Below the pieces are notes generated by a model. The model made no database searches, was not told the origin of the DNA, and saw nothing but the letters and a program-made list of their open reading frames with translations. This document shows positions 1-64,000 of a stretch of DNA of 64,000 nucleotides, one piece after another. Location: contig NZ_LMQB01000001.1 of NCBI RefSeq assembly GCF_001424045.1, forward strand, positions 470,083 to 534,082, given 5' to 3'. Each line of letters opens with the position of its first letter. Positions within the stretch are counted from its first letter, which is position 1. The DNA is from Rhizobium sp. Leaf371 (GTDB lineage: Bacteria > Pseudomonadota > Alphaproteobacteria > Rhizobiales > Rhizobiaceae). The translations under genes and the position numbers were made by a program.

Positions 1-1130
1 ATCACCAGCCGCTCCACATAGGCCCGCGGCGTGTAATGCGCGCCAAGGCGCCGCCTTTCCCCGGGGTTCAGCGCCTGCTCCAGGAAGGTGCCGAAAATCG
101 CGGGCTCGACGTCCTTCCAGTCGTGGTCGGCGGCCGCCGCCAGTTCGCCGATCTCCTCGCGCCGCAGCGGCAGGGCCCGGCGGTTGCGAAAGAACTCGCC
201 GTTGAAGCGGCGCACCGGGTGGCGGATGGTGGCGGAGAAGCCGCCTTCGTCCATCGCGCGCCAAAGCTCCTCCATCATGCCGGGAAAAATCTCTGGTCGG
301 TCGGCGCAATCCTTCAGGAGACGCTTGAAGCTGTTGCGGGGCAGGAGATCCACGTCTTCGGCAAACATGGTGAAGAGCACGCGCATCAGGAACATCGCCA
401 CGTCCTCGGTCGGATGCCCTGCCTTTTCCAGCGCCTGCGACACCTTGGCGATGCGGGTCGCGATCTCGCGGGTCACCTTGGCGGCGTGGCGGGCGGGATC
501 GAGCGACAACGGGTCGGACCAGATGGAGACGAGACGCTTGCGAACGGCCTCGTCGCGCAGATCTTCGAGGTAGATGCGATAGGTCCGGCGGTCGGGAAAA
601 ATGTCGTAGGCTTTTCCATCCCGGCGGAAATTGGCATAGATCTCGATGCAGTGGCCGACATCGCAGACGAGCAGAAACGGCGGCGGCTCGTGATCGGGCG
701 GCAGCAGGCGCACGTAATCTTCGGCCTGGGCGCGCGCATTGCGCATCAGTACGTCCCAGGCACGCCCGGCACCGCGCCGTCCCCGCGTCTGCGGTTCCAT
801 GCCGGGAAAGGGCAGCATGTTCTCCGCCGATCCCGCCGCGCCGCGCAGGCTCTTGTCACCGAAGATCCGGCTCTGCTTGGCTTCGAGCACGAAACAGTCC
901 CGCTTGTAGAGGTCGATCCGGCGGCGCGTCGGGGCGCCATCGCGGTTGGGCTCCCGCACGACGCGCTCGAACACATAGTCGTTGGCTTCCGTGCTGGCCG
1001 CCGCCGGCTGGGCGTGTGGCAGGCCGAGCAGATCGCAGAGTTCGGTGAGAAACAGGGCGTAGTTGGCGCGCTCCTGCCCACCTTCCTGCCCCTGCCACCG
1101 ACGAATGAACGTTTCGACCACAGACTGCAC
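1..1130 (-). CDS. Class I SAM-dependent DNA methyltransferase (type IIG-like), N-terminal part, truncated by window edge
   Basis: The minus-strand frame is open from a GTG at 1130 to the window edge, so about 376 N-terminal residues are visible and the catalytic part lies outside. The start reads VQSVVETFIRRW, followed by a segment (RIDLYKRDCFVLEAKQS) that resembles the nuclease-like D-E-x-K core of N-terminal domains of fused restriction/methylation enzymes. The visible C-terminal end, RRRLGAHYTPRAYVERLV, is the typical entry into an adenine-N6 methyltransferase domain (YTP box). Family members usually run to about 900-1100 residues. I infer a role in DNA modification or restriction, probably part of an accessory defence locus to the left. 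CTG and other in-frame start options exist upstream but lack a better ribosome site. Subtype (stand-alone type IIG or partner of a larger system) cannot be decided here. Confidence 0.75.
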   Translation of the reverse strand, partial: MQSVVETFIRRWQGQEGGQERANYALFLTELCDLLGLPHAQPAAASTEANDYVFERVVREPNRDGAPTRRRIDLYKRDCFVLEAKQSRIFGDKSLRGAAGSAENMLPFPGMEPQTRGRRGAGRAWDVLMRNARAQAEDYVRLLPPDHEPPPFLLVCDVGHCIEIYANFRRDGKAYDIFPDRRTYRIYLEDLRDEAVRKRLVSIWSDPLSLDPARHAAKVTREIATRIAKVSQALEKAGHPTEDVAMFLMRVLFTMFAEDVDLLPRNSFKRLLKDCADRPEIFPGMMEELWRAMDEGGFSATIRHPVRRFNGEFFRNRRALPLRREEIGELAAAADHDWKDVEPAIFGTFLEQALNPGERRRLGAHYTPRAYVERLV

Positions 1131-1395
1131 GCTTGGCCCTCTTCGAAGCGACAGTTCTCCGAAACTTCCGGCGAGGATGCAAGTAAAAATTACATTTCAA
1201 CTTATCGCTCTTTTTGCGTGTATCGTCTGGTCTGTCGTGTGAGCCGAATTACCGCGCCGTCGTACGGATATCTGGCGCCTGCGGTTTAAATCGCTGCCGC
1301 CGCGCCCTATACAGACCCCGACACGCTTTGGTGCGACCTGCGCCGGGCGACTGGCGGCGCCAATGCCGCCTCATGACAGGACGAAGGAGACGAGC

Positions 1396-2922
1396 ATGAC
1401 CCTCACAGGCGAACTTCTGATCGGTGCAACGGCGCGGCGCGGGCAGGGCGGTGCGATCACCGGCTATGATGCGGCGACGGGTGCGGCGCTGCCCACGGTG
1501 TTTGCCGGGGCGACGGCTGCCGACGTCGAGGAAACAGCTGCGCTCGCCTGGGACGCCTTCGCGATTTATCGCGAAACGGCGCTGGAAGCACGTGCCGCCT
1601 TCCTCGAAACCATCGCTCAGAACATCCTCGACATCGGCGACAGCCTGATCGAGCGGGCGATGGCCGAATCCGGCCTGCCGCGCGGACGGCTCGAAGGGGA
1701 GCGGGGCCGCACCGTCGGCCAGTTGCGCCTGTTTGCCGCCGAAGTCCGTGCGGGGGATTTCCAGAGCCTGCGCTTCGACGCAGCCGATCCGGAGCGCAAG
1801 CCTGCGCCGAAGCCGGACCTGCGCCTGCGCAACATCGCCATCGGCCCGGTTGCGGTGTTCGGCGCCTCCAATTTTCCGCTTGCCTTCTCCGTTGCCGGCG
1901 GGGATACGGCATCGGCCCTCGCGGCCGGCTGCCCGGTGATCGTCAAGGCGCATTCCGCCCATCCGGGAACCTCGGAACTGGTCGGCCGCGCGGTGCAGAA
2001 GGCGGTTGCCGATTGCGGACTGCCGGCCGGGACCTTCTCCCTGCTGTTTGACGAGGACAGGGCGATCGGCCAGGCGCTCGTCGCCGATCATCGCATTCGT
2101 GCGGTCGGCTTCACCGGCTCGCGCGCCGGCGGCACCGCACTGATGAAGATCGCGGCGGAACGCCCGGTGCCGATCCCGGTCTATGCCGAGATGAGCTCGA
2201 TCAATCCCGTCATCCTGTTCCAGCACGCGCTTGCCAACCGCGGTGCCGCCATCGGCAAGGCCTTCGCCGGATCGCTGACGCTCGGTGCGGGCCAGTTCTG
2301 CACCAATCCGGGCCTGATCCTCGCGATCGACGGTCCCGGCCTCGATGCCTTCATCGCGGCCGCCGGCGAAGCGTTGAGCGCCATTCCCGCGCAGACCATG
2401 CTGACGAGCGGGATCTGCAAGGCCTATCTTTCCGGCGTCGCACGCCTGTCGGGCCATGCCGAGGTGAAGACCTTGGCCGAAGGTCTGGAAGGGACGGCGA
2501 CGCAGGGTCGGGCAGCCCTGTTCGAGACCAGCGCCAAATCCTTCCTCGCCCATCACGAATTGCAGGACGAGGTTTTCGGTGCCGCCGGTCTCGTCATCCG
2601 CTGCGCCGATGCCGCAGAGCTCGAAAGCGTCATCGATGCCATGGAGGGCCAGCTGACGGCGGCGCTTCACATCGACGCGGCCGATCATGAGGCTGCGCGT
2701 ACGCTGCTGCCGAAGCTCGAACTTCTGGCCGGACGCCTGCTCGTCAACGGGTTCGGCACCGGCGTCGAGGTCTCGCCGGCGATGGTTCACGGCGGTCCCT
2801 ATCCGGCAACGTCGGATGGGCGCACGACCTCGGTCGGGACGCTCGCGATCTATCGCTTCCTGCGCCCGGTCAGCTATCAGGACATGCCGCATGCCCTTCT
2901 GCCGAAAGCGCTGGCTCGGTAA
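1396..2922 (+). CDS. Aldehyde dehydrogenase (NADP+), 2,5-dioxovalerate (alpha-ketoglutaric semialdehyde) dehydrogenase type
   Basis: A 508-residue member of the aldehyde dehydrogenase superfamily. The ATG at 1396 is preceded by a good ribosome site (GAAGGAGA, 1383-1390). Visible landmarks are the cofactor-binding segment [17 protein letters not shown], the general-base segment [12 protein letters not shown], and the catalytic cysteine in [11 protein letters not shown] (about Cys302). The ASNFPLAFS stretch, the long N-terminal half and the overall length match the NADP-dependent branch that oxidises alpha-ketoglutaric semialdehyde to 2-oxoglutarate in pentose, glucarate and hydroxyproline breakdown. 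No sugar-acid dehydratase or regulator lies next to it, so the physiological substrate is inferred only from family. It is probably transcribed alone; no terminator is seen before the next gene. Confidence 0.85.
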
Positions 2923-3079
2923 TTTTCGACGTCACCAACGCACTTTGACCGGTGTGTGATCGAAGGACTTGACGACGCGCCGCCGATCCTGAACAGATCG
3001 GCGGACACGCCGTCGCCTGCAGACCCGTCTCGACTTCGGCATACTCTTGCGTCGAGGCGGCGTCCGTGCCGGCAATCTC

Positions 3080-3838
3080 ATGATCGAACATACGCCGTTG
3101 GTGATCGCCCTTGCCGTCGCCGCCGCTTTTCTGGTGGGGCTGTCCAAGGGCGGGCTGCCGATGGTCGGCACCATTTCGGTGCCGCTCCTGGCACTCGTCA
3201 TCTCGCCGGTGACGGCGGCAGCGCTGCTGCTGCCGATCTATGTCGCAAGCGACATGGTCGGGCTCTATCTCTATCGCGAGGACTTTTCGCGCCGGAACCT
3301 TGCGATCCTCACGCCTGCCGCCATCTTCGGCGTGTTTCTCGGCTGGCTCTTCAGCGCCCATCTCTCGTCCGTGGTGATCGGCGCGCTGGTGGGGCTCGTG
3401 GGCGTGCTCTTCTGCCTCAATATCTGGTTCGGCGCACGCTACCGGACGGTCGCGCGCGAGGCCGATGTGCCGCGCGGTCTCTTCTGGGGCACGCTCACCG
3501 GATTGACGAGCTTCGTCTCCCATTCCGGCGCGCCGCCCTATCAGATGTACGTGCTGCCGCAGCGGCTCGAGAAGATGACCTTTGCGGGCACGTCCACCAT
3601 TCTCTTCGCCATCGTGAACGCCGTAAAGATCCTGCCTTACTGGCAGCTCCAGCAGTTCTCCAACTACGATACGTCGCTGGTTCTCTGGCTGGCGCCGGCT
3701 GCGATCATCGGCACGGTGGCCGGACGGCGCCTGACGCTGGTGATCCCCGATGGCCTGTTCTTCAAGATCGTGCAGTTCACATTGCTGCTACTGTCGATCA
3801 AGCTTATTGTCGATTACGTGATGACGCTGGTGCCGTAA
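3080..3838 (+). CDS. TauE/SafE family membrane exporter (putative sulfite/organosulfonate exporter)
   Basis: A 252-residue, very hydrophobic protein with about eight predicted membrane segments. The start MIEHTPLVIALAVAAAFLVGLSKGGLPMVG carries the family-typical SKGG glycine motif after the first helix. A second recognisable stretch, GLTSFVSHSGAPPYQMYVLP, corresponds to the second half-repeat of TauE/SafE proteins (normally GxSFxxHxGGPP). Members move sulfite, sulfonates or related anions out of the cell, but the substrate here is unknown and no sulfonate catabolic gene lies nearby. ATG 3080 was chosen because the homologous core begins there; upstream in-frame starts would add an unusual arginine-rich leader. 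Confidence 0.85.
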   Translation: MIEHTPLVIALAVAAAFLVGLSKGGLPMVGTISVPLLALVISPVTAAALLLPIYVASDMVGLYLYREDFSRRNLAILTPAAIFGVFLGWLFSAHLSSVVIGALVGLVGVLFCLNIWFGARYRTVAREADVPRGLFWGTLTGLTSFVSHSGAPPYQMYVLPQRLEKMTFAGTSTILFAIVNAVKILPYWQLQQFSNYDTSLVLWLAPAAIIGTVAGRRLTLVIPDGLFFKIVQFTLLLLSIKLIVDYVMTLVP

Positions 3839-3905
3839 GCCCCTTCCTTTCGCGCTGCAGCAACATAACATTGGGCTCGCCAAGACAGACGCGCTCCGAG
3901 GACCC

Positions 3906-4514
3906 ATGGAAGATATCGTTGAAAGCCTGATGCAGATGTTCGGACCCTGGGGTATCGCGCTTCTGATGTTCCTCGAACACATCTTTCCGCCGATCCCCTC
4001 GGAACTCATCATGCCGCTGGCCGGCTATCGTGCATCGCAAGGCGATATGTCGATCGTCACCGTCATTGTCGCCGGCAGCATCGGCTCGCTGCTGGGAGTC
4101 ATGCCGTGGTACTATGCCGGACGGAAGCTCGGCGAAGCGCGGATGAAGCGGCTCGCGGCGCGACATGGGCGCTGGCTGACCTTGACCGAGGCGGATGTGG
4201 ATGCCGCAAGCCGGCGGTTTCGCGAAAAAGGCGCGACCGCCATTCTGGTCGGACGGCTCATTCCGACGGTGCGTACGCTGATCTCGGTGCCCGCGGGCAT
4301 CGCCCGGATGCCGCTGTCCACGTTCACGATCTTCTCGCTGATCGGGACGGTCGCCTGGACCTCCGGTCTGGCCATGGCCGGTTATCTCCTGGGGCAGGCC
4401 TATGACGTCGTGTCGGCCTATGTCGATCCCGTCTCCACCACGGTCATGGTGCTGATCGTGCTTTTCTACGGCTATCGCGTCGCGACTTTCAAACCGCAGC
4501 GTGGCGATGCCTGA
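3906..4514 (+). CDS. DedA family inner-membrane protein
   Basis: A 202-residue integral membrane protein of the DedA/SNARE-associated family, implicated in membrane lipid (undecaprenyl-phosphate or phospholipid) flipping and proton-motive-force homeostasis. The reading shows the N-terminal re-entrant helix signature FLEHIFPPIPSELIMPLAGY, with the conserved acidic residue and FPPxPSE motif, then the second signature FREKGATAILVGRLIPTVRTLISVPAGIARM, with the functionally important arginine and the R-x-x-x-P-x-x-A-G pattern. Length is normal. The gene starts 67 bases after the exporter and may be co-transcribed with it; a terminator-like hairpin follows at 4617. Confidence 0.88.
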   Translation: MEDIVESLMQMFGPWGIALLMFLEHIFPPIPSELIMPLAGYRASQGDMSIVTVIVAGSIGSLLGVMPWYYAGRKLGEARMKRLAARHGRWLTLTEADVDAASRRFREKGATAILVGRLIPTVRTLISVPAGIARMPLSTFTIFSLIGTVAWTSGLAMAGYLLGQAYDVVSAYVDPVSTTVMVLIVLFYGYRVATFKPQRGDA

Positions 4515-4616
4515 TCTCGCGTTGCTAAGGCCGAGCCCTGTGACTGGACAGGCTTGAAAAGCGCGGTATCTTCCGCGGCACTGTCGATGAGCAGCGGACG
4601 ATCTGCTCTTCCTTCG

Positions 4617-4641
4617 AAGCCACCGACCTATTCGGTGGTTT
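4617..4641 (+). terminator. Terminator-like hairpin in the leader of the ECF sigma gene
   Basis: The sequence AAGCCACCGA, loop CCTAT, then TCGGTGGTTT forms a 10-bp stem with one G-U pair followed by pyrimidines. It sits about 100 bases after dedA and only 24 bases before the probable GTG of the sigma factor. It could end the dedA transcript or act as an attenuator in the sigma-factor leader. Confidence 0.45.
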
Positions 4642-4664
4642 CTTCCCGTGAGAAAGGCGGCTTC

Positions 4665-5207
4665 GTGCCAAGTCTTGATATCGCCGGACTGATCGCGAAG
4701 GTCGCCATGGGCGACCGTGCAGCGCTGGCATCCCTCTATTCCGCAGTGTCCCCGAAACTCTTTGCCATCTGCCTGCGTATCCTCAAGGATCGCACAGATG
4801 CCGAGGACGCCCTTCAGGATGTCTTCGTCAAGATCTGGCAGCGGGCGGACCGGTATGCGGCGACGGGCGTGAACCCGAACGGCTGGCTCGCCGCCATCGC
4901 CCGCAACCAGGCGATCGACATGATCCGGGCGCGACGGCCTTCTGCCGACACGATCGGCGAGGAAGGGCTTGAGATTGCCGATAGCAGTCCCGATCCGGAG
5001 GCCGTCTCGATCGGCCTTGGCGAGGGGCGGCGGATCGACCGCTGCATGGGCGAACTTCCGCCGGAACGGGCCGACGCCGTCCGGAACGCCTATGTCGAGG
5101 GATTGAGTTACCAGGAACTGGCGGAACGCTATAATGTGCCGCTGAACACGATGCGAACCTGGCTGCGCCGCAGCCTGCTCAAACTGAAAGAGTGCCTGGA
5201 GCGATGA
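4665..5207 (+). CDS. ECF RNA polymerase sigma factor (SigK/RpoE-like)
   Basis: An extracytoplasmic-function sigma factor of about 180 residues. Region 2 is clear (LYSAVSPKLFAICLRILKDRTDAEDALQDVFVKIW, then NPNGWLAAIARNQAIDMIRARR), and region 4 is the C-terminal helix-turn-helix (LPPERADAVRNAYVEGLSYQELAERYNVPLNTMRTWLRR). GTG 4665 is preferred because it has a ribosome site (AGAAAGGCGG, 4651-4660) and starts right before region 2; earlier in-frame starts would add 37 residues that overlap a hairpin. Its stop overlaps the start of the anti-sigma gene by four bases, which implies translational coupling. By comparison with SigK-RskA systems it probably directs transcription of itself and of the downstream fasciclin gene. 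Confidence 0.88.
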   Translation: MPSLDIAGLIAKVAMGDRAALASLYSAVSPKLFAICLRILKDRTDAEDALQDVFVKIWQRADRYAATGVNPNGWLAAIARNQAIDMIRARRPSADTIGEEGLEIADSSPDPEAVSIGLGEGRRIDRCMGELPPERADAVRNAYVEGLSYQELAERYNVPLNTMRTWLRRSLLKLKECLER

Positions 5208-5929
5208 CCGAGATCGATGACAGCGACAGAGACCGCTCCCGCGACGAGGTGCTTGCCGCCGAGTATGCCGTGGGCGTGCTGTCCTTCGCCGACCGGAAGC
5301 GGCTGGAGGCGCGGATCGAGCGCGAACCCGCTTTTGCGCTGCTCGTCGCGCAATGGGAAGATCGCCTGAGCCCTCTGGAGCTGCCGGCGGAGGAAGCGCC
5401 TCCGCATTCCGTCTATCCGAAGATCGAGGCGCGCCTTTTCGGATCGTCTGCCTCTGCCGGTGCACGACGCGGGGGCTGGTGGCATTCGGTGGCGATCTGG
5501 CGGGGCGTCGCCTTCGCCTCGATGGCCGCGGTCGTCGTTCTCGCGGCCCTGCAGCAGGGCCCGTTCGGCGCCAAGCCGTTGCCGGCTCCGGCACCTCTCG
5601 TTGCCGCGATGAAGGGCGAGGGATCGCCACTCGCATTGCTCGCCTCCTATGACCCCGCCAGCGGTCGTCTGGCGATCACGCCCGTGGCCGCCGATGCGGA
5701 AGCGCCGCGCTCGCTGGAACTGTGGCTGGTCCCGGGCGGCGATGCTGCACCCGTTGCGCTCGGCGTTCTGCCGCAGGATGGTCGGGGCGTGATCGACATT
5801 GCTCCGGCGCACCGCGCGAACCTGAGCGAAGGCATCACGCTTGCCGTCAGCGTCGAGCCGCCCGGCGGGTCGCCGACCGGTCTGCCGACCGGTCCCGTGA
5901 TCGCGGCCGGTGAGGCCCATCACCCCTGA
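5204..5929 (+). CDS. RskA-like anti-sigma factor (anti-sigma K family), membrane-anchored
   Basis: This 241-residue protein starts in an ATGA overlap with the sigma gene. The cytosolic N-terminus (about residues 10-60, AAEYAVGVLSFADRKRLEARIEREPAFALLVAQWEDRLSPL) has the pattern of the anti-sigma domain that binds the sigma factor. One transmembrane helix follows near residues 100-120 (IWRGVAFASMAAVVVLAAL). The exported C-terminal part (LLASYDPASGRLAITP, SLELWLVPGG, PVALGVLP, GITLAVSVEPPGGSPTGLPTGPVIAAG) is the RskA domain. It should hold the sigma factor at the membrane until regulated proteolysis or another envelope signal releases it. No zinc-binding HxxxCxxC motif is present, in line with the RskA rather than the ZAS class. 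Confidence 0.85.
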   Translation: MTEIDDSDRDRSRDEVLAAEYAVGVLSFADRKRLEARIEREPAFALLVAQWEDRLSPLELPAEEAPPHSVYPKIEARLFGSSASAGARRGGWWHSVAIWRGVAFASMAAVVVLAALQQGPFGAKPLPAPAPLVAAMKGEGSPLALLASYDPASGRLAITPVAADAEAPRSLELWLVPGGDAAPVALGVLPQDGRGVIDIAPAHRANLSEGITLAVSVEPPGGSPTGLPTGPVIAAGEAHHP

Positions 5930-5960
5930 CGTCGCATGTCTGAACAATTCGTCAATTTTT

Positions 5961-5986
5961 TTCGGCCGGATCTCGATCCGGCCGAA
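5961..5986 (+). other. Strong hairpin between anti-sigma and fasciclin genes
   Basis: A perfect 11-bp stem (TTCGGCCGGAT and its complement) around a CTCG loop, 32 bases after the anti-sigma stop and 105 bases before the fasciclin start. The plus strand lacks a clean U-run after it (ACTGTTTCC), so it may be a weak terminator or an mRNA-stabilising element that separates expression of the two units. Confidence 0.5.
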
Positions 5987-6090
5987 ACTGTTTCCGCGCC
6001 GGCCTCGTCTCTGTTGTGTCACCCGAGACGTGATGCCCCAAAAAGCGCGATCGCGCCGGGCCGAGAACCGAACAGGAAGAGGAACCACCC

Positions 6091-6648
6091 ATGTTGACGT
6101 CCGCACTCCGTACCATCGCCCTTGCGACACTCGTTTCCGCCACCGCCGTTTCCGCCTATGCTGCCAATCCGAAGGTCGGCGGCGCCGCCATGTTCGAAGA
6201 CAAGAACATCGTCGAAAATGCCGTGAACTCCAAGGATCACACGACGCTGGTTGCCGCCGTCAAGGCGGCCGGCCTGGTCGAGACCCTGCAGGGCAAGGGC
6301 CCGTTCACGGTCTTCGCTCCGACCAACGAAGCGTTCGAGGCGCTGCCGAAGGGCACCGTCGAAACCCTTCTGAAGCCTGAGAACAAGGCCCAGCTGACCA
6401 AGGTCCTGACCTGCCACGTCGTTGCTGCCGACGCGATGTCGACCGCGATCGCAAAGATGATCAAGGACGACGGCGGCGAGCATGACGTGAAGACCGTCGG
6501 CGGCTGCGTGCTGAAGGCCAAGGAGATGGGCGGCAAGATCACGCTCACCGACGAAACCGGCGGCGTCGCTCATGTGACCATCGCCGACGTCAAGCAGTCG
6601 AACGGCGTCATTCACGTCATCGACAAGGTTCTCCTGCCGAAGATGTAA
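6091..6648 (+). CDS. Secreted fasciclin (FAS1) domain protein
   Basis: A 185-residue exported protein. Residues 1-24 (MLTSALRTIALATLVSATAV then SAYA) form a Sec signal peptide with an AxA-type cleavage site. The rest is a single FAS1 domain with both conserved boxes: H1 (GPFTVFAPTNEAFEALP) and H2 (VTIADVKQSNGVIHVIDKVLLP). Bacterial members are periplasmic or secreted adhesion or stress proteins; mycobacterial MPT70/MPT83 are the best-known SigK-RskA targets. The ribosome site AGGAAGAGGA precedes ATG 6091. The position directly after the sigma/anti-sigma pair suggests it is the target of that pair. A rho-independent terminator follows. Confidence 0.9.
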   Translation: MLTSALRTIALATLVSATAVSAYAANPKVGGAAMFEDKNIVENAVNSKDHTTLVAAVKAAGLVETLQGKGPFTVFAPTNEAFEALPKGTVETLLKPENKAQLTKVLTCHVVAADAMSTAIAKMIKDDGGEHDVKTVGGCVLKAKEMGGKITLTDETGGVAHVTIADVKQSNGVIHVIDKVLLPKM

Positions 6649-6670
6649 GTCTTAGCAGAGACATGACGGC

Positions 6671-6705
6671 AAGCCGGTCGTCCCGAAAGGGGCGGCCGGC
6701 TTTTT
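6671..6705 (+). terminator. Rho-independent terminator after the fasciclin gene
   Basis: AAGCCGGTCGTCCC pairs with GGGGCGGCCGGCTT around a short loop (GAAA region) and is followed by a run of T residues. It begins 23 bases after the fasciclin stop codon. Confidence 0.8.
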
Positions 6706-6741
6706 CACGTCCTCTCGCGGTGGCAGGCCCCCCGTTGACCC

Positions 6742-6777
6742 CCCTGTCTGTCCACCTGTCGGTCCGCTTGTCGGCCT
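6742..6777. repeat. Three imperfect 12-bp tandem units
   Basis: The units CCCTGTCTGTCC, ACCTGTCGGTCC and GCTTGTCGGCCT lie head to tail in the leader of the DUF1127 gene. The copies are degenerate, and no function is evident. Confidence 0.4.
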
Positions 6778-6985
6778 GGCTCTTTCCATGTGTTCACGGA
6801 AGGGCGAACCGATTGAATGTGGGCGAGCCGTGCGGCGGATGCATGGGTGGCCTGAGGGCTTCGCGCTGGTTGGCTGCGGGGTGCGGGCGTATAAACCGGA
6901 CATCGAACACGAACGGGGCGCAACACTTCGGAAACATCCAGACGGTGTTTCGAGGCCCCCTTCAAGACCTTGGAAAGGGAACATC

Positions 6986-7132
6986 ATGAACGTCGCTCGC
7001 TCTTTCACCACCTGGCGCAAGTATCGTCAGACCGTCAACGAACTCGGCCGCATGTCGACCCGCGAACTGAACGACCTCGGCATCTCCCGCAGCGAAATCC
7101 GCACGGTCGCCCGTTCGGCTGCCGCTCTCTGA
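6986..7132 (+). CDS. Small DUF1127 protein (48 aa)
   Basis: The 48-residue product (MNVARSFTTWRKYRQTVNEL...) has the DUF1127 pattern: a basic N-terminal amphipathic helix followed by LGRMSTRELNDLGISRSEIRTVA. A good ribosome site (GGAAAGGGA, 6972-6980) precedes ATG 6986 and a terminator follows, so this is a free-standing small gene. Work on rhizobial and Agrobacterium members links these short arginine-rich proteins to RNA turnover and to phosphate and carbon metabolism and stationary-phase phenotypes. The specific role of this copy is unknown. Confidence 0.88.
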   Translation: MNVARSFTTWRKYRQTVNELGRMSTRELNDLGISRSEIRTVARSAAAL

Positions 7133-7179
7133 TCGACCGTCGAATGACTGCTGCCGGCCTCAGCCGGACGGCTCCACCC

Positions 7180-7207
7180 AAACGCCCGCGCCTCGTCGCG
7201 GGCGTTT
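7180..7207 (+). terminator. Rho-independent terminator after the DUF1127 gene
   Basis: AAACGCCCGCG and CGCGGGCGTTT form an 11-bp perfect stem around CCTCGT, ending in a short T stretch. Confidence 0.75.
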
Positions 7208-7272
7208 CGCGTTTGCGGATGAGGCGCGGGCGGACGTGGTCCGCGTATTTTTCCGTCTGCTGATCGCTCAAA

Positions 7273-7303
7273 CCAAAACCCCCGCTTGCGGCGGGGGTTT
7301 TGG
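7273..7303 (-). terminator. Terminator of dctA
   Basis: CCAAAACCCCCGC and GCGGGGGTTTTGG make a 13-bp stem around a six-base loop. Read on the minus strand it ends in a T-rich run (TTTTGGTTT) about 80 bases after the dctA stop, so it fits termination of dctA and may also stop readthrough from the left. Confidence 0.75.
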
Positions 7304-7380
7304 CCTTGGGAGGCACCCCGCAGCGATGCCGGGGGGAGTTCGGGACCAGACGCTCAGAAGGCTCTGGCGCCGGACGACAG

Positions 7381-8712
7381 TTACTCGGCCGCGTGGAGCA
7401 CCGGAACCGGCTCGAGGAGCGGCGGTGCGTTGCCGGCCAGCGCTGCGGCGAGCTGGTCCTTGTCCAGTTCGTTTTCCCACCGGGCGACAACCACGGTCGC
7501 GACCGCATTGCCGATGAAGTTGGTGAGGGCACGGCACTCGGACATGAAGCGGTCGATGCCGAGGATCAGCGCCATGCCGGCGACCGGGACCGAGGGGACG
7601 ACCGAGAGCGTGGCGGCAAGCGTGATGAAGCCCGCGCCGGTGATGCCGGCGGCACCCTTCGACGACAGCATGGCCACGAGCAGAAGCAGGATCTGATCAC
7701 CGTAGGTGAGCGGCGTGTCCGTCGCCTGGGCGATGAACAGGGCGGCAAGGGTCATGTAGATGTTCGTGCCGTCGAGGTTGAACGAGTAGCCCGTGGGGAT
7801 GACGAGGCCGACGACGGAGCGCTTGCAGCCGGCCCGTTCCATCTTTGCCATCAGGCCGGGAAGCGCTGCTTCCGACGACGATGTCCCGAGGACGAGCAGC
7901 AGCTCTTCCTTGAGGTAGCGGATGAGCGCCACGATGGAGAAGCCGTTATAGCGGGCGACGGCGCCGAGGACGACGAAGACGAAGATCGCTGCCGTGAGAT
8001 AGAAGGTGCCGATCAGGAAGGCGAGGTTGGCGATCGAGCCGATGCCGTACTTTCCGATGGTGAAGGCCATGGCGCCGAAAGCACCGATGGGGGCGGCCTT
8101 CATGAGGATCGCCACGAGGCGGAACATGGGGGCGGTCACGGCATTCAGGAAGTCCGTGACGGGACGGCCCTTGTCGCCGACCATGCCGAGCGCGATGCCG
8201 AACAGCACCGAGAAGAACAGGACCTGCAGGATGTCGCCATCGGCAAAGGCGCCGACGATCGTCTGCGGGATGATGTTCATGAGGAAGCCGATGATGCTCG
8301 CCTCATGCGCCTTCGCCGTATAGGTCTCGACCGCCGTGGCGTCGAGCGAAGCGGCGCTGATGTGCATGCCGGCACCCGGCTGGACGACGTTTGCGACGAC
8401 GAGGCCGACGGCCAGCGCCAGCGTCGAGAAGGTCAGGAAGTACAGCATCGCCTTGCCTGCGACGCGGCCGACCTTCTTCAGGTCCGACATGCCGGCAATG
8501 CCGGTGGTGACGGTGAGGAAGATGACCGGTGCGATGATCATCTTGACGAGCTTGATGAAGGCATCGCCGAGCGGCTTCAGCTGGGTTCCGAGCTGCGGGT
8601 AGAAGTGGCCCAGCAGGATGCCCGCGATGATCGCGGTGAGGACCTGGAAATAGAGATGCCGGTAAAAGGGCAGCTTTGCGCTCGGTTCCATGGGTTCAGG
8701 TATCGCGTGCAT
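7381..8712 (-). CDS. dctA: C4-dicarboxylate:cation symporter DctA
   Basis: A 443-residue member of the DAACS symporter family that imports succinate, fumarate and malate with cations across the inner membrane. Landmarks are the N-terminal helix [42 protein letters not shown], the hairpin loop [14 protein letters not shown], the cation and substrate motifs [41 protein letters not shown], and [24 protein letters not shown]. The ATG at 8712 has a near-perfect ribosome site (GGAGGA). It is divergent from dctBD, with a sigma-54 promoter and dyad sites in between, the standard rhizobial arrangement. In nodulating rhizobia DctA feeds bacteroids; in free-living relatives it serves organic-acid growth. 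Confidence 0.97.
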
Positions 8713-8777
8713 ATCGTTCCTCCTTGCGTCCCCCGCCGACAGGCTCTCCCGGGACTGTTCCTTCTCGGAACTATGAT

Positions 8778-8793
8778 TGCAAAGAGCGTGCCA
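8778..8793 (-). promoter_or_regulatory. Sigma-54 promoter of dctA
   Basis: Read on the minus strand: TGGCACGCTCTTTGCA. This is an exact match to TGGCACG-N4-TTGCA with GG and GC separated by ten bases, the -24/-12 spacing required by RpoN holoenzyme. It lies 66 bases upstream of the dctA ATG. Confidence 0.92.
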
Positions 8794-8865
8794 GTTTTGT
8801 CTCGCAGGTCTGGCGGTTGTTTTCATTCAGCTAAATTTTACAACCGTTCTTTCTCAGATGCGGTG

Positions 8866-8916
8866 AATGCGGATATCCGCACAGTGCGGTTTGCGATGTG
8901 TCCGGATTTATGCACA
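8866..8916. promoter_or_regulatory. Tandem dyad elements, probable DctD upstream activating sites
   Basis: Site 1 (8866-8883, AATGCGGATATCCGCACA) contains the perfect 14-bp palindrome TGCGGATATCCGCA. Site 2 (8899-8916, TGTCCGGATTTATGCACA) is related, with 12 of 18 positions shared. Their centres are 33 bp apart, about three helical turns, and lie roughly 75-130 bp upstream of the sigma-54 element, where an enhancer-binding protein would act. Tandem DctD sites are established upstream of rhizobial dctA; the assignment of these exact bases is inferred. Confidence 0.75.
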
Positions 8917-8923
8917 ATGGGAC

Positions 8924-10774
8924 ATGCACCATCCGCTACCGAAACCGTCCGTCTCCCGCTCGCGGAAACGCCTCCTCCCCTGGATCGTTCTCGGGGCCTT
9001 GGTGCTTGCGGGCCTTGTCGCGGCGATGGTGGCAGGGTCGTATTTCGGGCGGGAAGATGCGCTGCGGACGCTGGAGGCCCAGGCCCGGACCGATACGAGC
9101 CTCAAAGTTGCGCATTTGCGGGCGGTTCTCGAGCGTCCGCGCGCCTTGCCCATGCTGCTTGCCCGCGATCGCCAACTGGCCGATACGCTGGAGCGACCCG
9201 ATCCGCAGCGGAGCATCAGTCTCGATCGAAAGCTGGAGGAGATCGTCGCGGATACCGATGCCGCCGTGATCTACGTGATCGGGCGCGACGGGATCGCCAT
9301 CGCGTCGAGCAACTGGAAGGAACCGACGAGCTTCGTCGGCAACGACTATACGTTCCGCGAATATTTCAGCAAGGCGATGACGGCGGGCACGGCGGAGCAT
9401 TTCGCCCTTGGTTCGGTCAGCAAGCGCCCGGGTCTTTATATATCCCGGCGGATCGAAGGCGCATCCGGACCGCTCGGCGTGGTCGTTGCGAAAATGGAGT
9501 TCGACCAGATCGAGACCGACTGGCGCAGCGCGGGACGACCCACCTTCGTCACCGACCTGAACGGCGTCGTGCTGATCACCAGCATCCCGTCCTGGCGGTT
9601 CATGGCGATGACGCCGATCGCGTCCGATCGCCTCGCCGCCATCCGCACCAGCCTCCAGTTTGGCGATGCGCCCCTGACGCCGGTGCCGATGACGGTTCTC
9701 GAACCGGTGTCGGCCGGCGTCGAGCGGGTCAGTGCCGTCATGCCGGGGGAGCGTCAGCGGGATTTTCTGCGCCTGGCCGTCGCCGTGCCATCGACGGATT
9801 GGCGGCTCGATTATCTTGTCGAGACGGATGCTGCGGTTGCCGCCGCCGTCCAGAGCAAGCGCCTGCTCGGCCTTGCCATCGTGGTGCCGCTTGCAGCGCT
9901 CGCAGCCGTCCTCACTGCCCGCCGGCAGCAGGCGATCGGTCGGCTGGCGCGGGAACTGGCCGCGCGCGAAGAGCTCGAGCGCCGCGTGCGGGAGCGCACG
10001 GAGGCGCTGACGTCGGCCCGCGACCGGCTGGAGGACGAGATTGCCGGACACCGGGCGACGGAGACGACGCTTCAGGGCGTGCAACAGGAGCTTGTCCATG
10101 CCAACCGGCTTGCCATTCTCGGGCAGGTGGCCGCGGGCGTCGCGCATGAGATCAACCAGCCGCTCGCCACCATCCGCGCCTATGCCGACAATGCCCGTGT
10201 CTTCCTGACGCGGGCACAGCCGGGGCCAGTCGACGAGAATCTCGAAAGCATCGCCGCGCTGACGGATCGTATCGGCAGCATCACCGACGAGCTGAAGACG
10301 TTTTCGCGCAAGGGCCGTGCCCCGGCCGGGCCGGTCTCGGTCCGTGCCATGCTGGAAAGCGCCGTGATGCTGCTGAAGAGCCGGTTTGGCGGGCGGCTCG
10401 ATGCGCTGCAGATCGACTTGCCGGAGGACGCCCTTCTCGTTCTCGGCGATCGTGTGCGGCTGGAGCAGGTGCTGATCAACCTCCTGCAGAATGCGCTGGA
10501 GGCCCTGTCCGGCCGTTCCGATGCCCGGGTGGATGTCGCGGTCGAAACGGAGGGCTGCGATGTCGAACTGCACGTTCGCGACAACGGTCCGGGGATTTCT
10601 CCGGAGATCATGAGCGCTCTGTTCACGCCGTTCAACACGTCCAAGGAGCAGGGGCTCGGCCTCGGGCTCGTCATCTCGCGCGACATTCTGGCGGATTACG
10701 GCGGGCGCATCGCGGTCGAGAGTTCGGATGCGGGCGCGCATTTCACCATTCACCTGAAAAGGGCGACGGTATGA
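8924..10774 (+). CDS. dctB: C4-dicarboxylate sensor histidine kinase DctB
   Basis: About 616 residues. Transmembrane helix 1 (residues ~18-40, [22 protein letters not shown]) and helix 2 (~305-325, [17 protein letters not shown]) bracket a periplasmic double-PDC sensor with the dicarboxylate-binding signature ([24 protein letters not shown]). A coiled-coil linker leads to the dimerisation/phosphoacceptor helix [22 protein letters not shown] (His about 408), followed by the ATPase boxes: N box ([11 protein letters not shown]), G1 (VRDNGPGI) and G2 ([12 protein letters not shown]). ATG 8924 is preferred over starts further upstream because those would place the dyad operator sites inside the coding region. 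DctB senses external C4-dicarboxylates and phosphorylates DctD. The stop overlaps the dctD start. Confidence 0.95.
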
Positions 10775-12120
10775 GCGACGTCAACGTTCTCCTTGTCGAT
10801 GACGATCCGGACCTGCTGAAGGCAACGCGGCAGACGCTGGAACTCGGAGGCTTCACCGTTCAGGCGGTGTCCTCCGCGCGCGAGGCGCTCCTGGGGCTCG
10901 ACCGGCGCTTTGCGGGCGTCGTCGTCACGGATATCCGCATGCCGCAGATCGACGGGCTGGAGCTGTTCGACCGTGTCCGCCGCATCGACCCGGATATTCC
11001 CGTGATCCTGATGACGGGCCATGGCGATATTCCCATGGCGATCAAGGCGATCCGGGATGGCGCCTATGATTTCCTGCCCAAGCCATATCCGACGGACCGA
11101 TTGGTGCAGGGGGTTTTGAATGCCGGGGAGAAGCGGCGGCTGGTGCTGGAGAACCGCGCGCTGCGGGAGGCCGCGGACGAGGCCCAGGACGGCGGCCTGC
11201 TGATCGGCCAGACACCGGCGATGGAGCGACTGCGCGAAACCATCCGCCAGATCGCCGACACGGATGTGGACGTGCTGATGACCGGCGAGACGGGCAGCGG
11301 CAAGGAGGTCGTGGCGACGCTTTTGCATCGCTGGAGCCGGCGGGCGAAGGGGCACTTCGTCGCGCTGAATTGCGGGGCGCTTCCGGAACAGGTGATCGAG
11401 AGCGAACTCTTCGGCCACGAACCCGGCGCCTTCACCGGCGCGCAGAAGAAGCGGGTCGGACGGATCGAGCATTCGAGCGGCGGCACGCTTTTTCTGGATG
11501 AAATCGAGAGCATGGCGCCGGCGACGCAGGTGCAGATGCTGCGCGTGCTGGAAATGCGCGAGGTGACGCCGCTGGGCACCAACGAGGTGCGCCCGGTCGA
11601 TCTGCGTGTGGTGGCGGCGACGAAGGTCGACCTTGGCGATCCGCGGGCGCGCGGCGATTTTCGCGAGGATCTCTATTACCGACTGAATGTCGTCACCCTC
11701 TCGATCCCGCCGCTGCGCGAGCGCCGCGACGATATTCCCCTGTTGTTCTCGACCTTTGCAGCCCGTGCCGCAGCGCGGTTCAAGCGGGACGTTCCCGCCA
11801 TGACCGACGCCGTGCGCCGCTATCTGGCCGAGCATGACTGGCCGGGCAACGTGCGCGAACTCGGCCATTTCGCGGAGCGAACGGTTTTGGGATTCTCGCC
11901 GGACGGTCCGTCCAGGGGCAGCCTCGATGTGGCCGATGCGGGAACCGGCACGCTGCCGCAGCGAATGGATCGCATCGAAGCGGACTTCATCCGCGCGGCA
12001 CTGCGCGAGACCCAAGGGGATGTGCAGCGCACGATCGAGGCGCTCGGCATTCCCCGCAAGACCTTTTACGACAAGCTGCAACGGTACGGCATCGTACGAA
12101 GTGATTTCGCGACGCGATAA
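10771..12120 (+). CDS. dctD: C4-dicarboxylate response regulator DctD (NtrC family, sigma-54 activator)
   Basis: A 449-residue enhancer-binding response regulator. The receiver domain (1-120) has the acidic pocket VDDDPDLL and phosphoacceptor Asp54 in [13 protein letters not shown]. The AAA+ domain (about 145-370) shows Walker A GETGSGKE, the sigma-54 contact loop [16 protein letters not shown], Walker [10 protein letters not shown], and the R-finger region. A Fis-type helix-turn-helix closes the protein ([27 protein letters not shown]). It shares an ATGA overlap with dctB, so the two are coupled. It should bind the dyad sites at 8866-8916 and activate dctA when phosphorylated. Confidence 0.95.
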
Positions 12121-12330
12121 AGGTGAGATTTCGACCCTAAATTTGGGACGTCTTAAGCCTGTTTGAAGGTTTGGTGGATAGCGTAGGGTTCGTCATTGGC
12201 GGAGCCCGTACCGGGGCCTCTCGCCGATGACCTCACATCTTTTCCCGCGCAGTCAGCCGATAGGGTGCCTGCCAATCCGATCTCCCGACCGTCGCGCGCT
12301 TCGCCGCGATGCGGTCGCCATGAGGCATCC

Positions 12331-15117
12331 ATGCTCCGTGTTCTCTCCTGCATGTCACTCGAGCATGATGTGCGTCTGGTCGTTCTGGCGGCTCTTCTCT
12401 GCCTTGTCTCCTGCGCTTCGGCCATGATGCTGCTGAAGCGGGCGCATCGCGCGGACGGTTTTGCCCGGTGGATCTGGCTCGCTGCCGCCGGCATTTCAGG
12501 CGGCTTCGGTATCTGGGCGACGCATTTCGTCGCAATGCTTGCCTATGAGGCTGCGCAGGTGCTCGGTTACGACCCGTCGCGCACGCTGGCATCGCTCGCC
12601 ATCTCGATCGTCACCACGTTTCTCGCCGTCGCCGTCGCGACCTTGCTTGCGGGCCGCGCGGCCTATGTCATGGCCGGGCTGCTCTTCGGTCTCGGCGTCT
12701 CCACCATGCATTTCGTCGGCATGACGGCCATCGAGTTCCCGGGCGAGATCCTCTGGGACGTCCATCTCGTCTGGAGTGCCATCCTTTTTGCCGTGCTCTT
12801 CTCCGTTGCGGGATTTGCAGCCGTCCGGCACGGGCGTTGGGGCGCAAGGCGGCTGGCCTCTGCGGCGAGCTTTCTGGCGCTCGGCATCGTCTCCATGCAT
12901 TTCACCTCGATGGGCGGCGTGACCATGACGCCGGTCGCGGACTCGCCCTTGCCATCGAACCTCCTGTCGCCGGCCCTCATGGTGATCGTCATCGTCGCGA
13001 CCGCGACGTCGCTGTTGTTCTCCGTGCTCGCGGCCGCGCTGTTTGCGAGCCGCACCGAAACGGCGACCCTCGCCACGAACGCGCGGTTTCGGCATCTTGT
13101 GCAGGGGGTCAGCGATTACGCCATCTATCTGCTCGATCCCGCCGGCTTCGTCACCAACTGGAATGTCGGCGCACAGCGTCTGAAGGGCTATGTCGATCGC
13201 GAGATCGTGGGCCGGAATTTTGCGCTCTTCTACTCGGAGGAGGATCGTCGCGCACGAGCGCCGGAACAGGCGCTCGAAACGGCACTCCTCACGGGCAAGT
13301 TCGAGACGAACGGATGGCGCTACCGCAAGGATGGAACCAGGTTCTGGGCCTCCGTCGTCATCGATCCGATCTACGACGAGCACAAGGTCCATATCGGCTT
13401 TGCCAAGATCACGCGGGACTGCACGGAGGCAACCGACAGTGCGGCGCGCCTGCTGGATGTCACCAACAACCTCTCGATCGCGCTCAACACGATGGGGCAC
13501 GGGATCGCGCTGTTCGACGCGAACGAGAAGCTCATTCTCCATAACGAGCTGTTCCGGGAGATCATCGCGTTTCCGCCCTCGCTCAATATCGTCGGGCGGA
13601 GCTTCCATTCGCTCTGCTACGAGCGCTTCAAGACCGATCAGACCGGATCGACGAATGCGGACGGGCTCTATGCGCTCCATCGCGCGCTGTTCATGGCTCC
13701 CGCTGGTGGCGAGACGGCGCGGGAGGTGGCCAACGGCCGGAACATCCGCACCGTGCATCGCCCGACGGGCGACGGCTCCTTCGTGATGACGCTGGAAGAC
13801 ATCACGGATCGCGTGCATGCCGAAGCAAAGATCCGGCATCTAGCGCGGCATGATGCCCTGACGGGCCTTGCGAACCGCCACCAGTTCGCCGAACGGCTGG
13901 ACGCCGCCATCGACAGCGTCAGCGGGTTGGAGAAGGTCGCCGCGATCTGCATCGACCTTGACGAGTTCAAGGAGATCAACGACCGTTACGGCCATGCGAT
14001 GGGCGACAAGGTTCTCTATGAGCTTGCCGGACGGATGCAGCGGCTGGTCGGTGAGAACGAGGCCGTGGGTCGCTTCGGCGGCGACGAATTCGTCGCCTTC
14101 AAGCGCTTCCTGGAGGACAAGGACCTCGAGGATTTCATCGGGCGGCTGTTCCGGGCACTGAACGAGCGCATCGTCATCGACACGACCGAGATCCTGCCCG
14201 GTGCCAGCATCGGCGTCTCGATCTATCCGCTGGATGCGCCGGATCGCGAGAAGCTTTTGAACAATGCCGACATGGCGATGTATCGATCCAAGGCACAGCC
14301 CGACCAGCGCATCAGCTTCTACGAGGCGGCGATGGACGAAGCGGCGCGCGAGCGTCGTGCCATCGGGCGCGACCTCGGCGTGGCGCTCGAAGAGAAACAG
14401 TTCTTTCTCGTCTATCAGGTTCAGAAATGCGCGCGCACCCGCAAGACGACCGGCTACGAGGTGCTTCTGCGCTGGCGGCATCCCCGACGGGGGCTGATCT
14501 CGCCGGCGACGTTCATCCCCATTGCCGAGGAATGCGGACTGATCTCCGCCATCGGCGACTGGGTTCTGGAGGAGGGCTGCCGGGAGGCTGCCGAATGGAA
14601 TCTCGGTCACAAGATCGCGGTCAATCTTTCCCCCTTGCAATTGGGCGATGTCGCGCTGGTGGACAAGGTCCGTTCCGCGCTGCTGCGCACGGGTCTCTCG
14701 CCGTCGCGCCTGGAGCTGGAGGTCACCGAAAGCGCCATCATCGGCGACAAGGGCAGGGCGCTGCACATCCTTCGCCAGATCCGCGCGATGGGCGTGACGA
14801 TCGCGATCGACGATTTCGGCACCGGCTATTCCTCGCTTGAAACGCTGCGGGCGTTCCCCTTCGACAAGATCAAGCTCGACCGGAGCTTCGTCCAGGATTT
14901 CGACGGCCGCCAATCGCGCGCGTTCATCCGCGCCATCGTGGCGCTCGGCAACAGCCTCGATGTCACGATTCTTGCAGAGGGTGCCGAGACCGAGGACCAG
15001 CTCGACGTGCTGGTTGCCGAAGGCTGCGATGAAGTGCAGGGTTTCCTCTTCGGCCGTCCCTGCCCGATCTCGGAGCTCGCCGATCTGTCGCTCGATCGTC
15101 CGGCACTTACCGCCTGA
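12331..15117 (+). CDS. MHYT-PAS-GGDEF-EAL membrane protein (cyclic-di-GMP turnover)
   Basis: About 928 residues from ATG 12331, chosen because it directly precedes the first membrane helix. Order: MHYT-type seven-helix sensor (about 10-235, with the His-containing motifs WATHFVAML, TMHFVGMTA and SMHFTSMGG thought to bind a metal or diatomic gas); a PAS domain (about 250-370); a second PAS-like region (372-500); GGDEF (about 505-670, with intact RFGGDEF); and EAL (about 675-915). The EAL signature is EVLLRW instead of EALLRW, but the other catalytic positions are present (NLSPLQL, ELEVTES, IDDFGTGYSSL, KLDRSF, LAEGAET). It could make or degrade c-di-GMP; the direction cannot be told from sequence. 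It ends before a bidirectional terminator shared with the chemoreceptor gene. Confidence 0.92.
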   Translation: MLRVLSCMSLEHDVRLVVLAALLCLVSCASAMMLLKRAHRADGFARWIWLAAAGISGGFGIWATHFVAMLAYEAAQVLGYDPSRTLASLAISIVTTFLAVAVATLLAGRAAYVMAGLLFGLGVSTMHFVGMTAIEFPGEILWDVHLVWSAILFAVLFSVAGFAAVRHGRWGARRLASAASFLALGIVSMHFTSMGGVTMTPVADSPLPSNLLSPALMVIVIVATATSLLFSVLAAALFASRTETATLATNARFRHLVQGVSDYAIYLLDPAGFVTNWNVGAQRLKGYVDREIVGRNFALFYSEEDRRARAPEQALETALLTGKFETNGWRYRKDGTRFWASVVIDPIYDEHKVHIGFAKITRDCTEATDSAARLLDVTNNLSIALNTMGHGIALFDANEKLILHNELFREIIAFPPSLNIVGRSFHSLCYERFKTDQTGSTNADGLYALHRALFMAPAGGETAREVANGRNIRTVHRPTGDGSFVMTLEDITDRVHAEAKIRHLARHDALTGLANRHQFAERLDAAIDSVSGLEKVAAICIDLDEFKEINDRYGHAMGDKVLYELAGRMQRLVGENEAVGRFGGDEFVAFKRFLEDKDLEDFIGRLFRALNERIVIDTTEILPGASIGVSIYPLDAPDREKLLNNADMAMYRSKAQPDQRISFYEAAMDEAARERRAIGRDLGVALEEKQFFLVYQVQKCARTRKTTGYEVLLRWRHPRRGLISPATFIPIAEECGLISAIGDWVLEEGCREAAEWNLGHKIAVNLSPLQLGDVALVDKVRSALLRTGLSPSRLELEVTESAIIGDKGRALHILRQIRAMGVTIAIDDFGTGYSSLETLRAFPFDKIKLDRSFVQDFDGRQSRAFIRAIVALGNSLDVTILAEGAETEDQLDVLVAEGCDEVQGFLFGRPCPISELADLSLDRPALTA

Positions 15118-15157
15118 AACCGCCCCCGTCCGGAAACAGGCATGAGAGACGCATAAA

Positions 15158-15184
15158 AAAGCCCGGTCTCAGCAACCGGGCTTT
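15158..15184. terminator. Bidirectional rho-independent terminator
   Basis: AAAGCCCGGT pairs with ACCGGGCTTT around CTCAGCA, with A-rich and T-rich flanks. It lies between the convergent GGDEF/EAL and chemoreceptor genes. Confidence 0.85.
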
Positions 15185-15221
15185 CGTTCGATGGCAGCGC
15201 GAAAGCCGTTCGCCTCACGCG

Positions 15222-16943
15222 TCAGGCGCTCTTGCGAAGTCTCCCTTCGCCCTGTTCCGCGTTGTGACGGTCCGGCTTGAAGGTGCCGGGTTCGCGAATG
15301 GTGGTTCGGCGGTTCAGCTGGAAACGGCAGACGAGATCGGCAAGCACGGCTGCGCCCTGCGCCAGGGTGTGGCTCAGTTCCGTGGTGCGCGCGACCATGG
15401 CGGCGTTTTCCTGGGTCATCCTGTCGAGATTGTTGACCGAGGCGCTGATGTCGCCAAGGCCGGTGGTCTGGTCCGAGGTCGCGGCGGCGATCGCATCGAT
15501 GTTCTCGTTGATGGCGGCCACGAAAACCTCGATCTCGGTCAGTGCCCTGCCGGTATCGCCGACGAGGCGGACGCCTTCGACGACTTCGTTGGAGGCGTTC
15601 GAGATGAGGCCCTTGATTTCCTTTGCGGCGCGCGCCGACCGTTGGGCGAGTTCGCGGACCTCCTGGGCGACCACGGCAAAGCCGCGACCCGCTTCACCGG
15701 CACGGGCCGCCTCGACTCCGGCGTTCAGCGCCAGCAGGTTGGTCTGGAAGGCAATCTCGTCGATGACGCCGATGATGTGGCCGATCGAGGCCGAGGCGGT
15801 TTCGATCCGCTGCATGGCCGCCACGGTGTCGCTGACCACCATTGCCGAATGGCCGGCCTGCTCCTTTGCCTGCTTCACGAGATTGCGCGTGTCCTGCACG
15901 CGTTCGTTCGACTGGCGGACCGTGACGGTGATCTGTTCCAGCGCCGATGACGTTTCTTCGAGCGCAGTGGCCTGTGCATGGGTCCGCTCGGCAAGAATGT
16001 CGGACGCTTGACGCATCGTATGGCTGTGGCCGTTCAAATTCTCGGTTTGCCCGAGCACATCGACCAGTGTCTGCTGGAAGCCGCCGATCGACAGGTTGAA
16101 GTCGTGGCGCAGCTGTTCGAATTCCCGCGTGAACGGGCGGTCGAGCGTCTGGCGGATATTGGCCTGTGCCAGACGGCCGAGACCGGCGCCCAGTTCCTCG
16201 ACGGCGCGGACCCGCTCGGTCATGTCGGTCGCAAACTTCACGACCTTGATGACGCGGCCGCTGTCGTCGACGATCGGGTTATAGGTCGCCTGGATATGCA
16301 CGCGACGGCCGTCCTTACCGAGACGCAGGAACTGGTCGGTCACGAAGGCGCCGCCGGCGAGGTGTTCCCAAAAGGTCCGGTAGGCTGCCGACTGCACATA
16401 GTCAGGTTCGCAGAAGATCGCATGGTGTCGGCCCACGATCTCCTCCAGCTGGTAGCCGAGGACCGAAAGGAAGTTCTCGTTCGCGGTGACGATCTGCCCC
16501 CCGGGCGTAAACTCGATGACGGCCTGCGCGCGCGACAAGGCGTCGAGCTTGCCCTTGTCGCTGAGGCTGGTGATCTTCGATTGAGTGATATCGGTCGCAA
16601 ATTTCACGACCTTGACCGGGCGCTTTCCCTTGAAGACGGGATTGTACGATGCCTCGATCCAGACCTCGCGACCGCCTTTGCCGAGCCGCTTGTACTGCGC
16701 CTGCTGAAACGTGCCGTCTGCAAGCGCACGCCAGAAGGCGACATAGGACGGGGAGCGCGCTTCGTCCGGCAGAACGAACATACTGTGATGGCGCCCAACG
16801 ATCTCCTTGCTGTCGTAGCCCATGGCACGGCAGAAATTGGCATTTGCGCGCAGAATCTTGCCCGTGAGATCGAATTCGATAATCGCTTGCGACTGGTTGA
16901 GCGCTTGCATGATGGCGCTATCGGACAGGGAGAAAATCGACAT
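15222..16943 (-). CDS. Soluble methyl-accepting chemotaxis protein with two PAS domains
   Basis: A 573-residue protein without transmembrane segments. Two consecutive PAS/PAC units (about 10-120 and 130-245) each end in KVVKFATDIT or KVVKFATDMT and share the motif GYxxxEIVGRHHxxF. The C-terminal signalling domain contains the conserved hairpin tip IDEIAFQTNLLALNAGVEAARAGEAGRGFAVVAQEVRELAQRSARAAKEIKGLI that contacts CheA and CheW. The architecture is typical of rhizobial cytoplasmic energy or redox chemoreceptors of the Aer-like type. No HAMP domain is present, and no C-terminal CheR-binding pentapeptide is seen. It stands alone on the minus strand. Confidence 0.93.
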   Translation of the reverse strand: MSIFSLSDSAIMQALNQSQAIIEFDLTGKILRANANFCRAMGYDSKEIVGRHHSMFVLPDEARSPSYVAFWRALADGTFQQAQYKRLGKGGREVWIEASYNPVFKGKRPVKVVKFATDITQSKITSLSDKGKLDALSRAQAVIEFTPGGQIVTANENFLSVLGYQLEEIVGRHHAIFCEPDYVQSAAYRTFWEHLAGGAFVTDQFLRLGKDGRRVHIQATYNPIVDDSGRVIKVVKFATDMTERVRAVEELGAGLGRLAQANIRQTLDRPFTREFEQLRHDFNLSIGGFQQTLVDVLGQTENLNGHSHTMRQASDILAERTHAQATALEETSSALEQITVTVRQSNERVQDTRNLVKQAKEQAGHSAMVVSDTVAAMQRIETASASIGHIIGVIDEIAFQTNLLALNAGVEAARAGEAGRGFAVVAQEVRELAQRSARAAKEIKGLISNASNEVVEGVRLVGDTGRALTEIEVFVAAINENIDAIAAATSDQTTGLGDISASVNNLDRMTQENAAMVARTTELSHTLAQGAAVLADLVCRFQLNRRTTIREPGTFKPDRHNAEQGEGRLRKSA

Positions 16944-17264
16944 TCGGCTGGGATCGCTTCTGACAGGAGAACGGGTGGGCGGTTCACCCCGAAAATAGGG
17001 TGTGAATTTAAATTATCTTTTAATTTCAATTGAGTTCGTACGGTAACGCACGGAAAATCCTGCGATGTCTGCGAAGCGCTCGTCTCTGCAGCGCATGGTT
17101 CTTGCAGAATTCCGAGCAGGGCATTTGAAGTTGCGCGGGAGCGCCCGGGGACACTGAACGGCGGTGTATGTAACCCTTTTGCGACAATCGAAAGGAGGGG
17201 AGCCTTGTGCCGCGGCAAACACTCTCCATATGCAATAGAGAGCGAACACGGGAGACGAAGGACG
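16944..17264. other. Intergenic region, 321 bp
   Basis: Between the divergent chemoreceptor and DUF4112 genes. The stretch 17005-17040 is markedly A/T-rich (TTTAAATTATCTTTTAATTT) and probably carries promoter elements for the chemoreceptor. No gene, RNA or clear operator is seen. Confidence 0.5.
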
Positions 17265-17672
17265 ATGCCAAGCACAGCCTATGCGGCAGACTTCACGCGC
17301 GCCGCCGACGATGTCGGGCGTGCCGAACGCCTGCGGCGTCTGCGCCGGTTGGCAAAGCTCGCGCGGATCATGGACACCGCCGTCGGCATCCCCGGAACAC
17401 GGTTCCGCTTCGGTGCGGACGCCCTTCTAGGCCTTGTTCCGGTCGTCGGCGATGCCAGCGGCGCGATCATCGGTCTTGCGATCGTCAACGAGGCCCGGCG
17501 GCTCGGCGTGCCGAAGCGAAAGCTCGCGCGGATGCTGTATAATCTCGGCGTAGACGCGACCGTCGGTGCCGTTCCCTTGGTCGGCGATGTCTTCGACGTC
17601 TACTTCAAAGCCCACAAGAGAAATATCCGGGTGATCATGGATCACTTCGAGATCAGCGATCGCGATCTCTAA
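17265..17672 (+). CDS. DUF4112 domain protein
   Basis: A 135-residue protein matching the DUF4112 pattern: RLRRLAKLMDxxxxIPGTxxRFGxDxLLGLVPxxGD followed by a paired hydrophobic segment and VGDVFDVxFKAxxRN. Here these read RIMDTAVGIPGTRFRFGADALLGLVPVVGDASGAIIG and VPLVGDVFDVYFKAHKRN. Two hydrophobic hairpins suggest peripheral or re-entrant membrane association. The function of the family is unknown. ATG 17265 is chosen because GAAGGA lies directly upstream and the conserved region begins soon after it. Confidence 0.82.
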   Translation: MPSTAYAADFTRAADDVGRAERLRRLRRLAKLARIMDTAVGIPGTRFRFGADALLGLVPVVGDASGAIIGLAIVNEARRLGVPKRKLARMLYNLGVDATVGAVPLVGDVFDVYFKAHKRNIRVIMDHFEISDRDL

Positions 17673-17780
17673 TCGCGCAAACGTCCCGTATTCCGGTCAT
17701 TTTAGACATATTGCGAACAAATGATGGAACCAGTTTGACTCTGCTTCCATTCCGAGGAGTCTGAAAAAGGAGAAGAGATC

Positions 17781-17987
17781 ATGCCCATGTCGAAGCAGGC
17801 CATTCCGGTCGCGCAATCGAACGTCGTCACGGCCCGCGAAGCGCTGGAGCCGCTGTTCGTGAAGCTGGAAGTGGAAACGGATGCGCGCCTGATAAGGGCG
17901 GCCGTCGGCGCCGGCTGGACAGCGGAGGAAGCGGTCGCCGCGATCGACGATCTGCGGCGTCAGGACGTCGCGCCGTCGCGCCATTGA
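17781..17987 (+). CDS. Small hypothetical protein (68 aa)
   Basis: I do not recognise this family. A strong purine-rich ribosome site (AAAAAGGAGAAGAG) ends five bases before ATG 17781, and codon use resembles the neighbours, so the gene is probably real. The product has no signal peptide or membrane segment. It looks helical, with an acidic middle (LEPLFVKLEVETDARLIRAAV) and a region WTAEEAVAAIDDLRRQ resembling a UBA-like three-helix surface. A GGAAC element at 17726-17730 with CATT 17 bases downstream is a weak resemblance to an EcfG stress promoter. Confidence 0.6.
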   Translation: MPMSKQAIPVAQSNVVTAREALEPLFVKLEVETDARLIRAAVGAGWTAEEAVAAIDDLRRQDVAPSRH

Positions 17988-18046
17988 GTGGTCCCGGCAT
18001 GCGTTCTTCGTGGCAAGAGCGCGTTTCTTGCCGGCGAACGTAACAA

Positions 18047-18067
18047 AGGCCGGGTTTGCCCCGGCCT
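18047..18067. terminator. Bidirectional terminator-like hairpin
   Basis: AGGCCGGG and CCCGGCCT form an 8-bp stem around TTTGC. T-rich sequence follows on both strands, between the convergent small genes at 17781 and 18310. Confidence 0.6.
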
Positions 18068-18121
18068 CCTCGTTCTTTTAACATCCGCAACCGCGTCATC
18101 AGCGGGCTGGACTTATGCCCG

Positions 18122-18310
18122 CTAGTGCTGGGTTTCGGACTGCGGGTCCGAATAATCCCAGTTCTTGCGGGCGAACTGGATGGCCGCTGCCTCTGCGCTT
18201 TCCTTCGTTCTGAAGCGCTCCGCGAGCACATGGCTCCGGTTGCGGCACTGGAGCAGGACCGTTCCGCTTCTGAAGTCGTATTGCACTCTCAGATGATCCG
18301 ACGTTTCCAT
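18122..18310 (-). CDS. Small hypothetical protein (62 aa)
   Basis: The minus strand has GGGAGGA followed by three consecutive ATG codons; the third (18310) has the best spacing (seven bases) and gives METSDHLRVQYDFRSGTVLLQ and so on, 62 residues. The protein is soluble and has a mixed beta-then-helix appearance (VQYDFRSGTVLLQCRNRSHVLAERFRTKESAEAAAIQFARKNW). It looks like a compact two-strand/one-helix fold with a conserved-looking Trp. I do not recognise the family. Upstream in-frame starts reach 18451 but lack a ribosome site. Confidence 0.5.
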   Translation of the reverse strand: METSDHLRVQYDFRSGTVLLQCRNRSHVLAERFRTKESAEAAAIQFARKNWDYSDPQSETQH

Positions 18311-18546
18311 CATCATTCCTCCCATAGGCTTCGGCGACTCCTCATCGCAGTTGTAAATGTATGCGATCATGCGACCGACGCAAGGAAACTTAACCGTAAA
18401 TACATTCACGGTTTCATGATCGGAACCTCGATCGCTGAATAAGTGTATCATTTGTTATCTCGTTTACCGCGCTGCTTCACGCACTATTGAAAGCAATCGC
18501 TTACGATCATCGAGCGCCGCCAGATACGGCGCCTGGGGTCGTTATC

Positions 18547-19911
18547 ATGTTCAAGCGTTTTCTCGCCGATCGTTCCGGCAATCTGGCCATTATCGGCTCT
18601 CTGTCGCTCCTTCCGCTTCTCGGGACGGCCGGGCTTGCCCTCGACATCAGCAATGCGATCAAGGTCAAGTCGGAACTGCAAGGGGCGGCGGACGCGGCGG
18701 TCGTCGGATCCATCACGGATAAATCGGATGGCGTGGCGCAGGCGATGGCCATGTCGGCGGACGGCACGGTGAGCCTGAGCGAAACCGAGGCGCGCCAGAT
18801 CTTCAATGCCCAGCTTTCCACGACGGCGGTCTCAGACGTGCCCGGCCAGGCGGTGCAGCCGCCGCCCGAAGACATGGAGACGGCGGCCAGAGTCTTTACC
18901 GTCAGCGCGGTGAAGTCCGGACGCGACATCAATGTGTCGGCGTCGTTCTCGACGCTCGTGCCGACGACGTTCCTGCGGATCTTGGGGAAGGATTTCATCC
19001 GGGTCGATGGCGTCGCCAAAGCGACGTTCCAGTCCAACTCGTTCATGGATTTCTACATGCTGCTGGACAATACGCCTTCGATGGGCGTGGGTGCGACCCC
19101 GGCGGATGTGGACAAGCTGATCGCCGCGACGAAGAACGCATCGGATGCGGGTTCGCGCAACTGCGCTTTTGCCTGCCACATCGTGTCCGAGAAGGGCGAT
19201 GCCGACAAGAACAGCAACTATTTCGTCGCCCGAAAGGTGGGTGCCACCATCCGCATCGATGTCGTGGCGCAGGCCGTGGCCGCGTTGACGCGCGAGGCGG
19301 AGAAGACGGAGACCTACACGAACCAGTATCGGATGGCGGCCTATACGTTCGGACAGAAGGCGGAAGATGCCAAACTCTATCAGGTGTCCAAGCTCACCGA
19401 TGACCTGAAGGATATCCAGACCAAGGCGGACACGATCTCGCTCATGAGCATCCCGTATCACGGATATAATGGCGACCAGATCACCAGCTTCGATCAGGCG
19501 CTGACGAGAATCAATACGGAAATCCCGGCGCCTGGCGACGGATCGACGGCGGCGAAAGCCGAAAAGGTCGTCTATTTCGTCGCCGACGGCGTCGGTGACA
19601 GCTACAAGCCGAGCGGTTGCACGAAGAAGACGACGGGCGGCCGGTGCCAGGAGCCGATCGACGTCAGCTTCTGCAAGACCATCAAGGATCGCGGCGTCAA
19701 GATCGCCGTGCTTTACACGACCTACCTGCCGCTGCCGACGAACGACTGGTACAACAAGTGGATCAAGCCGTTCCAATCGGAGATCGGCACGAAAATGCAG
19801 GCCTGCGCCTCTCCCGGGCTCTATTTCGAGGTCAATCCGTCCGACGGGATCGAGTCGGCGATGAAGGCCCTCTTCGTCAAGATCATCCGCAGCCCGCGCC
19901 TGACAGGCTGA
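18547..19911 (+). CDS. TadE/TadG-like pilus assembly protein with von Willebrand factor A domain
   Basis: About 454 residues. The N-terminus (MFKRFLADRSGNLAIIGSLS then LLPLLGTAGLALDISNA) is the TadE/TadG-like prepilin-type segment, with the RSGNLAI motif and a single membrane helix anchoring the protein. A long extracytoplasmic region follows, starting with a TadG-like beta-rich part and then a vWA domain. The metal-site motif is LLDNTPSMGVG, a variant of DxSxSM. Four or more cysteines (NCAFACH, SGCTKK, GRCQE, VSFCK, MQACASPG) suggest disulfides. Such proteins accompany Flp/Tad pili, but no other tad gene is in the window, so this is an orphan copy. ATG 18547 is chosen because it begins the conserved segment. 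Confidence 0.85.
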   Translation: MFKRFLADRSGNLAIIGSLSLLPLLGTAGLALDISNAIKVKSELQGAADAAVVGSITDKSDGVAQAMAMSADGTVSLSETEARQIFNAQLSTTAVSDVPGQAVQPPPEDMETAARVFTVSAVKSGRDINVSASFSTLVPTTFLRILGKDFIRVDGVAKATFQSNSFMDFYMLLDNTPSMGVGATPADVDKLIAATKNASDAGSRNCAFACHIVSEKGDADKNSNYFVARKVGATIRIDVVAQAVAALTREAEKTETYTNQYRMAAYTFGQKAEDAKLYQVSKLTDDLKDIQTKADTISLMSIPYHGYNGDQITSFDQALTRINTEIPAPGDGSTAAKAEKVVYFVADGVGDSYKPSGCTKKTTGGRCQEPIDVSFCKTIKDRGVKIAVLYTTYLPLPTNDWYNKWIKPFQSEIGTKMQACASPGLYFEVNPSDGIESAMKALFVKIIRSPRLTG

Positions 19912-20075
19912 GGCCGGCTCCGGCCGCCAAAGGGCGTCCTTCGGCGATCCTCTGTACATTTACGGATAGAGGGACTAAGAGAGCGCCATGGTATGGGCCG
20001 CAGCGTGCGGTCCTCAAGGCATGTGCGCATTCTATCGTGCACGCTGCACGGTTCGAACTTCCGAGAGACAGACAT

Positions 20076-21950
20076 ATGACAGAATTCGCAGGGGTCGTTC
20101 CGGCGATCGCCGAGGCGTTGACCAAACGCGGCTATTCCACCCTGACGCCGGTACAGGCCGCCGTCATCGAAGCGGAAATGTCGGGTCGCGACGCGCTCGT
20201 CTCCGCCCAGACCGGCTCCGGCAAGACCGTCGCCTTCGGGCTCGCGCTCGCCTCGACGCTGCTGGATGGCGCCGATCGCTTCGGCCCGGCCAGCAAGCCG
20301 CTGGCGGTGGCCGTCGCGCCGACGCGCGAACTGGCGCTGCAGGTTCAGCGCGAGCTCGAATGGCTTTACGAAATGACCGGCGCCGTGATCGCCGCTTCGG
20401 TCGGGGGCATGGACATCCGCAACGAGCGTCGCGCGCTCGATCGCGGCGCGCATATCGTCGTGGGCACGCCCGGCCGTCTCTGCGACCATGTCCGCCGCGG
20501 TGCGCTCGATCTGTCCGCCTGCAGGGCCATCGTGCTGGACGAAGCCGACGAGATGCTCGATCTTGGCTTTCGCGAGGACCTCGAATTCCTGCTGGAGACG
20601 GCACCGGCCGATCGGCGGACGCTGATGTTCTCGGCCACTGTGCCGAAATCCATCGCGACGCTGGCCAAGAACTACCAGCGCGACGCGCTGCGGATCTCGA
20701 CGCAGGCCGAGGCGAAGCAGCATCTGGATATCGACTATCGTGCGCTCGTCGTCGTTCCCTCCGATCGGGAAAACGCCATCATCAACGTGCTGCGCTACTA
20801 CGAAGCGAAGAACGCGCTGGTGTTCTGCTCGACCCGCGCGGCCGTCAATCATCTGACCGCGCGCTTCAACAATCGTGGCTTTGCGGTCGTGGCACTTTCG
20901 GGCGAACTCAGCCAGAGCGAGCGGACGCATGCGCTGCAGGCCATGCGTGACGGGCGCGCCCGCGTCTGCATCGCGACCGACGTCGCCGCGCGCGGCATCG
21001 ACCTTCCCGGTCTCGAGCTCGTCATCCATGCCGACCTGCCGACCAACCCGGAAACGCTTCTGCACCGCAGCGGCCGGACCGGCCGGGCAGGGCGCAAGGG
21101 CGTCAGCGCCATCATCGTCACCTCGAACGCCCGCCGCAAGGCCGAGCGTCTGCTGCGGGATGCGCGCATCGAAGCCGACTGGGCAAAGCCGCCGTCGGCC
21201 GACGAGGTTTCGCAGAAGGACGACGAGCGCATTCTCTCGGATGCCGCGCTGAACGATCCGATCCGCGAGGACGAGACTGCTTTCGTGCAGCAGGTGCTGG
21301 CCGGTCATAGCCCGGAACAGGTTGCGGCAGCCTTCGTACGGCTCGCGCGTGCCGGCCGCTCCGCGCCGGAAGACATCATCGATACGCCAGCCTTCCAGCC
21401 GTCCGGCCAAACGTCGGGCCAAGGTGCCGGTGATCGCGGTCCGCGACCGGAGCGGTCCGAAGCGCGAGCGCCGCGGGGCGATTTCGGCGATGCCGTCTGG
21501 TTCTCGATCTCCGCCGGTCGCAAGCAGAATGTCGAGCCGCGCTGGCTGATCCCGATGCTCTGCCGCATCGGCCGCATCACCAAGCAGGAAATCGGCGCCA
21601 TCAAGATGATGCCGGAGAACACGTTCGTCGAAATCGCGCGCGACTTCTCCGACAGCTTCGTCGAGGCGCTCGGCCCCAAGCGCATGCTCGAAAAGGGCAT
21701 CACCGTGACGCAGCTCGACAGCGCGCCCGATCTGTCTGCCGCCCCGCGCAAGCCGTTCGTCCGCAAGGACAATGCCGCGCCGTCGGACAGCAAGCCGCGC
21801 TGGAAAGACGGTGGCGAAAAGTCCGACCGCCCGGACAGCAAGCCCTGGGCAAAGAAGGCGGCAAAGCCCGGCTTCTCCAAGGCTGGCCCAAAGCCGACGG
21901 ACGATGGCAGCAAGCCTGCCAAAAAGCCTTTCAAGAAAAAGGCCTACTGA
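20076..21950 (+). CDS. DEAD-box ATP-dependent RNA helicase with DbpA-type C-terminal domain
   Basis: A 624-residue DEAD-box helicase. In order: Q motif region (FAGVVPAIAEALTKRGYSTLTPVQ), motif I AQTGSGKT, Ia PTRELALQ, II LDEADEM, III FSATVPK, IV ALVFCSTR, V ATDVAARGIDLP, VI HRSGRTGRAG. After about residue 390 comes an acidic linker, then a DbpA-type RNA-binding domain (AVWFSISAGRKQNVEPRWLIPMLCRIGRITKQEIGAIKMM). The tail from about 550 is Lys/Pro-rich and disordered, with repeats such as KPSF and DSKPW. Likely roles are ribosome assembly and cold adaptation, in the manner of DeaD. A 160-bp leader may carry regulation. A terminator follows at once. Confidence 0.94.
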   Translation: MTEFAGVVPAIAEALTKRGYSTLTPVQAAVIEAEMSGRDALVSAQTGSGKTVAFGLALASTLLDGADRFGPASKPLAVAVAPTRELALQVQRELEWLYEMTGAVIAASVGGMDIRNERRALDRGAHIVVGTPGRLCDHVRRGALDLSACRAIVLDEADEMLDLGFREDLEFLLETAPADRRTLMFSATVPKSIATLAKNYQRDALRISTQAEAKQHLDIDYRALVVVPSDRENAIINVLRYYEAKNALVFCSTRAAVNHLTARFNNRGFAVVALSGELSQSERTHALQAMRDGRARVCIATDVAARGIDLPGLELVIHADLPTNPETLLHRSGRTGRAGRKGVSAIIVTSNARRKAERLLRDARIEADWAKPPSADEVSQKDDERILSDAALNDPIREDETAFVQQVLAGHSPEQVAAAFVRLARAGRSAPEDIIDTPAFQPSGQTSGQGAGDRGPRPERSEARAPRGDFGDAVWFSISAGRKQNVEPRWLIPMLCRIGRITKQEIGAIKMMPENTFVEIARDFSDSFVEALGPKRMLEKGITVTQLDSAPDLSAAPRKPFVRKDNAAPSDSKPRWKDGGEKSDRPDSKPWAKKAAKPGFSKAGPKPTDDGSKPAKKPFKKKAY

Positions 21951-21955
21951 TCAGC

Positions 21956-21994
21956 AAAGAGGCTCCGGCGACGATCGCCGGAGCCTCTTTCTTT
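21956..21994 (+). terminator. Strong rho-independent terminator after the helicase
   Basis: A perfect 15-bp stem (AAAGAGGCTCCGGCG and its complement) around ACGAT, followed by CTTTTT. The A-rich left flank suggests it also works for the convergent gene at 22013. Confidence 0.92.
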
Positions 21995-22012
21995 TTGGAC
22001 CATCGCCTGTCC

Positions 22013-22699
22013 TCAATCGTCGGAATAGCGCTGCTCCCGCCAGGGGTCGCCCAGCATGTGGTAGCCGTTCTTCTCCCAGAAGCCGGCACGATCGCCCGTC
22101 ATGAACTCGATCTTCGTCAGCCACTTCGCGCTCTTCCAGAGATAGAGATGCGGTACGATCAGCCGGGCCGGCGCACCATGCTCGCGGGTCAACGGCTGGC
22201 CCTCCCAATCGGTCGCGACCAGCGCATGCTCGCTCGCGAAATCCGCCAGAGGCAGGTTGGTCGTGTATCCGTCATAGCTCGTCAGCATGACATAGGTCGC
22301 CTCCGGCTTCGGTGCGACGAGATCCAGCAGATCGTGCGTGGAAACGCCTTTCCAACCGTTGTTGTAGCGCGACCATGTGGTGACGCAGTGGATATCGGAC
22401 TGGAATTTGCTCTGCGGCAGGGCTTTGAACTGCGCCCAGTCCAGCGTCGCCGGATTTTCGACCGCGCCTTTCAGCGTCAGGGACCAGGTCGCGGTGTCGA
22501 TGATCGGGTGCTGGCCGAGATCGAGCACAGGCCAGTTCTTCACGAGATGCTGGCCCGGCGGCAGGCGATCTGAGCCTGAACGCGCGACCTGGCCCGAGAC
22601 CTGTCCGGTCAAGAAGCGGCCTTCTGCCGCCCAGCGCCGTTTGGAGCGTGTCAGTTTCGTATCGTCGGACGGTTCTTCCGGGGGATTTGCGTCCGACAT
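22013..22699 (-). CDS. Sulfite-oxidase-like molybdopterin oxidoreductase
   Basis: A 228-residue protein containing only the molybdopterin-binding (oxidoreductase molybdopterin) fold. Landmarks are NWPVLDLGQHPIIDTATWSLTLKGAVENP, the molybdenum-ligating cysteine in DIHCVTTWSRYNNGWKGV, the YDGYTTNLPL segment and HGAPARLIVPHLYLWKSAKWL. Family members include YuiH and the catalytic unit of methionine-sulfoxide reductase MsrP. No twin-arginine signal precedes it (the N-terminus is hydrophilic), so it is probably cytoplasmic, unlike MsrP. ATG 22699 has an AGGAG ribosome site. Substrate unknown. No heme partner gene is adjacent. Confidence 0.88.
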   Translation of the reverse strand: MSDANPPEEPSDDTKLTRSKRRWAAEGRFLTGQVSGQVARSGSDRLPPGQHLVKNWPVLDLGQHPIIDTATWSLTLKGAVENPATLDWAQFKALPQSKFQSDIHCVTTWSRYNNGWKGVSTHDLLDLVAPKPEATYVMLTSYDGYTTNLPLADFASEHALVATDWEGQPLTREHGAPARLIVPHLYLWKSAKWLTKIEFMTGDRAGFWEKNGYHMLGDPWREQRYSDD

Positions 22700-22774
22700 G
22701 CTCTGCTCCTGGTGGCGCTTCTAGGGCTCCATGGTCGCCCGACCGGCGGCCTCCCGTCAAGCGGCTGCGACGCT

Positions 22775-23032
22775 TCAGACGGACTGTTTACGTTTCGCCA
22801 GAATGCCGGCCTCGCGGGCTGCGGCCATGAAGGATGCCTGCGCCTTGCGCGGGCTGAGGATACCGTCAAGGGCATCGAGGCAGTGTTGGAGAGCAATGCG
22901 ATAGGCTCTGCCGGAGCGACCGGCGGGCCAGCCGCGCAGAAACTCCAGGGCGTCCCAAGCGGATGCGATGATGCACTCCTGGCTCTGCTGGAGAATGATC
23001 CGGACCGGCTTCGGAAAACGCTTGTAACTCAT
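22775..23032 (-). CDS. DUF982 family small protein
   Basis: An 85-residue protein with the DUF982 pattern common in Rhizobiaceae: a short N-terminal strand (VRIILQQSQECIIASAWDALEFLRGWP), a helix beginning at GRAYRIALQHCLDALDG, and a C-terminal helix AQASFMAAAREAGIL. Function is unknown; many paralogues occur per genome. ATG 23032 starts at the conserved region; longer in-frame starts give a poorly conserved leader. Confidence 0.82.
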   Translation of the reverse strand: MSYKRFPKPVRIILQQSQECIIASAWDALEFLRGWPAGRSGRAYRIALQHCLDALDGILSPRKAQASFMAAAREAGILAKRKQSV

Positions 23033-23158
23033 ACTCGCCTCGCATGCTGTCTTTCGTGCGCGTGCAAAACTGTTTCCGGACTGTTTGGTTCCGTTCATTG
23101 GTTAACAAAAAATCACGTATTTTTTCAGTGCGTTGTTCGCTCTCGCAAGATCGCTGTC

Positions 23159-23887
23159 TTAAGGAAGAAGCGCGTCGCGGAGCTCGTTGGCGCGGCGGAC
23201 GCGCAGGTCGAGATCGGCCTCGATGTGGTGGATATGGTGGACCATCAGCCGGCCCGCGCGATCGATCTGCCCGGCCTCGATCGCGTCGACGATGTCGCTG
23301 TGCTCGTTATGGCCGCAGCTCGAGACGGTGGATTGTCCATAAAGCGAGATGACGAGGGAGGAGCGGGCGATCAGCTCGTCCATGAAACGCTGCATGACGG
23401 TGTTTCGGGTCATGGCGGCGATGTGCAGGTGGAAGTCTCCCGATGCCTTGATTTCGGCCCGGCGTGCGCTCTGCCCCCGCTCGTTCATCAGGCGACCCTC
23501 GTCCAGCAGCAGTTCACGGAGCTGGCGGATATGGGCCGGCGTGATGTGGCATGCAGCCTCGGCGAGAATGCCGGGTTCGATGATGCGGCGCGTCGCGAAG
23601 ATTTGCCGGGCTTCCTCCGGGGAGGGGTTGGCGACGAAGGCGCCGCGATTGCGCTCGACGGTCACCAGACCCTCATGCGCCAGCGCCTGCAGGGCGCCGC
23701 GCACCAGCGTACGGCTCACCTGGAACAGGGCGCCGACATCCGACTCCGTCAGTTTCGTACCCGGCATCAGTCGCCGGTCGACGATCGCATCGCGGATGGC
23801 ATCCCGAATAGCGCGCTGGCTTCCATCCGCCCTATCTGCGTCAGGTCGCGCGATCACGCTGTCCGGCTTGGTCTGGTGATTGTCCAT
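23159..23887 (-). CDS. GntR-family transcriptional regulator, FCD subfamily
   Basis: A 242-residue regulator. The N-terminal winged helix-turn-helix (about 22-90) reads QRAIRDAIRDAIVDRRLMPGTKLTESDVGALFQVSRTLVRGALQALAHEGLVTVERNRGAFV. The C-terminal FCD ligand domain has metal-ligand-type positions (D and H in SGDFHLHIAAM, and HNEHSDIVDAI and HHIHHIEADL). It lies divergent from the ABC/racemase operon, with an FCD-type palindrome in the 244-bp gap, so the likely role is a local repressor responding to the transported compound or a breakdown product. ATG 23887 is the only good start. Confidence 0.9.
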   Translation of the reverse strand: MDNHQTKPDSVIARPDADRADGSQRAIRDAIRDAIVDRRLMPGTKLTESDVGALFQVSRTLVRGALQALAHEGLVTVERNRGAFVANPSPEEARQIFATRRIIEPGILAEAACHITPAHIRQLRELLLDEGRLMNERGQSARRAEIKASGDFHLHIAAMTRNTVMQRFMDELIARSSLVISLYGQSTVSSCGHNEHSDIVDAIEAGQIDRAGRLMVHHIHHIEADLDLRVRRANELRDALLP

Positions 23888-23950
23888 GGTTGTCTAATCT
23901 AATTCAGATGACCATGGGAAAGAAGGGCCATTCGTATCCATAAAATAACG

Positions 23951-23966
23951 AGATTGTATACGATCT
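23951..23966. promoter_or_regulatory. Probable operator of the GntR/FCD regulator
   Basis: AGATTGTATACGATCT is a near-perfect 16-bp palindrome (seven of eight base pairs symmetric) centred on TTGTATACRA. FCD-type GntR proteins typically bind TTGTATACAA-like boxes. It lies 64 bp from the regulator start and 166 bp from the ABC operon start, where it could control both. Confidence 0.65.
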
Positions 23967-24086
23967 GATATTTTATTCGGCACAATAGATGAAAAATTGG
24001 GCGATTTCATTCTCATATGGACGTCACGGTTTGAAGGATTTCGGATAATCATTTGGAAACAATGGACTGACACCTGCCTGTCGAAC

Positions 24087-24102
24087 TGGCACGCTTGATG
24101 CA
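24087..24102 (+). promoter_or_regulatory. Sigma-54-type promoter for the ABC/racemase operon
   Basis: TGGCACGCTTGATGCA matches TGGCACG-N4-TTGCA with a single mismatch (A for the first T of the -12 box). GG and GC are separated by exactly ten bases. It is 30 bp upstream of the first ATG of the operon, on the correct strand. Confidence 0.65.
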
Positions 24103-24131
24103 TTCTCTCTGTTACCAGAAGGGAATTCGTC

Positions 24132-25220
24132 ATGACCAAAGCGGCAGAGATCGACATCGTATCCGTTTCCAAGATTTACGGAAGCACGACGGCCGTCCAT
24201 TCCATCAGTCTCAAGATCCCGTCGGGAAGCTATTGCTGCTTTCTCGGGCCGTCCGGCTGCGGCAAGACATCGACTTTGCGGATGATCGCCGGGCACGAGA
24301 CGATCTCCTCGGGCGACATCCGGCTCGGCAACACGGTGGTGACAGACCTGCCCCCGGCCAAGCGCGGCACGGCGATGATGTTCCAGTCTTACGCGCTGTT
24401 CCCGCATCTCGACCTCATCGACAACGTCGCCTTCAGCCTGAAGATGAAGGGCGTGGACAAGGAAGAGCGTCGCGCAAAGGCGCTGGAGATGCTCCGGCTC
24501 ATGCAGATGGAGCCCTATGCCAACCGCCGCCCGGCCCAGCTTTCCGGCGGACAGCAGCAGCGTGTGGCGCTCGCCCGCGCGCTGATCACCGATCCGGAAG
24601 CGCTGCTGCTCGATGAGCCTTTGTCGGCGCTCGATCCGTTTCTCAAGATCCGCATGCGGGCCGAACTGAAGAAGCTGCAGAAGAACCTCGGCATCACCTT
24701 CGTGCATGTGACGCACAGCCAGGAAGAGGCGATGGCGCTCGCCGACATCATCGTCATCATGAGCGATGGGCGGATCGAGCAGGCGGCAAGCCCGCGCGAG
24801 GTCTTCGAGCGGCCGGCGACGGCCTTCGTCGCGCGCTTCATGGGGGATCACAACGTGCTGACCGGCCGGGTGATCTCCAGCGCCGACGGCGTGCTGACGC
24901 TGCAGGTGCCGGAGGGGCAGACCTTCGCCGTCGCGGGCGAGGGCCGGGACGAGGGGTCGCCGATCGATATCGGCATCCGCACCGATCGCGTTCGCCTCAG
25001 CGAACCGGCCGAGAAGACGCTCGGCTTCAACGGTGTCGTGTCAAACGTCGAATATCGCGGCGCGTCGGTGAAGATCACCGTCATGGGCGCGGGGTCCGAG
25101 GATTTCACCGTCATCGCGACCGATGCGGATTATTTCGAAAAGCCGGTCGCCGTCGGCGATGCGGTCTCCCTCAGCTGGGGCCTCGAAGACGCCGTCCTCC
25201 TGGGGGCTGCGGCCGCCTGA
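24132..25220 (+). CDS. ABC transporter ATP-binding protein, spermidine/putrescine (PotA-like) type
   Basis: A 362-residue importer ATPase: Walker A GPSGCGKTST, Q-loop MMFQSYALFPHL, signature LSGGQQQRVALARAL, Walker B EALLLDEPLSALD, switch His in VHVTHSQEE. The C-terminal part (from about 235) carries the TOBE regulatory domain (LTGRVISSADGVLTLQVPEG and later IRTDRVRLSEP). This is the arrangement of polyamine and ferric-iron type importers (3.A.1.11 / 3.A.1.10). It is the first gene of a five-gene operon. The ribosome site AGAAGGGA precedes the ATG. Confidence 0.92.
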   Translation: MTKAAEIDIVSVSKIYGSTTAVHSISLKIPSGSYCCFLGPSGCGKTSTLRMIAGHETISSGDIRLGNTVVTDLPPAKRGTAMMFQSYALFPHLDLIDNVAFSLKMKGVDKEERRAKALEMLRLMQMEPYANRRPAQLSGGQQQRVALARALITDPEALLLDEPLSALDPFLKIRMRAELKKLQKNLGITFVHVTHSQEEAMALADIIVIMSDGRIEQAASPREVFERPATAFVARFMGDHNVLTGRVISSADGVLTLQVPEGQTFAVAGEGRDEGSPIDIGIRTDRVRLSEPAEKTLGFNGVVSNVEYRGASVKITVMGAGSEDFTVIATDADYFEKPVAVGDAVSLSWGLEDAVLLGAAAA

Positions 25221-25271
25221 CGTCTTCAAGCTCATCACGATCCGTCTCACCACAAGAAAAGGGAACAGACT

Positions 25272-26567
25272 ATGACCGAGATCAAGGACACGAAGAAGGC
25301 GACGGGCATCAGCCGCCGCGCTTTGATGAAAACAGGGGCTGCGGCCGTCGGCGCCATTGCCGGCTCCGGCGCCATCACCGGTTTTCCGACCATCTGGGCG
25401 CAGAACCCGATCACGCTGCGCCAGTTCGGCACCGGCGTTTCCAACATCAACGCCATCGCCGAGAAGTGCAAGGCCGACCTCGGCATCACGCTCGAGATGA
25501 CGGCGACCGACTCGGATGCTGCGGCCCAGCGCGCGGTGACCCAGCCCGACAGCTACGACATCGCCGACATCGAATACTGGATCCTGAAGAAGGTCTTCCC
25601 GGCCGGCGTCATCCAGCCGATGGAAATCTCCAAGCTGAAATATTACGACCAGATCGTGCCCCTGTTCAAGACGGGCAAGCTGACGCCGGACAGCGTGATC
25701 GCGCAGGGCACCGCACCGCACACGGTCGGCTATGTGGAGAAGGCCGGGGACAAGACCTTTGCCAAGTCGGAGACCGGTCTCTTCACCATGGTCCCGACCA
25801 TCTACAATGCCGACACGCTCGGCATCCGCCCGGACCTCGTCGGCCGCGACATCACGTCCTGGGCCGATATCATGGACCCCGCCTTCAAGGGCAAGACCTC
25901 GATCCTCAACATTCCCTCGATCGGCATCATGGATGCCGCGATGATCATGGAAGCGCTCGGCAACATCAAATATGCCGACAAGGGCAACATGACCAAGGCG
26001 GAGATCGACGCGACGATCGACTTCCTCATCAAGGCGAAGCAGGACGGCCAGTTCCGCGCCTTCTGGAAGTCGTTCGACGAGTCGGTCAACCTGATGGCGT
26101 CGGGCGAAGTCGTCATCCAGTCCATGTGGTCGCCGGCCGTTGCCGCCGTCCGCTCCAAGGGCATCGCCTGCAAATACCAGCCGCTCAAGGAAGGTTATCG
26201 CTCATGGGGCGGCGGTCTCGGCCTTGCCGCGCATCTGCAGGGCGCGCAGCTCGATGCGGCCTATGAATACATCAACTGGTACACGTCCGGCTGGGTCGGC
26301 GGCTATCTCAACCGCCAGGGCTATTACTCCGCCGCCATGGACACGGCCAAGAAGTTCATGACCGATGACGAGTGGGGCTACTGGATCGAGGGCAAGGCCG
26401 CCAAGGGCGACATCATGTCTCCGGAAGGCAAGATCATGGAAAAGGCCGGCGCGGTGCGCGATGGCGGCTCGTTCCAAGAACGCATGGGCAAGGTCGCCTG
26501 CTGGAACTCGGTGATGGACGAGGACCGCTACATGGTCCGCCGCTGGAACGAGTTCATCGCGGCCTGA
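25272..26567 (+). CDS. ABC transporter substrate-binding protein (PotD-like), Tat-exported
   Basis: A 431-residue periplasmic solute-binding protein. The N-terminus has a twin-arginine motif (GISRRALMKTGAAAVGAIAG) with a following hydrophobic stretch and probable cleavage near TIWAQ. The mature protein shows the PotD-like pattern (TLRQFGTGVSNINAIAEKCKADLGITLEMTATDSDAAAQRAV ... DIADIEYWILKKVFPAGVIQPMEISKLKYYDQIVPLFKTGK). Tat export implies folding in the cytoplasm, found in a subset of rhizobial polyamine-like binding proteins. The substrate is a small amine or related compound, by family only. Confidence 0.9.
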   Translation: MTEIKDTKKATGISRRALMKTGAAAVGAIAGSGAITGFPTIWAQNPITLRQFGTGVSNINAIAEKCKADLGITLEMTATDSDAAAQRAVTQPDSYDIADIEYWILKKVFPAGVIQPMEISKLKYYDQIVPLFKTGKLTPDSVIAQGTAPHTVGYVEKAGDKTFAKSETGLFTMVPTIYNADTLGIRPDLVGRDITSWADIMDPAFKGKTSILNIPSIGIMDAAMIMEALGNIKYADKGNMTKAEIDATIDFLIKAKQDGQFRAFWKSFDESVNLMASGEVVIQSMWSPAVAAVRSKGIACKYQPLKEGYRSWGGGLGLAAHLQGAQLDAAYEYINWYTSGWVGGYLNRQGYYSAAMDTAKKFMTDDEWGYWIEGKAAKGDIMSPEGKIMEKAGAVRDGGSFQERMGKVACWNSVMDEDRYMVRRWNEFIAA

Positions 26568-26637
26568 TGCTGTGCGGGTCGCCCGCGCGGCGGCTCCTCC
26601 ATCTCCGGCTCTTTCAAGCCGGGCCGATTGCCACAAC

Positions 26638-26695
26638 TTTCCTTCTCCCCGCAGTCTGGGAGAAGGTGCAGGCAGGCGGATGAGGGGAGGCCTCT
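26638..26695. repeat. Rhizobial-type intergenic palindromic repeat
   Basis: The sequence CCTTCTCCCCGCAGTCTGGG then AGAAGGTGCAGGCAGGCGGA, ending TGAGGGG, has the form of the widespread palindrome of Rhizobium, Agrobacterium and Brucella genomes (CTTCTCCC...GGGAGAAGG followed by a GGCAGGCGGATGAGGGG tail). It sits in the gap between the binding-protein and first permease genes of the operon. Family assignment is from memory of the consensus. Confidence 0.65.
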
Positions 26696-26737
26696 CACTC
26701 CGCTGCGCCTTGAGTCCTCAACGGAGACGACCGCACC

Positions 26738-27658
26738 ATGGCGATCATCGCTGCAAGCAAGCCGACACCGGCGCCGGACGCGCGGGTGCGCACGCCAAAA
26801 TCCTTCCGCCTGCCGCCGCGCGCCGTCTCCTATCTGCAGTCGGCGCCGCTGATCGCCATTCTCGGCTTCTTCTTTCTCTTGCCGATCCTGATGATCCTGA
26901 TCGTCAGCTTCTGGGACTATGATTTCGCCGGCCTCTACCCGGATTTCCTGACCATGAATTACGAGGAGACTCTGGGCTCCTGGGTCACCTGGAAAACCTA
27001 CCTCAACACCCTGAAATATACGGTCGTCGTCTGGGCGCTGACGACGTTCATCGGTTTCTGGGTCGCCTATTTCCTGGCGTTCCACATCCGCACGACGACG
27101 ATGCAGATGGTGCTGTTCCTCGTCTGCACCGTGCCGTTCCTCACCTCCAACATCATCCGCATGATCTCCTGGATCCCGGTGCTCGGGCGCAATGGCTTGG
27201 TGAATTCGACGCTGATCGAGATGGGGATCATTCCGGCGCCGATCGAATGGCTGCTCTATTCCGAGTTCGCCGTCATCCTCGCCATGGTGCATCTCAACAC
27301 GCTGTTCATGGTGACGCCGATCTTCAACACGCTGATGCGGATCGACAAATCGCTGATCGAGGCGGCGCGCGATGCTGGCGCCAGCGGCTGGCAGATCCTC
27401 TGGAACGTCATCATTCCGCTCGCCAAGCCCGGCATCGCCATCGGTTCGATCTTCGTCGTCACCCTGGTCATGGCGGATTTCTCGACCGTGCAGGTCATGT
27501 CCGGCGGGCAGAGTGCATCGGTGGCATTGATGATGCGCAACCAGATGTCGCTGCTGCAATATCCGGCCGCCGCCGCCAATGCCGTCGTGCTCCTGATCGT
27601 CGTGCTGCTGATGGTCGCCGCGATCCTGCGCGTCGTCGATATCCGCAAGGAGCTGTGA
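26738..27658 (+). CDS. ABC transporter permease (PotB-like)
   Basis: A 306-residue inner-membrane permease with about six transmembrane helices, beginning after a 35-residue cytosolic tail (LQSAPLIAILGFFFLLPILMILIVSFWD). The binding-protein-dependent transport signature is EAARDAGASGWQILWNVIIPLAKPGI (EAA-X3-G motif). It contacts the ATPase through this loop. ATG 26738 follows ACGGAGA. It pairs with the next gene, and the two form the hetero-dimeric channel. Confidence 0.92.
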   Translation: MAIIAASKPTPAPDARVRTPKSFRLPPRAVSYLQSAPLIAILGFFFLLPILMILIVSFWDYDFAGLYPDFLTMNYEETLGSWVTWKTYLNTLKYTVVVWALTTFIGFWVAYFLAFHIRTTTMQMVLFLVCTVPFLTSNIIRMISWIPVLGRNGLVNSTLIEMGIIPAPIEWLLYSEFAVILAMVHLNTLFMVTPIFNTLMRIDKSLIEAARDAGASGWQILWNVIIPLAKPGIAIGSIFVVTLVMADFSTVQVMSGGQSASVALMMRNQMSLLQYPAAAANAVVLLIVVLLMVAAILRVVDIRKEL

Positions 27659-27659
27659 G

Positions 27660-28481
27660 ATGAGCCACGAGAAACGCACCTTCGAATTCTACGTGCTCGC
27701 CGCCTTCTTCGCGCTGTTCGTGCTCTTTCTCTATGGCCCGCTGTCGGCGGTTCTCATCCTGTCCTTCCAGGGGCCGAACGGCGGCCTGACCTTCCCGATG
27801 AACGGGGTGTCGCTGCGCTGGTTCTACAATCTGTTCGAGCAGCAGGCGGTGGGCAATTTTGGCGCGTCTTTCCGGCGGTCCTTTGCGCTCGGCATCATGG
27901 TCATGGTCGTCAACGTGCTGGTGTCGCTGCTCGCGGGCCTCGCCTTCCGCCGCAAGTTCCGCGGCTCGACCACGCTGTTCTACCTCACGGTCGCCAGCCT
28001 CGTCGTTCCCTCCATCATCATCTCGCTCGGTATCGGCGTGGTGTTCCAGCAGTTCGGGCTCAAGCCTGCCTGGTATTCCTCGGCCTTCGGCGCGCATCTC
28101 ACCTGGACGCTGCCCTTCGGCGTGCTCATCATGTTCGCCGTGTTCAACCGGTTCTCGCCGGCCTACGAGGAAGCGGCGCGCGATCTCGGGGCGAGCGCCT
28201 GGCAGACCTTCCGCCACGTCGTGCTGCCGATGATCGCACCGAGCCTGATCGGCGTCGGCCTGTTCGGCTTCACGCTGTCCTATGACGAGTTCGCCCGCAC
28301 GCTGATGACGTCCGGCACCTACAACACGCTGCCGCTCGAAATCTACGGCATGACCACCAATGTCACCACGCCGGTGCTCTATGCGCTCGGCACCGTCACC
28401 ACCGTCTTCTCCTTCACCGTCATTCTGCTGGCGCTCGGCATCATCCTGATGCTCGGCCGCAAGCAGGCCAAGCTGGTCTGA
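27660..28481 (+). CDS. ABC transporter permease (PotC-like)
   Basis: A 273-residue permease that starts one base after the stop of the previous permease, a sign of translational coupling. It has six predicted membrane helices and the loop EEAARDLGASAWQTFRHVVLPMIAPSLIGVGLFGFTLSYDEFARTL, including the EAA motif and the typical DEF segment of PotC-like proteins. It is the second half of the channel. Confidence 0.92.
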   Translation: MSHEKRTFEFYVLAAFFALFVLFLYGPLSAVLILSFQGPNGGLTFPMNGVSLRWFYNLFEQQAVGNFGASFRRSFALGIMVMVVNVLVSLLAGLAFRRKFRGSTTLFYLTVASLVVPSIIISLGIGVVFQQFGLKPAWYSSAFGAHLTWTLPFGVLIMFAVFNRFSPAYEEAARDLGASAWQTFRHVVLPMIAPSLIGVGLFGFTLSYDEFARTLMTSGTYNTLPLEIYGMTTNVTTPVLYALGTVTTVFSFTVILLALGIILMLGRKQAKLV

Positions 28482-28489
28482 ACCCTCGC

Positions 28490-29230
28490 ATGCGCATCCT
28501 CGTCGTCAATCCGAACACCACCGTTTCCATGACCGAGAAGGCGGCTGAGGCGGCGCGTCTCGTCGCCGCAGCGGGGACGCAGATCGTCGCTGCGACCGCC
28601 GCGATGGGGCCGGCCTCGATCGAGGGGCACTATGACGGCGCGCTGGCGCTGCCGGGCCTGCTCGCCGCGATCCGGGATGGCGAGGCGGCCGGAGCCGAGG
28701 CCGCCGTCATCGCCTGTTTCGACGATACCGGGCTCGATGCCGCGCGGTCGCTCGCCTCCATTCCGGTGCTCGGGCTCTGCGAAAGCGCGCTGGTGACCGC
28801 CGGATTCCTCGCGCAGCGCTTCACCGTCGTGACCACGCTGGAGCGCTCCCGCGTGCTGCTCGAAAACCTGACGCGGCATTATGGGTTCGGTGGGCGGGCC
28901 AAGGTGCGCGCGGCCGATATTCCGGTGCTGGATCTGGAAAAGGAAGGCTCCGGCGCACTCGACAAGCTGCGCCACCAGATCGAGCGCGCGCTCGCCGAAG
29001 ACGGCGCGGAGGCCATCGTGCTGGGCTGTGCCGGCATGGCGGATCTGGCCCACGAGCTGCAAACCATCTATCGCGTGCCGGTCGTCGATGGCGTTTCCGC
29101 CGCGGTGAAGCAGGCCGAAGCGCTGATCGCCCAGCGGCTGACCACCAGCAAGCGGGGGTCCTATGCCGCACCTCTGGCCAAGCCCTATTCCGGTGTGCTG
29201 AGCGACTTCGCACCGGCTATCGCTTCCTGA
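28490..29230 (+). CDS. Aspartate/glutamate/hydantoin racemase family protein
   Basis: A 246-residue enzyme starting nine bases after the permease stop. It has the family N-terminus MRILVVNPNTTVSMTEKAA and two catalytic cysteines: Cys76 in AVIACFDDTGLDAARSL and Cys180 in IVLGCAGMADLA. Such paired cysteines catalyse proton exchange at a chiral carbon without a cofactor. The NPNTTxxMT start is typical of hydantoin and allantoin racemases rather than glutamate racemase. Co-operon location with an amine-type importer suggests that the imported compound is a hydantoin, ureide or amino-acid derivative needing stereo-inversion. No hydantoinase is in the window. Confidence 0.88.
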   Translation: MRILVVNPNTTVSMTEKAAEAARLVAAAGTQIVAATAAMGPASIEGHYDGALALPGLLAAIRDGEAAGAEAAVIACFDDTGLDAARSLASIPVLGLCESALVTAGFLAQRFTVVTTLERSRVLLENLTRHYGFGGRAKVRAADIPVLDLEKEGSGALDKLRHQIERALAEDGAEAIVLGCAGMADLAHELQTIYRVPVVDGVSAAVKQAEALIAQRLTTSKRGSYAAPLAKPYSGVLSDFAPAIAS

Positions 29231-29400
29231 ACCTTCGCACGGGCTGAAGTCGATCACACTTTACCTTTGTCTTTCCGCCTGCCGAGGGAGGCTAGGGAAC
29301 AAGCGCACGCTCGCGTGTCCTTTCGATCGCGTCCTGCTATATCCTTCGGACAGATGGCCTTGCTTGGCGAACTGTGGCCGGGGATTGCAGAGAGGGTGGC

Positions 29401-30699
29401 ATGAAGCGGGATGTGGATGTGGTCGTGGTCGGGGCCGGCTTCACGGGATTGGCGGCAGCACAGGCTCTGGCCGATCGCGGGCTGTCGGTTCAGGTGCTCG
29501 AGGCCCGGTCCGACGTCGGGGGGCGCGTCCGGTCGTTCCTGACGTCGGACGGCGTGCGACGGGATGCCGGCGGACAGTTCATCTGTGACGACATGCCGGA
29601 GGTCACGGCCCTTGTCCGCGAGGCGCCCCTCGATCGTGTCGAAAGCCGGTGGAAGGGCGCATCGAAGACCGTGTCGGCCACGGCGTCCCGGCGGATCGCC
29701 CAGCGCGACAACATGCTGTTTGCAAAGATGGAAGCGGCCGATCCTGCGGACCCGGCGCTTGCCGGCCTCTCCATCACCGACTGGCTGGACAGGCAGGACG
29801 CGACAGACGAGGCGAAGCGGCAGTTTTTGAGCATGGTGCACGGCCTCTGGTGTCTGCCGGCGGATATCATCCCGTTCTGGTATCTCGTGGACAGCGACCG
29901 TCGGAACACCGCCGAGGTCTCGGAGCTTCAATACTTTCTGAAGGAAAGCGCGGCAGCGCTCGCCGAGGTCATGGCCGGGCGGCTGCAGCGCTCTCTTTGT
30001 CTCTCCACGCCTGTTTCGAGCATTCGGCGGGAGGAGGATCATGTCGTGGTGATGGCCGGCGACCGGCAGATCACGGCGCGGCATGCGCTCGTTGCGGTTC
30101 CGCCCGTGCGTGCGCGCGACATCGTCCAGCATCCGCCGCTGCCGGAGCCGCTTGCCCGGGCGCTCGGCAGCTGGCGGAGCGGGGCCGTGATCAAGATCCT
30201 GCTGCGCTATCCCGCACGCATCTGGTCGCCTTCCGTCTCTTCCGGAATTTCGTGGGACGATGTGAGCGGGCTCTATGCGTTCGACGTCAGCCAGGACGAG
30301 GATCACGCCGGTTTCGTGGTGTTTGTCGGCGGTCCGCTGGCGCTGGACTGGCGCGCCCGGGGCGAGGCCTATATCGCGCGGACGGTGGGAGAACGGATGG
30401 CCGCGTTGCTTGGTCCCGACGCGCCGGTGCCGGTCGAGTTCATCCTGCACGACTGGACGGACGACCGCTGGAGCGGCGGCGGCTATAGCGACGTGATCGT
30501 CGATCCCGCAGCCTACGATGCCGAGGCGGTTTTGCGCGCGGGCGTTGGCCGCGTGGCGTTTGCCAGTTCCGAGCTGTCTCCGTCCTTTCCCACCTATATC
30601 GAAGGCGCGATCATTGCGGGACGGCTTGCGGCCGGGCGTATCGCCGATCGGCTTGCGCGCGAAGATCTGGCTCTGGAAGACGGGACCGCGGAGCGCTGA
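29401..30699 (+). CDS. FAD-dependent amine oxidase-type oxidoreductase
   Basis: A 432-residue flavoprotein. The dinucleotide-binding start KRDVDVVVVGAGFTGLAAAQALADRGLSVQVLEARSDVGGRV carries GxGxxG, the acidic ribose ligand and the GGR motif of monoamine oxidase/phytoene-desaturase-like enzymes. The C-terminal FAD box is present (ELSPSFPTYIEGAIIAGRLAAGRI). No signal peptide. It could oxidise an amine from the preceding operon, but a 170-bp gap separates it and the substrate is unknown. ATG 29401 is the start directly before the Rossmann motif. Confidence 0.88.
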   Translation: MKRDVDVVVVGAGFTGLAAAQALADRGLSVQVLEARSDVGGRVRSFLTSDGVRRDAGGQFICDDMPEVTALVREAPLDRVESRWKGASKTVSATASRRIAQRDNMLFAKMEAADPADPALAGLSITDWLDRQDATDEAKRQFLSMVHGLWCLPADIIPFWYLVDSDRRNTAEVSELQYFLKESAAALAEVMAGRLQRSLCLSTPVSSIRREEDHVVVMAGDRQITARHALVAVPPVRARDIVQHPPLPEPLARALGSWRSGAVIKILLRYPARIWSPSVSSGISWDDVSGLYAFDVSQDEDHAGFVVFVGGPLALDWRARGEAYIARTVGERMAALLGPDAPVPVEFILHDWTDDRWSGGGYSDVIVDPAAYDAEAVLRAGVGRVAFASSELSPSFPTYIEGAIIAGRLAAGRIADRLAREDLALEDGTAER

Positions 30700-30717
30700 C
30701 CGAAGCCGTGAGCCCGC

Positions 30718-31536
30718 TCACTTGTCGAAAAAGCCGGGGCGCAGCTTCTCGCCGATCAGGCAATCCGTCGCGGCCGGGCTTGCCGCAGGGATGACGCGGA
30801 ACGGCGGTTGGCGCCCGCTCACCTCCATCACCAGCTTCTGCCGGATGGCAACGCCGAAATCGTCGGGATTGTGGATCGGCAGGACGAAGGAGCCCGGCCC
30901 GCCGATGACGCAGTCGCCGTAATAGCGGTCGAGCCGGACGCCGACGCCGGTCGGACGGATGATGATGGCGAGGCCGTTGACGATGATGCCGCTGCGCACC
31001 GCCGTATCCCGCGCGGGCACGACCGGTGGCCCGAGATTGTTGGGCCCGTCGCCCGAGACATCGATGACACGGCGCTGGCCTGCGAAGGCGTTGGTATCGA
31101 TCATGCCGCTGGCATAGGTCAGCGCGTTGGATATCGAGGTGCCGCGACGGGTGGTGACGGGCCTTGCGGCGATCTCGTCCGCAAAGGCCGCAGCGTCCGC
31201 GGCCGACGCGATCACGCGCCAGTCCACGCGCGAACTTTCATTGACGCTCCCGGCCCATTCGAAATAGCTGATGACGATCTCGCCGATCCGTCCGCCGCGC
31301 ACGGCGTCGATGAATTCCTTGTGGCGCAGGGCGTCGAGGTAACCCGCGCGCTGGATACGGGCCTCCTCGATATCCATCGATCCGGACATGTCGACGGCGA
31401 GAACCAGCTCGACATCCACCTCCCGCGCGACACGTGCGGCAGCCGTGTGGTCGGAGACCGTTTCCATCGCGTAAGGCGTCGGTTGAATGCCTTGATTGCT
31501 AAGGCTCATCAGCAATGCAATTCCCGCCAAGATCAT
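30718..31536 (-). CDS. DUF1194 family exported von Willebrand factor A protein
   Basis: About 272 residues from ATG 31536. The start is a signal peptide (MILAGIALLMSLSNQGIQPT then PYA). The body is a vWA domain with an intact metal-ion-dependent site: VDVELVLAVDMSGSMDIEEA, then RGTSISNAL and VIDVSGDGPNNLG. The DUF1194 family is common in alphaproteobacteria and its role is unknown. It converges on the amine oxidase gene with 18 bp between and is divergent from the GH144-like gene. Longer in-frame starts up to 31671 give a leader without a membrane signal. Confidence 0.85.
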   Translation of the reverse strand: MILAGIALLMSLSNQGIQPTPYAMETVSDHTAAARVAREVDVELVLAVDMSGSMDIEEARIQRAGYLDALRHKEFIDAVRGGRIGEIVISYFEWAGSVNESSRVDWRVIASAADAAAFADEIAARPVTTRRGTSISNALTYASGMIDTNAFAGQRRVIDVSGDGPNNLGPPVVPARDTAVRSGIIVNGLAIIIRPTGVGVRLDRYYGDCVIGGPGSFVLPIHNPDDFGVAIRQKLVMEVSGRQPPFRVIPAASPAATDCLIGEKLRPGFFDK

Positions 31537-31697
31537 GTCATCCAATCCCCGCTTCGCCCCGTAGAAGCGAACATTAACACAACGGGTGATGGCGGCGACC
31601 GCTAAGCGGCTGCAGGAAGTCAACACTCGGTGAGACCATAAATTTTTGAGCACGAGAGATGTGGTACCCAAAGCGTGCCGACATCTAAGGAGTTGGA

Positions 31698-32987
31698 ATG
31701 CTTTTCAAGGATACGACCGATGTCGGCTTGATCGACCGATTTCAGCTGGGCGCGTTCCGGTACTTCATGCGGTATACCCATCCGGAAACGGGTCTCGTGG
31801 CCGACAGTTCGCAGGACGGTTCGCCGGCCAGCATCGCTGCAACGGGCTTCGGTCTGTCCGCGCTCCCGGTCGGCGTCGAACGTGACTGGCTGTCGCGCGA
31901 AGACGCTGCGACGCGTGCGTTGACGACCTTGCGGTTCCTTCGCGACAGCGAGCAGAGCCGCGATACGCTGGCCACGGGTTACAAAGGTCTCTACTATCAT
32001 TTCCTGGATATGAAGACGGGACGGCGAGCGTGGCGGAGCGAGATTTCGCTGATCGACAGCGCGCTTCTGATCGCCGGCGTGATCACGGTCGGTGCGTATT
32101 TTTCCGACAATACGCCGGCGGAGAAGGAAATTCGCGATATCGCCGACATGATCTATGCGCGGGCCAACTGGGCCTGGGCGCTGGACGAGCAGGATGCGCT
32201 GGCGCTCGGCTGGAAGCCGCGCAGCGGTTTTCTTCCCTTTCGCTGGCATGGCTACAGCGAAGCGATCATTCTCTACACGCTGGCCCTGTCGTCGCCGTCC
32301 TATCCCATCCCGCCGAAGAGCTACCTGGCTTTCGGCAACCAGTGCGACTGGAAGGAGATGCAGGGCAAGCCGTTCCTCTCTGCCGGACCGCTGTTCATCC
32401 ATCTCTTCTCGCATGCCTGGATCGACTTTCGGGGTATCCGCGATGCGGCAATGACGGAACATGACAGCGATTACTTCGAGAACACGCGTCTCGCCATCGA
32501 TGTCCAGCGCGACTATGCCGCGCGAAACCCCGAATCCTTCGTCGGTTACGGTGAGGATTGTTGGGGCCTGACGGCCTGCGACGGCCCGGAGCGGTCGCGT
32601 CGGCTGCGGGACGGTCGCCAGCAGAATTTTTCGGGCTATGCCGCAAGAGGTGCGCCAGACGGACCGGACGACGGAACGCTTGCGCCCTGGGCGCCGCTTG
32701 CCTGCCTGCCCTTCGATGAGGCCGCGGCCCTTGCCGGAACGCGGCATATTCTCGATGCCTATCCAGGCGTGGTCGAAGAGGATGGCTTCATCGGCAGCTT
32801 CAATCCGAGCGTTCCCGCCCGCACGGCCGAGGGCTGGATGAACACGCGGCGGATCGGGCTCGATCAGGGAATTCTCCTGATGATGATCGAGAATCACAGG
32901 ACCGGATTGTTCTGGAACCTCTTGCGCCAGTCGGTGCCGATCCGGCGCGGGTTGAAGCGCGCGGGGTTTGAGGGCGGCTGGCTGTAG
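31698..32987 (+). CDS. GH144-like (COG5368 glucoamylase-type) glycoside hydrolase
   Basis: A 429-residue enzyme starting right after AAGGAGTTGG at ATG 31698. It matches the bacterial family annotated as glucoamylase or GH144: FFxRYTHPETGLVADSS near the N-terminus, ASIAATGFGLSAL, GLYYHFLDMKTGRRAWRSEISLIDSALLIAGV, GWKPRSGFLPFRWHGYSEAIILYTLALSSPSYPI, HAWIDFRGIRD, and a Trp/Gly-rich catalytic region CWGLTACDGP. Characterised GH144 enzymes cleave beta-1,2-glucan, the polymer of rhizobial cyclic glucans. No signal peptide is seen, so it is probably cytoplasmic. The specific substrate is inferred. Confidence 0.82.
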   Translation: MLFKDTTDVGLIDRFQLGAFRYFMRYTHPETGLVADSSQDGSPASIAATGFGLSALPVGVERDWLSREDAATRALTTLRFLRDSEQSRDTLATGYKGLYYHFLDMKTGRRAWRSEISLIDSALLIAGVITVGAYFSDNTPAEKEIRDIADMIYARANWAWALDEQDALALGWKPRSGFLPFRWHGYSEAIILYTLALSSPSYPIPPKSYLAFGNQCDWKEMQGKPFLSAGPLFIHLFSHAWIDFRGIRDAAMTEHDSDYFENTRLAIDVQRDYAARNPESFVGYGEDCWGLTACDGPERSRRLRDGRQQNFSGYAARGAPDGPDDGTLAPWAPLACLPFDEAAALAGTRHILDAYPGVVEEDGFIGSFNPSVPARTAEGWMNTRRIGLDQGILLMMIENHRTGLFWNLLRQSVPIRRGLKRAGFEGGWL

Positions 32988-33026
32988 GCCGGATCGCGGC
33001 GACCCGACCTGACGCGTCCGTCGCCA

Positions 33027-33815
33027 TCATGCCGTATTCAGAAAACGATCGTTGATGGCGCCAGATACGGCTCCCAGCACGAGCCAGAAGGCCAGCGTGG
33101 TCGCAAGCGCGGCCACCGCGAACTCCGCGCCGAGAACGGCAGGAACGGGGCTTGCGAGGTCGCCGGGCTGTGGCGCGCCATAGAGGTGGGGCAGTGCGAG
33201 AAGTCCCAGACCGGCAGCCTTTGCCCAGATCTCCTTTCGCAGCGCGATGAGACCGAGCCCAAGCGCCGAGAGCACCGTAGCCATGAGCCACCAGATCTGG
33301 CGATCGCCGAGATCGCCTGCCGGAAAGCCCGGAAGTTCCGGCGGGAGGCCGAGGGCCGGCAGCATGTGAACCGACAGCCAGCCGAGCGCGCCCCAGACAA
33401 GGCCGTTCCGCATGGTTGGCGGTGTGCTCGTCACCAGGCCGAGGCCGGCGAGAAGGAGGCCGAAACCTGCACCCGTGACCAAATTGGCGATCAGCGTGCC
33501 GGAGAAGCGGCTCAAGCCGAACATGATGCCGCCATCCGCGTGCCCTGCCTCCTGGCCCGCGCTTTCATGCGCATAGGCCGGCGTGACGAGCTGGAGCGCG
33601 GATGCAAGGGAAGGGAAGAGCGAGCCGCCGGCGCGCGACGAGTGCTCGTGTGCCGCCGGGTACCCCTCGGCTTCCGGCGCTCCCGGTAGGGGCGCAGTCT
33701 CGTAGGTTTCCGCTTCCAGTATGAGCGGGACGACGCGAAGCTCCTGGGCGGCTGTCATGAAGCTGCCCGCAATAAGGCCGGCGCAGATGGCGGCCAGCAG
33801 TGTTTTGACGATCAT
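33027..33815 (-). CDS. cbtA: Cobalt transporter subunit CbtA
   Basis: A 262-residue membrane protein of the CbtA family, with about six helices. Landmarks are the start MIVKTLLAAICAGLIAGSFM then TAAQELRVVPLILEAETYE, the central histidine/acidic loop (AAHEHSSRAG, HESAGQEAGHADGG), GGIMFGLSRFSGTLIANLVTGAGFGLLLAG and the family-typical GLPPELPGFPAGDLGDRQIWWLMATVLSALGLGLIA. CbtA works with the small subunit CbtB in cobalt uptake for B12 synthesis. It lies downstream of cbtB and a cobalamin riboswitch, although an unusual 261-bp gap separates the two genes. Confidence 0.92.
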   Translation of the reverse strand: MIVKTLLAAICAGLIAGSFMTAAQELRVVPLILEAETYETAPLPGAPEAEGYPAAHEHSSRAGGSLFPSLASALQLVTPAYAHESAGQEAGHADGGIMFGLSRFSGTLIANLVTGAGFGLLLAGLGLVTSTPPTMRNGLVWGALGWLSVHMLPALGLPPELPGFPAGDLGDRQIWWLMATVLSALGLGLIALRKEIWAKAAGLGLLALPHLYGAPQPGDLASPVPAVLGAEFAVAALATTLAFWLVLGAVSGAINDRFLNTA

Positions 33816-34076
33816 GGATAGTCCTTTTCAAGCAGCACCTTGCGGTCTGCTCTTGGATCCTTGTTGAGACTTTGCTGGAGGCCTGACGTCTAGGCTCGGC
33901 GCGGTTCCACGAAGCGACGCGGGCGCGGGGAAGCGATGCCGATCCGGCATGCCTCCACTGCGCGCAGCCGATCATCGGACGCGCGTCTGCCTTGACGCTC
34001 GACGGCTCGCACGGACGCGCGCCTCTGACGCAAAGGCGAAGTCACGACCAGGCGCGCGATCGGAGACTCGCGAGCC

Positions 34077-34253
34077 TTAGTGGCAGGGGAAGCCGAACGA
34101 GTGGCGGACGTCGTGGGCCGTGTCGTGCAGCACGGACGAATTGGCGAGCCCCGCTCCAAACACGAGAAACGCCCCGATGAACAAGGACAGGAAACCCGCA
34201 ATCATGCGGTCATTGAGGGAAAGCGAAACGCCGGATGCGTTGGTAACAGCCAT
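34077..34253 (-). CDS. cbtB: Cobalt transporter subunit CbtB
   Basis: A 58-residue single-span membrane protein. It has one transmembrane helix (IAGFLSLFIGAFLVFGAGLA) and the diagnostic C-terminal histidine motif LHDTAHDVRHSFGFPCH, which binds cobalt before passage through CbtA. ATG 34253 has the ribosome site GGAGGTTG; a start further upstream at 34283 lies inside a palindrome. The cobalamin riboswitch immediately upstream implies repression when B12 is plentiful. Confidence 0.92.
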   Translation of the reverse strand: MAVTNASGVSLSLNDRMIAGFLSLFIGAFLVFGAGLANSSVLHDTAHDVRHSFGFPCH

Positions 34254-34274
34254 GACAACCTCCGTGATGGCAGC

Positions 34275-34290
34275 GTGGGACATGTCCCAC
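34275..34290 (-). other. Palindrome between riboswitch and cbtB start
   Basis: GTGGGACATGTCCCAC is a perfect 16-bp palindrome about 12 bases upstream of the cbtB ribosome site. It may be the expression platform of the riboswitch or a protein-binding dyad. Confidence 0.5.
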
Positions 34291-34315
34291 TCATTTGGGC
34301 GAAATGCCCGACATC

Positions 34316-34550
34316 AAGCGGCAGGTGTCCTGGCTCGCGGCGTCTGATGCCGGCTGGCATCGTCGGATCTTTCTCGCCTTCCCGCAGATCGGAGTTGCCT
34401 CGTCTCCGCAGTGGCTTCTACCGGTCGCCCGGCATGAAAGACCCTGACCGCTCTACAGTCGCGGGGTCGGCCGTGATGAAGGTGCCGCACTGGGTCCACC
34501 CGTCACGTTCCCATTTACTCCCCGGATGGTGTGTCATCCGGAGAACCTCT
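34316..34550 (-). ncRNA. Cobalamin riboswitch
   Basis: Read on the minus strand, the element starts near GAGGTTCTCCGGATG and GGGGAGTAAATGGGAACG. It then shows the conserved core GCGGCACCTTCATCACGG and CCGACCCCGCGACTGTAG, the GCCACTG block, GCGGGAAGGCGA, GACGATGCCAGCCGGCATC, and the B12 box (AGCCAGGACACCTGCCG). All conserved blocks of the adenosylcobalamin class are present in order. It ends about 60 bases before the cbtB ATG. Confidence 0.95.
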
Positions 34551-34614
34551 TGATAAGGGTCACTATGACGCGTGCAGGGCGTGTGTCAATTGGCCCCTGG
34601 GATGGTGCCGCGCC

Positions 34615-35088
34615 TTACAGCGTCGCGGCGAGAGCGGCGAGTTGATCGGCACACTGGCCCCAGCCTTCGTGAAAGCCCATCTGCTCGTGCGCGTCGCGGT
34701 CGGTCTTCGTCCAGTGCCGGACACGGGCCGTGTAGCGCGTCCCGCCGTCCTCCGGCTCGAAGGTGATGATGCCGGTCATGAAGGGCTTTTCCGAAGGCGT
34801 CCATGCATGGATATAAGCGTCGGTGAAGACGATCTTCCGATCCGGAACGATCTCGAGATAGACGCCGCGATTGGGCATTTCCTCACCCTCGGGGCTCTGC
34901 ATGACGATGAGGTTCGCACCTCCTACGCGCAGATCGATCTCGGCCGACGCGATCGTCCAGGGCCTGGGGACGAACCATTGCCGGATCAGGGCAGGCTCCG
35001 TCCAGCATCGGAACAGGGCATTCGGCGATGCGGCGATGTGGCGGGTGATGACGAGGTCGCGATCGTCGGCGGTGGTCTGTTGGGTCAT
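34615..35088 (-). CDS. SRPBCC/AHSA1-family protein
   Basis: A 157-residue START-like ligand-binding fold protein. The AHSA1 pattern is clear: RDLVITRHIAASPNALFRCWTEPALIRQWFVPRPW, VGGANLIVMQSPEGEEMPNRGVYLEIVPDRKIVFTDAY, MTGIITFEPEDGGTRYTARVRHWTKTDRDAHEQMGFHEGWGQCADQLAAL. The MGFHEGWG motif is typical of the branch often annotated as polyketide cyclase/dehydrase. No partner gene (for example an ArsR regulator) is adjacent. Function unknown. Confidence 0.88.
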   Translation of the reverse strand: MTQQTTADDRDLVITRHIAASPNALFRCWTEPALIRQWFVPRPWTIASAEIDLRVGGANLIVMQSPEGEEMPNRGVYLEIVPDRKIVFTDAYIHAWTPSEKPFMTGIITFEPEDGGTRYTARVRHWTKTDRDAHEQMGFHEGWGQCADQLAALAATL

Positions 35089-35189
35089 GCGCGTGATCCT
35101 GGAGCGGCGGGACGGTTTTGCCGAGTTTCCGTCATCCCGCGCTGACTGTCGAGACCCTCAAGAGACGCATCTTCTCGCGATCGGGTCCG

Positions 35190-35723
35190 TCACGGACCGG
35201 CGGGCGACGACTGGATTTTCACGATCGCCGTGGTCCAGCGCGGCGCTTCCGGCGGGCCTGCGCGCGGTGCGGGGAAAACCAGCGAGGTGCGAAGTGCCGC
35301 GGATTGACCGGGCGGTATGCGGGCGATGATCAGCGCGTCGTCGCGGCCGATCGTCCGGCATGTGCCGGCAGGGCAATCGTCCAGCGTCACGTCGAGGGTG
35401 AAATAGTCGAGGAAAGCCGTGCTGTCGTTGTGCACTGTTCCGGTCACGACATAGCTGCTGGCCGGTGTGCTCTTTTCGAACTGGAGGTTCTCCAGTCGGA
35501 TCTGGTTTTCCCCGATCGTTGCGACAGGGCGATCCGTCGTGACCGGCGACAGGGGCTCGCGCGGTGTTGCATTATCGTCGGTCCACCAGACGACGAAGGC
35601 ACTGATAAGGCCGACCGCGACGAGCACGGAGAGAACGGGCTCCGCCAGCTTGCGAAACCGCGGCTCCCAGACCGCAAGCCCGACGATCAGCAGGCTTGCA
35701 GCAGCGAGCAATATCCAAAGCAT
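35190..35723 (-). CDS. Hypothetical membrane-anchored protein (177 aa)
   Basis: I do not recognise this family. ATG 35723 is six bases after GGGGAGG. Two N-terminal hydrophobic helices (MLWILLAAASLLIVGLAVWE and PVLSVLVAVGLISAFVVWW) are followed by a soluble beta-rich domain (IRLENLQFEKSTPASSYVVTGTVHNDSTAFLDYFTLDVTLDDCPAGTCRTIGRDDALIIARIPPGQSAALRTSLVF). The VTGTVHN...L....L.V.L.DC pattern resembles the FxLYD/DUF2393-like folds found in small extracytoplasmic domains. Two close cysteines (DCPAGTC) may form a disulfide. Confidence 0.65.
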   Translation of the reverse strand: MLWILLAAASLLIVGLAVWEPRFRKLAEPVLSVLVAVGLISAFVVWWTDDNATPREPLSPVTTDRPVATIGENQIRLENLQFEKSTPASSYVVTGTVHNDSTAFLDYFTLDVTLDDCPAGTCRTIGRDDALIIARIPPGQSAALRTSLVFPAPRAGPPEAPRWTTAIVKIQSSPAGP

Positions 35724-35796
35724 CAACGTCCTCCCCATGCCCTTTCATATAGGAACTAGGGCGCCGGGGTCAAAGCGGAGCGGGCGAATCAAAACG

Positions 35797-35821
35797 GGAA
35801 CAAAGGACGGATCGTCTAGTT
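35797..35821 (+). promoter_or_regulatory. Possible EcfG general-stress promoter
   Basis: GGAAC at 35797-35801 is followed after 16 bases by AGTT (or after 17 by GTT) at 35818-35821, resembling GGAAC-N16/17-CGTT with one mismatch. It lies 72 bp upstream of a ferritin-like protein of a family often under general-stress control. Confidence 0.45.
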
Positions 35822-35892
35822 CCTCAACCGCACAAACACCTTTGAACCACCGCGGCGAGACATCGTGCGCGGACCCACGAAAGGAACGAACA

Positions 35893-36396
35893 ATGGCTGG
35901 GAAAGCACTCGAAGATCTGTTCCACGACATGCTCAAGGACGTCTATTACGCCGAGCGCAAGATCGTGAAGACGCTTCCGAAGATGGCCCGCGGCGCACAG
36001 AGCCCGGAATTGAAGGCCGCTTTCGAAAAGCACCGTGAAGAAACCGAAGGCCAGATCGAACGCCTGCAGCAGGTTTTCGAGATCTTCGGCAAGCGCGCCA
36101 CCGGCAAGACCTGTGCCGCCATCGAAGGCATCATCGAGGAAGGCGAGGAAGTCCTTGAGGAATTCAAGGGTTCGCCGGCCGTCGATGCCGGCCTGCTCGC
36201 CACGGCACAGGCCGTCGAGCATTATGAAATGGCACGCTACGGCACGCTGAAGACATGGGCGGGCCTCCTGGGTCTCGACGAAGCCGTGAAGCTGCTGGAC
36301 GAGACGCTGAAGCAGGAAGAAAAGACCGACGCCGATCTGACGAAGCTGTCGAAGGCCGTCAATGCCAGCGCCATGGCCAAGGCGAAGGCTGCCTGA
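35893..36396 (+). CDS. YciE/YciF-type ferritin-like protein (DUF892)
   Basis: A 167-residue four-helix-bundle protein of the DUF892 family. Helices carry the diiron-type pattern (LEDLFHDMLKDVYYAERKIVKTLPKMA with ExxY, KHREETEGQIERLQQVFEIFG, EEGEEVLEEFKG, AVEHYEMARYGTLKTWAGLLG with ExxHYE, and the last helix EEKTDADLTKLSKAVNASA). Cysteine at CAAIEG is typical. Members respond to osmotic or oxidative stress and to the general stress response in alphaproteobacteria. ATG 35893 begins the first helix. Confidence 0.9.
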   Translation: MAGKALEDLFHDMLKDVYYAERKIVKTLPKMARGAQSPELKAAFEKHREETEGQIERLQQVFEIFGKRATGKTCAAIEGIIEEGEEVLEEFKGSPAVDAGLLATAQAVEHYEMARYGTLKTWAGLLGLDEAVKLLDETLKQEEKTDADLTKLSKAVNASAMAKAKAA

Positions 36397-36420
36397 GCCA
36401 TCGACTTTTCTGGTCAAAAA

Positions 36421-36453
36421 CAACGCCGGCCGGATTGCTCCGCGCCGGCGTTG
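36421..36453. terminator. Terminator of the siderophore operon (bidirectional)
   Basis: CAACGCCGGC and GCCGGCGTTG form a 10-bp stem. On the minus strand it is followed by TTTTTG, right after the last gene of the siderophore operon. It also lies 25 bases after the ferritin-like gene on the other strand. Confidence 0.85.
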
Positions 36454-36474
36454 TCACGCGTGGATCTCCGCGTC

Positions 36475-37599
36475 TCACTCCTTGAGGCTGATCCAATAGG
36501 CGCCCTCGAATGGGACGGCGGCGAAGCGGGCATTGATGTCAGCCAGCGTCGCTGCGGGGTCGAGTTCTGCGAAGAGCTCCGGCCGTAGCCAGCGGGCGAA
36601 TGCCTCGGCTGCCAGGATGTTGAGCGGCACCGCATTGAAGAAATTCCAGAGGCCGTGGACCCGCCCGTCGCGCACGCCCTTGAGGTTGGAGAGGATGGGG
36701 GCGGTGACGACCTGCTTCAGCGTCCTGCGGGCGTCGTCGTCGGTCACGCCCGGGCCGATCGAAAACGTGCTGTAGGTGCCGCCGGGGGACCCTGTGGCGA
36801 TATAGACCTCGGGATCGGCGGCGATCAGATATTCCGTACTGACGATGCCGCCCTGGGCGGGCAGATTGCCGTCGGCGATGTTCCGGCTGCCGGTGAGACC
36901 GATGAAGGCGCCAAGGCCGCCTGTGCCATAGGCATAGCAGCATTTGTCCGGATTGGGGAAGGCATCCATCAGCACCGTCGGGCCCGGTGCCGTTGCCTGT
37001 GCAACCCGGTCGCGGATGCGCTGCAGGCGCGTTTCGTAGAACGTCGCAAAATCCTCCGCCTGCGCTTCCCGGTCGAGCACGGCACCGAGGAGGCGCATGG
37101 CGGAAGGGGTATTCTTCAGGGCATCGCTGTTAAAATCGACAACGATGACGGGGACACCGGTGCTCTCCAGATAGTCGATGGCACGCTTGCCGAGCTCCGT
37201 ATCGGCCTGCCAGTTCGCCAGGATGGCAAGATCGGCCTTCAGCGACAGCATGGTCTCGAAGGACAGGCCGTCACCGGTGCCGTCGCCGATGGTCGGGAGC
37301 TTGGCGATATCGGGAAAACGCTTCTCGAAGGCGGCATAGATGTCCGGATTATCGCCCTTCATGTCGCCGGACCAGCCGGCCAGAAGGCTGACAGGGTCCG
37401 GATGAATGAGCGAGAGGGCAACGAGGTTGAAGCCGCTGCCGAGCAGGATCGCCTTCGGCTTCTCCTTGATCGTAACCGTGCGGCCGATCGAGTCCGTGAC
37501 CGTCAGCGGGTAGGTCGTTGCGGAGGCCGGGCCGGACGAAAGGATGCCGAAAAGCGAGACGAGACAGACGAAAACGGCGGAGAGGCGGAGCGGGTGCAT
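36475..37599 (-). CDS. Iron-siderophore ABC transporter substrate-binding protein (FhuD/FecB-like)
   Basis: A 374-residue periplasmic protein of the FecCD/FhuD (helical backbone) type. A Sec signal peptide (MHPLRLSAVFVCLVSLFGIL) ends at SSGPASA. The mature protein reads TYPLTVTDSIGRTVTIKEKPKAILLGSGFNLVALSLIHP at the N-terminus and contains a DLAILANWQ segment and EYLIAADPEVYIATGSPGG, the usual landmarks of the two lobes. It is the last gene of the operon TonB receptor / fhuF / this gene. No permease or ATPase is co-located, so it must share them with another locus. Confidence 0.88.
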   Translation of the reverse strand: MHPLRLSAVFVCLVSLFGILSSGPASATTYPLTVTDSIGRTVTIKEKPKAILLGSGFNLVALSLIHPDPVSLLAGWSGDMKGDNPDIYAAFEKRFPDIAKLPTIGDGTGDGLSFETMLSLKADLAILANWQADTELGKRAIDYLESTGVPVIVVDFNSDALKNTPSAMRLLGAVLDREAQAEDFATFYETRLQRIRDRVAQATAPGPTVLMDAFPNPDKCCYAYGTGGLGAFIGLTGSRNIADGNLPAQGGIVSTEYLIAADPEVYIATGSPGGTYSTFSIGPGVTDDDARRTLKQVVTAPILSNLKGVRDGRVHGLWNFFNAVPLNILAAEAFARWLRPELFAELDPAATLADINARFAAVPFEGAYWISLKE

Positions 37600-37605
37600 C
37601 GGGTG

Positions 37606-38385
37606 TCAGTGTCCTTGTTGCGCAAGCTCGCCGCGCTGGCTCGGCAGGGCGCAGAGCGCGCCGCAGCTTGGAATGCCCGGAAGGAGGTAGCGCAGGCAAC
37701 AGACCTTGCGGCGACAGACGGTCGTTTCGCCTGCGGGCTCGTGCCGGAGACAGCCGCGAAAAGGGTTCGCGGTGCCGTCGGCCAGCACCGGCTGCTCGAA
37801 CAAGGGACGGGAGGCCCAGGCATCGGCGCCGCCCGTCGGGGCCGTCGCGTTGAACGCGTAGTCGATATAGACGGCCGCATTGTTCCAGGCGAGCTTCGGT
37901 GCCAAGCCGGCGGCGGTTTTCATTGCGGCAATCACAGCGGCGAGATGACGGTGGACGAGGGGCACGACGTAGCCATCGGGTCCGTCGCCCGCATCGTCGT
38001 CGTTCCAGTCTCCCTCGGTCTCCAGGCCGAAGGCACGGGGCAGGCCGTCTTCGGCCAGCGCGATGGTCATGCTGGCAAGATCGACCGGCAGGACGTGATC
38101 GGCGCGGCGGGCGACGATGAAGGGGATCGTCAACGCGGCGAAGTAATAGAGCGACCACATGGAGGCCACCGCCCGGCGGTCGCTGCCGCCGTGGGTGTCC
38201 GCGTAGCGATCGAGCGCCTCGGTGAAGACTGACGAGGAAAAAAACCCGGCGAGGGGCAGCGCGCCCTCCAGATCCCGCGACAGCATCATCTTTTCACCGC
38301 ACCAGGCATGTTCGCCGGTGAACACGGATTTCAATCCCGGTGGCCGGAAGGCTTCGTTCATCGAAGAGGGAGGGGTCTCGATCAT
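37606..38385 (-). CDS. fhuF: Siderophore-iron reductase FhuF
   Basis: A 259-residue cytoplasmic protein ending in the atypical [2Fe-2S] signature RRKVCCLRYLLPGIPSCGALCALP (C-C-x10-C-x2-C), diagnostic of FhuF. The N-terminal part forms the ligand-binding fold (ASMWSLYYFAALTIPFIVARR, DGYVVPLVHRHLAAVIAAMK, LAWNNAAVYIDYAFNA). FhuF reduces ferric hydroxamate siderophore complexes to release iron inside the cell. It lies seven bases from the receptor stop and six bases before the binding-protein start, in one operon, regulated by the iron operator at 40645. The start has no clear ribosome site and may be internal at 38361. Confidence 0.92.
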   Translation of the reverse strand: MIETPPSSMNEAFRPPGLKSVFTGEHAWCGEKMMLSRDLEGALPLAGFFSSSVFTEALDRYADTHGGSDRRAVASMWSLYYFAALTIPFIVARRADHVLPVDLASMTIALAEDGLPRAFGLETEGDWNDDDAGDGPDGYVVPLVHRHLAAVIAAMKTAAGLAPKLAWNNAAVYIDYAFNATAPTGGADAWASRPLFEQPVLADGTANPFRGCLRHEPAGETTVCRRKVCCLRYLLPGIPSCGALCALPSQRGELAQQGH

Positions 38386-38391
38386 CCGGGT

Positions 38392-40581
38392 TTACCAGCT
38401 GTATTTCAGCGAGCCGATGAAGGTGCGGCCCTGATCGCGATAGCAGAAGCCGGCCGAGCAGACGGCATCGCGCCGATCGAAGAGATTGGTGGCGTTGACC
38501 TGCAGTTTCAGGCCCTCGTATTTCTTGTCGATGGCAGCGAAATCGTAATGCACGGCCGCATCGAAGAGGACCCGCGACGTATTTTTCCTCGTGTTCGTGT
38601 CGTTGCCGAAGCTCGAGCCGATGAAGCGCGCGCCAGCACCGACGCCGAGGCCGTGCGCGAAGGTGTCTTCGGGCAGATCGTAATTCGCCCAGACCGAGGC
38701 CACGTGCATCGGCACCGACGAGACGAAATTGCCCCGGCTGGTGGTCGGCCCCTCGACGATCTTCATGTGCGTGTAGGTGTAGGAGGCCGTCAGGGAGAGG
38801 CCGTTGTCGAGGCTCGTCGTCGCCGCCAGTTCCAGCCCGCGGGAGCGCAGCTTGCCGCGCTGGACCTGAATGTTTTCGGGGCCGGTCGGCAGGTTGACGA
38901 CTTCGTAATAGAGGCCGTTGTCCTGATCGATGTTGAAGAGGGCGGCGGTCAGGAGGGTGTTGCTGTCGGGCAGCAGATATTTCACGCCGACCTCCTGCTG
39001 CCGGCTTTCCGTCGGATCGAACGGCCGGCGCGTTTCCTGATTGATGCCGGCATTGGGCGAGAAGGCGGTGGAGTAGCTGGCATAGGGCGCGAGGCCGAAA
39101 TCCGTCTCGTAGGTCAGGCCGATGCGGCCGGAAAAGGCTTTGTCGCGCTGCGAGGTCTTGGTCGTGTCGCCTGTCGCCAGAACGGTGTCGTTGGTATCGG
39201 TGTCGACCCAGTCGTAACGGCCGCCGAGCGTCAGCGTCCAGGCGTCGTAGCGGATCTGGTCCTGCACATAGGTGCCGATCTGCCACTGGTCCTGCACGGT
39301 GCGGGTCGAGAAGGGGATGGGATCGACATCGCGCCCGGCATTCGGGTTCGCCGTGTCGAGTGGTGGGGTGGTGCCTGTGCCGTCGAGCGAGCGGTAGCGC
39401 AGTTTCTGAAAATCCACGCCGAAGAGAAGCGTATGATCGAACGCCCCTGTGGCGAATTTCGCCTCGATCTGGTTGTCGATGACGCCGGCCGTCAGGCGTT
39501 CGTCAAAAGTGCCGGCGCTGCTGTCGAGCAAGGTCGGGTCGAGCGCGTTCGGCGCGTAGGCAAAGGCATAGTCGGCATCGATGTCGAGGGTCGAGAGGCG
39601 CGCGTTTTGCCGGAAGACGAAGACGTCGTTCAGCCGATGCTCGAATTCATAGCCGATCCGCGCCTGCTTCTGGACGGAGCTGTTGAAGTCCGGATTGCCA
39701 CCAAAAATGTCGGTCACGTCGCCGGTGAGAGGGTCGTTGTAATAGGCGGCGGTTCCGCCCGACCTCGTGCGGGAATACTCGCCGAGAATGGTCAGCTTGG
39801 TGTCCTCGTCCGGCTTCCAGGTGGCGGCCGGCGCGATATAGGCGCGGTCGTCGGAGACGGACACCTGTTCGGTCTCGGCATCGCGCAGGAGCCCGGTCAT
39901 CCGGTAATAGACCGGATCGGTTTCGTTGATCGGGCCGGAGACGTCGAACTGGCCCTGATAGCGCTGGTTGGTGCCATATTGCAGCTCGATCTCGTGCAGC
40001 GGCTCGATCGTCGGGCGCTTGGTGATGAGATTGTAGAGGCCGCCGGCACCGGATGCGCCGTAGAGCGCAGAGGAGGGCCCCCGCAGGATCGAGACACCTT
40101 CCAGACCATAGGGCTCCGTCTTGAACAGCGAGGAGCCCGCGCCCGGCTGCCGCAGGTTGTCGCGGAAGATGCCGGTATAGGTGACGTCGAAGCCGCGGAC
40201 GGAAAAGCTGTCGAACCGCGGATCGAAGCCAAAGGCGCCGACGCGGGTGCCGGGGGTGTAGCCGAGGGATTCCTGCAGAGACTGCGGATTGCGGTCCTCA
40301 AGCTGCGCCTGCGTGACCGACGAGATGGATTGCGGCGTTTGCAGAAAGGGTGTGTCGGTCTTCGCGCCGGTTGCGCTCGCCGTGCCGACATAGCCGTCCC
40401 CCGTGATGACGCCGCCGCTGCCGCCGGTCACCACGATTTCCTCCAGAACCGTTGCCTCGCCGGTCGCTGCATCCTGCGCGAACGCCTGAAGACTGCCGCC
40501 GCTGAACGCCAGCGTGAGGATCGATGTGCTGGTGACGAGGGCTGACCGGAGGGGAAGGCGGCTGGGAAAACGGATCGGCAT
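38392..40581 (-). CDS. TonB-dependent siderophore receptor (FhuA/FoxA-like)
   Basis: About 729 residues from ATG 40581. The signal peptide is followed by a plug domain: EEIVVTGGSGG (TonB-box-like region), TPQSISSVTQAQLEDRNPQSLQESLGYTPGTRVGAFG, DSFSVRGFDVTYTGIFRDNLRQPGAG, ILRGPSSALYGASGAGGLYNLITKRP. A 22-strand barrel follows and ends in the canonical C-terminal aromatic (GRTFIGSLKYSW). The FDSFSVRGF and LRGPSSALYG motifs are those of ferrichrome/hydroxamate receptors. It heads an operon with FhuF and a binding protein, with an iron-responsive operator 64 bp upstream. The ligand is probably a hydroxamate siderophore, by operon context. Confidence 0.93.
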   Translation of the reverse strand: MPIRFPSRLPLRSALVTSTSILTLAFSGGSLQAFAQDAATGEATVLEEIVVTGGSGGVITGDGYVGTASATGAKTDTPFLQTPQSISSVTQAQLEDRNPQSLQESLGYTPGTRVGAFGFDPRFDSFSVRGFDVTYTGIFRDNLRQPGAGSSLFKTEPYGLEGVSILRGPSSALYGASGAGGLYNLITKRPTIEPLHEIELQYGTNQRYQGQFDVSGPINETDPVYYRMTGLLRDAETEQVSVSDDRAYIAPAATWKPDEDTKLTILGEYSRTRSGGTAAYYNDPLTGDVTDIFGGNPDFNSSVQKQARIGYEFEHRLNDVFVFRQNARLSTLDIDADYAFAYAPNALDPTLLDSSAGTFDERLTAGVIDNQIEAKFATGAFDHTLLFGVDFQKLRYRSLDGTGTTPPLDTANPNAGRDVDPIPFSTRTVQDQWQIGTYVQDQIRYDAWTLTLGGRYDWVDTDTNDTVLATGDTTKTSQRDKAFSGRIGLTYETDFGLAPYASYSTAFSPNAGINQETRRPFDPTESRQQEVGVKYLLPDSNTLLTAALFNIDQDNGLYYEVVNLPTGPENIQVQRGKLRSRGLELAATTSLDNGLSLTASYTYTHMKIVEGPTTSRGNFVSSVPMHVASVWANYDLPEDTFAHGLGVGAGARFIGSSFGNDTNTRKNTSRVLFDAAVHYDFAAIDKKYEGLKLQVNATNLFDRRDAVCSAGFCYRDQGRTFIGSLKYSW

Positions 40582-40644
40582 GCGACAAGTCTCTCGGTGA
40601 AAGATGACTTTCACTATCAAGATTCTTTCCCGATGACAGCCCTA

Positions 40645-40669
40645 AAACATGATAACTACAATCATGTTT
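40645..40669 (-). promoter_or_regulatory. Iron-responsive operator (RirA-type IRO)
   Basis: Inverted repeat AAACATGAT - aactaca - ATCATGTTT. It contains TGA-N9-TCA at 40650-40664, the consensus of the rhizobial iron-responsive operator bound by RirA. Located 64 bp upstream of the TonB receptor ATG. Confidence 0.82.
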
Positions 40670-40760
40670 AAGGCTGTGGGAATTTCGCAACGCGTGCGCA
40701 CAGACAGACGAAAGCCGCCACGGCGGTGCGGCGCGTGGCGGCGTGTAAGAGGCTTGGCTT

Positions 40761-41492
40761 TTAGCCTTTGGCCTGCGAGACGAGAGCCGGCTTTTCGCGA
40801 TAGGCCTTGGGGAAGACGGTCTTCAGGTTCTCGATCTTCGGCAGGTCGTTATAGACGATATAGGGATAATCCGGATTGAGCGTCAGGAAATCCTGGTGAT
40901 AGGCTTCGGCGGTGTAGAAGCCCTTGAGATCGTCCACCTGGGTGACGACCTTGTCCGGAAACACCTTCGCCTTGTCGAGCTGGGCGACATAGGCGTCCGC
41001 GACCTTCTTCTGCTCCGGGCTGAGCGTGAAGATTGCCGAGCGGTACTGCGTACCATGATCGGGGCCCTGATAGTTCAGCTGGGTCGGATTGTGCGCCACC
41101 GAGAAGAAGATCTGCAACAGCTGGCCGTAGCTGACCTGCGACGGATCATAGGTCACCTCGACGGCTTCCGCATGGCCGGTCTTGCCGCCGCTGACGGTCT
41201 CGTAGGAGGCGGTCTCCTTCGCGCCGCCGGAATAGCCGGAGACGGCGTTGGAAACGCCCTTCACATGCTGGAAGACGCCCTGCACGCCCCAGAAGCAGCC
41301 GCCGGCAAAGACGGCCTTTTCGGTTTTGGCGGCGGTCTTCTCATCGATGCTGGGCGGCGGAATGACCACGGCTTCCTCGGCGGCGCCGGCACGCACGGCG
41401 GTGACGGCGATGATGAGGGCGGTCAGCGCGAACGCGCCGAGGACGCCGCCGGTGAGGTTGCGACGGAGATTGGAACGGGAGGTCTTCGACAT
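40761..41492 (-). CDS. msrA: Peptide-methionine (S)-S-oxide reductase MsrA, membrane-anchored or exported
   Basis: A 243-residue MsrA with the catalytic GCFWG motif (KAVFAGGCFWGVQGVFQHVKGV), the substrate-binding motif GYSGG, TGHAEAVEVTYDP, and HNPTQLNYQGPDHGTQYRSAIF. The N-terminus (RRNLTGGVLGAFALTALIIA then VTAVRAGAAEE) is a signal anchor or signal peptide, so this copy acts outside the cytoplasm. No second MsrB domain is attached. The C-terminus lacks obvious extra resolving cysteines (only Cys in GGCFWG). ATG 41492 has a GGGAGG element upstream. Confidence 0.93.
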   Translation of the reverse strand: MSKTSRSNLRRNLTGGVLGAFALTALIIAVTAVRAGAAEEAVVIPPPSIDEKTAAKTEKAVFAGGCFWGVQGVFQHVKGVSNAVSGYSGGAKETASYETVSGGKTGHAEAVEVTYDPSQVSYGQLLQIFFSVAHNPTQLNYQGPDHGTQYRSAIFTLSPEQKKVADAYVAQLDKAKVFPDKVVTQVDDLKGFYTAEAYHQDFLTLNPDYPYIVYNDLPKIENLKTVFPKAYREKPALVSQAKG

Positions 41493-41859
41493 GCGGCAAT
41501 CCCTAAGGGCGCGGAGGGCGGTAGGGCCTGACGACGCGCCGTAATGTTGCGGATATGCGCGCCGTTGTGAGCCGATCCGCCGGCGGCGTCAAATCGCGAT
41601 TTCGTGTAGTTTCGCGATGATCTGGCCGATCAGGCAGCATTCCGGATCTCAATCAACGCGCTCACCCAGGGCTTCAACGGTCCGGGAATATCGAATCCTG
41701 CGAATCGCTTGCGGGGTTTCGCTGAGACGATGAGTCGGAACCCGTGCGTTCGGTCTCTGTGTCGAAACGGCGATGGCGCCCGAGGTCTCGCAGGACTTCG
41801 GGCGCCATTACAATCATTCGGAACGGCGTCCAGGTGGATGGCTGTCGCCGGTTTGTCGG
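41493..41859. other. Intergenic region, 367 bp, with a hairpin
   Basis: Between divergent msrA promoter side and the ribH stop. It contains a hairpin at 41773-41808 (ATGGCGCCCGAGGT pairing with ACTTCGGGCGCCAT), without a U-run, about 50 bases beyond ribH. A minus-strand frame at 41630-41745 ends in a stretch reading FDIPGPLKPWVSALIEIRNA, with natural-looking composition; it has no start or ribosome site and may be a gene remnant. I see no complete gene. Confidence 0.4.
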
Positions 41860-42345
<486 letters not shown>

Positions 42346-42439
42346 TCAAGTGGCCTTTCAAGGGTTAGCCGTTCGACGGGATCCCTTGGGCGAACACGCG
42401 GACGCGACCAAGCCCTTGCGAGGCCTGCCTGCCGTTTGC

Positions 42440-42596
42440 TCTCTTTCATCCGGACTATACCGTCGGCTCCGGAATCACACCGGATCTGCTGACCTTCACG
42501 ACGTGCGGCTGATGCCGAACGACCTGAAGCGCTCGCGGGCTCCAGACATTCACGCCTGTTACCGCCGGTGGGGAGTTTCACCCCGCCCTGAGAACG
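42440..42596 (-). ncRNA. FMN riboswitch (RFN element)
   Basis: Read on the minus strand: TCTCAGGGCGGGGTGAAACTC then CCCACCGGCGGT, AGCCCGCGAGCGC, GGTCAGCAGATCCGGTGTGA, TTCCGGAGCCGACGGT, and ATAGTCCGGATGAAAGAGA. All conserved RFN blocks are present. Between it and ribH (42358-42387), CAAGGG and CCCTTG flank a short spacer that could form the expression-platform stem close to the ribosome site. Confidence 0.96.
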
Positions 42597-42672
42597 TACA
42601 CCGGCAACTATAAGCAAGTGTGGCGAGGCGTCAAATCCGCATTATTCTGCCGTGAAGTGTTTTTGCGAAAAA

Positions 42673-43734
42673 CTATTCCCGCACGACGAGAAGGTCGCCG
42701 GCGGTGAAGCGCAAGGTCACCGTTTCGCCGATCGCCGGCGGTTTGACGCCCGGATTGTTGAACGTGTCGAACGAGATGACGCTGTCGGCGATCTTCATGC
42801 GGGTGCGGATGACGGAGCCGAGGAAGTTGCTGGCAATGACATGGCCGGTCAGTGCGGTATCGCCCTTGGCGTCCGCGGCGATCGAGCCGGCTTCCGGCCG
42901 CAGCGCGAGCGAGACGGTGTCGCCGGCCTTGGCCGCGCCCAGCGGTTCCCGCAGCGTGATGCCCTGGTCGCCGATGGCGATGCGGTTTGCCGCGGGGTCC
43001 AGCACCTTCGCATCGATCAGGTTGAGCGTTCCCACGAAAGACGCGACAAAGCGGGTCGCGGGACGGTTGTAGATCTCGAACGGCGTGCCGATCTGGTCGG
43101 CGCGTCCTCCATTCATGATGACGATGCGATCGGAGATCGACAGCGCCTCTTCCTGGTCATGCGTGACGAAGACGGTGGTGATGCCGAGCTGCTGCTGGAT
43201 CATGCGGATCTCCTCGCGCAGCGAGACACGGATCTTCGCGTCGAGGGCCGAGAGGGGTTCGTCGAGGAGGAGCACCTGCGGCTTCGGCGCGAGCGCCCGT
43301 GCGAGCGCCACGCGCTGCTGCTGTCCGCCCGACATCTGATAGGGATAGCGGTCCGCCAGATGCTCGAGATGGATGAGCGCGAGCATCTCTTTCACCCGGG
43401 CGTCGATCTCGGTTTTCGGCGCGCCGGCGACCTTCAGGCCGAAGGCGACGTTGTCGCGGACCGTCATGTTGGGGAACAGGGCATAGGCCTGGAACACCAT
43501 GCCGATATTGCGCTGGTTCGGCTTCAGCTCGGTCTGGTTCCGGCCGTTGATCATGATGGTGCCGGAGGACGGCGTCTCGAAGCCGGCGATCATCCGCAGC
43601 ACCGTCGTCTTGCCGCAACCGGACGGGCCGAGAAACGAGACGAACTCGCCCTTCTCGATCGCCATGTCGAAGTCGTGCACGACCTGCGTCTGGCCAAAGG
43701 ATTTCCGGATATGGGTCAGGGTAAGAAACGACAT
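42673..43734 (-). CDS. ABC transporter ATP-binding protein (PotA/FbpC-like)
   Basis: About 353 residues from ATG 43734. Walker A GPSGCGKTTV, Q-loop VFQAYALFPNM, signature MSGGQQQRVALARALAPK, Walker B VLLLDEPLSALD, switch VTHDQEE, then a TOBE domain with IRT-like segments. It is the last gene on the minus strand of a four-gene importer operon (binding protein, two permeases, ATPase). The class is spermidine/putrescine/iron/2-aminoethylphosphonate type; the substrate is not readable from sequence. Confidence 0.92.
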   Translation of the reverse strand: MSFLTLTHIRKSFGQTQVVHDFDMAIEKGEFVSFLGPSGCGKTTVLRMIAGFETPSSGTIMINGRNQTELKPNQRNIGMVFQAYALFPNMTVRDNVAFGLKVAGAPKTEIDARVKEMLALIHLEHLADRYPYQMSGGQQQRVALARALAPKPQVLLLDEPLSALDAKIRVSLREEIRMIQQQLGITTVFVTHDQEEALSISDRIVIMNGGRADQIGTPFEIYNRPATRFVASFVGTLNLIDAKVLDPAANRIAIGDQGITLREPLGAAKAGDTVSLALRPEAGSIAADAKGDTALTGHVIASNFLGSVIRTRMKIADSVISFDTFNNPGVKPPAIGETVTLRFTAGDLLVVRE

Positions 43735-43748
43735 GGAGCCTGTGACCT

Positions 43749-44537
43749 TTATGCTTTGACGGGGGCGGACTTGCCAAAGCGCGAGACGAGATTGAGGAGG
43801 CCCATGGAGAGCCATGTGATGGAGAAGGCGATGACGGAGAGCGCCGACGGCTCGTAGGCCTTGTTGGCGCCGACGAGCTGGAGGTAGGGGCCGAATGCCG
43901 GGCGGTTGAGCAGGGCGGCCATGGTGAACTCGCCCATGACGATGGCAAGCGTGATGAAGGCGCCGGAGAGCACGCCGCTCATGACGTTCGGAAAAATGCA
44001 GCGAAAGAGAATGGTCCCCCAGCTGGCGCCGAGGCTTTGCGCCGCTTCGGTCAGCGTGCGCACGTCGATGGCCCGCATGGCGGTATCGACGGCGCGGTAC
44101 ATGTAGGGCAGCGACAGGGTGATGTAGGAGAACACGAGCAGCACGTTCGTTCCCGTCGTCGAGCCGGTCAGCGGCAGGACGGAGGAGGAATTGTACATGC
44201 GCAGATAGCCGAACACGATGACGATGGCGGGAATGACCAGCGGGAGGAGCGTGATGAACTCCACCACCGGCCGCATCTGCGGCAGGCGCAGGCGCACCCA
44301 GTAGGCGGTGGGAACGACGAGCAGCATGCCGAAGACGATGGTCAGCAGCGCCATCAACATGGAATAGCCGAAGGTTTCGCGGAACTGCATGTCCGAGAAG
44401 ACCGAGCGGTAGGCATCGAAGGAGTATTCGCCGCGGCGCATGCGCAACGAGAATTCGAAGGTGCCGATCAGGGGAATGACGAAGTAGCTCGCCCCGATGG
44501 CCATGGCGATCCAGGCGCCGATCCGGTTCGTCTTCAT
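43749..44537 (-). CDS. ABC transporter permease (second)
   Basis: About 262 residues, starting in an ATGA overlap with the upstream permease stop (44534-44537). Six predicted membrane helices. EAA loop: EAAQSLGASWGTILFRCIFPNVMSG. The segment AIVMGEFTMAALLNRPAFGPYLQL resembles the terminal half of PotC-like permeases. The start MKTNRIGAWIAMAIGASYFV is at a good position after the overlap. Confidence 0.92.
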   Translation of the reverse strand: MKTNRIGAWIAMAIGASYFVIPLIGTFEFSLRMRRGEYSFDAYRSVFSDMQFRETFGYSMLMALLTIVFGMLLVVPTAYWVRLRLPQMRPVVEFITLLPLVIPAIVIVFGYLRMYNSSSVLPLTGSTTGTNVLLVFSYITLSLPYMYRAVDTAMRAIDVRTLTEAAQSLGASWGTILFRCIFPNVMSGVLSGAFITLAIVMGEFTMAALLNRPAFGPYLQLVGANKAYEPSALSVIAFSITWLSMGLLNLVSRFGKSAPVKA

Positions 44538-45439
44538 TTCTGCCACCTCTCGGCGCGCATGCGCAGCATGAGGTAGAGCACGTTGGACACGCCGGTGATG
44601 ACGATCATGCCGAGCGCGATGGCATAACCGAGGTTCGGATTGTGCAGAACGTCGCCGCGGATCTGCGCGTAGAGCAGGATCGGCACGATATTCAGCGAGC
44701 TGCCGGTCAGCGCATAGGCCGTGGCGATGGCGCCGAAGGCGTTGGCGAAGAGGAGCAGCGTGGTGCCGAGCAGGCTCGGCCACAGGATCGGCAGGGCCAC
44801 CATGGTCCAGTATTGCCGGTTGGTGGCGCCGAGGATCTCGGAGGCTTCGCGCCATTCCTTCTTCATGCCATCGAGCGCCGGCGTCAGGATCAGCACCATC
44901 AGCGGGATCTGGAAATACATGTAGGTGAGCGTCAGGCCGGTGAAGCTCAAAAGGTTGAAGCCGGTGGAATAGAGATTGAAGCCGAACCAGTCGCGCAGGA
45001 GCACGGTGGCAAGCCCCGTGCGGCCGAGGGTGGCGAGGAAGGCAAAGGCGAGGGGAACGCCGGCGAAGTTCGAGGCGACGCCGGAGAAGGTCAGGAGGGT
45101 CGAGCGCACCGAGGCCGGCAGCCCGCCGAGCACGACCGCCCAGGCGAGAAGGAAGCCGATGAAGGCGCCGCCGAGGGCGGAGGCGAGCGAGATGCGGATC
45201 GAGATCCAATAGGCCGACAGAATCGACGGCGTGAACAGGTCGGCGATGTTCTGGAGCGTCAGCTGACCATCCGGCGTGAAAAAGGCGCCGATGACGAGAT
45301 AGAAGGTCGGCGCCAGCAGGAACAGCAGGGCAAAGAGCATGAAGGGCGCGATGCCCAGCCAGTCGATGATTCGGTCCTTGCTGATGATCGGGGCTGGCCG
45401 CGATATCGGCGCTGTCACTGTGCTGATCGGTGGGCTCAT
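44534..45439 (-). CDS. ABC transporter permease (first)
   Basis: A 301-residue permease with about six helices from ATG 45439. A polar N-terminal tail is followed by LGIAPFMLFALLFLLAPTFYLVIGAFFTPDGQLTLQNIADLFTP. The EAA loop reads EASEILGATNRQYWTMVALPILWPSLLG. It couples translationally to the next permease. Confidence 0.92.
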   Translation of the reverse strand: MSPPISTVTAPISRPAPIISKDRIIDWLGIAPFMLFALLFLLAPTFYLVIGAFFTPDGQLTLQNIADLFTPSILSAYWISIRISLASALGGAFIGFLLAWAVVLGGLPASVRSTLLTFSGVASNFAGVPLAFAFLATLGRTGLATVLLRDWFGFNLYSTGFNLLSFTGLTLTYMYFQIPLMVLILTPALDGMKKEWREASEILGATNRQYWTMVALPILWPSLLGTTLLLFANAFGAIATAYALTGSSLNIVPILLYAQIRGDVLHNPNLGYAIALGMIVITGVSNVLYLMLRMRAERWQK

Positions 45440-45531
45440 CGGCGAGCTTTCGTGCGGGAGGGCGTGTGGCGAACCTCCCCGCGCGGACGCGGAGAGGCGA
45501 TGTTGCCCGGTCGCTGGACCGGTTTTGCGGC

Positions 45532-46635
45532 TTACTTCACGTTGGCGCCGACGACGCTGTCCCACTTGCCGGTAATCTCGGTCTTGCCGGCAGCCTGCTC
45601 TTCGAGCGTCGGGAACACGGCCTTTTCATAGGCGGCGGCCGGCGGCAGCTTGTCGAGCATTTCCTTCGGGATCTTGTTGTTCTTGGCCAGATCGTTGAAG
45701 CGGATCGGGTGGCAATAGCCCTTCAGCCAGCCGAGCTGACCTTCGTCGGAATAAAGATACTCCATCCACAGCTTTGCCGCGTTCGGATGCGGTGCGAAGG
45801 CAGAGATCGCCTGGACGTAGACGCCGGCGACAACGCCGCTCGTGGGAACGACGACTTCGACGGGCGGGTTGCCGTTGAGGCTGTCGCGCCAGGAGAGACC
45901 GTTATAGTCCCAGGCGACGACGATCGGCGTGGAGCCCTGCGCGAGCGAGGCCGACTTGCCGATGACGGGCACGAGGTTGCCGGCCTTGTTCAGTTCGCCG
46001 AAATAGGCGAGGCCGGCCGTTCCGGCCTTCGTCGCATCCTTTTCGCCGGCCGCGAGGCCTGCCGCGTAGACGGCCTGAACGGCCTGGTTGGAGGCGCGCG
46101 GATCGCCCGCCAGCGCAATGCTGTTGGCGTAGTCGGACTTCTTCAGGTCGGCCCAGTCCTTGGGCACGTCCTTGACGATGTCGGTGTTCACGACGAAGGA
46201 GAGAACGCCGTAATAGTCACCGTACCAGTAGCCGTCGGCATCCTTGGCGCTATCGGGGATCGAATCCCAGGTGGAGACCTTGTAGGGCTGGATCAGGCCT
46301 TCGGCCTTGGCCGAGGGGCCGAAGGAGAGGCCGACGTCGATCACGTCGGGGGCCTGCGGACCGGTGTTGCCCTTGTTGGCCTTGATGGCTTCGATCTCGT
46401 CGCCGGAGCCGGCATCGGGGTTCAGCTCGTTGACCTCGAGACCATACTTGGCCTTGAAGCCGGCGATGACGTCGCCGTAGCCGCACCAGTTGTGCGGAAG
46501 CGCGATGGTGGTGAGCGTGCCTTCCTTCTTGGCGGCAGCGATCAGTTCCTCGCTCGGCGCAGCCGCGGCAAGCGCGGTGGAGGCGACGAGAATCGCCGAT
46601 GTCAGCGACAGAAGGCGGTGGGTCTTTGACAGCAC
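45532..46635 (-). CDS. ABC transporter substrate-binding protein (family 1, FbpA/PotD-like)
   Basis: A 367-residue periplasmic binding protein. GTG 46635 is chosen because AAGGAG lies six bases upstream. A Sec signal (LSLTSAILVASTALAAAAPS) precedes the mature domain: EELIAAAKKEGTLTTIALPHNWCGYGDVIAGFKAKYGLEVNELNPDAGSGDEIEAIKANKGNTG. The C-terminal lobe contains ITGKWDSVVGANVK. The NWCGYGD segment contains the only cysteine in the N-terminal lobe. This is the first gene of the operon with the two permeases and ATPase. Its ligand is unknown; the class binds iron, polyamines or aminophosphonates. Confidence 0.9.
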   Translation of the reverse strand: MLSKTHRLLSLTSAILVASTALAAAAPSEELIAAAKKEGTLTTIALPHNWCGYGDVIAGFKAKYGLEVNELNPDAGSGDEIEAIKANKGNTGPQAPDVIDVGLSFGPSAKAEGLIQPYKVSTWDSIPDSAKDADGYWYGDYYGVLSFVVNTDIVKDVPKDWADLKKSDYANSIALAGDPRASNQAVQAVYAAGLAAGEKDATKAGTAGLAYFGELNKAGNLVPVIGKSASLAQGSTPIVVAWDYNGLSWRDSLNGNPPVEVVVPTSGVVAGVYVQAISAFAPHPNAAKLWMEYLYSDEGQLGWLKGYCHPIRFNDLAKNNKIPKEMLDKLPPAAAYEKAVFPTLEEQAAGKTEITGKWDSVVGANVK

Positions 46636-46713
46636 GAAAGTCTCCTTGGGTTTGTCAGGCCGGGGTTTCCGACCCGGTGGGTCAAGCTGATAGAGCGGCG
46701 TCATGAAGCTTCT

Positions 46714-46725
46714 ATGACAGACGCG
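46714..46725 (+). promoter_or_regulatory. ATGACAGACGCG motif, candidate RpiR operator copy
   Basis: In the leader of the ABC binding-protein gene, 79 bases upstream of its start. Ten of twelve positions match TTGACAGACACG at 47796-47807 in the RpiR/amidohydrolase divergent gap. The shared element suggests control of both transcripts by one regulator. Confidence 0.4.
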
Positions 46726-46796
46726 GTGGACGGCTTCAGGCTTCGTTTCCCGGCTAACCCCCTGTTTTCAGGGTTGGTGTTGCCGGGTATCCGATC

Positions 46797-47690
46797 TCAT
46801 CCCTTTCTTTCCTGAAAAGGCTTTCGAAACAACGGTGTCGCATCGAACAAGGTCTCCAGCGCCTTCATCCGGTCCCGGGTCTCCTCCCAGATCGAGTTCT
46901 GCACGGCTTCGATCAGCGCCTCCACCGTAAAGAGGGTGACGACCGAGCTGTCCCATGCAGAGGGCGCCTCGATGTGAATGCGGAAAACCTTGGCCGCGGA
47001 CTTGGCGACGGGTGACGACCACTGGTCGGTGAAGAGAATGATTTCGGCACCGCGCGAGCGTGCGGCCTTTGCCAGCGTTTCGAGTTCCTGCTCGTAGCGG
47101 CGGATGTCGAACACCACGAGGACGTCGCCCTTCTTCATGTCGAGCACGTAGTGGGGCCAGGGGCTCGAGCCGGAGGCGATCAGCGTCACGCCGGCGCGGA
47201 TGACCTGCAGATGCGTGAAGACGTAGTCGGCAAGCGTCCGCGTGATGCGGCCGCCGATGAGATAGACCCGACGCTTCGGGTCCGCGACGAGTGCGGCGGC
47301 GCCATCGAAGTCCTGCGTCTCCATCTGGGCGAGCGTCGCCCTGAGATTGTTGATGGTGGCGTCGGCGAAACGGTTGAGGATGTGCGTGCCCGGCGCATTC
47401 GTCGCCCATCGATCATGCTTGCTGATCGGGTTGGAGATCGTCGCTTCCAGCTCCTGGTGAAGCCGGGCCTGAAAATCCGGAAAGCCGCGAAAGCCGAGTT
47501 TCTGCACCATGCGCGCGACTGTCGGCGTCGAGACGCCGGCATTCTCGGCCACGGTCGTGATGCTGCCGAGCCCGGAAACGGGATAGTTGTCGAGCAACGT
47601 CTCCGCCAGTTGCTTCTCCGCCCGGGTCAGTGCGGTGAAGTTCGCGGCGATCACGTCCGACACCGTCTTGTGTGTTTCGGTGCTGATCAA
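46797..47690 (-). CDS. MurR/RpiR-family transcriptional regulator with SIS domain
   Basis: About 297 residues from a TTG at 47690, supported by AGGGGA five bases upstream; an ATG at 47741 is the alternative. The N-terminal HTH_6 domain reads LTRAEKQLAETLLDNYPVSGLGSITTVAENAGVSTPTVARMVQKLGFRGFPDFQARLHQEL. The C-terminal SIS domain (about 130-265) has RRVYLIGGRITRTLADYVFTHL and DVLVVFDIRRYEQELETLAKAARSRGAEIILFTD. RpiR proteins bind phosphorylated sugars or related compounds. It lies between the ABC operon and the amidohydrolase/permease operon and probably controls both. Confidence 0.9.
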   Translation of the reverse strand: MISTETHKTVSDVIAANFTALTRAEKQLAETLLDNYPVSGLGSITTVAENAGVSTPTVARMVQKLGFRGFPDFQARLHQELEATISNPISKHDRWATNAPGTHILNRFADATINNLRATLAQMETQDFDGAAALVADPKRRVYLIGGRITRTLADYVFTHLQVIRAGVTLIASGSSPWPHYVLDMKKGDVLVVFDIRRYEQELETLAKAARSRGAEIILFTDQWSSPVAKSAAKVFRIHIEAPSAWDSSVVTLFTVEALIEAVQNSIWEETRDRMKALETLFDATPLFRKPFQERKG

Positions 47691-47725
47691 GATATTCCCC
47701 TGAGGCCGATCTTCGCCGGCCTTGT

Positions 47726-47750
47726 GTGACAGAGTAAACATCGCTGTCAC
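47726..47750. promoter_or_regulatory. Inverted repeat GTGACAG-N11-CTGTCAC
   Basis: Perfect 7-bp arms at 47726-47732 and 47744-47750 in the leader of the RpiR gene. The arms contain TGACAG, as do the single motifs at 46714 and 47796 (TTGACAGACACG). A plausible autoregulatory operator. Confidence 0.5.
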
Positions 47751-47832
47751 AATCGGAGTCAATGGGGTGTATGAAGAGATCGTTTCAGTTTGCAATTGAC
47801 AGACACGATTTTGTGAAGAATTCTCTTCAGTC

Positions 47833-48642
47833 ATGAGACCTGCCATGAGGGTGGGTGCGAGGACGGAGCCGGGTGTGAGTGCGCTGTTGACCGTCGAGGA
47901 TGGCGCGCCTGTCGCGCTCGAGAATGCGGAGGCCGGCTCCCGCATCGTGCTCGTCTGCGAGCATGCCTCGCGGCGTCTCCCGCAGAGGCTGGGAACGCTC
48001 GGGCTTTCGCCGGAGGCGCTCGAAAGCCACATCGCCTGGGATCCGGGCGCTCTGGCCGTTTGCCGGATTCTGATGCAGGCGCTCGATGCGACGCTGATCT
48101 ACCAGCGCTTCTCCCGGCTCGTCTATGATTGCAACCGTCCGCCGGATTCGCCGAGCGCCATGCCCGCAAGAAGCGAGATCTTCGATATTCCCGGCAATGC
48201 GGGGCTATCGGCGGCCGAACGTCTGGCGCGCACGGAGGCCATCTACAGCCCGTTCCGCAAGGGCCTTTCCGAACTGATCAAGACTCGGGTTGCAAACCAT
48301 CGGCCGCCCGTTATCGTCACCCTGCATTCCTTCACGCCTATCTGGCACGGGCAGCCACGGGACGTCGAGGTGGGCATCCTGCATGACAGCGACAGTCGGC
48401 TCGCCGATGCTTTTCTCAAAGATGCCGCCAGGGATGAAGACTTCGTCACGCGTCGCAACGAGCCTTACGGACCGCAGGACGGTGTGACGCATACGCTGAT
48501 CGAGCACGGCCTTCACAACGGCCTGCTCAACGTCATGATCGAGATCCGCAACGATCTCATCGCAAGCAAAGACGGCCAGAGGGTCCTGGCCGGCTATATC
48601 GGGGATCACCTGGGCAAAGCCCTGGCGGACCTCGAACCCTAA
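47833..48642 (+). CDS. N-formylglutamate amidohydrolase family protein
   Basis: A 269-residue metal-dependent hydrolase. Family landmarks: LVCEHASRRLPQRLGTLGLSPEALESHIAWDPGALAVCRIL, SRLVYDCNRPPDSPSAMP, VIVTLHSFTPIWHGQPRDVEVGILHD and IEHGLHNGLLNVMIEIRNDLI. The characterised enzyme (HutG) cleaves N-formylglutamate in histidine breakdown, but no hut gene is adjacent. Placed ahead of a permease and a glutamine-synthetase-like enzyme, it might instead hydrolyse gamma-glutamyl or N-acyl conjugates. This reassignment is inference. Confidence 0.88.
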   Translation: MRPAMRVGARTEPGVSALLTVEDGAPVALENAEAGSRIVLVCEHASRRLPQRLGTLGLSPEALESHIAWDPGALAVCRILMQALDATLIYQRFSRLVYDCNRPPDSPSAMPARSEIFDIPGNAGLSAAERLARTEAIYSPFRKGLSELIKTRVANHRPPVIVTLHSFTPIWHGQPRDVEVGILHDSDSRLADAFLKDAARDEDFVTRRNEPYGPQDGVTHTLIEHGLHNGLLNVMIEIRNDLIASKDGQRVLAGYIGDHLGKALADLEP

Positions 48643-48857
48643 AAGACCCGGGGAGCGGCTTGTCCGCGGAAACCGTTCCCGCCCGGTTGGCGGGAGCACT
48701 GGCACGACTGCGTGAAGACCTCGAACCGAACCTGAAAAAGCGGGGCACACACGCAGCACGATCAAGCGTTGCAGCGTCCGTGCGCCATGAGGGTCGCGCG
48801 CCGCTGCACCGGCATCCGGCAATACCGCCCGGCGCCGAGCGTTCAGAGGGGAAAATC

Positions 48858-50441
48858 ATGCCTGACTATAGTGACGTGGATAAACACGCGGACCTTCAGG
48901 TCCTTCATTCCATGGGATATGCGCAGGAACTTGAGCGGCGCATGAGCTCGTTCTCGAACTTCGCCGTGTCCTTCTCGATCATCTGCATTCTCTCCGGCGG
49001 CATCAATTCGCTGGCGCAGGCGACAGCCGGGGCCGGCGGCGCCGCCATCGGGATCGGCTGGCCGATCGGCTGCTTCGTTTCCTTCGTCTTCGCCATGGCG
49101 ATGGCGCAGATCTCCTCGGCCTATCCGACGGCGGGTGGCCTTTATCACTGGGGTTCGATCCTCGGGAACCGCTTCACCGGCTGGCTGACCGCCTGGTTCA
49201 ACCTGCTCGGCCTCGTCACCGTGCTCGGCGCCATCAATGTCGGCACCTATTATTTCTTCATGGGCACCTTCGGCACGCCGTATTTCGGGCTCGAGGACAC
49301 CACCACCTTCCGGATTCTCTTCCTCGTCGTCATCACCGGCCTGCAGGCCGTGGTCAATCACATGGGGATCGGGCTGACGGCCAAGCTGACCGATTTCTCC
49401 GGCTATCTGATCTTCGTGACGGCCATCCTGCTGTCGCTCGCCTGCCTCGTCGCGGCCGATAGCTACGACATCGCGCGTCTCTTCACCTTCTCGAACTTCT
49501 CAGGGCCGGCCGGCGGCAATGTCTGGCCGGAAACGTCTTCCACCTGGGTATTCCTGCTCGGTCTGCTCCTGCCGATCTATACGATCACCGGCTACGACGC
49601 TTCGGCCCACACCTCCGAGGAAACGGTGAAGGCGGCGACCTCCGTGCCGCGCGGCATGATCTCCTCCGTGCTCTGGTCGGCGCTCTTCGGCTACATCATG
49701 CTGTGCTCGTTCGTGCTGATGATCCCGACGCAGGCGCCGCTTGCCGACGGCACCGTCGTCGATGGCATGCAGGCTGCTGCAGCCCAGGGCTGGAACGTGT
49801 TCTTCTGGTCGATGGACACGCAGATGAAACCGATCGTCAAGGATGTGCTCTATCTCGCGATCCTTCTGTGCCAGTGGCTCTGCGGTCTTGCGACGGTGAC
49901 ATCGGTTTCGCGCATGATCTTCGCCTTCTCGCGCGACGGCGGCCTGCCGGCGTCCAAGGCTCTGGCCAAGGTGAGCCCAAAGTTCCGCACGCCGGTCTCG
50001 GCCATCTGGACCGGGTCGATCCTCTCGGTGCTCTTCGTCTGGGGCTCGTCGCTGATCACCATCGGCGAGACGCCGGTCTACACCATCGTCGTCTCCTGCA
50101 CGGTCATCTTCCTGTTCTTCTCCTTCGCCATTCCGATCACGCTCGGCCTCTTTGCCTGGGGCACGTCCAAATGGCCGGCACAGGGACCGTGGAACCTCGG
50201 CGAAGGCGTGTTCAAGCTCTTTGCGGGCCTGACAGTGCTCGCGATGATCCTGATCTTCGTTCTCGGCGTGCAGCCGCCGAACGGCCCGGCGCTCTACGTC
50301 ACCGTCGGCTTCCTCCTTCTGACCGGCCTGATCTGGTTCGGCTTCGAGAAGCGCCGCTTCCGCGGTCCGCCGATCGGCGACGAGGTCAAGCGCCGCGCCG
50401 CCGAGATCGCCGCAGCCGAAAAGGCCGTGGGCCAGGCGTAA
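48858..50441 (+). CDS. APC-superfamily amino acid/amine permease
   Basis: A 527-residue transporter with about 12 transmembrane helices. ATG 48858 follows AGAGGGGAAAA. The N-terminal tail DVDKHADLQVLHSMGYAQELERRMSSFSNFAVSFSIICILSGGINSLAQAT is typical of the amino-acid/choline (GABA permease-like) branch. The first helix pair carries FAVSFSIICILSGG, and the fungal/bacterial signature GGLYHWGSILGN and PRGMISSVLWSALFGYI are present. It could import ethanolamine, GABA, putrescine or an amino alcohol; the branch includes ethanolamine and GABA permeases. It is the first clear transport step of the downstream catabolic genes. Confidence 0.88.
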   Translation: MPDYSDVDKHADLQVLHSMGYAQELERRMSSFSNFAVSFSIICILSGGINSLAQATAGAGGAAIGIGWPIGCFVSFVFAMAMAQISSAYPTAGGLYHWGSILGNRFTGWLTAWFNLLGLVTVLGAINVGTYYFFMGTFGTPYFGLEDTTTFRILFLVVITGLQAVVNHMGIGLTAKLTDFSGYLIFVTAILLSLACLVAADSYDIARLFTFSNFSGPAGGNVWPETSSTWVFLLGLLLPIYTITGYDASAHTSEETVKAATSVPRGMISSVLWSALFGYIMLCSFVLMIPTQAPLADGTVVDGMQAAAAQGWNVFFWSMDTQMKPIVKDVLYLAILLCQWLCGLATVTSVSRMIFAFSRDGGLPASKALAKVSPKFRTPVSAIWTGSILSVLFVWGSSLITIGETPVYTIVVSCTVIFLFFSFAIPITLGLFAWGTSKWPAQGPWNLGEGVFKLFAGLTVLAMILIFVLGVQPPNGPALYVTVGFLLLTGLIWFGFEKRRFRGPPIGDEVKRRAAEIAAAEKAVGQA

Positions 50442-50455
50442 GCTCTCCGAACCCT

Positions 50456-50486
50456 GCGGCGGCACCCGAGAACGGGGTGCCGCCGC
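50456..50486 (+). other. Intercistronic 12-bp hairpin
   Basis: GCGGCGGCACCC and GGGTGCCGCCGC, loop of seven, 15 bases after the permease stop and 46 bases before the GS-like start. No U-run follows. It is a possible stabiliser, processing site or partial terminator that sets relative expression of the two genes. Confidence 0.5.
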
Positions 50487-50531
50487 TCACCGACACGAAA
50501 CGCATTTCGACCATCGCAGACAGGACGCCCG

Positions 50532-51896
50532 ATGACCTATTCGTTCGAAGAGCTGAAGACCGACGTTGCCGAGGGCCGTATCGACACGGTTCTCGCCTGC
50601 CAGATCGACATGCAGGGCCGCCTCATGGGCAAACGCTTCCAGGCCGAATATTTCGTCGAGAGCGCCTATGAGGAGACCCATAGCTGCAACTATCTGCTGG
50701 CCACCGATCTCGAAATGGAGACGGTGTCCGGATACAAGTCGACGAGCTGGGAGTCCGGCTATGGCGACTATACGATGAAGCCGGATCTGGGCACCCTTCG
50801 CCGGATTCCCTGGCTCGAAGGCACGGCACTGGTGCTGTGCGACATGCTCGACCACCAGACCCACCAGGAAGTGCCGCATTCGCCGCGCGCCATTCTGAAG
50901 CGGCAGGTGAAGCGGCTGGAGGCAATGGGGCTGAAGGCCTTCATGGCAAGCGAACTCGAATTCTTCCTGTTCGACCAGACCTATGACCAGGCCCGCGAGA
51001 GCGGCTATCGCGACCTGAAGCTCGCCAGCGGCTATAACGAGGACTACCACATCTTTCAGACCACCAAGGAAGAGGATGTGATGCGGGCGATCCGCAAGGG
51101 GCTGCAGGGCGCCGGCATTCCGGTCGAGAACTCCAAGGGCGAGGCATCGGCCGGCCAGGAGGAAATCAACGTCCGGTATGCCGAGGCGATCGATATGGCC
51201 GACCGGCACGTCATCATCAAGAACGGCTGCAAGGAGATTGCCTGGTCGAAGGGCAAGGCGATCACCTTCCTCGCCAAGTGGCACATGAATGCGGCGGGCT
51301 CGTCCTCGCACATCCACCAGTCGCTCTGGAGCCTCGACGGCAAGACATCCCACTTCTTCGACAAGGACGGGGAATACGGCATGTCTGAGACGATGCGACA
51401 CTACGTTGCCGGCCTGTTGACCCATGCCGGCGAAATCACCTATTTCCTCGCACCCTATATCAATTCCTACAAGCGCTTCATGGCCGGGACCTTCGCTCCG
51501 ACCAAGGCCGTGTGGTCCAAGGACAACCGTACGGCTGGGTATCGCCTCTGCGGCGACGGCACCAAGGGCATCCGCATCGAGTGCCGCGTCGGCGGTTCCG
51601 ACCTCAATCCCTATCTCGCGATGGCGGCGCTGCTGGCGGCGGGCATTGCCGGGATCGAGGGCAAGTTGGAGCTCGAGGCGCCCTTCGTCGGCGACGCCTA
51701 TTCCGGCAAGGACATCCGCGAGATCCCGAAGACATTGCGGCATGCGACCGAGCTGATGACGTCATCGTCCATGCTGCGGGAGGCGTTCGGCGACGAGGTG
51801 ATCGACCATTACACGCGGGCCGGCACCTGGGAGCAGGAAGAGTATGATCGCCGGGTCACGGACTGGGAGGTCGCGCGCGGTTTCGAGCGCGCGTGA
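50532..51896 (+). CDS. Glutamine-synthetase-like gamma-glutamyl-amine ligase
   Basis: A 454-residue member of the glutamine synthetase superfamily. The catalytic core is present: FMASELEFFLF (metal ligands), GEASAGQEEINVRY, KWHMNAAGSSSHIHQSLW (GS substrate loop with SxHxHxS instead of the GS-I NGAGCH), AGTFAPTKAVWSKDNRTAGYRL, and RIECRVGGSDLNPYLAMAALLAAG. These are features of the PuuA/GlnA4-type ligases that attach glutamate to an amine rather than to ammonia. Co-location with an amine permease, aldehyde dehydrogenase and iron alcohol dehydrogenase supports that reading. The acceptor amine is not defined by sequence. Confidence 0.85.
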   Translation: MTYSFEELKTDVAEGRIDTVLACQIDMQGRLMGKRFQAEYFVESAYEETHSCNYLLATDLEMETVSGYKSTSWESGYGDYTMKPDLGTLRRIPWLEGTALVLCDMLDHQTHQEVPHSPRAILKRQVKRLEAMGLKAFMASELEFFLFDQTYDQARESGYRDLKLASGYNEDYHIFQTTKEEDVMRAIRKGLQGAGIPVENSKGEASAGQEEINVRYAEAIDMADRHVIIKNGCKEIAWSKGKAITFLAKWHMNAAGSSSHIHQSLWSLDGKTSHFFDKDGEYGMSETMRHYVAGLLTHAGEITYFLAPYINSYKRFMAGTFAPTKAVWSKDNRTAGYRLCGDGTKGIRIECRVGGSDLNPYLAMAALLAAGIAGIEGKLELEAPFVGDAYSGKDIREIPKTLRHATELMTSSSMLREAFGDEVIDHYTRAGTWEQEEYDRRVTDWEVARGFERA

Positions 51897-51978
51897 TTGC
51901 AAAACCCGTCGCGGTGCGGCATGTCTCGGCATCCCCGCGTCGAGACGACGGCCTGCGGGCCGACTTCCTCTGGAGTTG

Positions 51979-53367
51979 ATGATGACGATGATCCAATGCA
52001 TTTCGCCGGTCGACGGCTCGGTCTATGCCGAGCGTGAAGCCATGCCCTACGAGGCCGCCGCCGAGGCGGTCGCGCGCGCGCGCAGAGCGCAAAAATCCTG
52101 GGCGAAACGACCGCTCGAGGAGCGCGTGCAGCTCGTGCTCAAGGGCGTGACCCGGCTGAACGAGATGGTGGACGAGGTGGTGCCGGAGCTTGCCTGGCAG
52201 ATGGGCCGCCCGGTGAAATTCGGCGGCGAGTTCCGTGGCTTCAACGAGCGCTCCAACTATGTCGCCTCGATTGCCGCCGATGCCATGAAGCCGCTGGTGA
52301 TCGAGGAAAGCGACCGTTTCGAGCGCCGGATCGTGCGCGAGGCGCACGGCGTCGTCTTCGTCATCGCGCCCTGGAACTACCCATACATGACCGCGATCAA
52401 CACGATCGCGCCGGCGCTGATGGCCGGCAATGTCGTGATCATCAAGCATGCGAGCCAGACGCTGCTCGTCGGCGAGCGCATGGTGCGCGCCTTCACCGAG
52501 GCCGGCATGCCGGAAGACGTGTTCCAGAACCTCTTCCTCGACCATGAGACGAGCGCGCGCCTGATCGCGGCCAAGGCCTTCGACTTCGTCAATTTCACCG
52601 GCTCCGTCGAGGGCGGGCGGTCGATCGAGCGTGCGGCGGCCGGCACGTTCACCGGGCTCGGGCTCGAACTCGGCGGCAAGGATCCGGGCTACGTCATGGA
52701 GGATGCGGACCTCGATGCGGCCGTGGACACGCTGATGGATGGCGCCACCTTCAACTCCGGCCAGTGCTGCTGCGGCATCGAGCGCATCTATGTGCATGAG
52801 AGCCTCTATGACGACTTCGTGGAAAAGTCGGTCGCCTGGGTGTCGAACTACAAGCTCGGCAACCCGCTCGATCCGGAAACGACGCTCGGCCCCATGGCCA
52901 ACAAGCGCTTTGCCGCCGTCGTGCGGGCGCAGGTGGCAGACGCGATCGCCAAGGGCGCGCGGGCGACGATCGATCCGAAGCTGTTTCCGGCGGATGATGG
53001 CGGCGCCTACATCGCGCCTCAGATCCTTGTTGATGTCGATCATTCCATGGAGTTCATGATCGAGGAAACCTTCGGTCCTGCCGTCGGCATCATGAAGGTC
53101 AAGAGCGACGCGGAAGCGCTTGCCCTGATGAACGACTGCAAATACGGGCTGACGGCATCGCTCTGGACGCAGGACCCCGAACGCGCGGCCGCCATCGGCG
53201 CCGAGATCGAGACGGGGACCGTCTTCATGAACCGCGCCGACTATCTCGATCCCGCGCTCTGCTGGACCGGCGTCAAGGAAACCGGTCGCGGCGGCTCGCT
53301 CTCCGTCTTCGGCTTCCACAACCTGACCCGGCCGAAATCCTACCATCTGAAGAAAGTCACGGCATGA
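51979..53367 (+). CDS. Aldehyde dehydrogenase
   Basis: About 462 residues. The catalytic cysteine is in GATFNSGQCCCGIERIYVH and the general base in LGLELGGKDPGYVMEDADL. Cofactor-binding and substrate-channel segments are present (FVIAPWNYPYMTAINTIAPALMAGN, FVNFTGSVEGG). It starts at one of three close ATG codons after TGGAG; 51979 is shown, 51982 has slightly better spacing. It overlaps the next gene by four bases (ATGA). In the proposed pathway it oxidises the gamma-glutamylated aldehyde to the acid. Confidence 0.92.
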   Translation: MMTMIQCISPVDGSVYAEREAMPYEAAAEAVARARRAQKSWAKRPLEERVQLVLKGVTRLNEMVDEVVPELAWQMGRPVKFGGEFRGFNERSNYVASIAADAMKPLVIEESDRFERRIVREAHGVVFVIAPWNYPYMTAINTIAPALMAGNVVIIKHASQTLLVGERMVRAFTEAGMPEDVFQNLFLDHETSARLIAAKAFDFVNFTGSVEGGRSIERAAAGTFTGLGLELGGKDPGYVMEDADLDAAVDTLMDGATFNSGQCCCGIERIYVHESLYDDFVEKSVAWVSNYKLGNPLDPETTLGPMANKRFAAVVRAQVADAIAKGARATIDPKLFPADDGGAYIAPQILVDVDHSMEFMIEETFGPAVGIMKVKSDAEALALMNDCKYGLTASLWTQDPERAAAIGAEIETGTVFMNRADYLDPALCWTGVKETGRGGSLSVFGFHNLTRPKSYHLKKVTA

Positions 53368-54509
53368 CCATTACCGCTAACTGGAGCTACCCGACCGCCA
53401 TCAAGTTCGGGGCAGGGCGCATCAAGGAACTCGCCGAGCACTGCAAGGCCGTCGGCATGAAGCGGCCGCTGCTGGTGACGGATCGCGGTCTCGCGCCGAT
53501 GGCAATCACACAGACTGCGCTCGATATTCTGGAGGCTGCCGGCCTCGGCCGCGCCATCTTCGCGGATGTCGATCCCAATCCGAACGACGTCAACCTCGAA
53601 GCCGGCGTGAAGGCCTTCCACGATGGCGGGCATGACGGCGTCGTCGCGTTCGGCGGCGGCTCCGGGCTCGACCTCGGCAAGGCCGTCGCCTTCATGGCCG
53701 GACAGACGCGCCCGGTCTGGGATTTCGAGGATGTCGGCGACTGGTGGACGCGGGCGTCCGTACCCGGCATCGCGCCGATCATCGCGGTGCCCACCACGGC
53801 GGGCACCGGCTCCGAGGTCGGCCGCGCCAGCGTCATCACCGATCACGTGACGCACACGAAGAAGGTCATCTTCCACCCCAAGTTCCTGCCTGCGGTCACG
53901 ATCTGCGATCCGGAACTCACCGTCGGCATGCCCAAGGTCATCACGGTCGGCACCGGCATGGATGCGTTCGCGCATTGCCTGGAGGCCTATTCCTCGCCGT
54001 TCTACCATCCGATGTCGCAGGGCATCGCGCTCGAAGGCCTGCGGCTCGTGAAGGACTACCTGCCGCGGGCGGTCGCCGACGGGCAGGATATCGAAGCGCG
54101 CGCCAACATGATGAGCGCGGCCGCAATGGGCGCCGTGGCGTTCCAGAAGGGCCTTGGCGCCATTCATGCCCTGTCGCATCCGGTTGGTGCGATCTACAAC
54201 ACGCATCACGGCATGACCAATGCCGTTGTCATGCCGGCCGTTCTGCGCTTCAACCGGCCTGCCATCGAAGAGAAGATCGGCCGTGCCGCCGCCTATCTCG
54301 GCATTTCCGGCGGGTTCGACGGGTTTACGGATTATGTGCTCGATCTGCGCAAGAGCCTCGGCGTTCCCGACGCGCTGTCCGGCCTCGGGGTCGGCACGGA
54401 CCAGATCGACCGCATGGCGGAGATGGCGATCGTCGATCCCACGGCCGGCGGCAATCCGGTCGAACTGACGCTCGACGCGGCGCGCGCGCTGTTCATCGAG
54501 ACGATCTGA
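53364..54509 (+). CDS. Iron-containing alcohol dehydrogenase
   Basis: A 381-residue group III dehydrogenase. The NAD-binding glycine motif is VAFGGGSGLDLGKA, followed by PTTAGTGSEV. The metal site uses the aspartate in ICDPELT and histidines in GMDAFAHCLEAY, IHALSHPVGA and NTHHGMTNAV, all present. It overlaps the aldehyde dehydrogenase by ATGA. It would oxidise an alcohol group of a gamma-glutamyl amino-alcohol, the step that distinguishes this set from the putrescine (Puu) pathway. Confidence 0.93.
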   Translation: MTITANWSYPTAIKFGAGRIKELAEHCKAVGMKRPLLVTDRGLAPMAITQTALDILEAAGLGRAIFADVDPNPNDVNLEAGVKAFHDGGHDGVVAFGGGSGLDLGKAVAFMAGQTRPVWDFEDVGDWWTRASVPGIAPIIAVPTTAGTGSEVGRASVITDHVTHTKKVIFHPKFLPAVTICDPELTVGMPKVITVGTGMDAFAHCLEAYSSPFYHPMSQGIALEGLRLVKDYLPRAVADGQDIEARANMMSAAAMGAVAFQKGLGAIHALSHPVGAIYNTHHGMTNAVVMPAVLRFNRPAIEEKIGRAAAYLGISGGFDGFTDYVLDLRKSLGVPDALSGLGVGTDQIDRMAEMAIVDPTAGGNPVELTLDAARALFIETI

Positions 54510-54525
54510 GACGGCCTTGCAGGCT

Positions 54526-54559
54526 GCCTGGCGCAACGGTTTCAAAGCCTGCGCCAGGC
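54526..54559 (+). terminator. Terminator-like hairpin after the alcohol dehydrogenase
   Basis: GCCTGGCGCA and TGCGCCAGGC form a 10-bp stem around a 14-base loop, 17 bases after the stop, followed by a pyrimidine stretch (TGTCTCTCATT). Confidence 0.6.
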
Positions 54560-54697
54560 TGTCTCTCATTGGTTCTCGTATCGTGCGTTAAGACTTCATT
54601 AACCACGATTTGAAAGATTTGGCTTAACCGCGGCGGCTTCAGGGGCTGGAGCTGATTGCGGGGCAAACCGGGGCTCTGCGTCCCCAAAGAGGTTTCC

Positions 54698-55390
54698 ATG
54701 CCAGTCATTACACTCGCCAACACGAAGGGCGGCGCCGGCAAGACCACTGCTGCGCTCATTCTCGCCACGGAACTCGCACGCGCCGGCAACCGCGTTACGG
54801 TGCTCGACGCCGATCCGCAGCGTTGGATCTCGACCTGGCACGAGATCTCCGGTGCCGTCCCGAACATCGACGTCATCTCGGAAATCTCGATGGCCTCGAT
54901 CCAGGGCCACATCATCGAAAACCGCCGCAGCACCGACTATTTCGTCATCGACCTCGCCGGTGCGCGCAACAGCCTGCTGGCAACCGCCATCGGCCTGTCC
55001 GACCATGTGCTCATCCCCATCCAGGGCTGTTCGATGGATGCCAAGGGCGGCGCGCAGGTGCTGGAACTCCTGGCGCAGCTCGAAAAGCAGGCCGGCGTGC
55101 GCATTGACCATTCCGTCGTGCTGACGCGTGTCAGCTCGCTGGTGACGACGCGGGCTCTGCAGGTGGTCAAGGGGCTTCTGGCCAGCCGCAACGTGCGCGT
55201 TCTGGAAACGCCGATCATCGAGCGCGCGGCCTTCCGCGATGTGTTCGATTGCGGCGGCACATTGCAGACCATGGACCCCGCGCGCGTGAGCAATCTGGAC
55301 AAGGCACGCGAGAACGCCCGCTTGTTCGCCGAGGAGGTCCGTCGCCTCGTGCCGCTCAACGTCACTCGCGCTTTCCGCCGCGCGGCCTGA
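54698..55390 (+). CDS. ParA-family ATPase (orphan)
   Basis: A 230-residue Walker-type ATPase. The deviant Walker A box is NTKGGAGKTTAALILATELA, and Walker B corresponds to YFVIDLAGARN. Length is that of stand-alone ParA/MinD-like proteins (VirC1-like, PpfA-like) without an extra N-terminal DNA-binding domain. No parB or parS-like repeat lies nearby, so it is an orphan that may position a protein or chemoreceptor cluster or have another spatial role. ATG 54698 follows AAAGAGG. Confidence 0.9.
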   Translation: MPVITLANTKGGAGKTTAALILATELARAGNRVTVLDADPQRWISTWHEISGAVPNIDVISEISMASIQGHIIENRRSTDYFVIDLAGARNSLLATAIGLSDHVLIPIQGCSMDAKGGAQVLELLAQLEKQAGVRIDHSVVLTRVSSLVTTRALQVVKGLLASRNVRVLETPIIERAAFRDVFDCGGTLQTMDPARVSNLDKARENARLFAEEVRRLVPLNVTRAFRRAA

Positions 55391-55401
55391 TCGACGGTCC
55401 C

Positions 55402-55430
55402 GAACGCGGCATCATCACGGTGCCGCGTTC
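55402..55430. other. Hairpin between convergent parA-like and oxidoreductase genes
   Basis: GAACGCGGCA pairs with TGCCGCGTTC around a nine-base loop. No U-run on either strand. Probable transcript-end structure. Confidence 0.55.
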
Positions 55431-55448
55431 CGTGTCTCGGACCCTGCT

Positions 55449-56750
55449 TCAGAAGCGCCGGTCGATCAGGTGCTTTGCCTGCGCGCCGACATGGTAGAAG
55501 GCGGACTTCACCGTCCGCAGCGGATCGGGCGTGACAGGTGTCTCGTCGAGCGGCATGGCATGGGCGCCACCGGTGATCTGGTGGGCGAGGGCCCGACCGA
55601 ACACGGTGCCGGGGGCGATGCCCCGGCCATTATAGCCGCTGACCGAGAGGACGTCGGGCGCGACCGTGTGAAGCCTGGGCAGGGCATTGGTCGTCATGCC
55701 GATACGGCCGTCCCACCAATATTCGAAATCGATCGCGCCGAGCTGCGGAAAGAGCGCCGCAAGCGAGCGCTCGGCAAATCCGCGATGCGTTCCGGTCGCC
55801 ACGGCATCGAGGCGTCCGATGCTGCCGAAGATCAACCGGTTCTGCTGGTCCATGCGAAACGAGGTCATGACCATGCCGGTATCCCAGCAACCCTGGCGCT
55901 CCGGCAGGATCGTGGCTGCGACGTTGGCGGAGAGCGGCTTCGTGGCGAACTGGAAATAGGGAAGAATGGTCAGCTCGCTCGCCGGCGCGCTCCACGGCAT
56001 GCCATCGACCAGCGAGCCATAGGCATTGGTGGCCAGCACGACCTTCGGTGCCGTCACACGGCCGGCCGGCGTCTTCAGGACCCAGGCGGCGCCTTCGCGG
56101 GCAGCACCCGTCAGCGGCGTCTCGGTATACACGCGGACTCCGGCTTTGACGGCTGCATGGGCCAGGCCATGGGCGTAAGCGAGAGGCTGGATGGTACCGG
56201 CGCGGCGATCGAGAAGGCCGCCCGCAAATCCCTCCGCGCCGGTCAGCCCATGGGCCCGGTCCGCATCGAGCACCTCGACAGGGGCGCCGAAAGCGGCCCA
56301 TTGCGCCTGCCGATCGGTAATATCCGCAAGACCGTCCACCCCCACGGCCATGTGCAGCGTGCCGTTGCGCACCGCCTCGCATGCGATCTCGTGCCGCTCG
56401 ATCAGATCGAAGACGAGTGACGGACCATCGCCGAGGGCGTGCAGCAGGCGCTCGCCAGGGTCTTTTCCAAGAGAGGCGATCAGATCGGCCGGCTTCGTCC
56501 ACATGCCGGCGTTGACGAGGCCGACATTGCGCCCCGACCCGCCGAACCCGATCATGCGCGCCTCGATGAGGACGACACCGACGCCCTGCTCCGCAAGGTG
56601 CAGAGCCGCGGAAAGTCCGGTAAATCCGCCACCGATGATAGCGACGTCTGCCGTGACATCCGTGTCCAGCATCAAGGTCTGCGGCGGAGGCGGCGCGGTC
56701 GCATGCCAGAGGTTCGGCCCGATCTTGTAACGCGCGCGTTCATCCGCCAT
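55449..56750 (-). CDS. FAD-dependent oxidoreductase, D-amino acid oxidase/PuuB type
   Basis: About 433 residues from ATG 56750. The start (YKIGPNLWHATAPPPPQTLM, then LDTDVTADVAIIGGGFTGLSAALHLAEQGVGVVLIEARMIGFGGSGRN) has the GxGxxG fold and the GFGGSGRN motif of PuuB/ordL-like flavin oxidoreductases. The C-terminal FAD box is SGYNGRGIAPGTVFGRALAHQITGG. Such enzymes oxidise gamma-glutamylputrescine, sarcosine-like amines or D-amino acids. It lies 1 kb from the gamma-glutamylation cluster on the opposite strand and may belong to the same metabolism. Confidence 0.88.
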   Translation of the reverse strand: MADERARYKIGPNLWHATAPPPPQTLMLDTDVTADVAIIGGGFTGLSAALHLAEQGVGVVLIEARMIGFGGSGRNVGLVNAGMWTKPADLIASLGKDPGERLLHALGDGPSLVFDLIERHEIACEAVRNGTLHMAVGVDGLADITDRQAQWAAFGAPVEVLDADRAHGLTGAEGFAGGLLDRRAGTIQPLAYAHGLAHAAVKAGVRVYTETPLTGAAREGAAWVLKTPAGRVTAPKVVLATNAYGSLVDGMPWSAPASELTILPYFQFATKPLSANVAATILPERQGCWDTGMVMTSFRMDQQNRLIFGSIGRLDAVATGTHRGFAERSLAALFPQLGAIDFEYWWDGRIGMTTNALPRLHTVAPDVLSVSGYNGRGIAPGTVFGRALAHQITGGAHAMPLDETPVTPDPLRTVKSAFYHVGAQAKHLIDRRF

Positions 56751-56922
56751 GCGGGCATCCTTACTGTGTCCAAAGCTCTGCAGCCCTGAGATAACCGATC
56801 CTGGCCCCGGATGCCTCATGACAATCGCGGATGACGTGATGCCGGGGGCGATGCCCCAAACTCAAGCGCTGTTCCTGCTCCGCCGTCTTCGCAGCCACCC
56901 TTGTCTGTCGCCGCGTCCGCGA

Positions 56923-58362
56923 TCAGTCGAGGAACTCGACCGTCGTGCCGACGCTCACCATCTTGGCGAGTTCCGTCGCATCCCAGTTGGTCAGTCGCAC
57001 GCAGCCATGGCTCTGTGTCTTGCCGATCTTCGACGGCTCCGGCGTTCCGTGAATGCCGTAGGTCGGCTTCGACAGTGCGATCCAGACCGTGCCGACAGGG
57101 CCGTTCGGCCCGGGCTGCAGGGTAAGGACCTTGTCGTTTTCGCCCTGCTTGAAGTTGATCTTCGGATTGTAGGTATAGCCCGGGTTCAGTGCGATGCGAT
57201 CGACCTGCACGGTGCCGGACGGCGAGGGCGTGTCCGAGGAGCCGATCGTTGCCGGATAGGCCGCAATCAGCGCACCCGATTCGTCATAGGCGAAAACCTG
57301 CTTTCGCGGCTTGTCTGCGACGATGCGCGCCACCTTGCCTGTCTTCGGCTCGCCCGGATTGATGACCTTGATGATCGTTCCCGGAATGGTGAAATCGACG
57401 CCGGGGTTCAGTTCGCGCAGGTAAGCCTCGTCCATGTGGAAGCGCTCTCCGAGCATTTCCGTGGTCGAGGTGAAGGACATGTGCGGAAGGAGTGCCTTGT
57501 GGGCATAATCGTCCGGAATTTCCGCGACATAGGGACCGGCAGCATCCGCAGCCGTGATGGTGTAGGTCGTGATCGCCAGGCCACCGCTGAGACGCAGGCG
57601 CTCCAACGTGTCTTCCGTGTTGTTCGGGTCGAGCGTCTCCCCGGTTGCCTGCTGCCACGCCTCGATCGCCTTGGTGACGTTCGAGCCGTTCTTGCCGTCG
57701 ATCACGCCGGGCGAAAAACCTTCGCGATCGAGGAAGACCTGGAGGGCCGTGATTTCGGCGCTGGATTTGCGGGTGATGGCCGTCGCGCGGGGCAGGGCGG
57801 TACCCTGCGACGCTGGCGGCTGCTCGGGCGGCAGTGCGGCCATGTCGTTTTCGTCCGGAAGCGGCTCGTCTGCGGCCGGAAGATCGCCCCGCTCGACGCC
57901 TGGCGGGACGAAATTGCGATAATCCGGAACGCCGTTCCCGCCGTCGCGCCTGCGGACATAGGGTCGGTCTCCATAGGCCTCGTTGCCGAACGCGCTGTTT
58001 CCGTAGGTCCGGTCTTGCTGCGGCCGGCCGCCAAAGGCCTCGTCGCCATAGGGTTCCGCGCCGTAGGAATCGGGCGGCGGGCGGCGGCGTTCCGCATTGG
58101 CGGCGCGCGATCCCATCACGGTGGCGACGATATTGCCCCAATTGTCCACCAGCACCGTGCGGCCGCGGGCATCGCGCATCACGCGAACGTCACCATTCTC
58201 AGGGACAAAATCGAGAACATCCCCCTGTGGCGTCACCAGAACCTGATCCGGCGAGAGCACGAGGCGCGACTGCGCCGAAACCGGCGTGGAAACCGGCAGA
58301 AGGCCGGCCGCCAAAAGGGCGGCCAGAAGGAAGGATGGGGTACGTCTCGGAGCGATCGTCAC
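56923..58362 (-). CDS. L,D-transpeptidase (YkuD) with peptidoglycan-binding domain
   Basis: A 479-residue exported enzyme from GTG 58362. A signal peptide (PSFLLAALLAAGLLPVSTPVSA) is followed by a low-complexity linker (about 95-140) with degenerate repeats such as PYGDEAFGG, YGNSAFG and NEAYGDRPY, then a peptidoglycan-binding-like helical domain (KSSAEITALQVFLDREGFSPGVIDGKNGSNVTKAIEAWQQATGE). The C-terminal YkuD domain has the catalytic motif HGTPEPSKIGKTQSHGCVRLTNWDA with Ser-His-Gly-Cys. It forms or attaches 3-3 crosslinks in the cell wall. Tandem repeats lie just upstream of the start. Confidence 0.93.
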   Translation of the reverse strand: MTIAPRRTPSFLLAALLAAGLLPVSTPVSAQSRLVLSPDQVLVTPQGDVLDFVPENGDVRVMRDARGRTVLVDNWGNIVATVMGSRAANAERRRPPPDSYGAEPYGDEAFGGRPQQDRTYGNSAFGNEAYGDRPYVRRRDGGNGVPDYRNFVPPGVERGDLPAADEPLPDENDMAALPPEQPPASQGTALPRATAITRKSSAEITALQVFLDREGFSPGVIDGKNGSNVTKAIEAWQQATGETLDPNNTEDTLERLRLSGGLAITTYTITAADAAGPYVAEIPDDYAHKALLPHMSFTSTTEMLGERFHMDEAYLRELNPGVDFTIPGTIIKVINPGEPKTGKVARIVADKPRKQVFAYDESGALIAAYPATIGSSDTPSPSGTVQVDRIALNPGYTYNPKINFKQGENDKVLTLQPGPNGPVGTVWIALSKPTYGIHGTPEPSKIGKTQSHGCVRLTNWDATELAKMVSVGTTVEFLD

Positions 58363-58368
58363 GACAAT

Positions 58369-58404
58369 AACCTGTTGATAGGCGGGAACCTGTTGATGGG
58401 CGGG
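58369..58404. repeat. Tandem 18-bp repeat upstream of the L,D-transpeptidase
   Basis: AACCTGTTGATAGGCGGG is followed at once by AACCTGTTGATGGGCGGG (one mismatch). The first copy ends seven bases before the GTG start, so it overlaps the leader and ribosome-site region. Confidence 0.8.
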
Positions 58405-58536
58405 CCGACCCGCGAGCTACAAGCGGAATGGGACGTTAATATGAAAAGCCTGAATTCAACGTTAAAGAACTGCTAACCATGCGAAAAGCGAGACGTCGGA
58501 GAGCAAGGAAGCGCCTGCCCGCGTCAGAAGGGGGAG

Positions 58537-59463
58537 ATGATGCGACTGGACGATGATCATGCGGGAAAAAGGGTGACGCTGCTGCTGGACAGCGCATCCG
58601 CGATGGATGTGGCGGCGCTGGTGGTCGATGGACTGGACCTCTCGCCGGGCGAGGCCATCCCGTCCGATGGGGATCCGCGCATCGATCAGGCCCTGAAGGG
58701 GTTCCTCTTCACCTGCGGCCCGGATCATATCCGCCATCCCGAGCCGACGTCCAAGGGTGGCCTCTATCCGCTCCATGGCTCGCTTTCGGGCACGCCGGTC
58801 CAGGTCGACACGCTGGAGGCGACCGAAAATACGTGCCATGCCATCGTCGATATCGCCTTGGCCGATGGCGGCAAGGCCCGACTGAGCCGCCGCTGGTCGA
58901 TCACGCAAGGGGCGGTTCATCTCCAGGATCGTGTGGAGAATACAGGCGATACGCCATTTCCGCCCCTGTGGATGTATCATCTGAATATCGCCGGCCGGCT
59001 CTTCGACAGCAGCACCTGCGTCACCGGCGCCATGATCCCGGGCGGGGTCATGGGCTGGCGGTTCGGCGAAAGCGAGAGCGCGCATGTGCTTTTTCCGGCT
59101 GACGGGGATGCTGCCGGTCCAGATGCAAAACCAACTCCACATGCAAAACCCGCTGGCAGTGCAGCCACCGGTGCGGCGATCGCCGCAGACGACTGGGCAC
59201 GGGTGCGAATCGGCCCCTTTGCGGCGCTCGCGAACCGCTCGCTCGACATCCGTTTCAGGAGCGACCACCTACCGTTCCTCCAGATGTGGCGTTGCCAGCG
59301 CGGCGACACGAACGTGGTCAGCATCGAGCCCGTATCCCACCGTATCGCCAAGCGCCCAGCGCTTGCCGAGAGCTGCGCGCTGTTCATGCTCAAGCCGGGC
59401 GCCGCGATCGCATACGAACTGATGTTCGGCATCGTCGACCCGGATGAAGCGGATCTGACCTGA
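58537..59463 (+). CDS. Aldose-1-epimerase-like/DUF4432 protein
   Basis: A 308-residue galactose-mutarotase-fold protein. Recognisable elements are LKGFLFTCGPDHIRHPEPTSKGGLYPLHGSLSGTPVQVD (catalytic His-containing LHGSL), LSRRWSITQGAVHLQDRVENTGDTPFPPLWMYHLNIAGRLF (with W-M-Y-H motif) and IEPVSHRIAKRPALAESCALFMLKPGAAIAYELMFGI. These match DUF4432, a family of sugar-epimerase homologues of unknown specificity. The second ATG (58540) has better spacing from GAAGGGGGA than the first. An internal alanine-rich insert (ADGDAAGPDAKPTPHAKPAG) is unusual. Confidence 0.82.
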   Translation: MMRLDDDHAGKRVTLLLDSASAMDVAALVVDGLDLSPGEAIPSDGDPRIDQALKGFLFTCGPDHIRHPEPTSKGGLYPLHGSLSGTPVQVDTLEATENTCHAIVDIALADGGKARLSRRWSITQGAVHLQDRVENTGDTPFPPLWMYHLNIAGRLFDSSTCVTGAMIPGGVMGWRFGESESAHVLFPADGDAAGPDAKPTPHAKPAGSAATGAAIAADDWARVRIGPFAALANRSLDIRFRSDHLPFLQMWRCQRGDTNVVSIEPVSHRIAKRPALAESCALFMLKPGAAIAYELMFGIVDPDEADLT

Positions 59464-59539
59464 TTGACCTCTGCCGCAAAGGCGTCCTACATCTTCGACA
59501 ACGAAGCTTGCGGCGCGCCGCGCGTCGAGGAGAACCAGC

Positions 59540-59881
59540 ATGGACGACATCCGCCCGATCAACGACGAATATTCCGTGACCGGCCAAATCACCGTAGCCG
59601 ACCTCGATCAGATCAAGGCCCTGGGCTTCAAGTCGATCGTCTGCCACCGCCCCGACCATGAGCAGCCCGGCCAGCCGGACTTTGCCGAGATCGAGCAACG
59701 CGCCCACGCGCTTGGCATCGAGACCATGCATATCCCTGTCGGCCCCGCTGGCGTGACCGCCGATGCCGTGCACAAGATGGTCGATGCGCTCGACACGTTC
59801 CAGCGCCCCATGCTCGGCTACTGCCGCTCCGGCGCCCGCTCGACCGCCGTCTACCAGCAGACGCAACATATCCGCGGATAG
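59540..59881 (+). CDS. TIGR01244-family protein (beta-lactamase-hydrolase-like phosphatase)
   Basis: A 113-residue protein of the TIGR01244 family, a protein-tyrosine-phosphatase-like fold. The active-site loop CRSGARSTAV (pattern CxxGxRS/T) is intact. Other landmarks are RPINDEYSVTGQITVADLDQIKALGFKSIVCHRPDHEQPGQP and the HIPVGPAGVTADAVHKMVDAL segment. In other bacteria this domain is fused to or adjacent to sulfide:quinone oxidoreductase or metallo-beta-lactamase-fold sulfur dioxygenase (Blh). Here it is free-standing. Ribosome site GAGGAGAA. Confidence 0.9.
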   Translation: MDDIRPINDEYSVTGQITVADLDQIKALGFKSIVCHRPDHEQPGQPDFAEIEQRAHALGIETMHIPVGPAGVTADAVHKMVDALDTFQRPMLGYCRSGARSTAVYQQTQHIRG

Positions 59882-59925
59882 ACTCGATATCTGCAGGATG
59901 GCTCGGCGGCTCGCTCCGCACTGTG

Positions 59926-59975
59926 CCTCTCAGTATCGCCCTCTCAGTACCGTCCCTCTCGTATCGTCCCTCTCT
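59926..59975. repeat. Degenerate 14-bp tandem repeat
   Basis: Three and a half units: CCTCTCAGTATCGC, CCTCTCAGTACCGT, CCCTCTCGTATCGT, and CCCTCTC... It lies in the 160-bp gap between convergent genes. No function evident. Confidence 0.6.
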
Positions 59976-60043
59976 GGCCTCCGTCCGAAGGCCCTCCGTG
60001 ACATGCGCGCTTTGCGGAAAGCACTTCGGCCTCCGGCTTCTGC

Positions 60044-60991
60044 CTAGTCTGGCGCACCCCGCGAGCGCTCGACGACGCTGCGACACCAGGCAGAAAACGC
60101 CTGTACAGCGCGCGCCCGGACCGTGTCGTTCAGAGTGTCGTGGCGTGCGCCCGGATAGATCGTTGCGGTTACCTGCCGCAGGCCCGCTTTCTTCATCCGG
60201 GTTTGCAGCCACGATACGGCTTTTCCATTCTCGGTCGCCGGATCCTCTCCGCCGCCGACAAGGTTGACCGGCATGTCCGGCGGAAGCCGACGGAGACGAT
60301 CCAGCGCCGCACCGGCGTAGCTCAGACGAAACAGTTGGATCCAGAGCGAAACCGTGACGTCGAATCCGCAAAGGGGATCGGCAACATACCGATCGACCTC
60401 TGTCGGGTCGTGGGACAGCCAGTCGAAATCGGTTCTCCGCTCAGCGATCGAGCGCGCCCACGCACCGAAGGTGAGGCGGGCCAGTATCGGGCTCGGCACA
60501 TCCGAGCCTTTCAACATCCGCTCGACCGCAAGAACGCCCTGCCCGAACCGACCGGCGAGGCCCGGATGAAAATTCGCATTCCACACGGCAAGACCGTCAT
60601 AGAGCCCCGGATCTCTTTCCGCGGCATTCAGCGCGACCAACCCGCCCATGGAATGGCCGAAAAGGATGATCGGCAAACCGGGATGATCCGACGCGGCCCG
60701 GTTCCGGACCGCCGCCACATCCTCCAGCACGGCATCGAGACCTCCATCGGGCGCAAATCTCCCCTGAAGATGCGCCGCACTGCGCGTCGCACCATGTCCC
60801 CTGTGATCGTGGACATAGACGGCGAACCCCTGTGCCGCCATCGACACGGCGAAGTTTAGATAGCGCCGCCCATGCTCTGCCACGCCATGATTGACCAGAA
60901 GCAAACCGCGCACCGGTGTCGTTGCCGGCATGTGATAGATCGCGAGATCCGCACCGGACGGGCTGGCCAGCCGCCTCTCCTCGAATGTCAC
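60044..60991 (-). CDS. Alpha/beta hydrolase (lysophospholipase/monoacylglycerol-lipase type)
   Basis: A 315-residue serine hydrolase starting at GTG 60991. The lid-proximal start LLVNHGVAEHGRRYLNFAVSMAAQGFAVYVHDHRGHGATR is diagnostic of PldB-type enzymes. Nucleophile elbow GHSMGGLV, acid in GGGEDPATENG, His in YPGARHDTLND. Length and order fit monoacylglycerol lipase/lysophospholipase. No signal peptide. Confidence 0.9.
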   Translation of the reverse strand: MTFEERRLASPSGADLAIYHMPATTPVRGLLLVNHGVAEHGRRYLNFAVSMAAQGFAVYVHDHRGHGATRSAAHLQGRFAPDGGLDAVLEDVAAVRNRAASDHPGLPIILFGHSMGGLVALNAAERDPGLYDGLAVWNANFHPGLAGRFGQGVLAVERMLKGSDVPSPILARLTFGAWARSIAERRTDFDWLSHDPTEVDRYVADPLCGFDVTVSLWIQLFRLSYAGAALDRLRRLPPDMPVNLVGGGEDPATENGKAVSWLQTRMKKAGLRQVTATIYPGARHDTLNDTVRARAVQAFSAWCRSVVERSRGAPD

Positions 60992-61151
60992 GATCGTCTC
61001 CTCCAGAAGCCATTCCCGCCGCCACTATCCGGGCACAGAACGGAGATGTCAATATGAGCATTCCCTAAAAAATTATGAGCTGTGCACAATTCGTTCTTGC
61101 ATTTATCCTGTTTTAGTCCTTCATTGATCTTGTTTTGTTCTGGAGGTCGAA

Positions 61152-62192
61152 ATGATATCTTTGAGTGTCTGGAGTGCATTTTCCGCGCCGATGCGACTGT
61201 GGCGTTTCCACCGAAACCTGCGTTTCCTCGGGCTATCCTTCTGCGTTTGCCTTGCGTTGGCGTTGGCGTTGCCGGTGGCGGGCTTAGCGGGTGACGTCTA
61301 CGCCGGTGAGGTGACGGCTCCAGCGGCTTCAACGGTACAGAGAGCGCCTCAAGCACTCGCTGCGCCCACGTCCTCCAATCCCGCGGCGTCCTCCAATCCG
61401 CCGACGCCCGCCGATCGCTCTGACCTGACGAGGAGCGAGGATCGCAAGCCCGCGGCAGGACGAACCGGCTCTGTCCTCGGGCTTAGCTGGTTGCCGGCTT
61501 TCTGCGAGACGAAAGCCAAACGCCCGGAATGCTTGGGGCAGACGTCGGAGCGTGCCGATGCACGCGCTTTGACGCTCGTCGGCCTCTGGCCGGTTCGCAA
61601 CAGCTTCTGCAAAGTCTCCGAGGCTCTGCAGGCTCAGGATCGCAAGCGCGATTGGCTGGCGCTGCCTGCGGTGCCGCTTCCGACAGAGCTTGCCGCGAAG
61701 CTTGCTGTCGCCATGCCCGGGGTCGCCTCGGGCCTCGACCGACACATGTGGTTGCGAAGCGGCAGCTGCCAGACCCTCGAGCCTGACGCGTACTTCTCTC
61801 TTCAGGTCCGCCTGCTCGAGGCCGTCAACCGTTCGGCCGTCGGCGCCTTGTTTCGCAGCAAAATCGGTCTGGACGTCACCGAAGCCGAGGTGAGGGCAGC
61901 CTTCGATACGGATTTTGCGGCGGGTGCCGGGGAGCGCGTTCGTCTTCAGTGCCGAAAGGTCGGCGATCGGACGCTTGTGACGGGACTGACGATCGGGCTC
62001 TCCGCAACGATGGACGAAGCATCGGATCTTGCGACGTCGATGCTTGGGGCGGCACCCATCCGCTCGCGCTGCAGTTCCGGTCTGGTCGATGCCGCCGGAT
62101 CGTCACGGCAACTTCGGTCTCGAAACGAGGCGGTGGTCGGGACGGTGGGAACCGGAGCAAGCCGGGCCGGCGCTGCGATCGAGCTTCGTTAG
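61152..62192 (+). CDS. Exported RNase T2 homologue lacking catalytic residues
   Basis: A 346-residue protein. The N-terminus has a hydrophobic signal (LGLSFCVCLALALALPVAGLAG), followed by an Ala/Pro/Ser-rich linker. The RNase T2 fold is recognisable: VLGLSWLPAFCETKAKRPECLGQ, ALTLVGLWPVRN, SGLDRHMWLRSGSC, and LEPDAYFSLQVRLLEAVN with GERVRLQC. However, the first active-site box LTLHGLWP has Val143 in place of His. In the second box, which should be HEWxKHG, Glu is Met199, Lys is Arg202 and His is Ser203, although His198 and Trp200 remain. The enzyme is therefore predicted to be catalytically dead, or to have changed function. Disulfide cysteines are kept. Ribosome site GGAGG. Confidence 0.85.
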   Translation: MISLSVWSAFSAPMRLWRFHRNLRFLGLSFCVCLALALALPVAGLAGDVYAGEVTAPAASTVQRAPQALAAPTSSNPAASSNPPTPADRSDLTRSEDRKPAAGRTGSVLGLSWLPAFCETKAKRPECLGQTSERADARALTLVGLWPVRNSFCKVSEALQAQDRKRDWLALPAVPLPTELAAKLAVAMPGVASGLDRHMWLRSGSCQTLEPDAYFSLQVRLLEAVNRSAVGALFRSKIGLDVTEAEVRAAFDTDFAAGAGERVRLQCRKVGDRTLVTGLTIGLSATMDEASDLATSMLGAAPIRSRCSSGLVDAAGSSRQLRSRNEAVVGTVGTGASRAGAAIELR

Positions 62193-62344
62193 CCGCCGCG
62201 TCGTTGGGTGCCGTAGGCTGTCCTCTGGCCTGCGCGCTTCAATTCCGCATCGGGGTGGAAATGAGGGCGGGCGTCATTGCTCCCCCGGCGCAATTCGCCT
62301 ACATAGCGGGCCAAATTCCATTTCCCGCGGAGCATTGATCGAGC

Positions 62345-63994
<1,650 letters not shown>

Positions 63995-64000
63995 GCGTCG

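Follow-up and report, generated by a model that had tools for sequence, protein, structure and literature searches.

Why would a secreted homologue of RNase T2 that has neither catalytic histidine be maintained, and what might it do instead of cutting RNA? The question is raised by a gene, here called T2-A, in the 64,000-nucleotide stretch of the Rhizobium sp. Leaf371 genome that we analysed (the window). A first-pass annotation had described its product as a T2 protein with a degenerate active site and had regarded the loss of catalysis as selected. Comparison with its relatives shows that T2-A belongs to a maintained lineage of predicted pseudoenzymes without catalytic histidines. The same genome has a second T2 gene, T2-B (G000:C12:511278-512075). 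The features on which the argument turns are, in order along the window:

60044..60991, minus strand: divergent alpha/beta hydrolase gene, a conserved neighbour (open reading frame, regional comparison)
61126..61140, plus strand: LexA-operator-like site GATC-N7-GTTC, in which 7 of 8 half-site letters fit GTTC-N7-GTTC (matrix score 20.3)
61142..61146, plus strand: GGAGG ribosome-binding site (read directly; similar sequences lie there in relatives)
61152..62192, plus strand: T2-A, gene for a putatively secreted, predicted non-catalytic RNase T2 homologue (open reading frame of 346 residues, Pfam, PDB match, model)
61578..61580, plus strand: codon 143, Val replacing the box I catalytic His (alignment)
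61743..61760, plus strand: codons 198-203, HMWLRS replacing HEWxKH, with H198 kept, E199 replaced by M and H203 by S (alignment)
61983..61985, plus strand: codon 278, Gly in this and every other degenerate row (20 of 20), mostly Glu in canonical orthologues (49 of 53) (alignment)
62345..63994, plus strand: ABC-F type ATPase gene, a conserved downstream neighbour (open reading frame, regional comparison)

By homology and predicted fold, T2-A is a member of the RNase T2 family. An apparent signal peptide (called by eye) is followed by some 50 linker residues rich in Pro, Ala and Ser and then by the RNase T2 domain; the protein scores 29.6 bits against the Pfam model PF00445 (curated cut-off 26), and its top sequence match in the PDB is E. 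coli RNase I (E 1.2e-15). An AlphaFold2 model of residues 98-325, made with a 75-row alignment, reached a pLDDT of 95.3 and a pTM of 0.91, and the top two Foldseek matches of this model are RNase I structures (E 8.3e-15, TM by query 0.74-0.77), which bears out the earlier claim that the T2 fold is kept. RNase I is a periplasmic T2 enzyme with both catalytic histidines, whereas T2-A has neither. At rank 18 Foldseek returned CalsepRRP of Calystegia sepium (PDB 1jy5), an RNase-related plant protein of T2 fold, which we take to be inactive as an RNase and to have a storage role. The cysteines are likewise kept: C118, C127, C153, C206, C267 and C307, all in the domain, are invariant in a 10-row alignment and retained in the 20 degenerate rows, and two further cysteines lie inside the putative signal peptide. 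What had been called a good signal peptide is, as judged by eye only, a plausible one, with a basic n-region, a hydrophobic core and a cleavage-like site (D-V-x-A-like in relatives), and we infer that the protein is secreted. The ribosome site that had been claimed is a GGAGG ending 5 nt ahead of the ATG, and the gene is otherwise intact, there being no stop inside any of the seven matches in the genus. Residues ~46-98 (the low-complexity linker) and 320-346 (the C-terminal tail) are present in the genus and absent from four aligned rows of Sinorhizobium/Pararhizobium type. Outside the Rhizobiaceae clade described below, the canonical T2-A proteins L051, L055, L062, L067, L077 and L104 seem by eye to carry some 90 additional residues as an N-terminal domain ahead of the T2 domain; in L077, the one of these scanned, Pfam finds the T2 domain alone.

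The residues that the first-pass annotation had singled out, V143, M199, R202 and S203, are all found at those positions, and H198, the first histidine of box II, is kept. Thus T2-A has Val at the catalytic His of box I (CAS-I), and in box II (CAS-II) it has R202 and S203 where an active RNase T2 has Lys followed by His. One of these residues loses its meaning, since Arg at 202, taken earlier as a mark of degeneracy, occurs in 7 of the 53 canonical orthologues. Moreover, many T2-B proteins have Gln where canonical T2-A has E199. Because R202 and Q199 also occur in canonical or T2-B proteins, the decisive changes in T2-A are the loss of H143 and of H203. Of 50 columns conserved to at least 90% in the 53 canonical rows, three (E199, H203 and E278) have changed in every one of the 20 degenerate rows, a set defined by loss of H143 or H203, so that only E199 and E278 are independent of the definition. 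Seven rows belong to neither set: the distant L011, L013 and L015, L232, and L058, L065 and L228, in which the box II Lys is replaced. On these residues, T2-A is very probably non-catalytic.

The loss is not peculiar to one genome. Each of the seven sampled genomes of the genus has one strong T2-A match in which both catalytic histidines are absent, with V (1), A (5) or Q (1) at the box I position and S (6) or N (1) at that of box II. A one-off change or sequencing error is rejected, the loss being common to relatives. The first-pass annotation had looked to orthologues for a check of the catalytic positions: the close ones share the loss, and normal boxes are found in more distant ones only. 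Eighty T2-A rows were aligned, from 76 genomes of a 199-genome family sample and 4 extra genomes of the genus; the T2 genes of G025 and G126 (L233, L234), which match both queries weakly, were excluded from the set. At least one catalytic histidine is missing in 20 of the 80 rows, and on a tree from which the active-site columns were left out these rows all fall inside one 29-row Rhizobiaceae clade, with a minimum of 2 changes. Within it they sit in a 23-row subclade where G060, G090 and G168 keep both histidines; therefore the loss was repeated, or came late in places. H143 is kept in 10 of the 20 rows, Sinorhizobium and Pararhizobium types included, and was lost, with differing replacements, in the window's genus, in G017 and in G081/G162.

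Among the best 80 of 523 named loci, a selection biased towards forms like that of the window, the nearest named relative is Ferranicluibacter rubi (68%), 54 loci are without the box II His, and in 26 the catalytic residues are in place, counting K and R alike at 202. The former include Sinorhizobium meliloti, S. fredii, S. medicae, Ensifer adhaerens and three Pararhizobium; Rhizobium, Martelella and Aureimonas are among the latter. The box II His is absent from every sampled Sinorhizobium/Ensifer and Pararhizobium form; the T2-A of S. meliloti strain 4H41 (L169) has the state HHQRN. The T2-A of L204, a Rhizobiaceae MAG, has N at the box I His and Y at the box II His with K kept, perhaps another route to loss.

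The degenerate gene also occupies the place of the intact one. We take the divergent hydrolase of the window to be lysophospholipase-like (hereafter the lipase gene) and the ABC-F ATPase gene to be ettA. Relatives of the two are each found in 35 of 40 T2-A regions (up to 20 kb), and none of the tested neighbours in 3 of the 40; one region (L129) is cut and has no T2-A, and the automatic choice of reading frames was poor in several (e.g. L119, L120, L147). In the Rhizobiaceae clade, T2-A mostly has the lipase gene directly upstream, on the opposite strand, and ettA directly downstream, in its own orientation; in three regions of the clade ettA is at a distance of 0.9-2.2 kb. In more distant genomes either is sometimes several kb from T2-A. 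Since the order lipase, T2, ettA is shared with Rhizobium, the dead T2-A is the positional orthologue of the intact gene and not an extra copy. No hint to function was seen in the genes that neighbour T2-A.

T2-B, in contrast to T2-A, has its histidines wherever they were read. It is present in all seven genomes of the genus, and among 28 rows with T2-B its boxes were read in 22 genomes (those of Sinorhizobium/Ensifer type being other than S. meliloti), every one of which has both histidines and the lysine. It is also present in all 20 genomes in which T2-A lost a histidine, with intact histidines in the 18 read. Across the 76 sampled genomes with T2-A, a histidine is lost in 16 of the 24 with T2-B versus none of the 52 without it (18 of 24 versus 1 of 52 if loss of the box II Lys is also counted); these counts reduce to 2 changes and 2 independent pairs in either direction, and are not statistical evidence that T2-B is an independent cause of the loss. 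The pattern suggests that redundancy with T2-B was permissive for the loss of histidines from T2-A.

Selection very probably acts on T2-A. For the degenerate rows, the 25 closest pairs have dN/dS ratios (Nei-Gojobori, T2 domain only) of 0.048-0.248, with one genome repeated under two locus ids in some of them; six of the seven closest canonical pairs have 0.07-0.21 and the other 0.48. Against its genus, the T2-A of the window approaches saturation (dS 1.05-1.36, dN 0.19-0.21), and all-pair medians at dS < 1.2 (0.22 for degenerate pairs, n=1,227; 0.49 for canonical pairs, n=1,012) were not used, since the distant pairs are saturated. Pseudogene decay is disfavoured by the close-pair ratios, the intact frames and the retained cysteines. 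Of the proposal that the loss was selected and not decay, one part holds, in that the gene is maintained under purifying selection (dN/dS 0.05-0.25); the other, selection for the loss itself, is one of two readings, as relaxed constraint beside a second T2 gene, with later selection for another role, explains the loss equally well.

The best clue to the function of T2-A is, we think, the LexA-like operator, which ends 11 nt before the ATG, outside the 61152-62192 of the first-pass annotation, and had gone unmentioned there. The alphaproteobacterial LexA box is given as GTTC-N7-GTTC in the excerpts of PMC3323433 and PMC6237742. In 17 genomes, the upstream region of lexA has GTTC-N7-GTTT near the start in 16 and a reverse GTTC-N7-GTTC in all 17, and that of recA has GTAC-N7-GTTC and GTTC-N7-GTT[CT] in all 17. 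Against a matrix made from 68 lexA/recA operator sites (median score 24.9; one poor, at -0.7), the score of 20.3 at T2-A is reached by 0.26% of 1,921 background 400-bp windows, a background that includes the T2-A regions themselves. Upstream of T2-A, 25 of the 29 clade rows score at least 15.1, a level that about 1% of the background windows reach; the remaining four, G004 (a member of the window's genus), G063, G090 and G168, score 10-14. Counted by letters, 24 of the 29 rows have 7-8 of the 8 half-site positions, the exceptions being these four and G098. In the six genus members with the site, it ends 11 nt before the ATG; in the other rows, the first in-frame start lies 2-20 nt from the site, and the one preceded by a ribosome-binding site, as judged by eye, about 15-20 nt from it. 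Of the 51 rows outside the clade, two score at least 15.1, G059 and G149, both on the other strand. These canonical T2-A genes (L061 in G059, L083 in G149) have opposite-strand LexA-like sites of 22.2 and 22.6, perhaps a separate origin of SOS control. Upstream of T2-B, the matrix maximum is 9.4 (25 loci, 22 genomes).

A stringent LexA-like pattern, TGWTCNNNNTTTGTTY, has 7 matches in the genome of the window versus 1 for the reversed control; it was chosen after seeing the T2-A site, and its presence there is not evidence. The evidence for a LexA reading comes from the other six matches, because their neighbours are DNA-repair genes: lexA, uvrA/ssb (the match lying between them), recQ, radA and genes for an AlkZ-like glycosylase and a UvrD/PcrA-like helicase, the AlkZ-like gene sharing its site equally with an ABC ATPase gene on the other side. 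In 20 other genomes there are 153 matches versus 13 for the control, and the T2-A site is among the matches listed in at least 10 of the 20. The variant GATC-N7-GTTC recurs at G000:C12:452280-452295 (L313) and G000:C12:142650-142665 (L312), next to radA and the AlkZ-like gene, with all 16 letters of the radA site the same as at T2-A; these bacteria may accept GATC as an alternative half-site of the operator. LexA-repressed and DNA-damage-induced transcription of T2-A is therefore strongly predicted and, in our estimate, quite probable. T2-A would share with lexA, uvrA/ssb, recQ and radA an operator of the GTTC-N7-GTTC type near the start, at which LexA binding is predicted; unlike the DNA-repair products of this regulon, it encodes a putatively secreted protein. 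T2-A genes whose boxes are intact also have a LexA-like site upstream (G133, G035, G198, G105, G111 and G182), so SOS control would be older than, or independent of, the catalytic loss, and the site does not explain that loss.

The best overall explanation, to which we give an even chance, is that DNA damage induces T2-A, whose product acts in the envelope without catalysis and has its closest counterpart in RnaA of Acinetobacter. DNA damage would release T2-A from LexA repression; the protein would be secreted and folded by its disulfides, and would bind an envelope or RNA partner instead of cutting; it would then serve as a factor in envelope stress or surface regulation comparable to RnaA, leaving RNA degradation and turnover to T2-B with its intact histidines. 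Taken by itself, an envelope or regulatory role is a tentative assignment. RnaA of Acinetobacter baumannii is described, in the portions of PMC10249906 consulted, as a periplasmic RNase T2 homologue that has neither catalytic histidine and works through BfmRS to affect capsule and phage susceptibility. The likeness lies in a secreted T2 homologue (by eye for T2-A) in which both catalytic histidines are absent (PMC10249906, same portions); RnaA has eight cysteines there, whereas the domain of T2-A has six. Its lineage is that of Acinetobacter/Psychrobacter, those portions of PMC10249906 hold no SOS control, and T2-A is likened to it by description, not by sequence. That T2-A is an SOS counterpart of RnaA of independent origin, a dead RNase induced by DNA damage or phage infection to remodel the surface or stress signalling, is rather unlikely. 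According to the excerpt of PMC3400635, replacement of two catalytic histidines by Phe inactivates yeast Rny1, which still inhibits growth; we infer that these are the same two as at the places of V143 and S203. An RNase I structure titled as a mutant (PDB 9iot) differs from the wild type by Phe at two places aligned to V143 and S203.

A rival to this envelope role, and one that takes up an idea of the first-pass annotation, is that T2-A, without cutting, either binds RNA or an oligonucleotide or regulates T2-B, the active paralogue, as a decoy, chaperone or competitor. The retained T2 fold and H198 would suit such a protein, as would the restriction of histidine loss to genomes with T2-B; the few events behind that restriction and the additional loss of E199 and E278 weigh against it, and we consider it doubtful. 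That T2-A is still an enzyme, of altered chemistry or substrate and using H198, R202 and other residues, can draw on the presence of these two residues, on the commonness of Q199 in T2-B and on the H143 of the Sinorhizobium forms. Against this, all 20 degenerate rows are without the box II His and the genus is without the box I His too, which makes such an enzyme highly improbable.

Drift of a redundant copy towards loss, once T2-B had made it dispensable, would account for T2-B accompanying every lost histidine and for the differing replacements of the box I His in several branches. It was already disfavoured by the low dN/dS of close pairs, the frames free of stops in the genus, the six cysteines and many core residues that are fixed and the LexA-like site retained in most clade rows, and we hold it to be scarcely credible. 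The LexA-like site might itself be a conserved leader or promoter of another kind, placing T2-A outside the SOS regulon: it is rich in T and immediately precedes the ribosome-binding site, the genome pattern was chosen with the site in view, and the first half reads GATC, not GTTC. The repair-gene neighbours of the remaining six matches, a lexA operator about 20 nt before its own start and the absence of the site from T2-B all speak against this alternative, which is very unlikely.

The literature searched, with some result lists covered in part only, contained no rhizobial T2 pseudoenzyme and no LexA control of a T2 gene. T2 pseudoenzymes as such are already known. The sole bacterial one met in the literature examined is that of Acinetobacter/Psychrobacter (PMC10249906, in the portions consulted), and the T2-A lineage would be the second. 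It includes S. meliloti and intermediates between intact and dead forms, in genomes that also have a seemingly intact paralogue, and so offers a genetic model in which to test what a non-catalytic T2 fold does. Predicted SOS control supplies a condition under which to seek the function of T2-A and, if true, adds a secreted pseudoenzyme to the DNA-repair regulon. A T2 family protein is also among the genes reported to co-evolve with gene transfer agents in the excerpt of PMC10883770, where LexA appears in the references.
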